Virus record (IMG/VR): IMGVR_UViG_3300044739_000020
Location: 1 to 43,397 of that record
Origin: a virus
Reading direction: 5' to 3' (one strand)
Length of the DNA stretch: 43,397 nucleotides
The position numbers and the translations under genes were made by a program. This document shows positions 1-43,397 of the stretch, piece after piece. The notes under the pieces were generated by a model. The model made no database searches. It had not been told where the DNA came from and saw nothing but the letters and a program-made list of their open reading frames with translations. Within the stretch, counting starts at the first letter, position 1. Each line of letters starts with the position of its first letter.

Positions 1-127
1 CGCGCCCCAAGTCAATCCGCGAGGCATACGCCCGCAAGAACAGCGGTTGATCCGCAGGGAGTAACCCATGACCATCACCCTCGCGGACGCGATGAAGAAC
101 GCCGCGTCCGATGTGGACTACGCCGTC
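1..127. repeat. Assembly overlap, left copy (identical to 43271-43397)
   Basis: Bases 1-127 match the last 127 bases of the window exactly. The repeat holds the last 50 bases of the scaffold gene (stop at 48-50) and the first 60 bases of the major capsid gene. A true terminal repeat would rarely cut two coding genes this way, and 127 is a common maximum k-mer size for short-read assemblers. I read it as the closure overlap of a circular contig; the unique length is 43270 bp. Confidence 0.93.
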
Positions 128-1087
128 ATCGACGAGACGCGGCGCACGTCCTGGCTTCTCGACCAGTTCAGCTTCGACGACGCCGCGACCCCCGGCGCCG
201 GGGGCGGGACGCTGAGCTACACCTACCAGCGCCTCACGCAGACCCGCGGCGGCCAGTTCCGTGCCTACAACACGGAGTACAGCCCGGCCGAGGCGAAGCG
301 CGACTCCATCACGGCCTCGCTGTACCCATTCGGTGGCGCGTACAACCTGGACCGCCTCCTGGCGCACCTCGGCCCGCGCCTGACCGACGAGATGGCCTTC
401 CAGACCGGCGAGCTGATCAAGGGCGCGGACGTCACGTTCGCGACCCAGCTGATCCAGGGCGACCACGCCAGCAACGTCCTGGGCTTCGACGGCCTCGACG
501 TCGCGCTGACGGGCACGGTCACGGAGTTCTTCCCGAACGCCACCACGTTCTACGCCGACTGGTCCGCCGCGACCCTGGACACCGTCGACGAGGCCATCAC
601 CGCCTCCGACCTGCTCGACGAGTTCCTGTCGCTGCTCAACGGCGAGCCGAGCGCCCTGATGGGCAACCGGCTGCTGATGAACCGCATCAAGTCCCTCGCC
701 AAGCGCGCCGGGCAGTACAGCATCACCCAGGACGACCTGGGCCGCACCATCGAGCGGTACGGCAACGCCGTGCTGGTCGACCTCGGCACCACGAACGACG
801 ACCTGACCGGTAACACCAGCTACGTCGTCCCGATCGAAACCCGCGACCCCGACGGTGCTGGCGGTGGCGGCAACATCACCAACCTCACCGACCTGTACGC
901 GGTGCGGTTCGGGATGGACGCCCTGCACGGGGCGAGCGTCGCGGGCAAGCCGCTGGTGCAGACCTGGGAGCCGGACTGGTCGACCTCCGGCGCGGTCAAG
1001 ACCGGGGAGCTCGAGATCGGGCCCGCGACCATGGTCCTCAAGCACTCCCGGTCGTGCGGCGTCTTCCGCAACATCAAGGTGAAGTGA
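68..1087 (+). CDS. Major capsid protein
   Basis: This is a 339-residue protein of the size and composition of an HK97-fold shell protein, and it directly follows a charged, helical scaffold gene (42745-43320, adjacent across the circular join). The ATG follows a GGGAG ribosome site at 57-61. The N-terminal part (about residues 1-40) looks helical. It is followed by a long mixed region with several aromatic beta segments, as in the shell proteins of actinophages. No protease domain is visible in it. The gene order portal, MuF, scaffold, this gene, neck genes is the main support for the call; an HK97-fold profile match would confirm it. The first 60 bases recur at 43338-43397 because of the circular overlap. 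Confidence 0.9.
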   Translation: MTITLADAMKNAASDVDYAVIDETRRTSWLLDQFSFDDAATPGAGGGTLSYTYQRLTQTRGGQFRAYNTEYSPAEAKRDSITASLYPFGGAYNLDRLLAHLGPRLTDEMAFQTGELIKGADVTFATQLIQGDHASNVLGFDGLDVALTGTVTEFFPNATTFYADWSAATLDTVDEAITASDLLDEFLSLLNGEPSALMGNRLLMNRIKSLAKRAGQYSITQDDLGRTIERYGNAVLVDLGTTNDDLTGNTSYVVPIETRDPDGAGGGGNITNLTDLYAVRFGMDALHGASVAGKPLVQTWEPDWSTSGAVKTGELEIGPATMVLKHSRSCGVFRNIKVK

Positions 1088-1094
1088 GGCAGCC

Positions 1095-1493
1095 ATGACC
1101 ATGAGGTACTTCGAGGTCCACGCGCCTCGGAACGACTTCACCGGCCGCGTCGGGGGTGTGTCCTTCGCCGACGGGGTCGCGCGCGTGCAGTTCGGCGACC
1201 TCCGCGACGACCGCGGTGTGGCCGTCGCGGAGGAGCACCAGGTCTCCCCCGGTCGGTCGCTGGTGCTGTTCGCGCAGCGCCGCCCCGGCTACTCGGTCAC
1301 CGAACTCGACGCCAACGGTCGGCCCGTCGAGGACGAGGTCGACGAGCCGAAGGCGGACAAGGTGCCCAACGGGCGGTCCTCGGCCGAGACCTGGCGCGCA
1401 TACGCCGTCAGCCAGGGCATGGACTCGGCTGAGGCCGAGAAGCTCTCGCGCGACGAGCTGATCGCGCATTACGCGAAGGAGAACGGCAAGTGA
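1095..1493 (+). CDS. Small structural protein with a C-terminal HeH/LEM-like segment
   Basis: The product has 132 residues. The N-terminal 75 residues look like a small beta barrel rich in G, V and D. An acidic linker follows (about 72-86), then a helical segment (about 93-130) containing WRAYAVSQGMDSAEAEKLSR, which resembles the short HeH/LEM or Rho-N-like helical modules common at the ends of phage head proteins. Its place directly after the capsid gene and before the neck genes suggests a capsid-associated or decoration role. Its 3' end overlaps the next gene by 4 bp (GTGA). Confidence 0.6.
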   Translation: MTMRYFEVHAPRNDFTGRVGGVSFADGVARVQFGDLRDDRGVAVAEEHQVSPGRSLVLFAQRRPGYSVTELDANGRPVEDEVDEPKADKVPNGRSSAETWRAYAVSQGMDSAEAEKLSRDELIAHYAKENGK

Positions 1494-2098
1494 CCACCCT
1501 CGGCCGTTTCACCGGCAATGTCCGCGACGAACTCGCCGCGGTCGCCGACATGTCCCGCCAGTTCCTCGCCGGTCTGCCCACCGTCTCCGACGGCGGCGCA
1601 CCGGTGCGGACCAACGTTCCGCGCCTGGCGGTCACCGCTGACGTCGGCGCGCTGACCACGCAGGTGATGACGTCGGTGGCGCTGTACCTGCGCAAGGGCG
1701 ACGTCGTCACCAACCTGTCGTTCCGGTCGGGCGCCACTGCGGCGGCAACGCCCACCAACTACTGGTTCGCGCTGTATTCCACGGCCAGCCCTGCGGCGCT
1801 GCTGGGCCAGACCGCTGATCAGCTCACCGCGGCGTGGCCGGCGTCCACCACGAAGACGCTGGCACTCGCGGCCCCGGTCACGATCCCGTCGGACGGGATT
1901 TACTGGGCCGCGATCATGGTCAAGGCGACCACCGTGCCCAGCCTGGCCGGCCCGCCCTCTCCACTGCTGGCCGCGCCCGTGTTCACCGGCGAAAAGGCGT
2001 TGGCGCAGACCTCTGGGTCCGCGCTCACCACCACTGCCCCGGCCACGATCGCCTCGCCCACCGCGGTGGCGACGCTGCCCTGGTGCGCTGCCAGCTAG
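1490..2098 (+). CDS. Virion-associated beta-rich protein (possible decoration or head-fibre protein)
   Basis: The 202-residue product starts at a GTG that overlaps the previous stop (GTGA). After a short helical start, residues 45-150 form a regular alternation of small hydrophobic and Thr/Ser residues with aromatic pairs such as NYWFALYS and DGIYWAAI. This pattern suggests a jelly-roll or Ig-like domain of the kind found in surface-exposed phage proteins that bind sugars. The C-terminus is Ala/Thr/Pro rich. It sits between capsid and neck genes, so a head decoration or head-fibre role is inferred, not shown. Confidence 0.5.
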   Translation: MTTLGRFTGNVRDELAAVADMSRQFLAGLPTVSDGGAPVRTNVPRLAVTADVGALTTQVMTSVALYLRKGDVVTNLSFRSGATAAATPTNYWFALYSTASPAALLGQTADQLTAAWPASTTKTLALAAPVTIPSDGIYWAAIMVKATTVPSLAGPPSPLLAAPVFTGEKALAQTSGSALTTTAPATIASPTAVATLPWCAAS

Positions 2099-2147
2099 TA
2101 GCCCACGTCCATTCGCCTGATCACCAACACGGGACGGGAGGCCTGTC

Positions 2148-2735
2148 GTGACAGCGCTCGCCACCACGGCGGACCTCTCGTCCTACCTGGTCGCCACCGG
2201 GCAGCCCGCGCTCACCCAAGCCCAGCTGCCGGGCGCGCAGCTCCTCCTGGACGCCATATCCGAGGCGGTCCGGGCGGAGACCGGCCACCGGTTCGACGGC
2301 GGTCTGTCCATTGTGGAACTCCAGGGGCTGTGGCTGGACGACTCGGAGTGCGCGTCCGGCCGTCGGGACCTGGTTTTGCCTCAGCAGCCGGTCCAGTCGG
2401 TCGTCTCGGTGCTGATCGACGGCGTGGCGGTCACCGACTACACGCTCCGCGGCGGTGCCCTGTGGCGCGACTTGGGCTGGCCGGGCTGGGTGACGGTCAC
2501 GTTTGTGCACGGCTCCGGCGCCGCACCGGATGACGTCCGCGGCTACATCCTGATGTGTTCCGCCGAGGGGCTGCGCGGTGCGACGCCACTCAAGAGCGAG
2601 CGCATCGCCGAGTACGACTACGAGCGCGGCGACACCCTGCCCGGCGATCACCTCGGCCTCGGCGTGGCCGCACTCAAGCGCCGCTACCCGCCCGTCTCGG
2701 GGGCCGACGTCATGGTGCGCAGCTCCCACCGGTGA
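2148..2735 (+). CDS. Head-tail connector (adaptor, gp6/Ad1-like)
   Basis: The 195-residue protein starts at GTG after a GGGAGG site at 2135-2140. The first 60 residues are helical, with the ADLSSYL..LPGAQLLLDAISEAVRAETGHRF pattern typical of phage connector proteins that dock on the portal. The middle part is beta rich and ends in a helix near the C-terminus. It is the first neck gene after the capsid cluster, where siphophages encode the adaptor ring. The family call rests on this pattern and on position. Confidence 0.72.
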   Translation: MTALATTADLSSYLVATGQPALTQAQLPGAQLLLDAISEAVRAETGHRFDGGLSIVELQGLWLDDSECASGRRDLVLPQQPVQSVVSVLIDGVAVTDYTLRGGALWRDLGWPGWVTVTFVHGSGAAPDDVRGYILMCSAEGLRGATPLKSERIAEYDYERGDTLPGDHLGLGVAALKRRYPPVSGADVMVRSSHR

Positions 2736-2750
2736 CCAGGAGGTCCAACC

Positions 2751-3002
2751 GTGCCCGAGTACATCGACCCCGACGGCCAGTCCCACTGGGCAGACCAAGG
2801 CAGCCCGCTTGTAGCCAGCGGATTCCTCCGACCCGCCGAGGAGGTGCCCGATGCGGTGGAACACGACGGTGACCCTGAGGACGCCGCAGATGATGCGGGA
2901 TCCGAAGACGGGCAATCAGATCCCGCGCGACCCCCTCGTCGTAAGCGGGGTGCTGGCGTTCGTGGCGCAGGCGAGCGTGGCGACGCTCCGCCAGAGTCTT
3001 GA
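2751..3002 (+). CDS. Small acidic neck-region protein overlapping the next gene
   Basis: The 83-residue ORF has a GTG start 7 bases after a strong AGGAGG site (2738-2743). Residues 1-35 (MPEYIDPDGQSHWADQGSP and following) look like a folded phage segment. Residues 36-83 turn low-complexity and charged where the ORF runs out of frame through the first 152 bases of the next gene. The strong ribosome site argues for translation. The C-terminal half may be merely tolerated coding. Function is unknown; it probably belongs to the head-tail joining group. Confidence 0.55.
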   Translation: MPEYIDPDGQSHWADQGSPLVASGFLRPAEEVPDAVEHDGDPEDAADDAGSEDGQSDPARPPRRKRGAGVRGAGERGDAPPES

Positions 3003-3213
3003 GATCAGCGGGGCGCAGCAGACCTCGACAGCTGTCGGCACTCTCGTTCTCCCCGCCGGGACCACGATCACCTCCGCGTCTACAGCGACCGATGACGTCT
3101 CTGGTCAGGTGTGGCGGGTAGTGGGTGAGCCAGCCATCCGCCACGGCGTGGCGCCCGGCACCTCCTTCATCGCGGCCCAGATCCGGGCCGTTTCCGACCT
3201 GCAAGAGCCCTAG
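2851..3213 (+). CDS. Head-tail connector (stopper/head-closure-like)
   Basis: The 120-residue product starts at ATG after a GAGGAGG site that lies inside the preceding ORF. The sequence MRWNTTVTLRTPQMMRDPKTGNQ.. is like head-closure or stopper proteins, which begin with a strand carrying a described target and a charged hairpin. A Thr/Ser-rich beta region and a WRVVGEPAIRHG segment follow. Size and place between the adaptor and the gp10-like gene match the siphophage neck order. It overlaps the 83-residue ORF by 152 bp in another frame. Confidence 0.6.
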   Translation: MRWNTTVTLRTPQMMRDPKTGNQIPRDPLVVSGVLAFVAQASVATLRQSLEISGAQQTSTAVGTLVLPAGTTITSASTATDDVSGQVWRVVGEPAIRHGVAPGTSFIAAQIRAVSDLQEP

Positions 3214-3222
3214 GAGCCTCCG

Positions 3223-3558
3223 ATGGCCGCAACGCCTCTGACCATGCAGTCCGTCGATCACCTCACCGCAGTCACGATCGGCGTCGGAACCGCGGCCGAC
3301 ACCGTGAACGGCAACAGTGTCGCCAACGGCGGCTTCACGGTGCTGTGGATGAACAACACCGACGTCGGATCCCAGACCGTCACTTTCGCGGTACCGGTCC
3401 TGGTCGATGGGCTGGCAGTGGCGACTCGCGTGGTGACCCTCGCGGCCGGGGCGCAGAAGCTCATGAAGATGGGCCCGCCGGCTGTCCACGGGAACCCGAC
3501 GGTGTTCACCGGCAGCAACGCCGGGGTGAAGTTCAACGCCTACGCCGTGTCCTCGTAG
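3223..3558 (+). CDS. Small beta-rich neck-region protein, unknown function
   Basis: The product has 111 residues and starts at ATG after a GGAGCC-type site. It is dominated by alternating V/T/A strands with few charges, for example TVTFAVPVLVDGLAVATRVVTL, which suggests a compact beta-sandwich. It resembles small decoration-like or Ig-like proteins found in actinophage structural clusters. The stop codon TAG at 3556-3558 is followed immediately by the next ATG, so the two genes are probably translated together. No catalytic motif is visible. Confidence 0.55.
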   Translation: MAATPLTMQSVDHLTAVTIGVGTAADTVNGNSVANGGFTVLWMNNTDVGSQTVTFAVPVLVDGLAVATRVVTLAAGAQKLMKMGPPAVHGNPTVFTGSNAGVKFNAYAVSS

Positions 3559-3867
3559 ATGGAAGCCTTCACCATCACCCTCTACGGCCCGCAGCTGGCG
3601 GCCGAGGTGATGGAGGCCGCCACGGACGGCCGGATCCAGGTCGCGGAGGCGATCGCGGCCCAGGCCCGCGCCGACGCCCCGGTGAAGACCGGCGAGTACC
3701 GCGACGGCATCGGAATCCAAGTCCAGGGTGACGACGTCCGCGTGGTCGACGAAGACGAAGACGCGGGCTACAAGGAGTACGGCACCCACAACACCCCGGC
3801 GCACGCGGTGCTCACCGACACCGCCCGCCAGTACGGCCGGTACACCGGTGTCCAACCGCGGGGGTGA
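3559..3867 (+). CDS. HK97 gp10-like neck/tail-completion protein
   Basis: The 102-residue product carries the hallmark of the HK97 gp10 family: a helix with IAAQARADAPVKTGEYRDGI followed by a short beta region and YKEYGTHNTPAHAVL near the C-terminus. This family acts at the head-tail joint. The start abuts the previous stop with no gap, and no separate ribosome site is seen, so re-initiation is likely. It lies just before the tail terminator, as in many siphophages. Confidence 0.78.
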   Translation: MEAFTITLYGPQLAAEVMEAATDGRIQVAEAIAAQARADAPVKTGEYRDGIGIQVQGDDVRVVDEDEDAGYKEYGTHNTPAHAVLTDTARQYGRYTGVQPRG

Positions 3868-3870
3868 GTC

Positions 3871-4323
3871 GTGCCCCTGCCGCACATACCGTCCGCCATC
3901 CGCGCGCTCCTGCTCGACGACCTGGAGTTCGCCGGCCTGATCGGTGGGCGCCTGTCCACGCGAGCACCCAGTGACGTCACCAGGCCTTACGGGATTGTCC
4001 AGGCGCCCGGGAACAACCCGCTCGGAGCGTTTGGACCGTTCTGGAAACCGATCGTGCAGGTCGAGGGCTGGCTAGGCCCCGATCCAACGGACACGACAGC
4101 CCCGATCGAGGACCCCGAGGTAGCCGTCTGGCGGATCGCGGTCCGCGCCGCCGAGGTGCTCAAGGCGGCGCAGTACGTCACGTACGCCGACGACCACGGC
4201 GCCATGACCTACAAGGCCCGCGTGTTCGAGGGGCCCCTGCCTCGCACCGACACCACACGCGGCCCATCCATGCCGGTTTTCGGTTGCCTCGTTCGCGCGG
4301 AACTGACGCTCGGCGCGAGCTGA
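3871..4323 (+). CDS. Tail terminator
   Basis: The product has 150 residues and a GTG start 3 bases after the previous stop. The layout matches phage tail terminators: an N-terminal helix (IPSAIRALLLDDLEFAGLIG), then GRLSTRAP..RPYGIVQAPG, a conserved-looking hydrophobic strand pattern, and a late strand leading to the C-terminus. Such proteins cap the tail tube and meet the neck. It lies directly before the tube gene, which is the usual order. Confidence 0.7.
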   Translation: MPLPHIPSAIRALLLDDLEFAGLIGGRLSTRAPSDVTRPYGIVQAPGNNPLGAFGPFWKPIVQVEGWLGPDPTDTTAPIEDPEVAVWRIAVRAAEVLKAAQYVTYADDHGAMTYKARVFEGPLPRTDTTRGPSMPVFGCLVRAELTLGAS

Positions 4324-4369
4324 TCACCATCCACATCGACCGCCTGGCGGTCACCATCCAGGAGGAACG

Positions 4370-4954
4370 ATGTCCACCTACGTTGACTCGACCAAAGCCG
4401 TCCTGTGGATCGACGGCGACGGGTTCCGCGGCCCGGCCAACGCTGTCGCCCCGGTCGACCCGTTCGCCGCCGCCCCGCAAACCGGCGACGGAAGCCCCGT
4501 GGTCCTCGACGCCTATGGCGCGATCGAGACCGGGTTCTCGATCGACCCGAACACGCAGAAGAAGGACTACGACGCCTGGAACAACCAGTCCGGCAGCGCG
4601 TTCCTCACCCACATCCAGCCCGGCACCAAGTCGCTGAAGTTCCGGGTCATGCAGTACTCCAAGGCCTCTGTGACCACCCTGCTGCGTGGCGGCACCATCT
4701 CTAACCCTGCTGGCTCGGTCTACAAGTGGAACCTCGGGACGGGGGAAGAATTCAGCTTCCTCGTCCAGCTCAAGGATGCCCTCGCGGTGAAGAAGAAGGC
4801 GTTCTGGATCGCGCGCGCGAGCCTCGCGGCTGAACCTCAGGAGATCCTCAACGAGGACAAGGTCGACGGCTGGGAGTTCGAGGTCAACGCCCTCGCCCCC
4901 GTCGGCGGCGGTCTCGCGATCCAGCCGTACACCAACTGGAACCCGCTGGCCTGA
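4370..4954 (+). CDS. Major tail tube protein
   Basis: The 194-residue product starts at ATG after an AGGAGG site (4359-4364). It follows the tail terminator and precedes the frameshifted chaperone genes and the tape measure, which is the conserved siphophage position for the tube subunit. The sequence is beta rich with a mid-protein segment AFLTHIQPGTKSLKFRVMQYS and a strand pair KKAFWIARASLA..EILNEDKVDGWEFEV near the C-terminus, as in tube proteins that stack into hexamer rings. It ends at the ATGA shared with the next gene. Confidence 0.82.
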   Translation: MSTYVDSTKAVLWIDGDGFRGPANAVAPVDPFAAAPQTGDGSPVVLDAYGAIETGFSIDPNTQKKDYDAWNNQSGSAFLTHIQPGTKSLKFRVMQYSKASVTTLLRGGTISNPAGSVYKWNLGTGEEFSFLVQLKDALAVKKKAFWIARASLAAEPQEILNEDKVDGWEFEVNALAPVGGGLAIQPYTNWNPLA

Positions 4955-5325
4955 TGAGCGACATCCTCGACCTCGACGCCCTACTCGCCGAGCGTTCCCT
5001 CGAGCCGCGGCCGGTGAAGCTGGGCGGACACACGTTCAAGGTCCGCACCGACCTCTCCGGCGCGGAGGTCATCAGGTACTTCGCGCTGGCCCGTGCCAGT
5101 CAGGACAAGGAGGCCCTGGCCCTGCTTGTCGCAACCGAGGACGTCGACGCGCTGCGCACCGCCCTGATGGGTGTGCCGGACAAGCTGTTCGTCTTCGCGA
5201 TGCAGCAGATCATGCTCGCGGCCGGGCTCCCGCTGGACAACCCGACGCCCGCTGAGACTCCGGTCGACGCGGAGGAGAACCCGGAGCCGGACGGAGAGTC
5301 GGCGGGGGAATCCTCGGCGTCCTGA
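4954..5325 (+). CDS. Tail assembly chaperone, short form (G-like)
   Basis: The 123-residue product overlaps the tube gene's stop (its ATG begins at the last base of that gene). It has the usual chaperone layout: acidic start, a strand segment RPVKLGGHTFKVRTDLSGAE, then helices to about residue 95, then an acidic Pro/Glu tail. A GGGGGAA run at 5304-5310 lies five codons before the stop, and a -1 shift there gives the long form. Such proteins coat the tape measure during tail assembly and are absent from the finished virion. Confidence 0.85.
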   Translation: MSDILDLDALLAERSLEPRPVKLGGHTFKVRTDLSGAEVIRYFALARASQDKEALALLVATEDVDALRTALMGVPDKLFVFAMQQIMLAAGLPLDNPTPAETPVDAEENPEPDGESAGESSAS

Positions 5326-5753
5326 TCTGGACCCTCGGGTCCGGTTGGGGCGCCACTCTCGCCGCCTTCCGGCGCCAGTACCACCTCGATCTACGGGCGT
5401 GCTTCCGCGAGATGCCCTACCGGGACCTCGTCACCCTGATTGGGGACTTGAGTCACTGGGGTCCACACGAAGAAAACACCGCGACCCTGCTGGACGTGCT
5501 CTACCACGGGCACGACCTGTCCTGGGCGGACCGGGTGACCGATCCCGACGAGGCCGAGGCCGAGCGGCGACAGGCCAAGCGATCCCGGATCTCGCCTCCG
5601 AAGCATCCGATCGTCCCCCCGGTCGCGGCACGTCCGCCGCGGGTGGCTGACCGGCGCATGCAGGAGTACGTCGACGCGCTCACCCCTTACCTGCCGCCGC
5701 CCCCCGACCCGTGGGAACTGCTCGCCCAGTGGGAGCGCTCCATCGGAATCTGA
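4954..5753 (+). CDS. Tail assembly chaperone, frameshifted long form (G-T-like), join 4954-5307 with 5307-5753
   Basis: Reading on from the slippery run in the -1 frame, the open frame runs from 5304 to the stop at 5751-5753. Its first codons give ILGVLIWTLGSGWGATLAA and then FRRQYHLDLRACFREMPYRD. This is the classic start of the T part of siphophage chaperones, and it lies upstream of the first ATG in that frame (5412). The T part therefore has no start of its own that includes its conserved segment. A shift at GGG (5305-5307) predicts a 266-residue fusion. The C-terminal end is Pro/Arg rich. Confidence 0.8.
5304..5310 (+). promoter_or_regulatory. Programmed -1 frameshift site (GGGGGAA)
   Basis: The zero-frame codons are GCG GGG GAA. 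The run of five G allows the Gly tRNA to re-pair one base back. The downstream -1 frame contains the conserved start of the chaperone T domain. No strong pseudoknot was worked out by eye. Efficiency cannot be judged from sequence. Confidence 0.75.
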
Positions 5754-5777
5754 CGACACCGGGACGGGGGTGACTCC

Positions 5778-8700
5778 GTGCCAGGCGGCAAGATCGATAT
5801 CCGGGTTGATCCGGACCTGCAGGGCTTCCAGGGCAAACTCGCCTCCGGCCTCCGGGCGGCGACGTCCTCGCTGTCGCCCATCGCCAAGGGCATCGGTCTC
5901 GCCGTAGCTGGCGGTCTCGCCGTCGGAAGCCTCGCGCTCAAGGACGCGATCAGTCTCGGGATCGAGTACGGGAACAACCTCAACACGCTCCAGAGCGTGT
6001 CCCAGGCGACCGGCGCCGAGATGAAGCAGGTCGGCGCCGTCGCCAAGGCGCTCGGCAACGACCTGACCCTGCCAGCCACCTCGGCGTCGGATGCCGCGCA
6101 GGCGATGCTGGAGCTGGCCAAGGGTGGCCTGAGCGTCAGCGAAGCCATGATCGCGGCCAAAGGCACCCTGCAGCTCGCCGCTGCGGCCCAAGTGTCCGGT
6201 GCCGAGGCGGCGGAGATCCAGGCCAACAGCCTCCAGGCCTTCGGCTTGGCCGCCGACCAAGCGGGCCGGGTGTCGGACGTCCTGGCCAACACCGCGAACG
6301 CCGCGTCCGGCGAGATCATCGACGTCGCGTACGCGATGAAGCAGGCCGCCACGGTGGCCAACCAGTACGGACTGTCCATTGAGGACACCGCCACCGCGCT
6401 GGGCCTGCTGGCCAACGCGGGCATTAAGGGCAGCGACGCGGGGACCTTGCTCAAGTCCGCCCTTGCCGCACTGGCCAGCCCGAGCAAGCCCGCCGCGGAT
6501 GCGATCCGGGACCTCGGACTGAAGGTGTTCGACGCGCAGGGCAGGTTCGTTGGCCTCCGGTCGGTCATGGATCAGCTGCACGGCGCTTCTACGAGGATGA
6601 CGCAGCAGCAGTACGCCGCCGCGACGTCCACTGCGTTCGGCACCGACGCGATGCGCCTCGCCGGACTGGCCGCGCAGGTCACGGTCAAGGACTGGGACGC
6701 GATGCACGTCGCGGTCTCCCGGTCCGGCGGTGCGGCGGAAGTGTCCGCAGCGAAGATGAAGGGTCTCGGCGGGGCACTGCAAGGCTTCCGGTCGCAGGCC
6801 GAAACCGTGCAGCTCGGCGTCTACGAGGTCATCGAGCCCGCGCTGGAGTCACTGGTCCGCAAGTCGACGGTCCTGCTGGGCAAGGCTGGCAACAGCCTGA
6901 TCGACGTCCTCAAGACCGGCGAATCGGTCGCCGTGCAGTTCGGCCCTCGCATCGCCGCCGCGATCGACCGCAAGGCCGACGCCATTGGTGCGAGCGTGAA
7001 GAAGCTCGCCGCACCACTGGCAGAGGGCCTTGGCGACGCCGCACTTCAGGGGATCGCCATCGCGGGCGACTACCTCCACAGCCTCGGCGAGGCGGTCGAC
7101 ACCGCGGTCGACAAAGTGTCTCCCCTGGCGAAGGCCACGGGCGAACTGGTCAAGTCGCTCAGCCAGTCCGGTGGACCGATCGGAGCGTTCGGCGCGGGCC
7201 TGGGCCTGATCGGCGACGCCGCCGCTGGCGCCGCGCACCTGCTCGGCCCGCCCGTCGCGATCGTCGGCGCCCTGGTCCGCGCCTTCACCGATCTCCCTGG
7301 TCCGGTTCAGACCGCCGCCCTGGCGCTGCTGGCGCTGCGGGCCGGCCCGCAGGTGCTGTCTACCCTGCGCTCCGCACTGAGCAGCACGAGCCGCGACGCC
7401 GACGAAACGGCCGCCAAGACAGGCCTGCTCGGGCGCGCGTTCTCCGCCGTCACAGCACCGGTCCGCATCGCCGCCTCCGGACTGTCCGCCGCGACGAACA
7501 CCGTCCGGCAGTTCGGTGGCGAAGTCGCGCTACAGCGGGGCCTGATCGAGCAGTCCGGTGTGAGTATCGGCCGCCTCCAGGGCGCGGTACATGCCTTCGA
7601 GGTCAGCACTATCCCCGCGGTGGCCGCGGCCCGGAACTTCCGCGACCAGACGGGCGCGATCCGCGACGCCGCCGCGGCGACCGGCCAGCCGATCTCCGCC
7701 ATGGGTGCCGCGATCGGCACGCTCGTCGAGCGCAGCACTGGAATGTCGCAGATCCGCGACTCCTTCCACAGTGCCTCCGAGGGCGCGACGCGATTTAGTA
7801 CTGCCGCAGGGCTCGCAGCCGGCGCGGGCACCGGGCTCAAGCTCGCGGGCCAAGGCCTGCTCGGCGCACTGGGTGGCCCGTTCGGACTGGCTATCGCCGG
7901 GGCGGGCATTGGCCTCGGCTTCCTCGCGTCGAGCCAGGAACGCGCGGCCGCCTCGGCGGAGAAACACAAGCAGGACATCGACAAGCTGGCGGCCAGTTTG
8001 GACAAGCAGACCGGCGCCGCGACGTCCCGGACAAAGGCCGACATCGCTGACGCGAACGCGAAGAACGGCGTCAGCGACGCCGCCAACCGTCAGCGCATCG
8101 CCTTGGACGAGCTGCTCGAAGCGCAGACCGGCAACGAGAACGCGGTCACCCGTGTCAACCACTCCCTCCGTGAGCAGGTCTCGGCGCTACTCCAGAACGA
8201 CGCTGGACTACGTGACGCCGCGCGCCGGCTCGGCGAGTACGGCGTGTCTATGGGCGACCTCACTGAGGCAGCCGTCGGCAACGAAGGTGCGCTCAAGCGC
8301 GTCGAGGATCGGATGGCCCACCTCGGCAAGGGCGAGAAGATCGACTTCCACGGCCAGCTGCGCATCATCACCGATGCCACCCGGGACTTCGGGTTGCTCG
8401 GCGGAACGATTGGTAAGGCCAACGAGGATCTCGCTGAGTCCCAGAAACGACTCCGGGATGCGCGCGACGCCCTCGGAAGCTCCAGCCCGTTCGCCGAGCG
8501 GTTCACCGTCGCGCTGGATGGCCTGGGCAACAGCGCCTCCAGCGCGGCGAGCAAGGCGGGCTACCTCAAGTCGATCCTGGACGATCTACGCGGCGGGCAG
8601 ATCGCATTGGCGAACGCGCAGGCCGCACTGGACCGCACGTTCACGTCGATCAATGACAGCCTCAAGTCCGGTATCGACCGCGCCGACGGCTGGGGTAACG

Positions 8701-9638
8701 CGCTACTCAAGACCGATGGCGCACTGAACACCGTCACGAAGAACGGCCAGCTGCTACAGCGCACTGCGGACGACATTTCCGGGCAAATGGCCAACGTCGC
8801 CGTCGCCACGCTCGACGCCAGCCGAGCCATGAAGGACGACCTGCCCACGAGCTTCGCGAAGGTCAGGGACTCGGCTACGCAGACCCGCCAGCGCTTCATG
8901 GACGTTGCCCTGGCGATGGGGCTGAACCAGCAGCAGGCCGCGACGCTCGCCGACCAGTACGGCCTGATCCCCGAGGTCGTCGCGACACAGATCACCACCA
9001 ACGGCACCGCACCCAAGGTGCAGCAGGAGATCAGCGGGGTACTTACCAAGATCCACTCTATTCCCGGCAACACCAACACGACGGTCAGCGCCCTGACCGC
9101 CGAGGCCGAGGAACGCCTGAAGGCGCTCGGCTACAACGTGGACCACCTGCCTAACGGCAAGGTTGTCGTGACCGTAAGCGCCAACACGGACCCCTTCTTC
9201 GCCGCGCTCAACCGGCTCCGAGACTCTAAGACCGGAACGATCATGGGGCTCCCGGTTAGGTTCGCTGAGGGCGGTATCGCCGCCGCGTACGCCAGCGGCG
9301 GGCTGCGGCCGATGCGGGGCGGGGTCGCCGACATCATCGGCCCGAACACGTGGCGCGTCATCGGGGACCGGATGCAGGGCGACGAGTCCTACATCCCGAT
9401 CAACCAGTCCGCCCGGTCGGTGAACATCCTCCAGGAGACCGCCGACCGCATGGGGTTCGCGCTGCTCAAGCGGTACGCCCAGGGCGGCATGGCCAGTAGT
9501 GGCCCGATCTCCCCGGCTCCCGTTGTCCCGACCGGGGCGGTCATCAACAACCACGTCACTGTGCGGGACAACGAGGACGCCTACGTTGCGGCGACGGTGA
9601 TGAGCCGCGAGCTGGCTTTTCAGCTGAGGGTGTCCTGA
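5778..9638 (+). CDS. Tape measure protein
   Basis: At 1286 residues this is the longest gene in the window. It starts at GTG after a GGGGGTG site. Residues about 60-290 match the phage tape-measure core (the TIGR01760-type region), with LPATSASDAAQAMLELAKGG and helical repeats. Several hydrophobic stretches follow: near residue 35, around 480-510, and around 680-720 (LLGALGGPFGLAIAGAG). A long alpha-helical coil region covers about 730-1050. The C-terminal part is Gly rich with AEGGIAAAYASGGL and a YIPINQS segment typical of the tail-tip end. By the usual 1.5 angstrom per residue rule the tail should be about 190 nm. The downstream ATG overlaps its stop by one base. Confidence 0.93.
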   Translation: MPGGKIDIRVDPDLQGFQGKLASGLRAATSSLSPIAKGIGLAVAGGLAVGSLALKDAISLGIEYGNNLNTLQSVSQATGAEMKQVGAVAKALGNDLTLPATSASDAAQAMLELAKGGLSVSEAMIAAKGTLQLAAAAQVSGAEAAEIQANSLQAFGLAADQAGRVSDVLANTANAASGEIIDVAYAMKQAATVANQYGLSIEDTATALGLLANAGIKGSDAGTLLKSALAALASPSKPAADAIRDLGLKVFDAQGRFVGLRSVMDQLHGASTRMTQQQYAAATSTAFGTDAMRLAGLAAQVTVKDWDAMHVAVSRSGGAAEVSAAKMKGLGGALQGFRSQAETVQLGVYEVIEPALESLVRKSTVLLGKAGNSLIDVLKTGESVAVQFGPRIAAAIDRKADAIGASVKKLAAPLAEGLGDAALQGIAIAGDYLHSLGEAVDTAVDKVSPLAKATGELVKSLSQSGGPIGAFGAGLGLIGDAAAGAAHLLGPPVAIVGALVRAFTDLPGPVQTAALALLALRAGPQVLSTLRSALSSTSRDADETAAKTGLLGRAFSAVTAPVRIAASGLSAATNTVRQFGGEVALQRGLIEQSGVSIGRLQGAVHAFEVSTIPAVAAARNFRDQTGAIRDAAAATGQPISAMGAAIGTLVERSTGMSQIRDSFHSASEGATRFSTAAGLAAGAGTGLKLAGQGLLGALGGPFGLAIAGAGIGLGFLASSQERAAASAEKHKQDIDKLAASLDKQTGAATSRTKADIADANAKNGVSDAANRQRIALDELLEAQTGNENAVTRVNHSLREQVSALLQNDAGLRDAARRLGEYGVSMGDLTEAAVGNEGALKRVEDRMAHLGKGEKIDFHGQLRIITDATRDFGLLGGTIGKANEDLAESQKRLRDARDALGSSSPFAERFTVALDGLGNSASSAASKAGYLKSILDDLRGGQIALANAQAALDRTFTSINDSLKSGIDRADGWGNALLKTDGALNTVTKNGQLLQRTADDISGQMANVAVATLDASRAMKDDLPTSFAKVRDSATQTRQRFMDVALAMGLNQQQAATLADQYGLIPEVVATQITTNGTAPKVQQEISGVLTKIHSIPGNTNTTVSALTAEAEERLKALGYNVDHLPNGKVVVTVSANTDPFFAALNRLRDSKTGTIMGLPVRFAEGGIAAAYASGGLRPMRGGVADIIGPNTWRVIGDRMQGDESYIPINQSARSVNILQETADRMGFALLKRYAQGGMASSGPISPAPVVPTGAVINNHVTVRDNEDAYVAATVMSRELAFQLRVS

Positions 9639-10540
9639 TGGCGACGATCGCCCTGCCCACCTGGACGGTGGACGGCTGGGCGGGCAACACGATCGACGTC
9701 TACGGCGTCTCATGGGTGGTCACCAAGGATGCCGGCTGGTTCGGCGGCCTCGGCGTCCGCCGGTCAGACGCGGACAAGCCCGCGTCGCACGGCATCTACA
9801 CCACGCCACCGCTGCGCACCAGCCGTGTCATCACGCTGGAGGGCGGCTGCTTCGCCACCTCGCCGTCGGCATCCGAGGCGGCCCTGGACCGGATCAACGC
9901 CGTCCTGTCCGACGGCGCGCTCAAGACCCTCACCGTCGTAGGGCTGACCGCGACCCGGCTGGCGGCGGTCAACCTCGGCAGCGTGCAGGCCGAGCGCATC
10001 AGCCCGCTGGCGTTCGACTGGCAACTGTCCATGGTGGCCGATGACCCCCGGAAGCTGTCGTCGGTCGCTTCCACGAACTCCGTTGGCCTGCCGTCCAGCG
10101 GGAGTGGTGGAGTTCTGTGGAACGGTCCCGCTGGTAGCACGGGAACTCCCTGGAACGGCCCGGCCGGCTCGACCGGGGTGGCCTGGGCGGCGACCGGCAC
10201 GAACGGCCAGATGGTCCTGGACAACACCGCGGGCACGGCTCCGGCCGACGTGTTGTTCACCATCACCGATTCCGGCGGCGCGCTGGCCAACCCGAAGATC
10301 ACCCGCCTCGACACCGGCCAGGCGCTGGCGTACGGCACGACGCTGGCGCAGGGCGACACCCTCACCCTCGACACCGGCTCCGGGGCAGCGCTGCTGAACG
10401 GGATCAACCGGGGCGCGCTGCTCACCCAGGCCGACTTCTTCCAGATCCCGCCGAGGGCCACGATCACCGTCGGGTTCACGGCCGGGTCCTCCGATTCCAC
10501 CGCGCTGCTGGCTGCCCAGTGGCGGGTTTCCTACTACTAG
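9638..10540 (+). CDS. Distal tail protein (Dit-like minor tail protein)
   Basis: The product has 300 residues. It starts with a short strand set and the segment GVSWVVTKDAGWFGGLGVRRSDADKP. A PPLRTSRVITLEGGCFA stretch follows, like the N-terminal belt domain of distal tail proteins. The C-terminal half is Gly/Thr rich with a repeat pattern WNGPAGSTG (two copies near residues 164-180) before a beta domain. It is the first gene after the tape measure, the expected place for the hub ring that joins the tube to the tip. Confidence 0.72.
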   Translation: MATIALPTWTVDGWAGNTIDVYGVSWVVTKDAGWFGGLGVRRSDADKPASHGIYTTPPLRTSRVITLEGGCFATSPSASEAALDRINAVLSDGALKTLTVVGLTATRLAAVNLGSVQAERISPLAFDWQLSMVADDPRKLSSVASTNSVGLPSSGSGGVLWNGPAGSTGTPWNGPAGSTGVAWAATGTNGQMVLDNTAGTAPADVLFTITDSGGALANPKITRLDTGQALAYGTTLAQGDTLTLDTGSGAALLNGINRGALLTQADFFQIPPRATITVGFTAGSSDSTALLAAQWRVSYY

Positions 10541-10549
10541 GAGGGGCCC

Positions 10550-11782
10550 GTGGCTGATCCCACCCCGGTCGCGCTCGACGACGCGATCCCGCTCACCGCG
10601 GCCGATGGCTCGACAGGCCGCAACAACGCCCGGGACATCCGGTATGGGCTGATCGGTCAACTGGCGCTCCCGGCCGCCGGCACGCTGACGTGGCGCAACG
10701 GCGTCCTGGCACGAGGCTGGGATGGGTCGAACTACACCGACTTGCGGGTGGTGCAATCCAGCGGCCGGACCGTGTCCGTCAATGCGGGCGCGTTCGTCGC
10801 GACCCGGTCCGGGCAGGGTCCGTATCTGGGGTGGGCGGAGTCCAGTAAGAACATCACCCTGGTCGCCGCGGACGGGACGAACCCGCGGATCGACATCGTG
10901 TGCCTGATCCCCTACGACCAGGCGCCGTCTGCCTTCCCGGGGGACCCGCAGCACGGGCCGTACCTGATCGGCGTCACCGGCACCCCGGCTGGTTCGCCGA
11001 GCGTGCCGTCCACCCCGGCGGGCGCGATCAAGATCGCCGAGGTCGCCCGAGCCGCGGGGGCGCCTGGCGACACGATCGTGCAGGCCAACATCACCGACAA
11101 GCGCCAGTCCGCCGGCTGGCTCGGGATGCTCCGGCCTCTACTGGCGGGCGACTCCGCGTCGGACGCGGGGGGATACCCGGGCGACCATCGGTATCGAGCC
11201 GCCACGGCCACGATGTCCGAGCTGATCGACACCTGGGACGGTGCGCTCTGGCGCACGGTCTCCACGATCAAGGGCACCACGTTGGCCGCCGTGCAGTCCG
11301 CCGTGCCGAACCCGCGCCCGGGTGACATCGCCACGGTAACTGGCGACCGGTGCATCTACGAGTACGACGGCACGACGTGGAATAAGCAGTTCACCAAGGT
11401 CCGGACGTTCACCGGGAACGCGACGCCGAACCCGCTCCAGCTGGCGACCACAACAGCCACGGACCTGACCGGTGCGACGGTCACCTTCACCACGTTGGGC
11501 ACGAACGCCGTGGTGTCCGCCCGGGCACTGATCGACGTGGAGAGCAGCGGAGCCTCCGACGCCTTCCGCTGCCAGGTCCTCGTAGACGGCGCCGCGAACT
11601 CGAAGCTGCTGACCTTCCGGGCGAACGGCCGCGCGACCTGCACGCAGGAATGGCCGATCACTATCGCGACGGCCGGGTCGCACACGATCAAGCTCCAGAT
11701 CTTCAAGATCGGCAGTGCCGACACCGTCGGCGCCTACGGGCTGAACGCATCCTCGCTGGAGTGCACCGTCTATGACGGCTGA
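10550..11782 (+). CDS. Minor tail protein (baseplate/fibre-type)
   Basis: The 410-residue product starts at GTG after a strong AGGAGGGG site. Residues 1-60 hold LDDAIPLTAADGSTGRNNARD, then a TWRNGVLARGWDG segment. A beta-rich part (about 70-200) resembles the N-terminal domain of phage base-plate and fibre proteins with V-N-A-G-A-F strands. The last 130 residues form another beta domain with a SHTIKLQIFKIGS strand. It overlaps the next gene by 11 bp. A structural role at the tail tip is inferred from order and composition. Confidence 0.65.
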   Translation: MADPTPVALDDAIPLTAADGSTGRNNARDIRYGLIGQLALPAAGTLTWRNGVLARGWDGSNYTDLRVVQSSGRTVSVNAGAFVATRSGQGPYLGWAESSKNITLVAADGTNPRIDIVCLIPYDQAPSAFPGDPQHGPYLIGVTGTPAGSPSVPSTPAGAIKIAEVARAAGAPGDTIVQANITDKRQSAGWLGMLRPLLAGDSASDAGGYPGDHRYRAATATMSELIDTWDGALWRTVSTIKGTTLAAVQSAVPNPRPGDIATVTGDRCIYEYDGTTWNKQFTKVRTFTGNATPNPLQLATTTATDLTGATVTFTTLGTNAVVSARALIDVESSGASDAFRCQVLVDGAANSKLLTFRANGRATCTQEWPITIATAGSHTIKLQIFKIGSADTVGAYGLNASSLECTVYDG

Positions 11783-12929
11783 CCAGCTCCGATGCTTCGT
11801 CGCCGACACCGTCACCGGCCACATCGTCCGCGACCTGCCGATCATTGGCGCACCGTCGTGGGCATCCGGGCTGAACATGCAGGGCGAGCTGTCCGTGACC
11901 GTGCCGCTCGGCGACTCATCCGGCGCGGTCTCCAAAGTGGACTTGGACGGCATCACCGATCCATGGAAGTGGTCCCTCGGCCTGGCCTACGGCGCCAAGA
12001 TCCTCCAGTGCGGCCCCATCGTCGGCGAGTCCTACGCGGACGACTCCGGCTCGTCGCAGGCCAGGATCCAAGCCGTTGGCCTGTGGGGGCTGCTGAACCG
12101 CCGCCTGCTACTCCACCCGACCATGACCGGCGGTCCTGCGGACACCTCGGCCGACTCGTCGTTCGGGCCGTCCAGCCTGCACACCATCGCCAAGGGCTTC
12201 ATCGCCAACGACCTCACCCGAAACGGCGCCCTGCCGATCGTCCTACCGGCCGACATTGCCGGGACGCACGCCCGCAGCTACAACGGCCACGACCTCGCCT
12301 CGGTCGGCGAACGCCTGCTGGACCTGTCTCAGGCCGACCAGGGCCCCGAGATCGAGCTGGCACCCGAGTACGTCGACTACGCCACCCGGACCGCGGTTCA
12401 GTGGCGGGCGAGGATCGGGAACCCGCACCTCGGCGACACCTCGTACCCGCACGCCTGGGACTACGGGCAGGCGTGCAGCCACATCGACGTCGACCGCGAC
12501 GGCAGCCGGATGACGTTCCGCAGCTTCGTTCGCGGGACCGGTATGGAGCACGGCCTGCTGACCGGTACCGCCTCCACCTCGACGTACACCGCGCTCGGCT
12601 GGCCAATGCTGGAGAGCGTCAACGGCGACCACATCTCCGAGACCGAGCAACCCACGCTGGACGACTGGGCGTCGGCGGACATCGCGGGCAGGTCCACCGA
12701 GACCAAGACCTGGTCCGCCGTCGTGCGGATCGACGGCCTCAACGGCGCCGGCCAGCCGACCCGCGGCGACCAGATCCGGTCGATCAACAACGGGAACAAC
12801 GCCACGTTCCGCGTGTCCGGCCACCGCCGAATCGCCGACGGCACGTACCTGCGCCGCATCATCGGCATGCGCGACGGCCGCGACCTCTCCAGCGTCCGGC
12901 TGATTCTGCAACCCACCACGGGGGTGTGA
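11772..12929 (+). CDS. Tail-tip hub protein (ReqiPepy6 Gp37-like)
   Basis: The 385-residue product starts at ATG inside the end of the preceding gene. It has the layout of Gp37-like tail-tip proteins of Gram-positive phages: an N-terminal beta domain (VTGHIVRDLPIIGAPSWASGL), a hub segment with KILQCGPIVGESYADD, a central helix-rich insert, and a long C-terminal beta domain ending in SSVRLILQP. Such proteins form the trimeric hub through which DNA leaves. No peptidase motif is seen. Confidence 0.68.
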   Translation: MTADQLRCFVADTVTGHIVRDLPIIGAPSWASGLNMQGELSVTVPLGDSSGAVSKVDLDGITDPWKWSLGLAYGAKILQCGPIVGESYADDSGSSQARIQAVGLWGLLNRRLLLHPTMTGGPADTSADSSFGPSSLHTIAKGFIANDLTRNGALPIVLPADIAGTHARSYNGHDLASVGERLLDLSQADQGPEIELAPEYVDYATRTAVQWRARIGNPHLGDTSYPHAWDYGQACSHIDVDRDGSRMTFRSFVRGTGMEHGLLTGTASTSTYTALGWPMLESVNGDHISETEQPTLDDWASADIAGRSTETKTWSAVVRIDGLNGAGQPTRGDQIRSINNGNNATFRVSGHRRIADGTYLRRIIGMRDGRDLSSVRLILQPTTGV

Positions 12930-12932
12930 GAC

Positions 12933-13700
12933 ATGACTGCCCCCGGACCTCCCCAGCAGCCCAGGGACGGCTGGACCGGCGAGGTCGGGCGCCTGTGGAA
13001 GGCCATCCGCGAGATCGGCCGGCAGACCCTCTACTCGGTCACCATCTCCAAGGGCGGCCTGACCCTCCAGGACGACGCCACCCTGCGGATGCTGACCTCG
13101 GCGGGCGTGAGCCTGGTGTACGTCGGCAAGATCGGCGCCGACCAGGTCATGCAACTACGCCGGGCCGACGACAGCGTGATCATGGCGACCCAGCGAGACG
13201 TGACCAGCGGCCGACTCTACTGGTCCTTCTGGGACTACGCGGCGCATCAGGTGCTCGCTGACGACGTCCAGTCCGGCGGCCTGGCGATCCCCTGGATCCC
13301 GATCCCGCTGTATCCGCTGTTCTCCATGGCAGCGGCCAGCGTGTACGCCTACATGAACCTGCCCACGACCTCGATCGCCTCCGAGACGACTCTCTGGGAG
13401 GGCCGCATCGACCGGGTCGCCGGACCCCGCATCCAGGTCAACGGCCTGTGGGGCGCGGCGAGCGGCACGAACACCACCCGCTACAAGCTCAAGGTCGACG
13501 GGACGCAGGTCGGCACCTGGGACTCGTCCACTCTGGAGGTGGCCGTCAAGGGGCCGGGTTCCGCCGGAGTGACCGGCACGATGAGCCTCGCGACCCTGAT
13601 CGGCACCACGAACGTCTCCGTGCAGCTCACCGCACAAACGCTGTCCGGCAGCGGAAGCACCGCCTGCCAGGTCCTCGGCTGCACTCAGCGCCAGACCTGA
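12933..13700 (+). CDS. Minor tail protein, unknown fold
   Basis: The product has 255 residues. The start (ATG at 12933) lies 3 bases after the previous stop. Residues 1-35 are Pro rich and then helical (WTGEVGRLWKAIREIGRQ). This is followed by KGGLTLQDDATLRMLTSAG, a strand pattern common in actinophage tail-tip proteins. The C-terminal 110 residues form a Gly/Thr-rich beta domain resembling a small carbohydrate-binding module. It is the last tail-tip gene before the lysis group. Confidence 0.6.
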   Translation: MTAPGPPQQPRDGWTGEVGRLWKAIREIGRQTLYSVTISKGGLTLQDDATLRMLTSAGVSLVYVGKIGADQVMQLRRADDSVIMATQRDVTSGRLYWSFWDYAAHQVLADDVQSGGLAIPWIPIPLYPLFSMAAASVYAYMNLPTTSIASETTLWEGRIDRVAGPRIQVNGLWGAASGTNTTRYKLKVDGTQVGTWDSSTLEVAVKGPGSAGVTGTMSLATLIGTTNVSVQLTAQTLSGSGSTACQVLGCTQRQT

Positions 13701-13738
13701 TCGCCCCCCACTCACCAAAAGTACGACGGGAGGCGAGC

Positions 13739-13906
13739 GTGAATGACTGGGCTCTCCTGCTCACCGGCGCTGGCGCGGTCCTTACCGGCGCCGCGCAACT
13801 GGTGACGGCCCTCCGCAAGCGCGGTACTCCACGGCCACGCCAGAAGCGACGGAAGAAGCCGACGGACGACGAAGGGGACGACGCCGATGGCTCATGCACG
13901 GACTGA
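13739..13906 (+). CDS. Small single-pass membrane protein (holin-type candidate)
   Basis: The 55-residue ORF starts at GTG after GGGAGG (13729-13733). Residues 2-24 form one hydrophobic helix (WALLLTGAGAVLTGAAQLVTAL). A very basic run follows (RKRGTPRPRQKRRKK), then an acidic end. Such short proteins with one helix and a basic tail occur in lysis cassettes as holins or holin regulators. It overlaps the next gene by 20 bp. The longer open frame upstream of this GTG lies inside the preceding gene and is rejected. Confidence 0.6.
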   Translation: MNDWALLLTGAGAVLTGAAQLVTALRKRGTPRPRQKRRKKPTDDEGDDADGSCTD

Positions 13907-14525
13907 TCGCGAGCCATGGTTCTGGCGGGCCATGTCCGCCCTGGCCCTGCTGATCGCTGGCGGAGTGCTGATCGGCGGCTACTTCCTGGCCTCGGGCCGC
14001 GGCGACCAGATCGAAGGCCAGCAGGACCGCATCGTTGCCCTTGAGGGGCAGATGAGCGCTGCGGGCGTCGTGGTCGGTCGCCTGGACAAGCAGCTCCGGG
14101 ACTCCGGCCAGACCCCCGTGGCAACCTTGCCCTCTCTGCCCCCGGCGAGCGTGCCCGCTGTGCGGGGCGAGCGCGGCTCGGATGGTCGAGACGGCAGGGA
14201 CGGCACCAACGGTCAGAGTCCGCCGTGCCTGACCGAGCCGTCTCGCTGTGTCGGGTCGTCGGGCGCGAACGGCGTAGACGGCAGGGATGGCGCAGACGGC
14301 GACACCCCGCCGTGCATGTCCACCCCGTCGCAGTGCCAGGGCGCGAACGGTACCGATGGCAAGCCCGGCCCCACCTGCTCCGAGGGATACGAGCCGCGCC
14401 CGGCCCGGGTGCAGGCAACGGACGGCGGGACGTGGACGGACGCAGTGGTGTGCGTCCGTCCGGACAGCTCCGCCGCCCCCACGACTTCCCCGACCACGAC
14501 AACCCGAAGGGGAGTGATCCGATGA
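13887..14525 (+). CDS. Membrane-anchored collagen-like protein with cysteine loops
   Basis: The 212-residue product has one transmembrane helix at about residues 14-35 (AMSALALLIAGGVLIGGYFL) and a short coiled coil at about 40-70. A collagen-like Gly-X-Y part follows (about 93-160). The Gly-X-Y runs are broken by two similar Cys loops, PPCLTEPSRC and PPCMSTPSQC. The C-terminus is Thr/Pro rich. The topology suggests an N-in anchor with an external rod. It sits between a holin candidate and the endolysin, so it could be part of lysis, or an anchored virion or surface protein. Function is not known. Confidence 0.7.
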   Translation: MAHARTDREPWFWRAMSALALLIAGGVLIGGYFLASGRGDQIEGQQDRIVALEGQMSAAGVVVGRLDKQLRDSGQTPVATLPSLPPASVPAVRGERGSDGRDGRDGTNGQSPPCLTEPSRCVGSSGANGVDGRDGADGDTPPCMSTPSQCQGANGTDGKPGPTCSEGYEPRPARVQATDGGTWTDAVVCVRPDSSAAPTTSPTTTTRRGVIR

Positions 14526-15307
14526 CGTGGCGACCAGCCCGAAGCTTGGACACCCTGCTCGGCCAGCTCAACGCGGCGTGCCCGGGTCGGAGCAAGGTCT
14601 CTGACGGCTCGATCGGCGACGCCGCACACGCCACCCGGGACTCCGACCACAACCCTTGGTACGGCCCGGGGATCGTCACCGCCCGGGACTACACGCACGA
14701 CCCGGCGCACGGGCTCGACATCGCCCTCCTGGCCGTGCAGCTCGCCGGATCCGGGGATACCCGGATCAAGTACATCATCGCCAACGGCCTGATCTGGTCG
14801 GCCGCAGGCGCCAACGCCCGGCGGTGGGTGAAGTACGCGGGCGCCAACGCGCACACCAAGCACCTGCACCTGTCCGTCGTGGCCAGCCCGGCGTGCGACA
14901 ACCCGGCCCCCTGGAACCTCCCGATGCTGACCGGTCGTCCGGCCTCCGGCGGCGCAACCCAAGGAGATGACGACATGGCGTTCAGCACCATCACCGAACC
15001 CCTCGAACCCCACCTCGACCCGGCGGGCGTTCCGCTGCCTGTCCGGCGCGTGATCGCGGTTCCACCGGTGGGCACCTCGCTCACCACGAAGCGCGCGTTC
15101 CTGTCGATCGCGGCCGGATGGGACGCGCCGCAGCGGGTCCGCGTGGTGTGCGTGGCACGCGGCCAGAAGTACCTGCACGACGAGGTCGTGACGGTCGGGG
15201 TGGACAACCCGTGGGGGATGCAGCTCCCGGCAGGGACTGCGCAGGTGAGCGTCGAGGCGGCCAGCAAGGGGCCGGTCGGCGTGCTCGTCGAACTGCTCAA
15301 CTGGTGA
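14522..15307 (+). CDS. Endolysin, M15-type zinc peptidase with C-terminal binding domain
   Basis: The 261-residue product starts at ATG, overlapping the previous stop (ATGA). Residues 1-130 hold the catalytic part: AAHATRDSDHNPW supplies the first histidine, an acidic site lies in DPAHGLDI, and HTKHLHLSV supplies the late HxH motif. This is the arrangement of M15 (VanY-like) peptidases that cut peptidoglycan stem peptides. A Gly/Asp-rich linker at about 140-150 leads to a 110-residue beta-rich C-terminal domain, probably for cell-wall binding. A strong internal ribosome site with in-frame ATG lies exactly at this linker. Confidence 0.82.
   Translation: MTWRPARSLDTLLGQLNAACPGRSKVSDGSIGDAAHATRDSDHNPWYGPGIVTARDYTHDPAHGLDIALLAVQLAGSGDTRIKYIIANGLIWSAAGANARRWVKYAGANAHTKHLHLSVVASPACDNPAPWNLPMLTGRPASGGATQGDDDMAFSTITEPLEPHLDPAGVPLPVRRVIAVPPVGTSLTTKRAFLSIAAGWDAPQRVRVVCVARGQKYLHDEVVTVGVDNPWGMQLPAGTAQVSVEAASKGPVGVLVELLNW
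14961..14977 (+). promoter_or_regulatory. Internal ribosome site and start inside the endolysin gene
   Basis: AAGGAG at 14961-14966 lies 8 bases before an in-frame ATG at 14975. The site falls in the linker between catalytic and C-terminal domains. Confidence 0.6.
14975..15307 (+). CDS. Predicted separate C-terminal domain of the endolysin (internal start)
   Basis: Translation from the internal ATG gives a 110-residue product in the same frame, identical to the C-terminal domain of the endolysin. Several endolysins are known to make such a short product, which joins the full-length enzyme in a hetero-oligomer. Here the evidence is the strong AAGGAG site at the right distance and its position at the domain border. 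Whether the short form is made is not shown. Confidence 0.5.
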   Translation: MAFSTITEPLEPHLDPAGVPLPVRRVIAVPPVGTSLTTKRAFLSIAAGWDAPQRVRVVCVARGQKYLHDEVVTVGVDNPWGMQLPAGTAQVSVEAASKGPVGVLVELLNW

Positions 15308-15320
15308 AGGAGTCCTGATC

Positions 15321-15578
15321 ATGGCCGAGTTCCTGCGTCGCCTCGCCGCGACCGAACCCGCCTGTCTCGCCGAGGCCGTCCGCGTGGTCCTCATGGCCCT
15401 CGTCGCGCTGGGCTGGGTCGCGATCCCGGACGCCACCGTCGCCACGATCGTCACCGCGGTGAGCGCCCTCGGGTCGCTGCTGCTGACCGGCTACGTCCGG
15501 TCAAGGGTGTACAGCCCGGCGACGGTCGAGCAGCTGACCGCGCCGCCCGAGCCGCCGGCGTGGCGCAGCCAGCTGTGA
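15321..15578 (+). CDS. Two-helix membrane protein, probable holin
   Basis: The 85-residue product starts at ATG after AAGGAG (15306-15311). It has two hydrophobic segments, about residues 20-38 (VRVVLMALVALGWVAI) and 42-58 (ATIVTAVSALGSLLLTGYV), then a short hydrophilic tail. It directly follows the endolysin. Size and topology match small class II-type phage holins, which form lesions in the inner membrane to release the endolysin. The 55-residue membrane protein at 13739 is an alternative or partner. Confidence 0.68.
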   Translation: MAEFLRRLAATEPACLAEAVRVVLMALVALGWVAIPDATVATIVTAVSALGSLLLTGYVRSRVYSPATVEQLTAPPEPPAWRSQL

Positions 15579-15633
15579 CCGCCAGACGCCGGGAGACCGC
15601 CCGGATGCCCGCATGACCGAGAGGGGATGACCG

Positions 15634-16953
15634 ATGTCCACGGTGCAGGTCCGGGTCAAGTCGCTGACTCCAGGCCAGGCGTTCAAGGCCGGGGTCCGGG
15701 TGACGGCCCGCCTGTCCGCGGCAATCGGGTACCTGGTGCCCGGCCCCGGCGAGATCGTCGCCGAGGAGTCCGGGCTGACGGCTGGCGACGGCGCCGTAGT
15801 CCTGACGCTCACCCCGAATGACGAGATCGCCGACGCGACGTACTACACCCTGACCGTCGGCGGGTACGGCCGGATCCACATCCGGCCGCCGACCAGTGGC
15901 TCGATCATCGACGTGGACGACTGCCTGTGGGACCCGGACTCCTCGGCGCCGATCGTGCCGGGGTCGTCCTCGGTGTACGCCGTCGACGCCCTGGTGGTGC
16001 ACAAGGCCGGTACGGAGACCGTCACCGGGCCGAAGGACTTCACCGGCGGCATCACCCGGTCTGGCAGCGGCGTGCTGGCGGCGGCGGACAAGGCTGCGGC
16101 GAATGGCGTGGCCAGCCTGGGCGCGGACACCAAGGTGCCGATCGCGCAGATCCCCACCGGCGCTACGGCGACAACCGTGCCGCTCGGCAACGACGCGCGC
16201 CTGTCCGATGCCCGGACCCCCACGGCACACAAGACCAGCCACGCCACTGGCGGCTCAGACGTCCTCGTCCCGGGCGACATCGGCGCCGAGGTGTCCGGGA
16301 CGGCAGCCGCTGCGGTGGCCGGACACCTCGGCGCGGTCAACCCTCACCCGGAGTACCTCACCCCGGCCGAGGGCGACGCGGCGTACGCGGGCCTGACGCA
16401 CGCCTCCCGGCACGCGGCGGCCGGCGCGGACCCGGTCACCCTGACACAGGCTCAGATCACCGGCCTGGTCGACGCGCTCGCGGCCAAACTTGGGCTGGAC
16501 GGCGGAACCCTAAGCGGCCTGCTCAAGCTCCTCGGCGCGAACCTGGAAGTCGTCCGCACGGACGGCGCCGGAGGCTTCCGCGTCCGGGTTACGGGCGGGG
16601 CGGTCGACTACGACTTCGGCCCGTCGGACATCGTCGTGAGCCACTTCGCCCTGGCCGGGTTCACCGGTGCGCAGACGGGCGTGGAGCGCTACCGGTCCAC
16701 CGGCAAGACCTTCGCCGGGACGCTGGAGGTCGGCGAGGCCGGTGCGGTGTACGCCAACCGCGCGGGGATCGACGGCAACAAGCGGACCCTGTACACCACC
16801 GGCAAGAACGGGCTCGGCGCGTTCGCCGTGTGCGGGTACAAGAACTCGGCGGGCGCCCCGGCGGCGGGCGACTGGGATACCGGGGACGCCGTGCTGGCCA
16901 CGGATGGCTGGCACTACTGCACGGCGGGCGGCGGCCCGGGCACCTGGACGTAG
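15634..16953 (+). CDS. Tail fibre / receptor-binding protein
   Basis: The 439-residue product starts at ATG after GAGAGGGGA. Residues 1-90 form a beta domain (VQVRVKSLTPGQAFKAGVRV). The stretch from 125 to 230 is a fibre-like run with VTGPKDFTGGI, ADTKVPIAQIP, LSDARTPTAHKTSHATGGSD and HPEYLTPAEGDAAYAGL, phrases typical of phage fibre shafts. The C-terminal 130 residues form a globular beta domain that may bind the receptor. The fibre gene lies after the lysis genes, which also occurs in other actinophages. It ends the rightward late unit. Confidence 0.78.
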   Translation: MSTVQVRVKSLTPGQAFKAGVRVTARLSAAIGYLVPGPGEIVAEESGLTAGDGAVVLTLTPNDEIADATYYTLTVGGYGRIHIRPPTSGSIIDVDDCLWDPDSSAPIVPGSSSVYAVDALVVHKAGTETVTGPKDFTGGITRSGSGVLAAADKAAANGVASLGADTKVPIAQIPTGATATTVPLGNDARLSDARTPTAHKTSHATGGSDVLVPGDIGAEVSGTAAAAVAGHLGAVNPHPEYLTPAEGDAAYAGLTHASRHAAAGADPVTLTQAQITGLVDALAAKLGLDGGTLSGLLKLLGANLEVVRTDGAGGFRVRVTGGAVDYDFGPSDIVVSHFALAGFTGAQTGVERYRSTGKTFAGTLEVGEAGAVYANRAGIDGNKRTLYTTGKNGLGAFAVCGYKNSAGAPAAGDWDTGDAVLATDGWHYCTAGGGPGTWT

Positions 16954-17070
16954 CCACCGCACCACCGGCACCACCGCCTCGGCAACAGCCCGCGCCATGA
17001 CGTAGGCCGAGCCGAAGACGATGATCAGGAAGAAACCCCAGACGGCGAGCGCCGCCAGCAATTCAGACAT
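16510..17070 (-). CDS. Doubtful leftward membrane-protein ORF overlapping the fibre gene
   Basis: The ATG at 17070 opens a 186-residue frame. The first 35 residues form a convincing membrane helix (LLAALAVWGFFLIIVFGSAYV). After about residue 40 the frame runs antisense through the fibre gene and is Arg/Ala rich, as shadows are. No clear ribosome site is visible, though a CATAAT -10-like box lies about 40 bases upstream, past the terminator hairpin. Either a short membrane protein with an overlapping end is made, or this is chance. Confidence 0.25.
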   Translation of the reverse strand: MSELLAALAVWGFFLIIVFGSAYVMARAVAEAVVPVVRWLRPGARAAARRAVVPAIRGQHGVPGIPVARRRGARRVLVPAHGERAEPVLAGGVQGPLVAVDPRAVGVHRTGLADLQRPGEGLAGGPVALHARLRTGEPGQGEVAHDDVRRAEVVVDRPARNPDAEASGAVRADDFQVRAEELEQAA

Positions 17071-17116
17071 GAGAGACGACCAGACGTAGAACCCCGTTGA
17101 CCTGCGATTATGCCAC

Positions 17117-17153
17117 AGCGCCCCGCACTCCACTTCGGTGGGTGCGGGGCGCT
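17117..17153. terminator. Hairpin terminator between convergent units
   Basis: The 12-bp perfect stem AGCGCCCCGCAC/GTGCGGGGCGCT (17117-17128 with 17142-17153) carries an inner CAC-TTCG-GTG cap. It lies between the end of the rightward fibre gene and the end of the leftward accessory genes, so it can serve both directions. There is no long T run. Confidence 0.75.
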
Positions 17154-17161
17154 TCTCGCTG

Positions 17162-17338
17162 TTACCGGCGTGGATCGTCCAGGTCCCCTTCGCCGGGGGA
17201 GTCCTCGCGGTAGGCCGGATCGACCCGCCGACGACTGTGGGGGTCCAGGTCTCGACAGCCGCTGCACATCCGGCCGTACGTGGCGGCGTTGCTGCAGTAC
17301 GCGCACTGGCGAGTCTCCGGCTTGGGGGACTCGGTCAC
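17162..17338 (-). CDS. Small zinc-ribbon-like protein
   Basis: The 58-residue product is read from a GTG at 17338, which has AGGGAG 6 bases upstream. A TTG 15 bases further upstream is also possible but would sit on that ribosome site. The sequence has two CxxC-type pairs, CAYC and CSGC, 12 residues apart, which suggests a single zinc knuckle, followed by a basic and then acidic tail. It is the last gene of the leftward block before the terminator. Function is unknown. Confidence 0.6.
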   Translation of the reverse strand: MTESPKPETRQCAYCSNAATYGRMCSGCRDLDPHSRRRVDPAYREDSPGEGDLDDPRR

Positions 17339-17415
17339 TTCGTTCTCCCTCAACGGGGACTATTCGGTGCTAGCCGGTTGGGGCTGACGAGGCGGAGGAA
17401 ACATAGATAGCCGTC

Positions 17416-17601
17416 CTAATTACCTCGGCCCCAGGAGGTCTCGCGCTCGCCGGTCTCGCGGTCGTACGTGCTGTGGCCGCGGTACTCGGCCTCGGCCGGG
17501 ATGAGCGCAAGCGGGTCAGGGCGCTCGTCGGTGTCGTGCGTCGTCTCGGAGCTGTAGCCGAGTCCCTGGTCGTACGTGACCTCGGTGTAGTAGCGCTTCA
17601 T
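17416..17601 (-). CDS. Small hydrophilic protein, unknown function
   Basis: The 61-residue product has an ATG start with a strong GAGGAGG site upstream, and the start overlaps the stop of the preceding leftward gene (ATGA). The sequence is Tyr/Thr/Asp/Glu rich (MKRYYTEVTYDQGLGYSSET) with no membrane segment or known motif. Coupling to the neighbouring gene suggests a common operon. Confidence 0.6.
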   Translation of the reverse strand: MKRYYTEVTYDQGLGYSSETTHDTDERPDPLALIPAEAEYRGHSTYDRETGERETSWGRGN

Positions 17602-17855
17602 GATGGTCCTCCTCTTCTAGCTCGCTGTCGGGGCGAGTCCAGGTCGATGGCGTGGTGCTCGCGCAGGTGTCTGCCCACCTGCGTGAGGTCGTACACGGCC
17701 CGGTTGCGCTGCGGGCCGTCGTCGCGCCGCAGTGGCTCCAGGTCGGCGAGGAGGTCCCGGACCCGGCTGGAGGACCGGTCCAAGATCGCGGCGATCTGGG
17801 CGACCGTGGCCTCCCGGGGGCGGTCGCCCAGATCGCCCCCCTGGCCGGTGGTCAT
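17598..17855 (-). CDS. Small winged-helix-like DNA-binding protein
   Basis: The 85-residue product starts at ATG 17855, overlapping the previous stop by 4 bp. Residues 12-70 read ATVAQIAAILDRSSSRVRDLLADLEPLRRDD, a helix-turn-helix with a following strand pair (NRAVYDLTQVGRHL), like small winged-helix regulators. It sits in the leftward accessory block and could control it or the palindromic site upstream. The open frame extends further upstream but only as a shadow of the neighbouring gene. Confidence 0.6.
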   Translation of the reverse strand: MTTGQGGDLGDRPREATVAQIAAILDRSSSRVRDLLADLEPLRRDDGPQRNRAVYDLTQVGRHLREHHAIDLDSPRQRARRGGPS

Positions 17856-18163
17856 GCGGCCCGCAGCGCGGCCCGCTCCGCGCGGTGCCGGAGGGTCGCG
17901 GCGTGCTTGGCGCGCTCGTCGGCCAGCCAGGCGTTGCGCCGCAGTGCCTCGGTGATCGCCGTGACCGCAGCGGCCCGGTCCCAGAAGGCCCTGGGGAGCG
18001 GGTAGCCGATGTAGCTGTCGGTGCGCTCTGCCGCGCCGTCCCAGCGGGCCGCGGTCACCGTCTCGATCCAGCTGTCCGCTGCGTAGGTGATCTGGCCGGC
18101 GGCCATGCCGTCGATGCGGATCGTCTCGGTCTTGCCGGCCATCTCGGTGTACGTCGGTCGCAT
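17852..18163 (-). CDS. Small protein of unknown function, first of leftward operon
   Basis: The 103-residue product starts at ATG 18163 with AAGGGA 7 bases upstream. It begins with a basic and polar segment, then TIRIDGMAAGQITYAADSWIETVTAARWDG, and ends in an Arg/Ala-rich helix (RRNAWLADERAKHAATLRHRAERAAL). No family is recognised. A promoter-like site with a perfect palindrome lies just upstream, so this gene probably begins an operon with the three genes to its left. Confidence 0.6.
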   Translation of the reverse strand: MRPTYTEMAGKTETIRIDGMAAGQITYAADSWIETVTAARWDGAAERTDSYIGYPLPRAFWDRAAAVTAITEALRRNAWLADERAKHAATLRHRAERAALRAA

Positions 18164-18195
18164 TTTCTTGATCCCTTCTCTGCCCTGGTGATACC

Positions 18196-18225
18196 AGTCT
18201 AACAGACATATGTCTGTAGCGACAG
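18196..18225 (-). promoter_or_regulatory. Leftward promoter-like site with a 16-bp palindromic operator
   Basis: ACAGACATATGTCTGT at 18202-18217 is a perfect palindrome. On the minus strand it is followed at once by TAGACT, a -10-like box (18196-18201), so the palindrome fills the promoter spacer. The -35 box is weak (CTGTCG at 18220-18225). The layout is that of a repressor operator. Confidence 0.5.
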
Positions 18226-18267
18226 GGGAGGGGTAGTGGCCTACGTCACGCTAGAAGGTTCGATCGA

Positions 18268-18438
18268 CTAACTATCTATTTCCCGGTCGGTTTCACCCTG
18301 CCGGACCGCCCGCAGCTGGTCGTCCAGTCGGGTCGTGTGGTCCCCGTGCCAGTTCGCCGCCTCCTGGGTGTCCTCCACGGGGGCCGAGAGGAACCACTGT
18401 GCCCACTCAGCCGGGGTCTTCGGCGGGTCAGGCGGCAT
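18268..18438 (-). CDS. Small protein, unknown function
   Basis: The 56-residue product from ATG 18438 begins MPPDPPKTPAEWAQWFLSAP and continues as a helix-rich, charged sequence ending in a polar tail. Its start overlaps the end of the preceding leftward gene by 11 bp, so translation is probably coupled; its own ribosome site is weak. The larger open frame upstream is a shadow of that neighbour. No family is recognised. Confidence 0.5.
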   Translation of the reverse strand: MPPDPPKTPAEWAQWFLSAPVEDTQEAANWHGDHTTRLDDQLRAVRQGETDREIDS

Positions 18439-18688
18439 GTCGACCCACCCGGTTGCCCTCTCCGGTGGTGGCGTCGACGACGAGGATTCCGGCGCCGGGT
18501 ACCGGCCGGAACCGGGGGTGTGTGACCTGACGTCGCTGTCCTGCGGCGACCATCCGCCGGACCCTGCGTCGCCGTGCACCGCGGCCGATGGGTCCGGGCA
18601 TGGCGCGGAGGACGTCGCCCCAGATCGGCGCGGTGGAGGCGACGATGCACAGCCAGATCCCGATGGCGTTGACCGAGGCGATGGTCAT
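18428..18688 (-). CDS. Small single-pass membrane protein
   Basis: The 86-residue product starts at ATG 18688 with GGGGGGA upstream, and the ATG overlaps the stop of the 196-residue ORF (ATGA). Residues 2-22 form a membrane helix (TIASVNAIGIWLCIVASTAPI), followed by a strongly basic cytoplasmic-type segment (GRGARRRRVRR). Such positive-inside signals suggest an N-out single pass. It could be a lysogeny-expressed membrane protein, for example for superinfection exclusion, but nothing proves this. Confidence 0.5.
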   Translation of the reverse strand: MTIASVNAIGIWLCIVASTAPIWGDVLRAMPGPIGRGARRRRVRRMVAAGQRRQVTHPRFRPVPGAGILVVDATTGEGNRVGRHAA

Positions 18689-19275
18689 GGCGTCCCCCCA
18701 GCCCCCGGCGCGCGGGTTCCGGTTCGCGCGCCGGGGGTGGTACCGGGGAGCCCGGCCGGGCTCGACCCGGTGTGGTCCGACGCGCTCCGCCTGGTCCGCG
18801 TCGGACGTTGTGGCCGGTCCCCGCGCCAACGGAGACCGGCAGACCAGGGAGTGTCCTCGACCTGGCCACTCCGGAGGGTGCGGCCTAGCAACCGCGTCTC
18901 CGGGTGCTGTGGCCGCCGGTCCCCGTCGGGGGAGGAGGAGACCGGCGGCGTGTCGAGGGTGCCCGGATCCCGGGGGCTCACCTCGACGGCGCCGAGCGGG
19001 CGATCCAGACCACCGCGCGCTCGGACGTTGAGCCGCCGGTCCCCACCGGGGGTGTGGCTGGGGACCGGCGGCGTGCCGAGGGGCTGCTGACTCCGTGCGT
19101 CCAAGCAGCGGCGCATCCTCGGCGGACGAGGAGCCGGGACGTCGGCTCGACTCGCGTGGAGACCCTCCCCGCACCGGGCTTCGCCGGGCACCGGTACGGG
19201 GAGGGGGTTGGTCCGGGCCGTCCTGGGAGCGACGGCCCGGAGTCGTGCGAAGGGCACAGGTGAACTGGTCAACAC
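18685..19275 (-). CDS. Pro/Arg-rich repetitive ORF, or structured leader RNA
   Basis: A GTG at 19275 has a near-perfect AAGGAGGTG site 8 bases upstream, and the 196-codon frame closes in an ATGA overlap with the next gene, so translation looks real. The product is disordered, rich in Pro, Arg, Gly and Thr. A motif like DTPPVSSSPDGDRR or GTPPVPSHTPGGDRR recurs about every 45 residues. Each motif is encoded by a GC-rich hairpin, so the primary selected object may be RNA structure and not the protein. No family is recognised. Confidence 0.4.
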   Translation of the reverse strand: MLTSSPVPFARLRAVAPRTARTNPLPVPVPGEARCGEGLHASRADVPAPRPPRMRRCLDARSQQPLGTPPVPSHTPGGDRRLNVRARGGLDRPLGAVEVSPRDPGTLDTPPVSSSPDGDRRPQHPETRLLGRTLRSGQVEDTPWSAGLRWRGDRPQRPTRTRRSASDHTGSSPAGLPGTTPGARTGTRAPGAGGTP

Positions 19276-19345
19276 CCGGGACACCTCCTTGGCTGAAGAC
19301 CCGCTCGCCCCCAAGGGCGGGGAGCCCAGGAGCAGGGCGAGCGGG
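18811..19345. repeat. Cluster of six GC-rich hairpins
   Basis: Six inverted repeats lie in about 530 bp. They are 18811-18838 (GCCGGTC stem), 18913-18948 (CCGCCGGT stem), 19032-19072 (perfect 14-bp stem GCCGCCGGTCCCCA), 19163-19205 (CCCTCCCCG stem), 19213-19240 (10-bp CCGGGCCGTC stem) and 19300-19345 (11-bp stem). The first three share the CCGGTC core and lie about 110-120 bp apart. Confidence 0.7.
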
Positions 19346-19368
19346 CTGCGACACGAGGTCGCTCCGTT

Positions 19369-19391
19369 AAAGTACAACGTTAATTAACGTT
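19369..19391. promoter_or_regulatory. Perfect 16-bp palindrome at the divergent promoter region
   Basis: AACGTTAATTAACGTT (19376-19391) is a perfect palindrome in an AT-rich island. On the minus strand a TACTTT -10-like box (19369-19374) follows it by one base, the same layout as at 18202-18217. On the plus strand it lies 50 bases before the XRE/DUF5753 start. It is a candidate operator for that regulator. Confidence 0.5.
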
Positions 19392-19427
19392 CTGCTGCGT
19401 CCGGATGGGTGAACGTCTCTCGCTCGC

Positions 19428-19441
19428 TACGATTCGCCCCA
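19428..19441 (+). promoter_or_regulatory. -10 box and probable leaderless start of the XRE/DUF5753 gene
   Basis: TACGAT (19428-19433) is a good -10 box, and the ATG at 19441 begins 7 bases after it. No ribosome site precedes that ATG, so the mRNA probably starts at the start codon. No clear -35 box is seen. Confidence 0.45.
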
Positions 19442-20292
19442 TGCCAGCAACACCCGGTCCACCCATCCGCAGGCGACAGCTCGGGCGGCGCCTGCAACAG
19501 CTCCGCGAGGCCGCCGGGATCACTCCGGAGCAGGTCATGACGGCCCTGAGGTGCACGAGACCGCGGATTACGCACATCGAGCAGGGGCGCAATCCGCCCA
19601 AGTACCTGGAGTTGGAGCGACTCCTGGATCTCTTCGGCCTCACCGACCAGGCGGAGCGCGCCGAGCTGGAGGAGATGAGGGACCAGGGATCCCGGCGGGG
19701 CTGGACGAGCTCCTATCGCCTGCCGAAGCACCTTCGCGACTACATCGACCTGGAGACCGACGCCGAGTCCGTGCGCAGCTTCGGCCTGGAGGTTATTCCG
19801 GGACTGCTCCAGACAGAGGCCTACGCGCGCAGTACGCACGAGTCGGTTCCGGGGCTCGACGGGAAGCAGCTGGAGCGCTGGGTCAAGGCGCGCTTGCGTC
19901 GCCAGCTACGCCTACAGGAGCCTCCGGCCCTGAAGCTGGAAGTCGTCCTCTCGGAGTCCAGTCTGCGGCGAGCTGCGGCCGATGCCGAGATCGGGGCGGC
20001 GCAACTCGACTACCTAACACAGCAAGCCGAGCGCCCCAATGTGACCATCCGAATCTTGTCGTTCGAGACGGGCCTGCGAGGCTTGATGAGTACGCCCTTC
20101 GCCCTCCTCGATTTCAACCCGCAAGTCTCCGCTCCTTTCGCCTACACGGAAGCGTCGGCGGGCGGGTACCTGTCCGATGATCACGAGGTTCTAGATCGCC
20201 TGAACTTCGTGTTCAACAGCCTCCGGGATGTCGCGCTCTCTCCGGACGCAAGCCTCCGCTTCATCAATGAAGTGAGAGGAGGAAGGAGGTGA
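19441..20292 (+). CDS. XRE-family regulator with DUF5753 domain (Scr1-like)
   Basis: The 283-residue product from ATG 19441 has an N-terminal helix-turn-helix (RRQLGRRLQQLREAAG to ITHIEQGRNPPKYLELERLLD, about residues 10-65). It then has the long DUF5753 ligand-type domain with GLEVIPGLLQTEAYAR and RGLMSTPFALLDF. Such proteins are abundant in Streptomyces and relatives and sit beside DUF397 genes. Some pairs act in toxin-antitoxin-like or developmental control. An upstream in-frame ATG at 19405 has no ribosome site and is less likely. It overlaps the DUF397 ribosome site downstream. Confidence 0.85.
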   Translation: MPATPGPPIRRRQLGRRLQQLREAAGITPEQVMTALRCTRPRITHIEQGRNPPKYLELERLLDLFGLTDQAERAELEEMRDQGSRRGWTSSYRLPKHLRDYIDLETDAESVRSFGLEVIPGLLQTEAYARSTHESVPGLDGKQLERWVKARLRRQLRLQEPPALKLEVVLSESSLRRAAADAEIGAAQLDYLTQQAERPNVTIRILSFETGLRGLMSTPFALLDFNPQVSAPFAYTEASAGGYLSDDHEVLDRLNFVFNSLRDVALSPDASLRFINEVRGGRR

Positions 20293-20296
20293 CAAC

Positions 20297-20473
20297 GTGA
20301 CCGAATCACGCTTTCGGTGGCGCAAGTCAAGCTACAGCGGCGGAGCGGACGAGTGTGTTGAGATCGCATTCACGCCTGATAATGAGGCGGCGATCAGGGA
20401 CTCGAAGAACGCCGATGGGCCGATACTGGCGTTCGACAGCAGAGCGCTCGACGCCCTAGTAGCTAGGTGCTGA
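20297..20473 (+). CDS. DUF397 protein, partner of the XRE/DUF5753 regulator
   Basis: The 58-residue product starts at GTG after an ideal GGAGGTGA site (20285-20292). It has the full DUF397 signature: FRWRKSSYSGGADECVEIA, then IRDSKNADGPILAFDSRA. The gene is 4 bases downstream of the XRE/DUF5753 stop, forming the usual actinomycete two-gene pair. In described pairs this small protein modulates or opposes its partner regulator. It is followed by a strong terminator, so the pair is its own unit. Confidence 0.88.
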   Translation: MTESRFRWRKSSYSGGADECVEIAFTPDNEAAIRDSKNADGPILAFDSRALDALVARC

Positions 20474-20490
20474 ACCTGTAGATGAGCGAA

Positions 20491-20527
20491 CTGAGCCCCC
20501 CGGCAAATATGGTGCCGGGGGGCTCAG
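20491..20527. terminator. 15-bp hairpin terminator after the DUF397 gene
   Basis: CTGAGCCCCCCGGCA (20491-20505) pairs perfectly with TGCCGGGGGGCTCAG (20513-20527) around a 7-base loop. It separates the DUF397 unit from the leftward integrase and attP region. There is no T run, as is common in actinomycetes. The ending GGGGCTCAGTCGT recurs at the 37.2-kb terminator. Confidence 0.82.
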
Positions 20528-20802
20528 TCGTGCTCCTGGTTGAGCGCCCCGCACGGGCAGCGTAGCGAGCGCCGAATGGTGGCCAGAAGGAGCCGAGGGG
20601 ATCTCTGCCGTGCGGCACGGCGAGCGACCGTGCAGCACGTCTGCAGCACGGCCCCTTCTGGACCAGAAGGCGGAGGAGTCTCCGTCGCTGGTCAGGGCGT
20701 TCGAGTGGGCCTGGAGAGACTCGAACTCTCACTGGCACGGACCTAGTTGCACGGCATGTAGCGGGGTGTAGTGGGGCATAGCATTTGGATCGTTTCGCCT
20801 GG
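20528..20802. other. Non-coding attachment-site region (attP) with tRNA 3' end
   Basis: There is no convincing gene here. On the minus strand, 20730 down to 20706 spells the 3' end of a tRNA: T-stem GAGAG, T-loop TTCGAGT, stem CTCTC, acceptor strand CAGGCCC and discriminator A. The rest of the tRNA is absent. This is how phages that integrate in tRNA genes restore the tRNA end. Tandem decamers TGTAGCGGGG and TGTAGTGGGG (20757-20776) and TGCAGCACG nonamers (20631-20650) are candidate integrase arm sites. The host tRNA type cannot be told from the 3' end alone. Confidence 0.72.
20611..20650. repeat. TGCAGCACG nonamer repeats (putative integrase arm sites)
   Basis: TGCAGCACG occurs at 20631-20639 and 20642-20650, one helical turn apart, with a one-base variant at 20611-20619. 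The same nonamer recurs twice at 20863-20871 and 20875-20883, on the other side of the tRNA-like core and inside the integrase 3' end. Copies flanking the core on both sides would fit P and P' arms. Confidence 0.45.
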
Positions 20803-22026
20803 TCAGACTACGTGGAGCTCATCGCCCGGCATAGCGTCGTATAGCGCCGCGTGACGCGCTTCTGCAGCACGTTCTGCAGCACGCCGCGCCGAGTGGACGT
20901 GGTCGGTGAGAGCCGTCCGTGCCGTCTCGAAGGTCTGAGACGAGAGGTGTGCGTACTTCTTGGCGGTCTCCCAATCGGAGTGGCCCATCAGCAGGGCCAG
21001 CTCAGCGATCGTCACGCCCTGCTGGAGGAGCCAGGAGGCGTACGTATGTCGCATGTCGTGCGGCCTCACGCGGTCCTCGATCCCGGCCATCTTCAGGGCG
21101 TGCTTGAATTGCCACCTGCCCCAGTCGTTGGACTTCAGAGGAGCCCCGCGAGCGGCGCGGAAAACCAGGTCGCCGGTGCACCGGCCAGCGATATGACGGA
21201 CTCCGCATGTCTTATTCCGCACTGGCGCGGCATGGTCACGCCAGTGGGTGAGCATCCGGACCAGTTCAGCCGTGAGCGGGACGTACCGCTGCTCGTTGTC
21301 CTTGGGCAGCGGGTCGATCACGTAGGCTTTCTGATCGTATTTCTCGACGACCTGGATCATTCCCCGATCCAGGTCGAGCCGGGACCAGTGCAGACCGGAT
21401 AGCTCGCCAAAGCGAAGTCCGGTCTGCACTGCGGTCCATACGATCAGTGCATTCGGGCCGTCCATGTAGAACGTGATCGCCTCGACCTCGTCCGGGGTCA
21501 GGAATCGCTCTAGGCCAACCGGCATGTCCGGGTAGGCGACGGTGGCGGCCGGGGAGGCCGCGATCCTCTTGTCGACGACGGCCGCGTTGAGCGAGGTCTT
21601 GAGGAGCATCAGCGCGTTGCGCACCACCCACACCGATGCGGGGGCCTTGCCCTTCGCGCGCTGCGCCTTGGTGGGGTTGGCCATCTCCTTCGCCCATCGG
21701 CTGACGTCCAACGCCTCGATGTCGCATAGCCGGACGTCGCCCCAGCGGTCCATGAGGTGGCAGTCCGCGGTCGACCGGTAGGTCTGATCCGTGGAGTAGG
21801 CCAGCGCCCGGGAGTCGTGCCACTCGTGGAACCAGTTCCGCCATGTGGTGCGACCGTCGCGCGGGTCGATGGCACCGGGCTTGGCGTGCTTGTCCTCCTC
21901 GATGGTCGCCGCACGTAGCGCCTGCTTTGGCTGGCTGTATGTGCCTGCCGAGAGCGGGACGATGTTGCCAGGGACGCGGTACAGGCCCTGGTACTTCCCG
22001 GATGGAAGTAGTTTGGTCCAGGCCAA
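20803..22026 (-). CDS. int: Tyrosine recombinase integrase
   Basis: From the TTG at 22026, preceded by AAAGGAG with 8 bases spacing, the product has 407 residues. The N-terminal AP2-like arm-binding part (residues 1-55) is followed by a SAM-like core-binding domain (about 60-160) and the catalytic domain. The active-site set is visible: R205 in TGLRFGEL, K242, H323 and R326 in RPHDMRHTY, H349 in LLMGHSDW and Y358 in AKKYAHL. It lies beside the tRNA-like attP and is transcribed toward it. The longer frame to 22176 runs through the neighbouring gene and lacks a ribosome site. Confidence 0.93.
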   Translation of the reverse strand: MAWTKLLPSGKYQGLYRVPGNIVPLSAGTYSQPKQALRAATIEEDKHAKPGAIDPRDGRTTWRNWFHEWHDSRALAYSTDQTYRSTADCHLMDRWGDVRLCDIEALDVSRWAKEMANPTKAQRAKGKAPASVWVVRNALMLLKTSLNAAVVDKRIAASPAATVAYPDMPVGLERFLTPDEVEAITFYMDGPNALIVWTAVQTGLRFGELSGLHWSRLDLDRGMIQVVEKYDQKAYVIDPLPKDNEQRYVPLTAELVRMLTHWRDHAAPVRNKTCGVRHIAGRCTGDLVFRAARGAPLKSNDWGRWQFKHALKMAGIEDRVRPHDMRHTYASWLLQQGVTIAELALLMGHSDWETAKKYAHLSSQTFETARTALTDHVHSARRAAERAAEARHAALYDAMPGDELHVV

Positions 22027-22040
22027 GGCGGTTTCTCCTT

Positions 22041-22322
22041 TCAGTTCAGGTGGTTGGATGGCCGCCGCTCGCCGCTCGATCTCAGCTTGGCGAGATCGTC
22101 GGCTGCCCGGCCGCGGTCCGCGAGGTCGTACAGGGCGGTGGTGATGGCGTCTCTGACCGACAGGCTGGCTGCCCATCCCCAGAGGACGGTGCCGATCGCG
22201 GAGACGACAACGACGTAGAGAATCGGTGGATCGCTCGCGATGATCGCGGCGAACACCAGAAGGCTGTCGATGAATGTGGCTGCGCCTGCGGTGGCGACTA
22301 CGCCGGTTTGGAGAGCAGACAT
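22041..22322 (-). CDS. Two-helix membrane protein upstream of the integrase
   Basis: The 93-residue product starts at ATG 22322 after GAGGAG. It has two membrane helices, about residues 7-28 (GVVATAGAATFIDSLLVFAAII) and 32-52 (ILYVVVVSAIGTVLWGWAASL), then a charged helical tail. The stop lies only 14 bases before the integrase start, so the two are probably co-transcribed. Membrane proteins in lysogeny modules often protect against superinfection, but this is inference from place only. Confidence 0.6.
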   Translation of the reverse strand: MSALQTGVVATAGAATFIDSLLVFAAIIASDPPILYVVVVSAIGTVLWGWAASLSVRDAITTALYDLADRGRAADDLAKLRSSGERRPSNHLN

Positions 22323-22392
22323 TGATCTCCTCGGGTCCACTGGAGTGATCCGGCTCACTCGTGGACCTTTCGCCATTTTGGCAATTAACGCT

Positions 22393-22418
22393 ACGGGTGA
22401 CGATGGAATTTCACCCGT
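22393..22418. terminator. Short hairpin downstream of the repressor gene
   Basis: ACGGGTGA (22393-22400) pairs with TCACCCGT (22411-22418) around a 10-base loop. It lies just past the stop of the leftward repressor gene and may reduce read-through into the membrane-protein and integrase genes. It is weak compared with the other terminators. Confidence 0.4.
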
Positions 22419-22431
22419 TCAGCCGAGTCGA

Positions 22432-22851
22432 TCAAGCCGTCCGATGACTTGACTCGCGGGCCTCGCGGCGCTTATCCACGATCCGCTCCATCGCCTCGAA
22501 GACCTCGTCATCTCCGTACGTCTCGTGAATGCGCGCGAGTAGCGCGACCGTCTGCGCCGCCGTCGCCGTCACCGGGTTGAACGAGCTTCCCGTTTGCGAA
22601 TCACGGATCGTGGGCTCGCCGCCTTTGAGCGTCTTCGCCACGCTGCCCGGCGCCCACTCTAAGGCTCGCTCAATCTGGTCGGCGGCCATGTCCGTGACGT
22701 CGACATCGCCTTTGCGGATGCGGAGCAGGTTCTGGACCGACATGGGGTTACCCCGGGCCGTCACCGCCCGCCTCGCGACGTCGACCCACTGGAGCCCCAG
22801 TGCGACGCGCCGATCGTTCATGTACGCGGCTAGCCGTGCTCGCGCATTCAT
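22432..22851 (-). CDS. Probable immunity repressor (helix-turn-helix)
   Basis: The 139-residue product starts at ATG 22851 with AGAGGGAG upstream. Residues 1-70 form an XRE-like DNA-binding domain: a helix AAYMNDRRVALG, then VDVARRAVTARG and the recognition-type stretch MSVQNLLRIRKGDVDVTD. Residues 85-139 form a separate C-terminal helical part that may dimerise. It is divergent from an XRE gene and an excisionase-like gene across a 149-bp region with paired operator-like sites, which is the expected place of the lysogeny repressor. Confidence 0.68.
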   Translation of the reverse strand: MNARARLAAYMNDRRVALGLQWVDVARRAVTARGNPMSVQNLLRIRKGDVDVTDMAADQIERALEWAPGSVAKTLKGGEPTIRDSQTGSSFNPVTATAAQTVALLARIHETYGDDEVFEAMERIVDKRREARESSHRTA

Positions 22852-22885
22852 CGCTCCCTCTCCCCACGTTGTTAGGACACGCTAG

Positions 22886-22901
22886 CGCACATAACGACAC
22901 A
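22886..22901. promoter_or_regulatory. Operator-like site OL in the lysogeny switch
   Basis: The minus strand reads TGTGTCGTTATGTG here. It matches 12 of 14 bases of the site at 22972-22985, in inverted orientation. On the minus strand it overlaps a possible promoter (TTACCA, 17 bases, TTATGT) for the repressor gene. Confidence 0.5.
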
Positions 22902-22965
22902 CGGAAACACTTGGTAACGCGCAGAACGCAGAGAGTCTCCGTGCGCCTTTGAGAGGTGCCATGTG

Positions 22966-22994
22966 TTGCGATGTGTCGTCATGCGTTGTACTGT
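22966..22994 (+). promoter_or_regulatory. Rightward early promoter with operator OR in its spacer
   Basis: TTGCGA (22966-22971) and TACTGT (22989-22994) are spaced by 17 bases. The operator-like TGTGTCGTCATGCG (22972-22985) fills the spacer. The expected transcript start is at or next to the ATG at 23001, so the first gene is probably leaderless. Three ATGYGTY repeats (22961, 22971, 22981) lie at 10-bp intervals. Confidence 0.55.
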
Positions 22995-23000
22995 GGCGGC

Positions 23001-23252
23001 ATGGCACGAACCCCCCTGTCCCTCCCGTTCAGCGGTCGACTCCTGCGGGCCGAGCGCGAGCGGGCTGGGCTTCTCCAGGAGCAGTTGGCCGAGAAGTGCA
23101 CGCAGGGCGGCTACCCGGTAGTGCGCGCGTCCATCTCCTCGCTGGAGATCGGGCGCGTGATGCCCAGTCCGCCCCTCTTGGCGGCACTGGCCTCGGCCCT
23201 CGGCGTCCAGGTGGACGCGCTGCTCGACGCCGCCGAGGCAGGTGCGGCATGA
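23001..23252 (+). CDS. Small XRE-type regulator (Cro-like)
   Basis: The 83-residue product is almost entirely one helix-turn-helix domain: GRLLRAERERAGLLQEQLAEKC, then RASISSLEIGRVMPSPPLLAALASALG. The ATG at 23001 has no ribosome site and lies 7 bases past a -10 box. In-frame codons upstream to 22956 precede the predicted transcript start. It is the first rightward gene, facing the repressor, so it may act like Cro. The next gene overlaps its stop by 4 bp. Confidence 0.72.
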   Translation: MARTPLSLPFSGRLLRAERERAGLLQEQLAEKCTQGGYPVVRASISSLEIGRVMPSPPLLAALASALGVQVDALLDAAEAGAA

Positions 23253-23470
23253 CCGAGTGGCTCACGACTGCCCAGGCCGCTGCTTGCGCCCACCGGCACG
23301 CCGTCACCATCCGCCGCGCGGCCGAGAGCGGACTCCTGCACGGACACCAGACCGGTTTCCGAGGTCGCTGGCTGTTCAAGCCGGAGGCGGTCGACGCCTG
23401 GGTGACGGGGCTCAACTCCGCCGCCGCGTGCGGCTGCCGCCAGCTCCGCATCCAGAAGCGCGCGGCCTGA
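23249..23470 (+). CDS. Excisionase-like DNA-binding protein
   Basis: The 73-residue product starts at ATG 23249 within the previous stop (ATGA). It has a MerR/Xis-type winged helix: LTTAQAAACAHRHAVTIRRAAESG, then a GHQTGFRGRWLFKPEAVDAWV wing and helix. Proteins of this kind direct integrase toward excision. Coupling to the XRE gene on the lytic side of the switch fits excision on induction. The C-terminal tail holds two cysteines and is basic. Confidence 0.75.
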   Translation: MTEWLTTAQAAACAHRHAVTIRRAAESGLLHGHQTGFRGRWLFKPEAVDAWVTGLNSAAACGCRQLRIQKRAA

Positions 23471-23484
23471 CCCCCCAAGAAAAA

Positions 23485-23506
23485 GGCCCCGGCAGCACCC
23501 GGGGCC
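23485..23506 (-). terminator. Hairpin with a T run on the minus strand
   Basis: GGCCCCGG (23485-23492) pairs with CCGGGGCC (23499-23506). On the minus strand the stem is followed by TTTTTCTT, the classic intrinsic terminator form. It would stop antisense transcripts entering the switch region. On the plus strand it may attenuate transcription into the early genes. Confidence 0.6.
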
Positions 23507-23535
23507 AGCCACCCGAACCACCAAGGAGAGATCGG

Positions 23536-23952
23536 ATGACAACCACCATCGTACAACCCGAGCCCCCGGCCGAGGTCTGGCTCAACGCCTACGCCCAGGC
23601 CGAGGCGGACCTCGATAGCCAGCGACGGTTCCTGGACGCGGTCCGCGAGGGACTGGAAGCCGGGCTGGAGATGCCGTTGCAGGTCTCGCCGTCGGCGCGT
23701 TCCATGACGTTCGCGATCGGCCATATCGGCGCGTTCGTCGCCTGGGCGCAGCACTTCGGCGCGAACGAGGTGCAGGTGATGTCCTCGGACATCTTCACCG
23801 ACACGTACGCGGTGGACACCTGGGTCACGATCGGTGGCAGCGCGAGCCTCCTGATGGGCTCCGTGGCCTCGGACACGCTGCCCATCGGTAGCGCCCTGCA
23901 CGTCGCCGACATCCTCGCCGCGATCTCCCCGGAGACGGCGGTGGCATCGTGA
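23536..23952 (+). CDS. Early protein, paralogue of the gene at 24134
   Basis: The 138-residue product starts at ATG after AAGGAGAG. It begins the long rightward early unit. The second half (IGAFVAWAQHFGANEVQVMSS and on to PIGSALHVADILAAIS) lines up with the C-terminal 100 residues of the product of 24134-24661. The shared pattern suggests a small alpha/beta domain of unknown function. No catalytic motif is visible. Confidence 0.6.
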   Translation: MTTTIVQPEPPAEVWLNAYAQAEADLDSQRRFLDAVREGLEAGLEMPLQVSPSARSMTFAIGHIGAFVAWAQHFGANEVQVMSSDIFTDTYAVDTWVTIGGSASLLMGSVASDTLPIGSALHVADILAAISPETAVAS

Positions 23953-24137
23953 CCGCCCTCCTCCCCGGCCACGTCCTGGCCCCCGAGGTCCAGCACGACG
24001 TCGTCCTCGGCCACGACGTCGCCCCCGGCCTGGAGATCGTGGACGTCGAACTCCCCGACCCCGCCGAACTGCACACCTCCGGGTGTGTCGTGTGGACGTC
24101 GGACAACCCCTGCGACTGCGGGTCGGTGGACCGATGA
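23949..24137 (+). CDS. Small early protein, unknown
   Basis: The 62-residue product starts at a GTG overlapping the previous stop (GTGA). The sequence is rich in Val, Pro, Asp and Glu with three Cys near the end, two of them close together (NPCDCGS). It ends in an ATGA overlap with the next gene. Its only context is its place between two paralogous genes. Confidence 0.5.
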   Translation: MTALLPGHVLAPEVQHDVVLGHDVAPGLEIVDVELPDPAELHTSGCVVWTSDNPCDCGSVDR

Positions 24138-24661
24138 CGAACCACTACATCGAGGCGCAGAAGCTGCTGGCGACCCTGGACATGCTCGACCTGTCGTCGG
24201 TCGAGGACACGTTCGCCGCCGCCCAGGTCCACGCGACCCTGGCTGTGGCCGCCGGGCTGGTGCGGCTGGTCCAGGCGCAGGAGGTGCCGGTGACGGTGCC
24301 CGCCGAGCCGGAGCCCGTGCCGGTGACGGCCGACAAGGGTTTCCCTGCATTGCTCGACGACGTCGCCCAGGGAATCCGCAGCGGACTGGTCGGCAATGTC
24401 GACGTGTCCGCCGACGGCGTACAGGTCTTCGGGGCCGACGTCGCGGGCTGGTTGGAGTGGTGCGCCAGGTACGGGGCGACCACGGCTCGCGTCAACACGA
24501 CGGAGAAGGCCACGCACTACTGGGCCTACCTCGACTTCGCCGGGCTTACCTCGCTCCGCCTCTCCGTCCTGACCGACCCGTCCGACGCCATGCCTGTCGG
24601 CGACGGCGTCGCCCTGGCCGACATCCGCGCCGCTCTCACCTCGACGGAGGTGGCGCGGTGA
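24134..24661 (+). CDS. Early protein, paralogue of the gene at 23536
   Basis: The 175-residue product starts at ATG 24134. An N-terminal helix region (YIEAQKLLATLDMLDLSSVED) is followed by a Val/Pro/Glu linker with EPEPVPV. A 100-residue domain follows (FPALLDDVAQGIRSGLVG to VALADIRAALTS) that resembles the product at 23536-23952 in spacing, for example VAGWLEWCARYGATTARV against IGAFVAWAQHFGANEVQV. A local duplication with divergence is likely. Function is unknown. Confidence 0.6.
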   Translation: MTNHYIEAQKLLATLDMLDLSSVEDTFAAAQVHATLAVAAGLVRLVQAQEVPVTVPAEPEPVPVTADKGFPALLDDVAQGIRSGLVGNVDVSADGVQVFGADVAGWLEWCARYGATTARVNTTEKATHYWAYLDFAGLTSLRLSVLTDPSDAMPVGDGVALADIRAALTSTEVAR

Positions 24662-24921
24662 AGCTCACCATCACCCGGGTTGCCGTCAGCGCCGACGTGT
24701 CCGACGTCCCCGACCTGCGAGACTCGACCGGCCGCTATGCGACCCCCGGTCGCATCGGGGTGATCGCGCCGCACGGCGATTGGCCAACGGTTGTCGACGT
24801 GTACGACACCGACGGCTACGTGATCCGATCGTGGGGTAGGAGTGACGCGAGCCAGCTCGCCGACGCCCCGCAGTGGGTGCAGGAAGCCGCAGCTCAGCTC
24901 CTGGCGGAGGTGACCCGGTGA
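24658..24921 (+). CDS. Small early protein, unknown
   Basis: The 87-residue product starts at GTG, overlapping the previous stop (GTGA). It has an alternating strand pattern (LTITRVAVSADVSDVPDL), then a WPTVVDVYDTDGYVIRSWG stretch and a C-terminal helix (WVQEAAAQLLAEV). It may be a small alpha/beta protein. No family is recognised. Confidence 0.5.
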   Translation: MKLTITRVAVSADVSDVPDLRDSTGRYATPGRIGVIAPHGDWPTVVDVYDTDGYVIRSWGRSDASQLADAPQWVQEAAAQLLAEVTR

Positions 24922-25118
24922 TGGCACACGCAGCCTTCACCCGCTGGGAGGCCAGTGAGTCGCCCCGGGTCCCGCCCGGTCAGGCCGCCGCCGCCCAGCT
25001 CCGCACCGAGGTCGACGCCCTGCTGGCCGCTCGCGCTCTCACCCCGGGCTCGACGCCTCCGGTGTCCGGGACGAACCGGCTCCTCGCCGCTGTCCAGCGG
25101 ATCGGGGGTGTCCGGTGA
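24921..25118 (+). CDS. Small early protein, unknown
   Basis: The 65-residue product is read from the ATG at 24921, whose A is the last base of the previous stop; a GTG three bases earlier is equally possible. It is Ala/Pro rich with a helix QLRTEVDALLAARAL. It ends in GGVR, and its last bases (TCGGGGGTGTCCGGTGA) are repeated exactly at the end of the next gene, a sign of local duplication at the gene junction. Confidence 0.45.
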   Translation: MAHAAFTRWEASESPRVPPGQAAAAQLRTEVDALLAARALTPGSTPPVSGTNRLLAAVQRIGGVR

Positions 25119-25462
25119 CCGCCGTCCTGGAGTTGACCGCCACCCGCATCGAGGCGAACCACCGGCTCCCCGCGGCCCGTCCGATCCTGGAGTGGCTGGC
25201 CCACATCCTGCTGCGGCCCTTCGCAATCGACCGGCCCCGGGCTCACGCCGCCGGTCACCGGTACCGCACGCAGGGTCCGCGGCTGGTCCTGGCCGACGCC
25301 CTCGGCCACCTGGCCCACGCCGTGGTCCGGCTGGCCTTCGGCGCGGTGATCGACCTGATCGACCGGGACCGGGACCTGTCCCGCCTGATCCTGGCACACG
25401 CCGCCGGGTGGGGACTCACGGCCGGGCTCAGCGTCGCACTCCTCGTCGGGGGTGTCCGGTGA
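25115..25462 (+). CDS. Early protein with a C-terminal hydrophobic segment
   Basis: The 115-residue product starts at GTG overlapping the previous stop. The first 85 residues are helical with many Arg and His. The last 25 (LAHAAGWGLTAGLSVALLVGG) are hydrophobic and could span or insert in the membrane. The 17 bases at its 3' end match those at the end of the preceding gene. Function is unknown. Confidence 0.5.
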   Translation: MTAVLELTATRIEANHRLPAARPILEWLAHILLRPFAIDRPRAHAAGHRYRTQGPRLVLADALGHLAHAVVRLAFGAVIDLIDRDRDLSRLILAHAAGWGLTAGLSVALLVGGVR

Positions 25463-25749
25463 TCGTCAACCCGCTTGAGGTCGCTCTCGCCGCCGCGATC
25501 CAGGACAGCGAATGGCGCCCCGTGCCCCTCGGCGCGCTCGGGTTCGCCGTGGCCGCCGACCGCCGGTTGGGCGACGGCTACACCGCCCGCGTCACCGGCA
25601 ACACCCGCACCTGGTGGTGGGACGCCTGGCACGACGGCACCCAGATCGGGCCGAAGACCCGGACCGTGGCCGACGCCCGGACCGGAATGCGGGCCGCCAT
25701 GCGCCGCATCGCCGAGCACCGGGGCATCGAACAGGGGGTCTCGGCATGA
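25459..25749 (+). CDS. Small early protein, unknown
   Basis: The 96-residue product starts at GTG in a GTGA overlap. It holds an amphipathic N-terminal helix (LEVALAAAIQDSEW), a strand region, then a TRTWWWDAWHDGTQIGP stretch rich in Trp, and a C-terminal basic helix. The Trp cluster suggests a small folded domain. No known family is recognised. Confidence 0.5.
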   Translation: MIVNPLEVALAAAIQDSEWRPVPLGALGFAVAADRRLGDGYTARVTGNTRTWWWDAWHDGTQIGPKTRTVADARTGMRAAMRRIAEHRGIEQGVSA

Positions 25750-25895
25750 ACACCCTCCGCACCGTGGCCCTCCTGGCCGGGATCACCTTCCTCGCCTACG
25801 GCCTGGGCCTGTACCTCGCCATCGCCCAGGGCGTCCACGAGGAGTGGGTCGCGCCGGTCGCTCACCGCAACCCGCCGTGGGGTGACCCCCGATGA
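25746..25895 (+). CDS. Very small membrane protein
   Basis: The 49-residue product starts at ATG in an ATGA overlap. Residues 3-27 form one membrane helix (TLRTVALLAGITFLAYGLGLYLAIA), with a short hydrophilic tail. It lies next to another early gene with an N-terminal membrane helix. Function is unknown. Confidence 0.5.
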   Translation: MNTLRTVALLAGITFLAYGLGLYLAIAQGVHEEWVAPVAHRNPPWGDPR

Positions 25896-26137
25896 CCATC
25901 ACCACCGCGCTCACCGCGGCGATCCCCACCCTGGCGGTGCTGTGGATCCTGGCCGCGCTGGCCCGCCCGGTCCGCCCGCGTCCGTCCGTCCGCCGGTGCC
26001 GCCACTGCGGCTCCATGAACTGCGAGACCCCGGACCTGTGTGACGGCACCGCCGCGTTCGACGCGGGCCTGCACGACCCCAACTCCGGCTGGCGTGCGCT
26101 GGCCACCCCACCGACCGACCACCGAGGGAACCCGTGA
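25892..26137 (+). CDS. Membrane-anchored small protein with Cys/His motif
   Basis: The 81-residue product starts at ATG in an ATGA overlap. The N-terminal 23 residues (TITTALTAAIPTLAVLWILAAL) form a membrane helix. It is followed by a basic stop-transfer segment and then CRHCGSMNCETPDLC, which could bind one metal. Orientation by charge would put the Cys motif inside. Function is unknown. Confidence 0.5.
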   Translation: MTITTALTAAIPTLAVLWILAALARPVRPRPSVRRCRHCGSMNCETPDLCDGTAAFDAGLHDPNSGWRALATPPTDHRGNP

Positions 26138-26535
26138 AGCACCTGTGGGAGATCGACCACCCGTACTACGGCGCCGAGGGCTACGTCAATGAGGCTGAGT
26201 CGTTCGCCGAGCTGCGCGAGATCGTCGACAGAAGCGACGAGGACTACAACCCGGTCGTCCGCTGGGACTGGGCGGATTACTCCCAGCCCCACCACGACGA
26301 CCTGTTCCTGGAAGGCGAAGACCGCAGCAAGGAGACGTTCACCGTCTACCTGATCATGCCCAGGAAGAACGGCCGGGCCTGGAGCGTCACCTGCCCGATC
26401 GCCAAGGAGCAGGAGCCCGAAGTCCTGGAGTGGCTCAGGGGTCCCCGCGTCCTCGGTTACCTCCGGACGCTGTGGGAGCCGCTGCTGGACGGCGTCGAGA
26501 TCGCCAAGGCCGACGCGGAGGCCCCCCGTGGCTGA
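26134..26535 (+). CDS. Acidic early protein, unknown
   Basis: The 133-residue product starts at GTG in a GTGA overlap. It is acidic and aromatic (DHPYYGAEGYVNEAESFAE, RWDWADYSQPHHDD) with a strand segment ETFTVYLIMPRKNGRAWSV near residue 75. The low pI and aromatic content recall proteins that mimic DNA or bind host factors, but this is speculation. No family is recognised. Confidence 0.5.
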   Translation: MKHLWEIDHPYYGAEGYVNEAESFAELREIVDRSDEDYNPVVRWDWADYSQPHHDDLFLEGEDRSKETFTVYLIMPRKNGRAWSVTCPIAKEQEPEVLEWLRGPRVLGYLRTLWEPLLDGVEIAKADAEAPRG

Positions 26536-26737
26536 ATTCTCGACCCGCGAGGTGACCACGACCTGCCGCGAGTACGTGCTGATCTCCCCAACGAATTGGG
26601 CCGAGGTGTCCAAGGTGCTCACGGCCGTGCAGGACGAGCTTCCCAGCGACGCCTCGGATAACCACGTCACCGTGACCGGCACCGACGAGGAGATCGTCTT
26701 CTCCTTCGAGACCAACCGTGAGGTGTCCCGTGGCTGA
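26528..26737 (+). CDS. Small early protein, paralogue of the gene at 28152
   Basis: The 69-residue product starts at GTG inside the end of the previous gene. It reads FSTREVTTTCREYVLISPTN, then a helix EVSKVLTAVQDELPS, then VTVTGTDEEIVFSFE. The product of 28152-28352 has the same strand-helix-strand plan with REVTIRRIEYSLPAS, EIRKLINGVNQEL and SVTADDERITFWWE. The two look like a duplicated gene. Function is unknown. Confidence 0.55.
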   Translation: MAEFSTREVTTTCREYVLISPTNWAEVSKVLTAVQDELPSDASDNHVTVTGTDEEIVFSFETNREVSRG

Positions 26738-26981
26738 GATCGAGATCAGTGGGGAGGCCCTGGACGCCGCCGATAAGGCGCTCTCCGGCACCGGCCTGAA
26801 CCTCCAGGACGTCGAGCGCGCACTGGAGGCCGCCGCGCCCCTGATCGTCGCGGACGAGCTGGAGCGGCTGGTCCGCAAGCTCCACGACGAGGACCCGCTG
26901 CCCGTGCGCGCGTCCCGGACCGCACTGGACGTGATCGTGGCCATGTCGGAGCGCGCCGCCGAACTCCGGGGAGGCGCGTGA
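26730..26981 (+). CDS. Small early helical protein
   Basis: The 83-residue product starts at GTG overlapping the previous gene by 8 bp. It is mostly helical. The segment VERALEAAAPLIVADELERLV resembles LAYEALKLIAPLLAERDAEI in the product of 28345-28701, a common pattern in actinophage early proteins. Together with the upstream gene it looks like a two-gene module copied again at 28152-28701. Confidence 0.5.
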   Translation: MAEIEISGEALDAADKALSGTGLNLQDVERALEAAAPLIVADELERLVRKLHDEDPLPVRASRTALDVIVAMSERAAELRGGA

Positions 26982-27358
26982 TGCCGATCATCAAGCACCC
27001 CACCCGCACATGGGTGGCCACGGACTGTACCGAGGTCCGGGCCACCCCGAACATGATCGCCACCTACATCGACGGCCGTCCGCTTGGCGAGCTGCTCGGC
27101 GCCGACGCAGCCCGCCGTCTGGCGTCGGCCCTGTTGACGGCGGCGAACTGGGTCGACGAGCGGAGTGACCGCGCCTTGCCCGCTGAGCGAACCGGCGTCC
27201 CTCCGGGCGAGCATCAGGCCCGGTTGGCGGAACTGGACCTGCTCATCTCATGGCTGATGGATGGACTGGAGTCTGCGTCTGGCGCGGACGCGGACGTCGT
27301 CCGGTCGATCGTCCGGGGCGTAACCGCGCGCCGCGAGGAGGTGGCCACCGATGGCTGA
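26978..27358 (+). CDS. Early protein, unknown
   Basis: The 126-residue product starts at GTG 26978 (or the adjacent ATG 26981) in an overlap with the previous stop. It has a beta-type N-terminal part (HPTRTWVATDCTEVRATPNM), a helix (GADAARRLASALLTAANWV), and a C-terminal helix pair. No domain is recognised. The next ATG lies 8 bases before its end. Confidence 0.5.
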   Translation: MMPIIKHPTRTWVATDCTEVRATPNMIATYIDGRPLGELLGADAARRLASALLTAANWVDERSDRALPAERTGVPPGEHQARLAELDLLISWLMDGLESASGADADVVRSIVRGVTARREEVATDG

Positions 27359-27656
27359 GGGGTACACCGGTTGGTACGTCCGCTGTGATGAGCCGGGCTG
27401 CACCGAGGTGAGCGGGAATCCTGACGGGCGTTGGGGGGCTGAGGCTGAGGGATGGACGTTCCGTAGGCGACTGGACGGCCACCGGGCGACACGGGGTGGG
27501 AAGGACTACTGCCCAGCTCATCGCCGCGAGGTGGTGGCCTACCCACGGTGCGCCGTCTGCGGGCAGGTCAAGAGAGATCACTACTGGACCAGGCAGCACC
27601 CGACCCACTTTGTGTGGATCTCCCCGGACGCCCGGAAGGTGGCCACCGATGCCTGA
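27351..27656 (+). CDS. Zinc-ribbon-like early protein
   Basis: The 101-residue product starts at ATG after GAGGAGG. It has a CDEPGC pair, then C..H in YCPAHRRE, then CAVCGQ and a final H-rich strand. Two Cys/His clusters of this kind suggest one or two zinc-binding ribbons, common in small phage regulators. The segment WTFRRRLDGH between them is basic. Function is unknown. Confidence 0.55.
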   Translation: MAEGYTGWYVRCDEPGCTEVSGNPDGRWGAEAEGWTFRRRLDGHRATRGGKDYCPAHRREVVAYPRCAVCGQVKRDHYWTRQHPTHFVWISPDARKVATDA

Positions 27657-28152
27657 CCCCACCCCCGTTGGAGCGTCGACCGACGATTCCAACACCGAGG
27701 CCCCCACCGTTGGGGGCCAGCCGAAGGAGACCCCATGCCCTGCCCCCGCAAATGCCCTGACGGCGAGTGCTACTGCCCTGACGGCAGCGAGCCGCGCTGG
27801 TGCGGCCACGGACCCGGAGGCGACTGCCGCGCGTGCGGAGGCTGCTACGCCTGCGACGGATGCCACTGCGGCGAGGACTGACCTGGCCGCCGAGATCCGG
27901 GAGTGGCTGAACCAAGGCTGGCGCCACGAGATCAGCTGCGGAGGCTTCCGCCTCGGCGTCCTGAGTGGTGCCGAGCCCCCCTGCAACTGCCACCTCGGTG
28001 ACGCCGTCCGCGCCCTCCGGGCCGTGTTGGAGGAGCACCGGCCCGCATACGAGTCCGATCGGCACAACCAGCAGGTGTGCGAGTGCACCGACCTCTACCC
28101 CTGCCCCACGGTCCGTGCCATTCACACCGCCCTGATCGGCGGTGAGGGGTGA
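27649..28152 (+). CDS. Early protein with a low-complexity front overlapping a Cys-rich ORF
   Basis: The 167-residue frame starts at ATG 27649, overlapping the previous stop by 8 bp. Residues 1-80 are Ala/Thr/Pro rich and look unfolded, exactly where another ORF (27735-27881) occupies a different frame. Residues 81-167 (AAEIREWLNQGWRHEISCGGF, then CNCHLGDAVRALRAVLEEH and CECTDLYPCPTV) look like a real small domain with paired Cys. No ATG or GTG lies between 27735 and 27880 in this frame, so the long start is kept. Confidence 0.5.
   Translation: MPDPTPVGASTDDSNTEAPTVGGQPKETPCPAPANALTASATALTAASRAGAATDPEATAARAEAATPATDATAARTDLAAEIREWLNQGWRHEISCGGFRLGVLSGAEPPCNCHLGDAVRALRAVLEEHRPAYESDRHNQQVCECTDLYPCPTVRAIHTALIGGEG
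27735..27881 (+). CDS. Nested Cys-rich miniprotein
   Basis: The 48-residue product has 11 cysteines, in a row of CP, CYC, CRACGGC, YAC and CHC motifs. It starts at ATG with AAGGAG 6 bases upstream (27723-27728). It lies wholly inside the 167-residue ORF in another frame. The good ribosome site and the regular Cys spacing make it likely to be made and to bind metal or form disulfides. The overlapping frame shows only low-complexity sequence there, as expected if this ORF is the constrained one. Confidence 0.6.
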   Translation: MPCPRKCPDGECYCPDGSEPRWCGHGPGGDCRACGGCYACDGCHCGED

Positions 28153-28352
28153 TGGCCGACTACATCCGTCGCGAGGTCACGATCCGCCGGATCGAGTACT
28201 CCCTCCCGGCCAGCACCACCATCGGGGAGATCCGCAAGCTGATCAACGGGGTCAACCAGGAACTCGGTGACCCCGCCGGGTGGGACGACGCCGCCAGCGT
28301 CACCGCCGACGACGAGCGCATCACGTTCTGGTGGGAGGTCCGCGATGCCTGA
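28152..28352 (+). CDS. Small early protein, paralogue of the gene at 26528
   Basis: The 66-residue product starts at ATG 28152 on the last base of the previous stop; a GTG three bases earlier is possible. It has the strand-helix-strand plan of the 26528-26737 product (YIRREVTIRRIEYSLPAS, EIRKLINGVNQEL, ERITFWWEV). The two genes are each followed by a helical-protein gene, so a two-gene unit may have been duplicated. Confidence 0.55.
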   Translation: MADYIRREVTIRRIEYSLPASTTIGEIRKLINGVNQELGDPAGWDDAASVTADDERITFWWEVRDA

Positions 28353-28701
28353 CGACCCCCGCACCGCCCAGCTCCGGAACGCCCTGGTGTCCGCGATCAC
28401 CCATCGGGTGATCAACGACCCGGAGGCCGCTCCGGACGAGCTGGCGTACGAAGCACTGAAGTTGATCGCTCCCCTGCTGGCTGAGCGGGACGCCGAGATC
28501 CAGCGGCTCACCGCCGGTCTGTCCGGGCACCGGCTGGTCGTCGAAAGCTACCAGGGGCTCCTCAAGCATCTGGAGAGCGAGCGGGACCAAGCGCGCGCCG
28601 AGGCGGACGTGGCCGTGAAGCAGGCCTGGACCACCCGGCAGGAACTGGTCCGGGTCAAGGCCCTCGCCGCCCTCTGCCCCGCACCCGGGGAGGGGACGTG
28701 A
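28345..28701 (+). CDS. Coiled-coil early protein
   Basis: The 118-residue product starts at ATG inside the previous gene's end. It is almost all helix. The stretch LAERDAEIQRLTAGLSGH and the later HLESERDQARAEADVAVKQ have heptad-like spacing, so a coiled coil is likely. The N-terminal part shares a pattern with the 26730 product. Function is unknown. Confidence 0.55.
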   Translation: MPDDPRTAQLRNALVSAITHRVINDPEAAPDELAYEALKLIAPLLAERDAEIQRLTAGLSGHRLVVESYQGLLKHLESERDQARAEADVAVKQAWTTRQELVRVKALAALCPAPGEGT

Positions 28702-29051
28702 CCGAGCCCATCCCCGTGAAGGTGACGCGCTACCTGTGCCCGCATTGCCGCCGTGGGCACAGCAAGCAGGCGCGCGCCCGCGACCACATCCAGCGCTGCT
28801 GGGACAACCCGGGGGCGCGCGGGTGCCGGACCTGCGAGCACTTCGAGCCGTACGAGATGGACTGCTGGCGCTCGGGTAGTGGTGAGCACCCGGAGCGGTG
28901 CCGACTCGGGATTGCTCTGCCCGAGTCCGAGCGGGGAGGCACGACCCTCGCCGTCAACTGCCCTTCGTGGGACGGCTACTTCGACCCGGGCGGGTCCGCG
29001 TTCGGCCACGACACCCACCGCTGCCACCTCCAGGAGCCCACCCATGACTGA
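28698..29051 (+). CDS. Cys/His-rich early protein (zinc-binding type)
   Basis: The 117-residue product starts at GTG in a GTGA overlap. It has a first finger-like motif CPHCRRGHSKQARARDH..C (residues 14-34), then CRTCEHF, then single cysteines in DCWRS, RCRLG and NCPSW. The pattern suggests two metal sites. It could bind nucleic acid, but no known family is recognised. Confidence 0.55.
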   Translation: MTEPIPVKVTRYLCPHCRRGHSKQARARDHIQRCWDNPGARGCRTCEHFEPYEMDCWRSGSGEHPERCRLGIALPESERGGTTLAVNCPSWDGYFDPGGSAFGHDTHRCHLQEPTHD

Positions 29052-29427
29052 ACCCTCCCGTGTCCGCGCCGAGATCCTCGCGAGGCTGATCGACGCCTCC
29101 ACTCAGTGGGACGAGCGGACCGGGGACGAGCCCACCAGCCAGCCATACCTGGAGTACCTCGCCGAGTCGGTCGAGGACCTGTGGGACACCTGGCATCACG
29201 AGGTCGTCATCCCGCTCCGGAACGACGTCGCCGCCCTCCGCCAGCAGGTCGTCCAGGAGGTCACCGAGATCATCGCTGGACCCACCACCGGCGACCGTAT
29301 GGCCGGAGTCCACCGCGTGCTGGTATTGGAGGGCTGGCGGAAGATCGCCGAACAGGTGATCTCCGCCGTACAGGCATCCCGCCACTGCACCGAGCTGGAG
29401 CCCCTGGTCGACGCTGGGGAGGCGTGA
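29044..29427 (+). CDS. Early helical protein, unknown
   Basis: The 127-residue product starts at ATG 29044 inside the previous gene's end. It is helical and acidic: EILARLIDASTQWDERTGDE, then LEYLAESVEDLWDTWHHEVV and a C-terminal pair of helices. The absence of Cys or catalytic motifs gives no clue to function. It joins the next gene by a one-base overlap. Confidence 0.5.
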   Translation: MTEPSRVRAEILARLIDASTQWDERTGDEPTSQPYLEYLAESVEDLWDTWHHEVVIPLRNDVAALRQQVVQEVTEIIAGPTTGDRMAGVHRVLVLEGWRKIAEQVISAVQASRHCTELEPLVDAGEA

Positions 29428-29585
29428 TGGCGTCGCGATGGCGAGTCGAGGCCACGGACAAGGCCCTGGACATCCTGGGATCCGCCGACGCACCACCCGC
29501 GTCGGGGATGTCGCCCGGCCCCGAACGGACGCTGGCCGAGGTCCGCGAGGCTGTGGACCGGGACCTGCCGAGGTGGTCGTCATGA
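29427..29585 (+). CDS. Very small early protein
   Basis: The 52-residue product starts at ATG 29427 on the last base of the previous stop. It is polar with two short helices (WRVEATDKALDILGSA and ERTLAEVREAVDRDL). Overlap with the next ATG (ATGA) keeps it in the coupled series. Function is unknown. Confidence 0.45.
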   Translation: MASRWRVEATDKALDILGSADAPPASGMSPGPERTLAEVREAVDRDLPRWSS

Positions 29586-29797
29586 ACGTCCCGCTCAACG
29601 GTGCGAAGTGCATCTGGTGCGGCGAGCCCGCCAACCACATGACCATCCGGCAAGTCCCGGAGGGCACCATCCGGGAGGTCCACCACCTCGACGGGTCCGC
29701 CGTGTGCCGCTGGACCATCAACAAGATCACCCCCGAGGTCGCCCGGGAGATCGCCGAGGACGTCCGGATCGAACGCATGCTGGACGCGGCGTCATGA
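29582..29797 (+). CDS. Small protein with a CxxC motif
   Basis: The 71-residue product starts at ATG in an ATGA overlap. It has CIWCGEPANHMTIRQ near the start and VCRWTINKITPEVA later, so a single metal site of C2-H-C type is possible. The C-terminal half is one helix. It sits directly before the recombination genes and could be their accessory factor. Confidence 0.5.
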   Translation: MNVPLNGAKCIWCGEPANHMTIRQVPEGTIREVHHLDGSAVCRWTINKITPEVAREIAEDVRIERMLDAAS

Positions 29798-30612
29798 GCG
29801 CGTACACCCCGCCGGTGCGGCGCTACGGCAAGGGTCACGGCTACGTCGATGCCAACGGCATCAAGGTCCCCGGCGTGACCACGATCCTCGGCGACGGGCT
29901 GCCGAAGAAGGCCCTCATCAACTGGGCTGGCAACGCCACCGCCGAGTACGCCGTGGACAACTGGGACGAACTGGCCACCATGTCGCCGTCCGCGCGCATG
30001 AAGAAGCTGCAAGGCGGCCGGTACGAGATCCGCGACGCGGCGGCCAACCGAGGCACTCAGGTCCACGCCCTCGCCGAGCGGCTCATCACCGGCGAAGAGG
30101 TCGACGTGCCCGACCCGCTCGCGGGGCACGTCGAGTCCTACGTCCGGTTCCTCGACGAGTGGCAGCCCAACCCCGTCCTCGCCGAGGCCATCGTCATGTC
30201 CCACAAGCACGGCTACGCCGGAACCCTCGACCTCGTCGCCGACATCCCCGGGCGCGGTCGCGCGCTCATGGACATCAAGACCAGCCGGTCCGGGATCTTC
30301 GGCGAGACCGCGTTGCAGGTCGCCGCCTACCGGTACGCCGACGTGTACCTCGACGAGACCGGCGACGAGCCCGCCGAATTGCCGATGCTCGACGTGGACG
30401 AGGTCATCGCGATCCACGTCCGCGCCGACGGCTACGACCTGCGACCGCTGGTGTCCGGCCCCGCGCAGATGCGGGAGTTCCTCTACGCCCGCGAGATCGC
30501 CCGCTTCGCCGAGGACAACAGCCGCGGCTACGTCGGCGAAGCCCTCACTCCGCCGCACGCCATGAAGCGCCGGCGGCTGGAAATCCTGCCCGACCTCAAG
30601 GAGTCCGCATGA
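29794..30612 (+). CDS. RecB/Cas4-like nuclease (PD-(D/E)XK)
   Basis: The 272-residue product starts at ATG in an ATGA overlap. It shows the RecB-type nuclease set: H91 in GTQVHALAE, E131, D146 in AGTLDLVAD, D160-x-K162 in LMDIKTS, and Q175/Y179 in LQVAAYRYA. Such enzymes resect DNA ends. It is coupled to the RecT-like annealing gene downstream, so the pair likely makes a phage recombination system of exonuclease plus annealing protein. Confidence 0.82.
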   Translation: MSAYTPPVRRYGKGHGYVDANGIKVPGVTTILGDGLPKKALINWAGNATAEYAVDNWDELATMSPSARMKKLQGGRYEIRDAAANRGTQVHALAERLITGEEVDVPDPLAGHVESYVRFLDEWQPNPVLAEAIVMSHKHGYAGTLDLVADIPGRGRALMDIKTSRSGIFGETALQVAAYRYADVYLDETGDEPAELPMLDVDEVIAIHVRADGYDLRPLVSGPAQMREFLYAREIARFAEDNSRGYVGEALTPPHAMKRRRLEILPDLKESA

Positions 30613-31625
30613 CCATCGCCCCCTACGCGGCCCACGGCGCCGAGGTCGCCACGCGCACCAACGGGACCGCGCTGGCCAGCCAGCCGCCCCCGCGCGCCGT
30701 GGTGGAACTCGCCGAATGGGCGCAGTCCGCCCAGGCCGCCTACGAGGTCGCCACGCACCTCGTCCAGACCTCGTTCGTACCCGACGCCTTCCGGAACAAG
30801 CCACACGAGGCGACCGCGGCTATCCTGTCCGGCTCCGAGGTCGGCCTGTCCCCGATGGCGTCGCTGCGCGCCTTCGACGTCATCAACGGCACCGCCGCAC
30901 CCCGCGCGATCACCCTGCGCGCCATCGTCCAGTCGCAAGGGCACGAGGTCTGGGAGGAGGAGCAGACCAGCACGCGCGCCATCGTCTGCGGTCGACGCCG
31001 CGGCTCGGCGGTCGTGCAGCGGTCCGAATGGACCCTCGACCGCGCCAAGGGCCTGAACCTGCTCGGCAAGCCGAACTGGAAGAACCAGCCCGGCGCCATG
31101 CTGGTAGCCCGCGCCACCGGCGAGCTGTGCCGCCTCGTCGCGGCGGACGCGATCCTCGGCATGCCCTACTCGATCGAGGAACTGGCCGACGGCGGCGTCA
31201 CCGAGAGCCGGGGTGAACCCGCCGCGGCGGCGCCTGCCGAACCGGCCAAGGCGCGGCGTACCGCCCAGCGGACCAAGCCGCCCGCGAAACCGGCCCCCGC
31301 CGAGGAGCCGCCCGTCGACGACCTGCCGCCCCTGCCCGGCGAAGAGGGCTACGACGACGAGCCCCCCACCGACCTGGACAACGCCGCCACCGGTGCGCAG
31401 ATCACGAAGATCCACGCCACCCTGAACGACTTCGAGATCACCGACCGCGCCGAGAAGCTGCGAATCTGCGGCCTGCTCGCCGGACGCCAGCTCGACAGCA
31501 GCAAGGACCTGAGCAAGGCCGACGCCAGCAAGGTGATCGAGACCCTGACCCGGCTCGGCGAGAACCGGGATCCGCTGCGCGCGCTGGACGTCCTCCTCGG
31601 CGAGCTGGAGGGCGCAGCGTCATGA
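30609..31625 (+). CDS. RecT-like single-strand annealing protein
   Basis: The 338-residue product starts at ATG in an ATGA overlap. Residues 30-190 match the RecT-like plan: helical start, LSGSEVGLSPMASLRAFDVINGTAA, TLRAIVQSQGHEVWEE, then SEWTLDRAKGLNLLGKPNWKNQPGAM and ATGELCRLVAADAI. A Pro/Ala/Lys linker (about 200-250) leads to a C-terminal helical part (ATGAQITKIHATLNDFEI). It anneals strands made by the upstream nuclease. The C-terminal part may bind the replication or SSB machinery. Confidence 0.8.
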   Translation: MTIAPYAAHGAEVATRTNGTALASQPPPRAVVELAEWAQSAQAAYEVATHLVQTSFVPDAFRNKPHEATAAILSGSEVGLSPMASLRAFDVINGTAAPRAITLRAIVQSQGHEVWEEEQTSTRAIVCGRRRGSAVVQRSEWTLDRAKGLNLLGKPNWKNQPGAMLVARATGELCRLVAADAILGMPYSIEELADGGVTESRGEPAAAAPAEPAKARRTAQRTKPPAKPAPAEEPPVDDLPPLPGEEGYDDEPPTDLDNAATGAQITKIHATLNDFEITDRAEKLRICGLLAGRQLDSSKDLSKADASKVIETLTRLGENRDPLRALDVLLGELEGAAS

Positions 31626-31948
31626 ACGCCCGCTCCCTTCCCGCCATCTACGCCGAGACCGGTCACCCTTCACGGCCGGAACCGGACTGGCACCACCGCG
31701 CCCGGTGCCGGTGGCTCAGGCCGCCCGACCTGTTCTTCCCCGTCCTGGGCCGGGGCTGCTCGGTGGCCGACCGGGCCGCCTACGCACGCCAGATCGAGAG
31801 CGCCAAGAAGGTGTGCGCCCAGTGCCCCGTCGTCGCCGAGTGTCTCGCCGAGGGGAAGGCGCAGCCCATCCCGCACGGCATCTGGGGCGGCGAACTGTTC
31901 GTCCGCGAGGACGACTACCCGTCGCGGCGCCGGAAGGAGGTGGCCTGA
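31622..31948 (+). CDS. WhiB-like Fe-S transcription regulator
   Basis: The 108-residue product starts at ATG in an ATGA overlap. It has the Wbl signature: C29, then C65xxC68 and C74 in KKVCAQCPVVAEC, and the GIWGG turn at 86-90, followed by a basic tail. An extra cysteine (C46) is present. These proteins bind a [4Fe-4S] cluster and touch the host sigma factor; they are nearly confined to actinobacteria and their phages. It may redirect host transcription or block a host Wbl. Confidence 0.9.
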   Translation: MNARSLPAIYAETGHPSRPEPDWHHRARCRWLRPPDLFFPVLGRGCSVADRAAYARQIESAKKVCAQCPVVAECLAEGKAQPIPHGIWGGELFVREDDYPSRRRKEVA

Positions 31949-31953
31949 CCCTC

Positions 31954-32754
31954 GTGAGCACTACCGGGGCGTTGATGCCGACCGGACGATACGAGTGGGA
32001 GCGTGTCGTCCGGCGCATCGTCATGCCGCCCAACATCAAGCTCCTGGCCTTCGCCATGGCCACGTACGCCGACCCGGACGGTAGCCGCGTGCGCCCCGGT
32101 GTGGACGTCCTGGCGGCCGTGGTGGGGCAGAGCGACAGCACCGTACGGCGCTCCCTGGCGGTGCTGCGCACGAAGCTGGGACTGCTCGACCAGACCACCC
32201 GGGGCGGCGGCCGCAACGGTCGCGGGAAGACCGCCGAGTACCAGTTGACCATCCCGGCAGACCTGTTGGACCGTGTCGATTTGCTGACCCCGGACGGGCA
32301 TCCGCCGGTCACTCAGGTGAACGGTCATTCCGTCAATTCACCGGTCATCCAGACGACCGGTCAAACCATCGGCACCCCTGTGGATAACTCTGAATCAGAG
32401 TTCACTCAGGTGACCGCTCAATCTGAGGCAAGCCCCGGGAATGACCGGTCACAGGAGACCGGTGAAAACGGAATGACCGGTCAAAAAACGGGAATGAGCG
32501 GTCATCTGGGTGACCAACTACCAATAGACCAACCACCTAAAGAGACCAACACTCGTCCCCCAGTACCAGCGCAACTCACGACCGCACGCGAACCGACGAC
32601 CCTCGACGACTTCCTCCCGCTGTCCAAGCCATCTCGCCCCGACCCCGGACCCAAGTGCGGCCACGGACTCGACGCCGGATGCGACGACACCGGCCAACCC
32701 CGATGCCCGCTCTGCCGCCGCGAAGCCCCCGCCGCCACCCGGGCCGCCTCATGA
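31954..32754 (+). CDS. Helix-turn-helix replication initiator-like protein
   Basis: The 266-residue product is read from GTG 31954 (an ATG at 31975 is possible). Residues 15-110 form a winged helix: NIKLLAFAMATYADPDGSRVRPGVDVLAAVVGQSDSTVRRSLAVLR, then LLDQTTRGGGRNGRGKTAEYQL. The middle (about 115-195) is a polar low-complexity linker coded by repeated TGACCGGTCA-like DNA. The C-terminus holds KCGHGLDAGCDDTG and CPLC, a zinc-type end. The layout of a DNA-binding front, a repeat-bearing linker and a tail is like lambda O. Confidence 0.72.
   Translation: MSTTGALMPTGRYEWERVVRRIVMPPNIKLLAFAMATYADPDGSRVRPGVDVLAAVVGQSDSTVRRSLAVLRTKLGLLDQTTRGGGRNGRGKTAEYQLTIPADLLDRVDLLTPDGHPPVTQVNGHSVNSPVIQTTGQTIGTPVDNSESEFTQVTAQSEASPGNDRSQETGENGMTGQKTGMSGHLGDQLPIDQPPKETNTRPPVPAQLTTAREPTTLDDFLPLSKPSRPDPGPKCGHGLDAGCDDTGQPRCPLCRREAPAATRAAS
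32305..32504. repeat. Iteron-like repeats inside the initiator gene (probable origin)
   Basis: About nine copies of the palindromic decamer TGACCGGTCA lie here, two exact (32442, 32474) and the others with one or two changes. They include 32318, 32338, 32354, 32411, 32456 and 32495, plus a half copy at 32305. The stretch to about 32575 is much less G+C rich than its surroundings. Repeats in an initiator gene with an AT-richer flank fit a replication origin. Confidence 0.65.
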
Positions 32755-32960
32755 GCCCCCGCCGCCGTCCAGGCCGGTCCCGCGACGGGATCTTCACCTG
32801 GACCGCCGACGGCATCGAGGCGGGCGAGGTCCAGGACAACCCGCTCGTCCGGCCCTGCCCGGCCTGCGGCGCCGCCATCGGCACGCGGTGCACCCAGATC
32901 ACCCGCAAAGGGCGCCGCGACCGCAGCCCCCACCCCAGTCGACAGGAGACCGCCGAATGA
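32751..32960 (+). CDS. Small zinc-ribbon-like protein
   Basis: The 69-residue product starts at ATG in an ATGA overlap. The N-terminus is basic (SPRRRPGRSRDG). The later VRPCPACGAAIGTRCTQITR is a Cys motif with the look of the small zinc ribbon found in many actinophage early proteins. It probably binds nucleic acid. The tail is basic and polar. Confidence 0.55.
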   Translation: MSPRRRPGRSRDGIFTWTADGIEAGEVQDNPLVRPCPACGAAIGTRCTQITRKGRRDRSPHPSRQETAE

Positions 32961-33349
32961 CCGACCTCGATGAAGCCGCAGTCGCCGCCGTCGAACTGGT
33001 CGGCCGAACCGGAGCCACTGGCTTCGAGCTCGGCTACCTCCACGACAACGTGCCCGTCGAGGAAGCCGCCTGGTACGCCCACGCCCAGTTCCGCGGTGCC
33101 CGCATCACCGCGGAGAACCACCCCGGCCCCGTCGAAGCCTGCGAAGCCCTCGCCCGCCGCCTGCTCTCCGGCGGGCAGTGCAAGTGCGGCCGCCTCGTGG
33201 CCATGTCCGACGACGGCGCCTTCGCCTACCGGAAGGCCCATCTCGTAAACGGGGGCTCGTGGACCGCCGAGGACGCCCAACGGGCCGGACAGTGCCAGTG
33301 GCGCCGCATCGCACAGCGCTGGACGCCGGGATGCGAGGTGGCACCGTGA
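32957..33349 (+). CDS. Early protein with a CxC motif, unknown
   Basis: The 130-residue product starts at ATG in an overlap, with AGGAGA upstream. Residues 1-75 are helical (AAVAAVELVGRTGATGFELGY, then VEEAAWYAHAQFRG). The middle has GGQCKCGRLVAMSDDGAFAYRK, and a second part GQCQWRRIAQRW follows. It looks like a small actinophage family of the replication region. Function is unknown. Confidence 0.5.
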   Translation: MTDLDEAAVAAVELVGRTGATGFELGYLHDNVPVEEAAWYAHAQFRGARITAENHPGPVEACEALARRLLSGGQCKCGRLVAMSDDGAFAYRKAHLVNGGSWTAEDAQRAGQCQWRRIAQRWTPGCEVAP

Positions 33350-33825
33350 CCACCGTCGACGCCTGCGCCCGGGGCCGCTCCAACCGCCGCCGTGGCGCCG
33401 ACGCCGAGCGCGCCGTCGTCAACTGGCTGCGGCGCAACGGCTGGCCCGGAGCGGAACGCGCCATCCGCACCGCCTACACCACCGCCGACCGCACTGTGGC
33501 CGACCCTGGCGACATCACCGGCACCCCCCGACTCGCCTGGCAGGTCAAGGACGCCGCCGCCGAGCGCATCACCACCTGGATGGCCGACACCGCCCAGCAG
33601 GCCGCCACATCCGGCGCGGACTACGGCATCCTCGTCGTCCGCCGCCGAGGCCGCGCCTCCCCCGGGGACTGGTGGGCCTGGATGTGGGCCGCGGACATCG
33701 TCCGGATCTACACCGGCGAGGACACCGGCCCGGCAGGCGAGTTCCCGGTGCGCACCGAACTCGGCGCGCTCGTCGGATTGCTGCACGAGGCCGGGTTCGG
33801 CGACCCGGAGGTAATCGATGCCTGA
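33346..33825 (+). CDS. Holliday-junction resolvase-like nuclease (PD-(D/E)XK)
   Basis: The 159-residue product starts at GTG in a GTGA overlap. It shows RRGADAERAVVNWLRRNGW (E21), DPGDI (D56) and AWQVKD (K68), the E-D-QxK set of Hjc-like and related small nucleases. A C-terminal part holds two helices and a GILVVRRRG strand. It probably cuts branched DNA made in replication or recombination, ahead of packaging. Confidence 0.72.
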   Translation: MTTVDACARGRSNRRRGADAERAVVNWLRRNGWPGAERAIRTAYTTADRTVADPGDITGTPRLAWQVKDAAAERITTWMADTAQQAATSGADYGILVVRRRGRASPGDWWAWMWAADIVRIYTGEDTGPAGEFPVRTELGALVGLLHEAGFGDPEVIDA

Positions 33826-34150
33826 GCGGATCAAGCGGGAACGAACGCGCGGATGGCGGATGCCCGAAGGGGCTGTGTACGTCGGGCGGCCCAGCAAGTG
33901 GGGCAACCCGTTCCGGCCCGGCCAGGTCATGTACCTCACCGGCCCCAAGGCGGGCCAGGTCGCCACCGTCGCGGACGTCGTCGAGATGTACCGCAACCGC
34001 ATCGTCCGGATGGGCGGCGAGGACACCCTCGCGCTGATCCGGACCGAACTCGGCGGCCGGGACCTCGCCTGCTATTGCCCGCTCGATCAGCCGTGCCACG
34101 CCGACGTGTTGATCGAACTCAGCAATCCGAACGCCCTGGAGGGCAAGTGA
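33818..34150 (+). CDS. DUF4326 family protein
   Basis: The 110-residue product has the full DUF4326 signature: RIKRERTRGWRMPEGAVYVGR, PSKWGNPF, and ACYCPLDQPCHADVL at the end. This family is widespread in actinophages and plasmids. Its role is not established; the CxC..C-H end suggests metal binding. The ATG lies 8 bases before the previous gene's end. Confidence 0.85.
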   Translation: MPERIKRERTRGWRMPEGAVYVGRPSKWGNPFRPGQVMYLTGPKAGQVATVADVVEMYRNRIVRMGGEDTLALIRTELGGRDLACYCPLDQPCHADVLIELSNPNALEGK

Positions 34151-34710
34151 AGAAGATCCCGACCCTCTTCCGCCGCGACCCGGAGGACATGGCGCGGATC
34201 CTGCGCGAGGTGCACCCCGACTGCCAATGGGTGATCGACGGCGAAGGCGTCGCCACCCGGAAGTACGACGGCACCTGCGTGATGTTCGACGGCGCTCGCT
34301 GGTGGACTCGCCGCGAGGTCAAGCCCGGCAAAGCCGAGCCCTCCGGGTTCGTCGCGATCGACCACGACGAGGCCACCGGAAAGACCGTCGGGTGGGAACC
34401 CGCCGAGCAGTCGCCGTGGTTGCCGTACCTTCGCGAGGCGATCGTGGCGGTCGGGTATCTGCCGCGCCCACCGAAGGGCACCTACGAGCTGTGCGGCTAC
34501 CGGGTCAACGGGAACCCGGAGGGCTTCGTCGGTCACGTGCTGATCCGGCACAGCGACGCCGTTGAGCTGGGTGACGTTCCCCGGGACTACGACGGCCTGC
34601 GGGTCCTCATGGCCGACTTCCCGCACGAGGGCATCGTCTGGCATCACCCAGACGGCCGGATGGCGAAACTCAAGCGGCGGGACTTCCGGAAGGCCGGGGA
34701 GGGCAAGTGA
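34147..34710 (+). CDS. RNA ligase-like nucleotidyltransferase
   Basis: The 187-residue product starts at GTG in an overlap. It carries the nucleotidyltransferase motifs: K39-Y-D-G (motif I), E114 in TYELCGYRV (motif III region), E161-G-I-V (motif IV) and MAKLKRRDF (motif V). The enzyme would adenylylate a lysine and seal nucleic acid. At this length it lacks an added OB or C-terminal domain, as in small phage RNA ligases that repair cut tRNA. A DNA nick-sealing role cannot be ruled out. Confidence 0.72.
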   Translation: MKKIPTLFRRDPEDMARILREVHPDCQWVIDGEGVATRKYDGTCVMFDGARWWTRREVKPGKAEPSGFVAIDHDEATGKTVGWEPAEQSPWLPYLREAIVAVGYLPRPPKGTYELCGYRVNGNPEGFVGHVLIRHSDAVELGDVPRDYDGLRVLMADFPHEGIVWHHPDGRMAKLKRRDFRKAGEGK

Positions 34711-35081
34711 GCACCGACATCATCGACCTGATCGACGCCGCCATCGGCTGTGGACACTGCGGCGGGGACCTCGCCGGCTCGCCCTCGGAGTACTTCTGCG
34801 GGGAGGCGTGCCAGGAGGGGTGGAACGCGGGGAGGGCTGAGGCGCTGCCCGTCGAGGGGGGGCCGGACGCGCTGCACGCAATGCACACGATGGCTCTCGC
34901 GTACCACGCCATGCATCGACCGCGGCCCGCCGCCGTGATGCGACGTGGCCGAGCTTGGATCGACGGCGCTGACGTCGCAGACGTCGCAGAGGCCTTTCTG
35001 GGCGCCTCCGGGATCACCCTGGAGCCCTTCCAGCGCCACATCCTGAACGAGATCTACCGGGCGCCCAGGAGGTCCCAGTGA
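34707..35081 (+). CDS. Small early protein with CxxC pair
   Basis: The 124-residue product starts at GTG in a GTGA overlap. It has CGHCGGD and a later CGEACQEGW near the start, a possible zinc knuckle. A helical region (HAMHTMALAYHAMHRPRP) with His and Met follows, then the C-terminal part ITLEPFQRHILNEIYRAP. That last stretch resembles a segment seen in phage terminase-adjacent proteins, but this is not enough to assign a role. Confidence 0.5.
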   Translation: MSTDIIDLIDAAIGCGHCGGDLAGSPSEYFCGEACQEGWNAGRAEALPVEGGPDALHAMHTMALAYHAMHRPRPAAVMRRGRAWIDGADVADVAEAFLGASGITLEPFQRHILNEIYRAPRRSQ

Positions 35082-35302
35082 AGCGCCGGCCGCTCACGGA
35101 GCCGACTCTGGGCGAGCATCGTCGTCAGAGCGCAGAGGCCACGATCCTCCGGTTCGTTGCCGCCGTCTCGCTGCTCCGCCTGTTCCTCCGCGACCTCGGT
35201 GACCACTGGTGGTTCGCAGCCGTGCTGGACGGCGCACTGTTCGTGTACATCGGCGGGGGCACCCTGGCTAGCTGGCGCGAGCAGTTCCGGAGGTACCCGT
35301 GA
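35078..35302 (+). CDS. Small two-helix membrane protein
   Basis: The 74-residue product starts at GTG in an overlap. Hydrophobic stretches are about residues 22-40 (TILRFVAAVSLLRLFL) and 45-65 (WWFAAVLDGALFVYIGGGTLA), with a basic N-terminus and a short basic end. The next gene is also a membrane protein, so they may form a pair. Function is unknown. Confidence 0.5.
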   Translation: MKRRPLTEPTLGEHRRQSAEATILRFVAAVSLLRLFLRDLGDHWWFAAVLDGALFVYIGGGTLASWREQFRRYP

Positions 35303-35694
35303 GCACCCCCAAGCCCCTCACCGAACGCCTGGGTGTCCTCCTGGGCCTCGGCGTCCTCGGGACCCTCGTCATGGCCTCCACAGCCGCCCCCGTCCGGCAC
35401 TGGCTCGCTGAACCCCTCGGGCAGGTGCCGGCAGATCTGATCTCCGCTGCGGCGGGGTGGATGGCCGTGCTCGTGCTGGGACTGGGGATCCGGTGGGTTG
35501 AGAGGTGGCTCAACCGGACCAAGGCGGCTGTCGCCTCCGGGCTTGAGCTCATGGAAACGCTCGACGCCGCAGAAGCCCTCGGGGTCGATCGGGAAACCGC
35601 CATGAGGCTCATCTGCGAGATGCGCACACGCGACTACTGCTGGGACCACATCCGGGCCTGGTTCAGGGACTTCACGCAGGAGGTCAACCGATGA
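35299..35694 (+). CDS. Membrane protein with cytoplasmic helical tail
   Basis: The 131-residue product starts at GTG in an overlap. Two membrane helices lie near residues 10-28 (RLGVLLGLGVLGTLVMAST) and 48-66 (AAAGWMAVLVLGLGIRWV). A charged helical tail (ELMETLDAAEALGVDRETAMRLI) follows. It may act with the preceding membrane gene, for example in host membrane change or superinfection control. Confidence 0.5.
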   Translation: MSTPKPLTERLGVLLGLGVLGTLVMASTAAPVRHWLAEPLGQVPADLISAAAGWMAVLVLGLGIRWVERWLNRTKAAVASGLELMETLDAAEALGVDRETAMRLICEMRTRDYCWDHIRAWFRDFTQEVNR

Positions 35695-36509
35695 GCCTGC
35701 TCTGCGTCATCTGCACCCGCCACGGACGCCAGCGCCGCGCCTCCGACGGGTACATGACCTGCACCCCCTGCGCTGACACCCTCCGGGAACGACTCCAGGG
35801 CATCGCCAAGGACTACCCGCGCCTGCTCGACCCCCACACCCTCATCCCCGTCCGCAACCCCGGCAGCGGAGCGGTGGCGGCCGGACCGAGAGACCCCGCG
35901 CAGGTCGACCTGATCGTCCTGACCGACCGGCGCACCAAGGCGTGGTCGCACTCCGACCCCACCAACCCCCTAGTGGTCTGCGAGTCCTGGGCGCGGATGG
36001 TCCGTGAGGATCGCGGCGAGGAACCACCCGAGGGCCGCGCCACCATCGCATCCGAGACGGGGCTGCTGATCCGACGCCTCGACTGGGTCACCCGCCGGGA
36101 CTGGGTCGACCAGTTCGATCACGGGGTCGCCGCCGCGCACCACACCCTCCAACGGGTCCTGCGGGAGTTGGCCGCTGTGGTGCGCATCGGGGAGTGCCCG
36201 GCGATCGCCGAGGGCGCGAAACGGCCCTGCGGCAAGGGCCTGCGCGTCCGGGTAGGGGATGACGTCATCCGCTGCACCTCCTGCGACGCCAAGTGGGCGC
36301 GCGGGGAATGGCAACTCCTCGGCCGGGTGCTGGGCGGGCCGAAGCTCGACTACGCCGCGCTGTCCGCCTGGCTCGGTGTTCCTGTGGGCACCCTGCGACG
36401 CTGGAGGTCCGAAGACCAGTGGCAGCAGTACGGGGAACCCCAGAGGCCAGTGTGGAGTATGGAGACGGCATGGAACAGCCACGAGCGGAGAAGGACGGTG
36501 GCGGCATGA
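35691..36509 (+). CDS. Zinc-finger/HTH-type early protein
   Basis: The 272-residue product starts at ATG in an ATGA overlap. The N-terminus holds CVICTRHGRQRRASDGYMTCTPC, a zinc-type knuckle. A central helical region follows. Then comes a second metal motif (GECPAI..RPCGKGL..IRCTSCDAKW), and LSAWLGVPVGTLRRWRSEDQW makes a helix-turn-helix near the C-terminus. This layout is common to a family of actinophage proteins. DNA binding is probable; the target is unknown. Confidence 0.62.
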   Translation: MSLLCVICTRHGRQRRASDGYMTCTPCADTLRERLQGIAKDYPRLLDPHTLIPVRNPGSGAVAAGPRDPAQVDLIVLTDRRTKAWSHSDPTNPLVVCESWARMVREDRGEEPPEGRATIASETGLLIRRLDWVTRRDWVDQFDHGVAAAHHTLQRVLRELAAVVRIGECPAIAEGAKRPCGKGLRVRVGDDVIRCTSCDAKWARGEWQLLGRVLGGPKLDYAALSAWLGVPVGTLRRWRSEDQWQQYGEPQRPVWSMETAWNSHERRRTVAA

Positions 36510-36676
36510 TCCCCTGGGAAGCCGCCATGGCTGTCGGGATGTTGATCGGCGGCGGCGTGCTCGTTGCCGTGGCGCTCCTGGTCACCAGTCGCTGGTGGCA
36601 TGACCGGCATCACCGGCAGATGTCGAGCCCCGTGACGTGCGACCACTGCTCCCGGGATCGAGGATGGTCGCAGTGA
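36506..36676 (+). CDS. Very small membrane protein
   Basis: The 56-residue product starts at ATG in an ATGA overlap; an ATG 36 bases upstream has a GGAGA site and is also possible. Residues 5-27 form one membrane helix (EAAMAVGMLIGGGVLVAVALLV). A His-rich segment (WWHDRHHRQ) and CDHCS follow, which could bind a metal. Function is unknown. Confidence 0.45.
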   Translation: MIPWEAAMAVGMLIGGGVLVAVALLVTSRWWHDRHHRQMSSPVTCDHCSRDRGWSQ

Positions 36677-37140
36677 TCGCCGACCTGATCACCTTCATCC
36701 GCGCCCGGCTCGACGAGGACGAGGGCCTGGCGAATGCGGCTGCGAAGGAACAGCTCTATAACGTTGGTGGCGTGCTGGCCAAGGCCAACTGGAGGTCGGA
36801 CGGCGACGGCTACGTAAGCACAATCGGCAGGGTAGAAGGCTGCTGGGACGAGACACTGTGGCCTTCCGATCGTCCCGGCTATGTCGAGCGGAGAATGCCG
36901 GGCTACGTTGCGGACCACATCGCCCGCCACGACCCGGCCCGCGTACTGCGGGAGGTCGAAGCCAAGCGGCGAATCCTGGATGAGGTGTTGCACGAGATCG
37001 ACTTCCTGGATCACCAGGTGCAAATGGAGTTCGGCACCGGGCCAATGCCCGATTACGCCGAAGCGACCGTGCTGCTGGTGAAGCTGCTCGCTCATCCGTA
37101 CTCCGATCATCCCGACCACCGGCAGGAGTGGGCGCCGTAA
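36673..37140 (+). CDS. DUF6221 family protein, last early gene
   Basis: The 155-residue product starts at GTG in a GTGA overlap. It matches the DUF6221 pattern: DLITFIRARLDEDEGLANAAA at the start, and HIARHDPARVLREVEAKRRIL, then a C-terminal HPYSDHPDHRQEW. This family is found in Streptomyces and its phages and has no known function. It ends the rightward early unit, and a terminator follows about 90 bases later. Confidence 0.8.
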   Translation: MIADLITFIRARLDEDEGLANAAAKEQLYNVGGVLAKANWRSDGDGYVSTIGRVEGCWDETLWPSDRPGYVERRMPGYVADHIARHDPARVLREVEAKRRILDEVLHEIDFLDHQVQMEFGTGPMPDYAEATVLLVKLLAHPYSDHPDHRQEWAP

Positions 37141-37229
37141 CGATTCCGGCGTGCCGCGAGCAGCTGACCAGCACCGAATGCTAACGTCTCCATAGTGGAT
37201 GATCTGTCCCCACAGGACAGTCACACGAC

Positions 37230-37270
37230 CTGAGCCCCGCAGCAGCCAGCACTGGCAGCGCGGGGCTCAG
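37230..37270. terminator. Hairpin terminator between early unit and lone leftward gene
   Basis: CTGAGCCCCGC (37230-37240) pairs perfectly with GCGGGGCTCAG (37260-37270). It lies between convergent genes and can stop both. It shares the CTGAGCCCC stem base and the GGGGCTCAGTCGT end with the terminator at 20491-20527. Confidence 0.8.
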
Positions 37271-37274
37271 TCGT

Positions 37275-37631
37275 TCAGGTAGGCGGTGGCTCGGTCATCG
37301 AACGGATCTCGGGCGTGATCGCACGCACGATCACCAGTCCTACCAGCGTCAGACCACCGAGTCCGATCGCGAAGTAGCCGAAGATCCCGCGAGTATCCAG
37401 GTCATCGCACGCCCGGCGGAACTCGCCAACCGACGTGTACGACGTCTCACCGAACCGACGCCCCTGGTCATCGGTCGCACGCTTGTTGTCGGCATCGGCG
37501 AAGTCCCGGATCCAGGGCGAACCACACGCCACCGAGTAGTAGTTCCCGGACAGCTTCCCTGAGCCCTCGATCAAGCCGAGCCCGAGGCCCAAGCCGACCA
37601 ATGCGATACCCACGATCAAGGCCAGACGCAT
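37275..37631 (-). CDS. Lone leftward two-helix membrane protein (moron candidate)
   Basis: The 118-residue product starts at ATG 37631 with AGAGGGGA upstream. It has an N-terminal helix (LALIVGIALVGLGLGLGL), an external-type loop with two cysteines (YYSVACGSPW and RACDDLD) and a second helix (FGYFAIGLGGLTLVGLVIVRAI). The loop cysteines may form a disulfide. It resembles small secreted or membrane proteins common in actinomycetes. As a single gene on the opposite strand between units, it may be a lysogenic conversion gene. Confidence 0.62.
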   Translation of the reverse strand: MRLALIVGIALVGLGLGLGLIEGSGKLSGNYYSVACGSPWIRDFADADNKRATDDQGRRFGETSYTSVGEFRRACDDLDTRGIFGYFAIGLGGLTLVGLVIVRAITPEIRSMTEPPPT

Positions 37632-37697
37632 CCGTAGTCCCCTCTCTACCAGCTGAAGGATCGCAGCACCGGGCACTGGTGTTACCAGGAGGCGCTG

Positions 37698-38060
37698 ATG
37701 CCCCGCGCACCACGCACCTGCCCAGGCTGCAAGCAACCCGTACGCGGTACCTGCACCCAGTGCCGACGAGCACAGGACACAGCACGTGACGCAGTCAGGT
37801 ACGAGGACAAGGCAGCACTGCGACAGTGGTACCGCTTCCGTGCCCAATGGCTACGCGACAACCCATGGTGCGTCGGCTGGCCAGCACCACGCCCATGCCA
37901 CAAGCCAGCCACAGACGTAGACCACATCGACGGATGCGGACGCACAGGACCACGCGCCCTCGACCCGACCAACGTCCAGTCCCTGTGCCACCCATGTCAC
38001 AGCCGCAAGACAGCCACCGTCGACGGCGGGTTCGGCAACGGCCCTCGTCACACACGGTGA
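37698..38060 (+). CDS. HNH endonuclease (packaging-associated type)
   Basis: The 120-residue product starts at ATG with AGGAGG upstream. It shows a zinc-type front (CPGCKQP, CTQC) and then the HNH core: DVDHID (D75-H76), N92 and LCHPCHSRKT (C97, C100, H101). HNH proteins directly before the terminase genes are known to assist cos cleavage in many phages. Its position suggests that role and a cos-type genome. Confidence 0.85.
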   Translation: MPRAPRTCPGCKQPVRGTCTQCRRAQDTARDAVRYEDKAALRQWYRFRAQWLRDNPWCVGWPAPRPCHKPATDVDHIDGCGRTGPRALDPTNVQSLCHPCHSRKTATVDGGFGNGPRHTR

Positions 38061-38203
38061 CCCCCAGGGGGATGACCCCGACGACCCCGCCCGATTTAGC
38101 CCGCGTCTGAGGTCGATTTCTCTGCGTACGGGTTCCCCGACTTTTCGCCGGTTGCGCAACGTGACCGGTTTCCCACCCTGCCCGCAACGGGACGGTGATC
38201 TGA
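38061..38203. other. Non-coding gap before terminase: candidate cos/packaging region
   Basis: There is no gene in these 143 bases. The gap begins with a perfect CCCCC-A-GGGGG palindrome (38061-38071) and contains unusually low-G+C stretches (around CGATTTAGC and GATTTCTCTGCG). It lies between the HNH gene and the terminase small subunit, the usual place of cos. The ends cannot be seen in a circular assembly. Confidence 0.4.
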
Positions 38204-38635
38204 ATGGCTCCTCTGCCCAAGCGAAACCCGGCTCGCCGGAACAAGACGACCACCAGGGCAACCCTGGTGCCGCAGTCCGGTACGCCGACGATCCCTGATC
38301 TGCCTCCTGGCGTGGTGTGGCACCCGGCCACCGAGGCGTGGTGGCGGGACGTCTGGTCCTCGCCTATGGCGCCGGAGTACGACTCGTCGGACTTCCACGG
38401 CCTGCTCCTGCTGGCCGTGCTGATGAACGACTTCTGGCTGCATCCGTCCACGGCGCTGGCCGCCGAGATCCGGTTGCAACGCCAGTGCTTCGGCTTGACT
38501 CCGATCGACCGGCGCCGGTTGCAGTGGGAGATCGAGCGGACCGACGAGGCGCAGACCCGCGGCGAGAAGCGTCGTGCGGCTGCCCGGCCGAAGCCGACGG
38601 CGGTTGATCCGCGGTCGGTGCTCGGGGTGGCGTGA
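38204..38635 (+). CDS. Terminase small subunit
   Basis: The 143-residue product starts at ATG after GGGACGG. The N-terminus is basic (PLPKRNPARRNK). It is followed by WHPATEAWWRDVWSSPMAPEY, a helix set and a Pro/Arg-rich end, as in actinophage small terminase subunits that bind the packaging site. It overlaps the large-subunit start (GTGA). The call rests on this pattern and the order HNH, small subunit, large subunit, portal. Confidence 0.78.
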   Translation: MAPLPKRNPARRNKTTTRATLVPQSGTPTIPDLPPGVVWHPATEAWWRDVWSSPMAPEYDSSDFHGLLLLAVLMNDFWLHPSTALAAEIRLQRQCFGLTPIDRRRLQWEIERTDEAQTRGEKRRAAARPKPTAVDPRSVLGVA

Positions 38636-40254
38636 GTGGCTTCATCGTCCCGGTCCTGGACGCCGAGCCGTGGCCGACGCTCGGCCCGGGGATTATTGAC
38701 CTGATCGAGTCCGGGGCGACGTTCGGTCCTGGCGACCTGCGCGGCCAGCCGGCCGTGGTGGACGACGAGAAGCGCGCCCTGATCTACCGGTTCTACGAGG
38801 TGTACCCGCGGGGTCACGAGCGGGCCGGGAAGCGCCGGTTCAACCGCGTCGGGGTGTCGCTGCGCAAGGGCACCGCGAAGACGGAGCTGGCGGCGTGGGT
38901 GGCGTTCGCCGAGCTGCACCCCGAAGGGCCGGTGCGGTGCGACGGCTTCCGTCAGGAGGACGGGCTGTGGGTCCCGGTCGGCCGGCCGGTGACGGACCCC
39001 TACATCCCGATGGTCGCCTACACCGAGGAGCAGACCGAGGAGCTGGCGTACGCGGCCCTGCTGGTGATGGTCCAGGAGGGCGACGACGCCGACCTGTTCG
39101 ACGCCGGTTTGGAGCGCATCACCCGGATCGACGGTTCCGGCAAGGCGGTCGCACTGGCCGCGGCCCCGGATTCCCGCGACGGCGCCCGGACGACGCACCA
39201 ACACTTCGACGAGCCACACCGGATGACGGCGGATCGGCTCAAACGCGCCCATCAGACGATGCTGGCGAACATCCCGAAGCGTCCGCTGGCCGAACCGTGG
39301 TCGTTGTCGACGACGACAGCCGGGGTGCCTGGCGAGCGATCCGTGGCCGAGGGGGAGAAGGACTACGCCGAGCAGGTCCGGGACGGCAAAGTCCGGGATC
39401 CGAAGCTGTTCTTCTTCCACCGCGAGGCTGGTCCGGGTCACGACCTGGAGACCGACGAGGGTCTGCACGCCGCGATCGTCGAGGCGTCCGGTCCGGTGGT
39501 GGCGAAGTGGTCGGACATCGACTCGATCGCGTCGCTGTACCGCCAACCGGACACGGACAAGGCCTACTGGGAGCGGGTCTGGCTGAACCGCTGGGTGGCC
39601 TCCTCAAGGCAGGCGTTCGACCCGGTCCGCTGGGCGACGCTGACCCGGGCGGGGAAGTCCATCCCGGACGGCGAGCCGATCTCGGTCGGCTTTGACGGTG
39701 CCCGCTGGCGTGACGCATGCGGGCTGATCGGCACGCACATCGAGTCGGGCTTCCAGTTCCTGATCCAGGTCTGGGAGAACCCGGGCGTTGAGGACTGGGA
39801 AGTCACCGACGATCAGGTCGATGGCGCCGTCGCGGAGGCAATGAAGCGGTGGCGCGTGATCCGCGCGTACTGCGACCCGCCGCGGTTCGAGGCCAACGTC
39901 TCCCGCTGGGCCGGTGATCACGGCAAGGCCGTCATGGAGTGGTACACCAACCGCCCTCGGCAGATCGGCCAGGCGATGCGGGCTTACCGCACCGCGCAAA
40001 CGACCGGCGAGCTGACTCACGACGGCGACGAATTGTTCGCCCGGCACGTCGCGAACGCGCGACGAGGCGACCTTCGGTTGCTCGACGACGACGACACTCC
40101 ACTGTGGACGATCTACAAGGAACGTCCCGACTCTCTCAAGTTCATCGACCTCGCCATGGCGGGCTGCCTGTCCTGGCAGGCCCGGCTGGACGTCCTGGCC
40201 CACGACGACTGGCGCAAGAAGTCCTACGGCGTCTACTCCTCCTCGACGTGGTGA
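38632..40254 (+). CDS. Terminase large subunit
   Basis: The 540-residue product starts at GTG. The ATPase part carries a Walker A-type loop LRKGTAKTEL (about residues 78-87). The nuclease part has an aspartate in SVGFDGARWRD (about 352) and a second one in RAYCDPPRFEAN (about 417), in line with the RNase H-like packaging nuclease. The protein cuts concatemers and drives DNA into the head through the portal. Gene order and motifs agree. Confidence 0.92.
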   Translation: MSGFIVPVLDAEPWPTLGPGIIDLIESGATFGPGDLRGQPAVVDDEKRALIYRFYEVYPRGHERAGKRRFNRVGVSLRKGTAKTELAAWVAFAELHPEGPVRCDGFRQEDGLWVPVGRPVTDPYIPMVAYTEEQTEELAYAALLVMVQEGDDADLFDAGLERITRIDGSGKAVALAAAPDSRDGARTTHQHFDEPHRMTADRLKRAHQTMLANIPKRPLAEPWSLSTTTAGVPGERSVAEGEKDYAEQVRDGKVRDPKLFFFHREAGPGHDLETDEGLHAAIVEASGPVVAKWSDIDSIASLYRQPDTDKAYWERVWLNRWVASSRQAFDPVRWATLTRAGKSIPDGEPISVGFDGARWRDACGLIGTHIESGFQFLIQVWENPGVEDWEVTDDQVDGAVAEAMKRWRVIRAYCDPPRFEANVSRWAGDHGKAVMEWYTNRPRQIGQAMRAYRTAQTTGELTHDGDELFARHVANARRGDLRLLDDDDTPLWTIYKERPDSLKFIDLAMAGCLSWQARLDVLAHDDWRKKSYGVYSSSTW

Positions 40255-40267
40255 AGGGCGGTCGCTC

Positions 40268-41722
40268 GTGGTGCTGACCGCCGACAAGGTCGCCGAGACG
40301 ATGAGCTTGATGGCGACCCGGCTGCGTGAGCGCGCCAAGGAGGTTGAATCCGCGCGGGACGCCTACGAGGGCCGCCTGCCACTCAAGTTCGCCTCCGACG
40401 ACTTCCGGCAGTACTTCGCCTCGCGCTACGAACACTTCTCGGACAACTGGGTGGGCGTGGTCGCCGACTCGCCCACCGAGCGTCTCGATCCGATCGCCAT
40501 TCAGCTCCCAGGCGCCCAGAAGGGCGACGAAGACCTGTGGCGAGTCTGGATGGAGAACGACTCCGACGCCGAGGTGGGCCTGGCCTTCCTTGACGCGATC
40601 ATCGGGCGCAGGTCCTACGGAATGGTGTGGGGCAACGACCAGGACGAGTCCACGCCGATACAGACGTGGGAGTCGCCCACCGAGGTCATCATCGGCTACG
40701 AGCCGGGCTCCAGGACCCGCCGGAGGGCCGGCCTCAAGTTGTGGCGCGACGAGGACGACGGCGTCGAGTACGCCCTGTTCTTCACCCGCGAGGAGGTCTG
40801 GCGGTTCAAGCGCAAGGCTCAGCGGGCGGTCTCGGCGCAGCTCTACGTACCGCCGGCGGCTCTGTCCGCCCTCGGGCAATGGGAACTGATCAGCCAGGAA
40901 GAGAACGCCCTGGGTGAGGTGCCGTTCGTCGAGTTCCCCAACCGGCCACTGCTGGCGCGGGAGCCGATCTCGGACGTGACCGGCGTGCTGGCCATGCAGC
41001 ACGCGATCAACCTGCTGTGGTCGCAGCTCTTCACGGCCGCGGACTATGTCGCATGGCCGCAGCGCGTCGTGATGGGTACGGAACGGCCAACGGTGCCCAT
41101 CTTCGACGACAACGGGAAGCTGATCGGCAAGCGGCCGATCCCGGTGGAGAAGTTCGCCGTGGACAAGCTGCTGTGGCTCGAGAACCCGGACTCCAGGATC
41201 GGCGAGTGGAAAGCCGGCGCGCTCGACGTCTTCACCGGGGTCATCGAGATCGCCGTGGGGCACGTCGCGGCTCAGACCAGGACGCCGCAGCACTACCTCG
41301 TCGGCAAGATGTCGAACCTGTCCGCCGACGCCCTCAAGGCTGCGGAAACCGGGCTGGTGAAGAAGGTCGAGGAGAAGCAGCTCTACTTCGGCCGCTCCAT
41401 CCGGGAGATGAACCGGCTGACCGCCCTAGCTCAGGGTGACAAGAAGAAGGCCAAGGCTGTCGCGTCGTCCACGGTCCGCTGGAAGGACGCCGAATCGCGC
41501 TCCGAGGCCCAACTGGTCGACGCCCTCCTCAAACTCAAGACCATCGGCTTCCCGTTCGAGTTCCTGGCGGAGCGGTACGGCGTCGAGCCGCTGGACCTGG
41601 AGCGGATCATGCAGATGCGCCAGCGCGACGCCGCTGCCGCGCTGGAAGCGTTGACCGCGGACCCGGCGTCCATGGCTGGCCCGAAGCCCGAGGAACTGCC
41701 GGCCGCCGATGGCGACCTCTGA
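40268..41722 (+). CDS. Portal protein
   Basis: The 484-residue product starts at GTG after GAAGGGCGG. It has the SPP1-type portal layout: helical front (ARDAYEGRLPLKFASDDFRQYF), a wing with YGMVWGNDQDESTPIQTWESP, a stem/clip region, and a C-terminal crown with KVEEKQLYFGRSIREMN and Ala-rich helices. It lies between the large terminase subunit and the MuF-like gene. It forms the twelve-part ring for DNA passage. Confidence 0.9.
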   Translation: MVLTADKVAETMSLMATRLRERAKEVESARDAYEGRLPLKFASDDFRQYFASRYEHFSDNWVGVVADSPTERLDPIAIQLPGAQKGDEDLWRVWMENDSDAEVGLAFLDAIIGRRSYGMVWGNDQDESTPIQTWESPTEVIIGYEPGSRTRRRAGLKLWRDEDDGVEYALFFTREEVWRFKRKAQRAVSAQLYVPPAALSALGQWELISQEENALGEVPFVEFPNRPLLAREPISDVTGVLAMQHAINLLWSQLFTAADYVAWPQRVVMGTERPTVPIFDDNGKLIGKRPIPVEKFAVDKLLWLENPDSRIGEWKAGALDVFTGVIEIAVGHVAAQTRTPQHYLVGKMSNLSADALKAAETGLVKKVEEKQLYFGRSIREMNRLTALAQGDKKKAKAVASSTVRWKDAESRSEAQLVDALLKLKTIGFPFEFLAERYGVEPLDLERIMQMRQRDAAAALEALTADPASMAGPKPEELPAADGDL

Positions 41723-42692
41723 CCCGGTCGCCGACCACTACCGCGAACAAGCCACCCTCTCCCGGCTGGTCGCCAACCGGCTGGTCGCACTGTGGCCCCG
41801 AGACAACCTCGCGCGGTGGGACTCGATCTGGCCCAAGCTGGTCGCCGTCATCGCGGCCGGCCAGATCCTGGCAGCCGCGCAAGCCGACGCCTACACGTCC
41901 GCGGCGCTCGGCGAGGACGACCAGGAACCCGACTACCTGGTGGACGCGCTCCTGATTGGCGCGGTCGCCTCCGATGGCCGCAGCCTCGCCGGGCTGCTGA
42001 AGTCGCCCTTGATTCACTCGCAGACGGCGCTGCTGGCCGGGCTCACCGGACGCGACGCGCTCCGGGTGGGCGCTCGGAGTCTGGTGACGATCGGGGTAAC
42101 GCAGGTCGCGGACGCCGGACGTGTAGCTGACGGGGTCGCGGTCGTGTCGCACGGCGCCGCCGGATACACCCGGTACCTGGTGCGGCCGTCGTGCTCGCGC
42201 TGCGCGGTCCTGGCCGGGCGGTTCTACAAGTGGAACACCGGGTTCCGCCGGCACCCGAAGTGCGACTGCCGTCATGCGCCCGTCGCCCGCCGGACCGAAC
42301 CGGATTTCTCGCCGCGCCAGTACTTCGGCTCCTTGAGTCGCGCCCAGCAGGACCACACGTTCGGCCGCGCGGCCGCGCAGGCGATCCGCGACGGCGCGGA
42401 CATCTCCCGGGTGGTCAACGCCAGCCGCGGTGTCGCCACCGCCTCCGGCTCGCAGACAACTGCCGCGGGCGTGTCGGTGCGCGGCTGGTACGCCCAAGTT
42501 CAGCGCACCCTGCAGGGCCTGGACCGCAACGACAGGCTCCCGGTCCGCCTGATGCCAGAGGCGATCTACGCCCGCGGTCTGGATCGCCCCGGAACCCTGC
42601 GCCTGCTGGCACAGCACGGCTTCTTGGGTCCAGGCGACCCGGTAGTGCGCGCCGAGCTTGAGCGCATGGCCCGCGCCGTGCTCATCCCCTGA
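41709..42692 (+). CDS. MuF-like minor head protein
   Basis: The 327-residue product starts at ATG inside the portal gene's end. The first 150 residues are helical, as in MuF-type proteins that sit on the portal. A metal-type motif CSRCAVLAGRFYKWNTGF and HPKCDCRHAP (about residues 161-195) follows, then a region with PRQYFGSLSRAQQDHTFG. This motif is found in actinophage minor head proteins. Whether it also has protease activity for scaffold removal is unknown. Confidence 0.78.
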   Translation: MATSDPVADHYREQATLSRLVANRLVALWPRDNLARWDSIWPKLVAVIAAGQILAAAQADAYTSAALGEDDQEPDYLVDALLIGAVASDGRSLAGLLKSPLIHSQTALLAGLTGRDALRVGARSLVTIGVTQVADAGRVADGVAVVSHGAAGYTRYLVRPSCSRCAVLAGRFYKWNTGFRRHPKCDCRHAPVARRTEPDFSPRQYFGSLSRAQQDHTFGRAAAQAIRDGADISRVVNASRGVATASGSQTTAAGVSVRGWYAQVQRTLQGLDRNDRLPVRLMPEAIYARGLDRPGTLRLLAQHGFLGPGDPVVRAELERMARAVLIP

Positions 42693-42744
42693 ACCCGGAC
42701 GCCCGCAAGGGGTGTTCCGTCACCCCCGCAACGGGAGTAACCGC

Positions 42745-43320
42745 ATGACCGAGCAGACCGAAGTCCAGGCCGACGGCGACGTTGACGTTGACGAGGATCA
42801 GAAGCAGGACCAGGGCGACGCGGAGCAACTCGGCGACGCCGGCAAGAAGGCGCTCGACGCCATGAAGGCCGACCGCAAGGCCGCGCAGATCGAGGCCCGG
42901 CAGGCCAAGAAGGCACTGGAAGTCCTCCAGGCGAAGCTGGATGCCCTGGAATCGGGCAAGGCTCCGGACGAGACCGCGAAGGCCATCGACGACGCCAAGC
43001 GTGAGGCCACCGAGGCGGCAACCGCCAAGGCCAACGCCCGCATCGTCCGCGCCGAACTCAAGGTCGCGGCCGCCGGGAAGCTCGCCGACCCCTCCGACGC
43101 GGCGGCGTTCATCGACGCGGATCAGTTCGATGTCGGCGACGACGGCGAAGTCGACACCAAGGAACTCGCCGACGCCATCGCGGACCTGCTCAAGCGCAAG
43201 CCACATCTGGCGGCCAAGCAGAAAGCCAGCTTCGGCCAGGTCGAGGGCGGACCCCGCGGATCGGGGTCCGCGCGCCCCAAGTCAATCCGCGAGGCATACG
43301 CCCGCAAGAACAGCGGTTGA
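42745..43320 (+). CDS. Scaffold protein
   Basis: The 191-residue product starts at ATG with GGGAG upstream. It is highly charged, with an acidic front (DGDVDVDEDQKQDQGD), a long coiled-coil stretch (about residues 45-110) and a basic end (RPKSIREAYARKNSG). It directly precedes the major capsid gene across the circular join. Such proteins guide shell assembly and are then lost. The last 50 bases recur at window positions 1-50. Confidence 0.85.
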   Translation: MTEQTEVQADGDVDVDEDQKQDQGDAEQLGDAGKKALDAMKADRKAAQIEARQAKKALEVLQAKLDALESGKAPDETAKAIDDAKREATEAATAKANARIVRAELKVAAAGKLADPSDAAAFIDADQFDVGDDGEVDTKELADAIADLLKRKPHLAAKQKASFGQVEGGPRGSGSARPKSIREAYARKNSG

Positions 43321-43397
43321 TCCGCAGGGAGTAACCCATGACCATCACCCTCGCGGACGCGATGAAGAACGCCGCGTCCGATGTGGACTACGCCGTC
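43271..43397. repeat. Assembly overlap, right copy (identical to 1-127)
   Basis: This stretch repeats the window start exactly. It includes the first 60 bases of the major capsid gene (ATG at 43338), which here runs off the window end. See the left copy for interpretation. Confidence 0.93.

Follow-up and report, generated by a model that had tools for sequence, protein, structure and literature searches.

Results

Genome context and the initiator gene

The window, that is, the whole stretch of DNA analysed here, is the viral record IMGVR_UViG_3300044739_000020, which comprises 43,397 bases with a G+C content of 69%. Its first 127 bases (1-127) are identical to the last 127 (43271-43397), an exact direct terminal repeat which suggests that the record, despite its database class as linear, probably represents the complete genome in a circular assembly of 43,270 bp. 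The phage carries a tyrosine integrase gene on the minus strand (20803-22176), genes for terminase, portal and head protease at 38-43 kb, and an early module encoding an exonuclease, RecT, a WhiB protein, the initiator, a zinc-finger protein, a RusA-like resolvase and an RNA ligase; its hosts are of high G+C content and probably actinobacterial. The RNA ligase family gene (phrog_14301) occupies positions 33853-34710, and a stretch of 77 bp at 34044-34120 shares 86% identity with gene 73 of Gordonia phage Bock; the phage collection contains no other near match at the DNA level to the 20-43 kb half of the genome. Across the whole record no match was obtained to DnaB_C (PF03796), IstB/DnaC (PF01695), lambda P (PF06992), AAA_25 (PF13481) or D5_N (PF08706), and neither a loader P nor a DnaC/DnaB-like gene, as found beside O in lambdoid O/P modules, was detected. 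No ParA-type ATPase gene was recognised in the genome.

The initiator gene (31954-32754, plus strand) encodes a protein of 266 amino acids and probably starts with the GTG codon at 31954. The predicted protein consists of an N-terminal winged helix-turn-helix domain (HTH_36-like), a disordered linker and a C-terminal zinc-ribbon-like CxHG...C..C motif. Structural modelling by AlphaFold2 yielded a confident winged helix (pLDDT 92-97 over most of residues 11-110), predicted disorder from about residue 113 to 225 (pLDDT mostly near 50 or lower), and a small ordered C-terminal domain at about residues 230-260, which bears the CxHG...C..C motif. The match of the window protein to HTH_36 (PF13730; E 0.002, 18.4 bits) stays below the gathering cut-off of 25 bits, and 13 of 22 family members match this domain at E 0.01 or better. 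The window protein also matches the O-like PHROG replication initiation families phrog_270 and phrog_391, taken alone only weakly (phrog_270, E 1e-4). A PHROG replication initiation protein is matched by 17 of the 22 family members (best E 5e-11), and O-like initiators are matched by 14. A profile search against the PDB returned generic winged helices of ArsR/MarR-like folds only, and the weak top PDB matches of a fold search include a Rep-DNA complex and initiator structures. Judged by these comparisons, the protein resembles the phage O-like and replication initiation families, although the similarity is weak for the window protein by itself.

An iteron array within the initiator gene

The part of the gene which encodes the predicted disordered linker, 3' of the codons for the DNA-binding domain, harbors an array of repeats (32302-32504, plus strand). 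Nine TGACCGGTCA-like half-sites were identified, arranged as dyads and single sites. Seven of them, starting at positions 32318, 32338, 32354, 32411, 32442, 32474 and 32495, have at most one mismatch and fall within 187 bp; two weaker copies start at 32456 (two mismatches) and 32302 (three mismatches). A previous sequence-only reading of this DNA had described about nine copies in roughly 190 bp, coding for the linker of a helix-turn-helix protein, and both statements hold, with nine copies in 203 bp and a winged helix followed by predicted disorder. Genome-wide, TGACCGGTCA with up to two mismatches is found 32 times compared to 30.6 expected and, thus, is not in excess; it is the clustering that is unusual. 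The densest 203-bp cluster of copies with at most one mismatch holds the seven present here, as opposed to a maximum of two in 200 Markov simulations, and of 862 stretches of 300 bp in the record, the one following the helix-turn-helix codons ranks first in repeat content. The clustering of the array is beyond chance. One isolated iteron-like AGACCGGTCA lies about 300 bp ahead of the initiator gene, at 31656-31665 within the WhiB gene.

As the encoded linker is polar and of low complexity, and as some relatives contain repeated peptides such as TGQ or TTGHPSPVDNS, the repeats might be regarded as a repetitive protein linker under selection at the protein level only. We consider this scarcely credible. 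The copies are distributed over all three reading frames of the initiator gene and, therefore, cannot be explained by a repeated peptide. Permutation of synonymous codons within the gene, by which the protein was kept, did not reproduce the seven copies in any of 5000 trials (mean 1.3, maximum 4). The explanation is further contradicted by out-of-frame arrays in a group of relatives and by fixed wobble positions in an embedded DnaA box, both of which are described below.

The array might also represent an operator that controls transcription instead of replication, in which case the protein would be a repressor or an autoregulator. The winged-helix fold is common in repressors, the PDB matches are ArsR/MarR-like, TGACCGGTCA occurs in papers on DNA-binding sites of a Thermus transcription factor, and autoregulation may well coexist with origin function. 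However, the sites begin about 350 bp into the gene, away from the promoter; seven to nine copies are combined with a DnaA box and the stretch of lowest G+C content in the genome; and the family matches are to replication initiators and not to repressors. Control of transcription as the sole role of the array thus appears unlikely. Even less probable is a parS-like partition centromere or a stoperator-like array. parS sites typically consist of short repeats in arrays, and some temperate actinophages carry parABS (PMC7157519), but a ParA-type ATPase is missing from this genome and the prophage, given the tyrosine integrase, is probably integrated. In addition, the motif is not dispersed across the genome as in a stoperator-like array.

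Half-sites are arranged in longer dyads

Alignment with relatives revealed that the window array is collinear with those of the closest group (L037-L040, L044, L050 and L053), in which the half-sites form dyads of the type TTGACCG(C/G)(T/A)CACC-yrGG-TGAGCGGTCAA with a length of about 26-33 bp and with single half-sites added in the 3' part. By this alignment, the first unit in the window (32300-32329) contains the half-sites at 32302 and 32318, and the second (32336-32365) those at 32338 and 32354, with a distance of 16 bp in both cases. In the third unit (32393-32422) one half is degenerate, and the good half-site TGACCGCTCA is located at 32411. Single half-sites follow at 32442, 32456 (weak) and 32474 (32440-32485, plus strand), and the last unit (32493-32517) consists of TGAGCGGTCA at 32495 and a partial second half. 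The homologous half-sites of the relatives, TTGACCGCTCA in L039 and L044, TTGACCGGACA in L037, L038 and L040, and GGAACTCCGCTCA in L050, are not palindromic. The sequence-only reading had taken the palindromic decamer as an indication of dimer binding and as a difference to many iterons. Neither argument can be maintained: since the matching half-sites of relatives lack the symmetry, that of the decamer says little about dimers, and the iterons of lambda are themselves inverted repeats to which O binds as dimers (PMC7466680), so that symmetry provides no contrast to lambda. The alignment rather indicates that the decamer makes up just one half of a longer dyad instead of being the binding unit, and that its palindrome in the window is probably incidental.

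Viral contigs were also scanned for two exact copies of the decamer, which returned 16 mixed loci. In five of these, the decamer pairs (L003, 10610-10654; L005, 8334-8421; L008, 1636-1679; L016, 8574-8616; L017, 1417-1460) are located in the linkers of replication initiators that belong to other families and have other base compositions. This suggests that half-sites of the GGTCA type have been put to use repeatedly. The other loci look like operators, other repeats or chance occurrences. Two low-G+C viral contigs carry six 18-bp tandem units of TTGACCGGYCATGACGGG (L007, 12268-12367; L015, 7170-7269), which in L007 start just past a stop codon and outside any helix-turn-helix gene.

The array is conserved in position but not in sequence

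Single-sequence searches of viral and genome contigs did not identify relatives. By tblastn, relatives were found in Mycobacterium abscessus prophages, M. smegmatis phages, a 10.9-kb element of M. aichiense and a linear plasmid of Micromonospora. A scan with an alignment of two sequences as query (an alignment of five was too diverse) contributed seven loci from genomes and 19 viral ones, whose N-terminal domains show 33-67% identity. The resulting set consists of 29 non-duplicate loci from Nocardia, Amycolatopsis, Mycobacterium, the Micromonospora plasmid and viral contigs, or 30 including the window. A repeat array directly follows the winged-helix codons in all 29 relatives. In 28 of them no other 300-bp stretch of the locus is as rich in repeats, and in the remaining one the array ranks third. 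The half-sites are specific to the lineage and include TGACCGGTCA, TTGACCGGACA, TTGACCGCTCA, GGAACTCCGCTCA, GTCTGGGGATCA, ACGACCGGACA, CACCGGAAC and CACGGGACAT. In ten Nocardia-type loci (L020, L030-L034, L043, L046, L048 and L049), the initiator is only 111-123 amino acids long, its frame being closed by a stop codon within or at the first repeat. The remaining array is thus positioned outside the initiator reading frame, which argues that the DNA itself is conserved. The deposited annotation of the Micromonospora plasmid CP108834 has no gene over most of the array. The initiators of the M. smegmatis phages IdentityCrisis and WST1 (L023/L024) are 92% identical, and their repeat number differs by 45 bp. 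As judged from these comparisons, the behaviour of the array in relatives is that of DNA-binding iterons and unlike that of a protein repeat.

The 10.9-kb Mycolicibacterium phage WillG (L025) encodes a serine integrase, a major capsid protein and an initiator of this type, whose iterons read GGGACAT, and is perhaps a phage satellite. A contig of Nocardia sp. CY41 carries two identical origin loci (L034 and L035) at a distance of 57.5 kb, perhaps belonging to tandem prophages.

A conserved DnaA box resides in the middle of the array

An exact DnaA box, TTATCCACA, is located on the minus strand at 32379-32387, between the second and the third dyad; no second exact TTRTCCACA exists in the genome, and the position of the box is conserved in relatives. 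An exact box occurs within the array in 22 of the 30 loci compared to 0.09 expected from base composition, a count from which exact duplicates were removed but in which the loci are still related to each other and hence do not represent independent events. The flanks of the 30 loci (231,798 bp) do not contain a single exact TTRTCCACA. Where the box is part of the coding sequence, it is read as Pro-Val-Asp-Asn, and all 25 PV[D/N/Y]N motifs are encoded by CCT GTG NAY AAC. T-GTG-NAY-AA is constant at the wobble positions, and changes of the amino acid are confined to the N of TTRTNCACA, strongly indicating that the nucleotide sequence is under selection. A box within iterons is the sequence arrangement of a DnaA-assisted iteron origin, and the putative box embedded here points to a plasmid-like origin of this kind.

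Eight of the 30 loci lack the exact box, three of which have a relaxed TTRTNCACA and five neither, and DnaA may therefore not be essential across the family. This would be in line with an origin at which the initiator acts alone, similar to those of lambda or pSK41, and at which the DnaA box is an accessory or regulatory element. In pSK41, primase is recruited through the C-terminal domain of Rep, and staphylococcal plasmids are not known to carry DnaA boxes (PMC5703833). On the other hand, the box is strongly conserved in 22 of 30 loci, and a phage helicase or loader is not recognisable. We regard an origin served by the initiator alone, which overlaps with the explanation that we prefer, as possible but less probable than one at which host DnaA participates.

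Low G+C content and conserved elements at the 3' side

The genome-wide minimum of G+C content in 200-bp windows is found at 32379-32578 (53% compared to 69% for the genome), which bears out the lower-G+C stretch reported in the sequence-only reading and predicts an easily melted tract adjacent to the repeats, as at the lambda origin. The last iteron is followed by a C+A-rich tract (ACCAACTACCAATAGACCAACCACC..., 32505-32560, plus strand) with 52% G+C (19 A, 21 C, 8 G and 8 T), which is kept in position and composition in relatives and is a candidate unwinding or single-strand element. Further downstream, comparison with relatives identified a conserved 21-bp element, CGCAACTCACGACCGCRCGCG (32569-32589, plus strand). 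Its general form, CGCAACTCACGACCGC(R)CGCG, is present with 0-2 mismatches in several loci; in the window, the 21-mer matches 32569-32589 with one mismatch and the next best site with five. In the Nocardia-type loci the element is located outside the initiator frame and, thus, is conserved at the DNA level. The exact DnaA box, the longer dyads and this element had all escaped the sequence-only reading.

Discussion

Based on sequence comparison, replication of this phage very probably starts within its own initiator gene, at an iteron array with a DnaA site in the middle. We are confident, short of certainty, that this temperate phage has its origin at 32302-32590 and that both the initiator and host DnaA act there. 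The lambda-like intragenic origin proposed in the sequence-only reading is strengthened by the matches of the initiator family, by arrays at the same place with changing half-sites and by arrays out of frame. The GC skew, suggested there as a check, has no clear origin signal at the array and is uninformative. We infer the following model of the events at the origin, from binding and melting of the DNA through the need for DnaA and the loading of the helicase to the mode and direction of replication and the role of the linker. The winged-helix domain of the 266-aa protein would bind the approximately nine half-sites in dyads and single sites, and host DnaA would occupy the box in the middle of the array. 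The resulting nucleoprotein complex might then open the adjoining C+A-rich stretch of lowest G+C content, upon which the host DnaB helicase would be loaded via DnaA and/or the initiator and theta replication would start. As no phage helicase, loader or ParA gene is recognisable, host DnaA probably helps to load the helicase. The linker encoded by the array, disordered according to the structural model, is probably dispensable.

It might further be speculated, with about even chances, that these loci constitute a widespread and so far undescribed class of actinobacterial phage origins, characterised by iterons within or immediately downstream of the initiator gene, a host DnaA box recruiting the helicase, a C+A-rich tract and a 21-bp element, in which initiator and half-sites change together to give many mutually compatible replicons. 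The literature searched, in which subscription journals are sparsely covered, contained no description of TGACCGGTCA iterons or of an actinophage origin of this type, and neither a DnaA box in such an array nor this initiator family in actinobacterial phages. Replication has been poorly characterised in actinobacterial phages, as pointed out for those of mycobacteria (PMC7157519). For about thirty loci in phages, prophages, one plasmid and an element of satellite size, the comparison predicts where replication begins; phages of M. smegmatis and prophages of M. abscessus are among them. If the proposal is true, the loci would provide a natural series of initiator/half-site pairs for studying the evolution of DNA specificity as well as replicons, possibly compatible with one another, that could serve as genetic tools in actinobacteria.

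Comparison with known systems

The origin proposed here shares features with several known systems. Lambda ori in gene O and the ori of Stx phages likewise depend on an initiator with an N-terminal DNA-binding domain and on inverted-repeat iterons within its own gene, an unwinding-prone tract adjoins the iterons, and O-like PHROG matches occur in the window family. In contrast, lambda has four 19-bp iterons and its own helicase loader P, whereas in the window about nine half-sites surround a DnaA box, the C-terminus of the initiator is zinc-ribbon-like, and a search of the whole record for a P homologue gave none. Iterons and a DnaA box are combined in one origin in P1 oriR, F, pSC101 and RK2, where host DnaA assists (PMC5703833). 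In this respect the window is similar to these replicons; they differ in their initiators, which are of the Rep_3 type, and in that the iterons are located outside the rep coding region.

Single helix-turn-helix initiator genes of the phages Miko, Rachaly and Jeeves, together with short flanks, have been demonstrated to confer autonomous replication in M. smegmatis, and an origin upstream of or within repA was proposed by the authors (PMC7157519). In Miko, the single actinophage replicon type with experimental proof that was examined here, the linker of repA does not contain a repeat array, a point against the proposal, and repeats are found upstream instead; these TCGAATCCTCGAG-type repeats (L028), at about -230 to -170, are for the most part not included in the published minimal replicon, which consists of repA plus 171 bp. 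The RepA_N plasmid pSK41 and the hybrid pPR9, both of staphylococci, resemble the window in the winged helix-turn-helix N-terminus and in repeats within the rep gene. In pSK41 the N-terminal domain of Rep binds Rep boxes in the central part of rep and the linker encoded by the origin is dispensable, and the hybrid initiator of pPR9, with a PF13730 (HTH_36) N-terminus, supports autonomous replication (PMC5703833). They differ from the window in having four Rep boxes, another C-terminal domain and no known DnaA boxes, and in being low-G+C Firmicute plasmids. Thus, the general architecture is known from lambda O and from pSK41/pPR9, while the DnaA box within the array and the occurrence of this family in actinobacterial phages, judging by the literature searched, appear to be the new parts.
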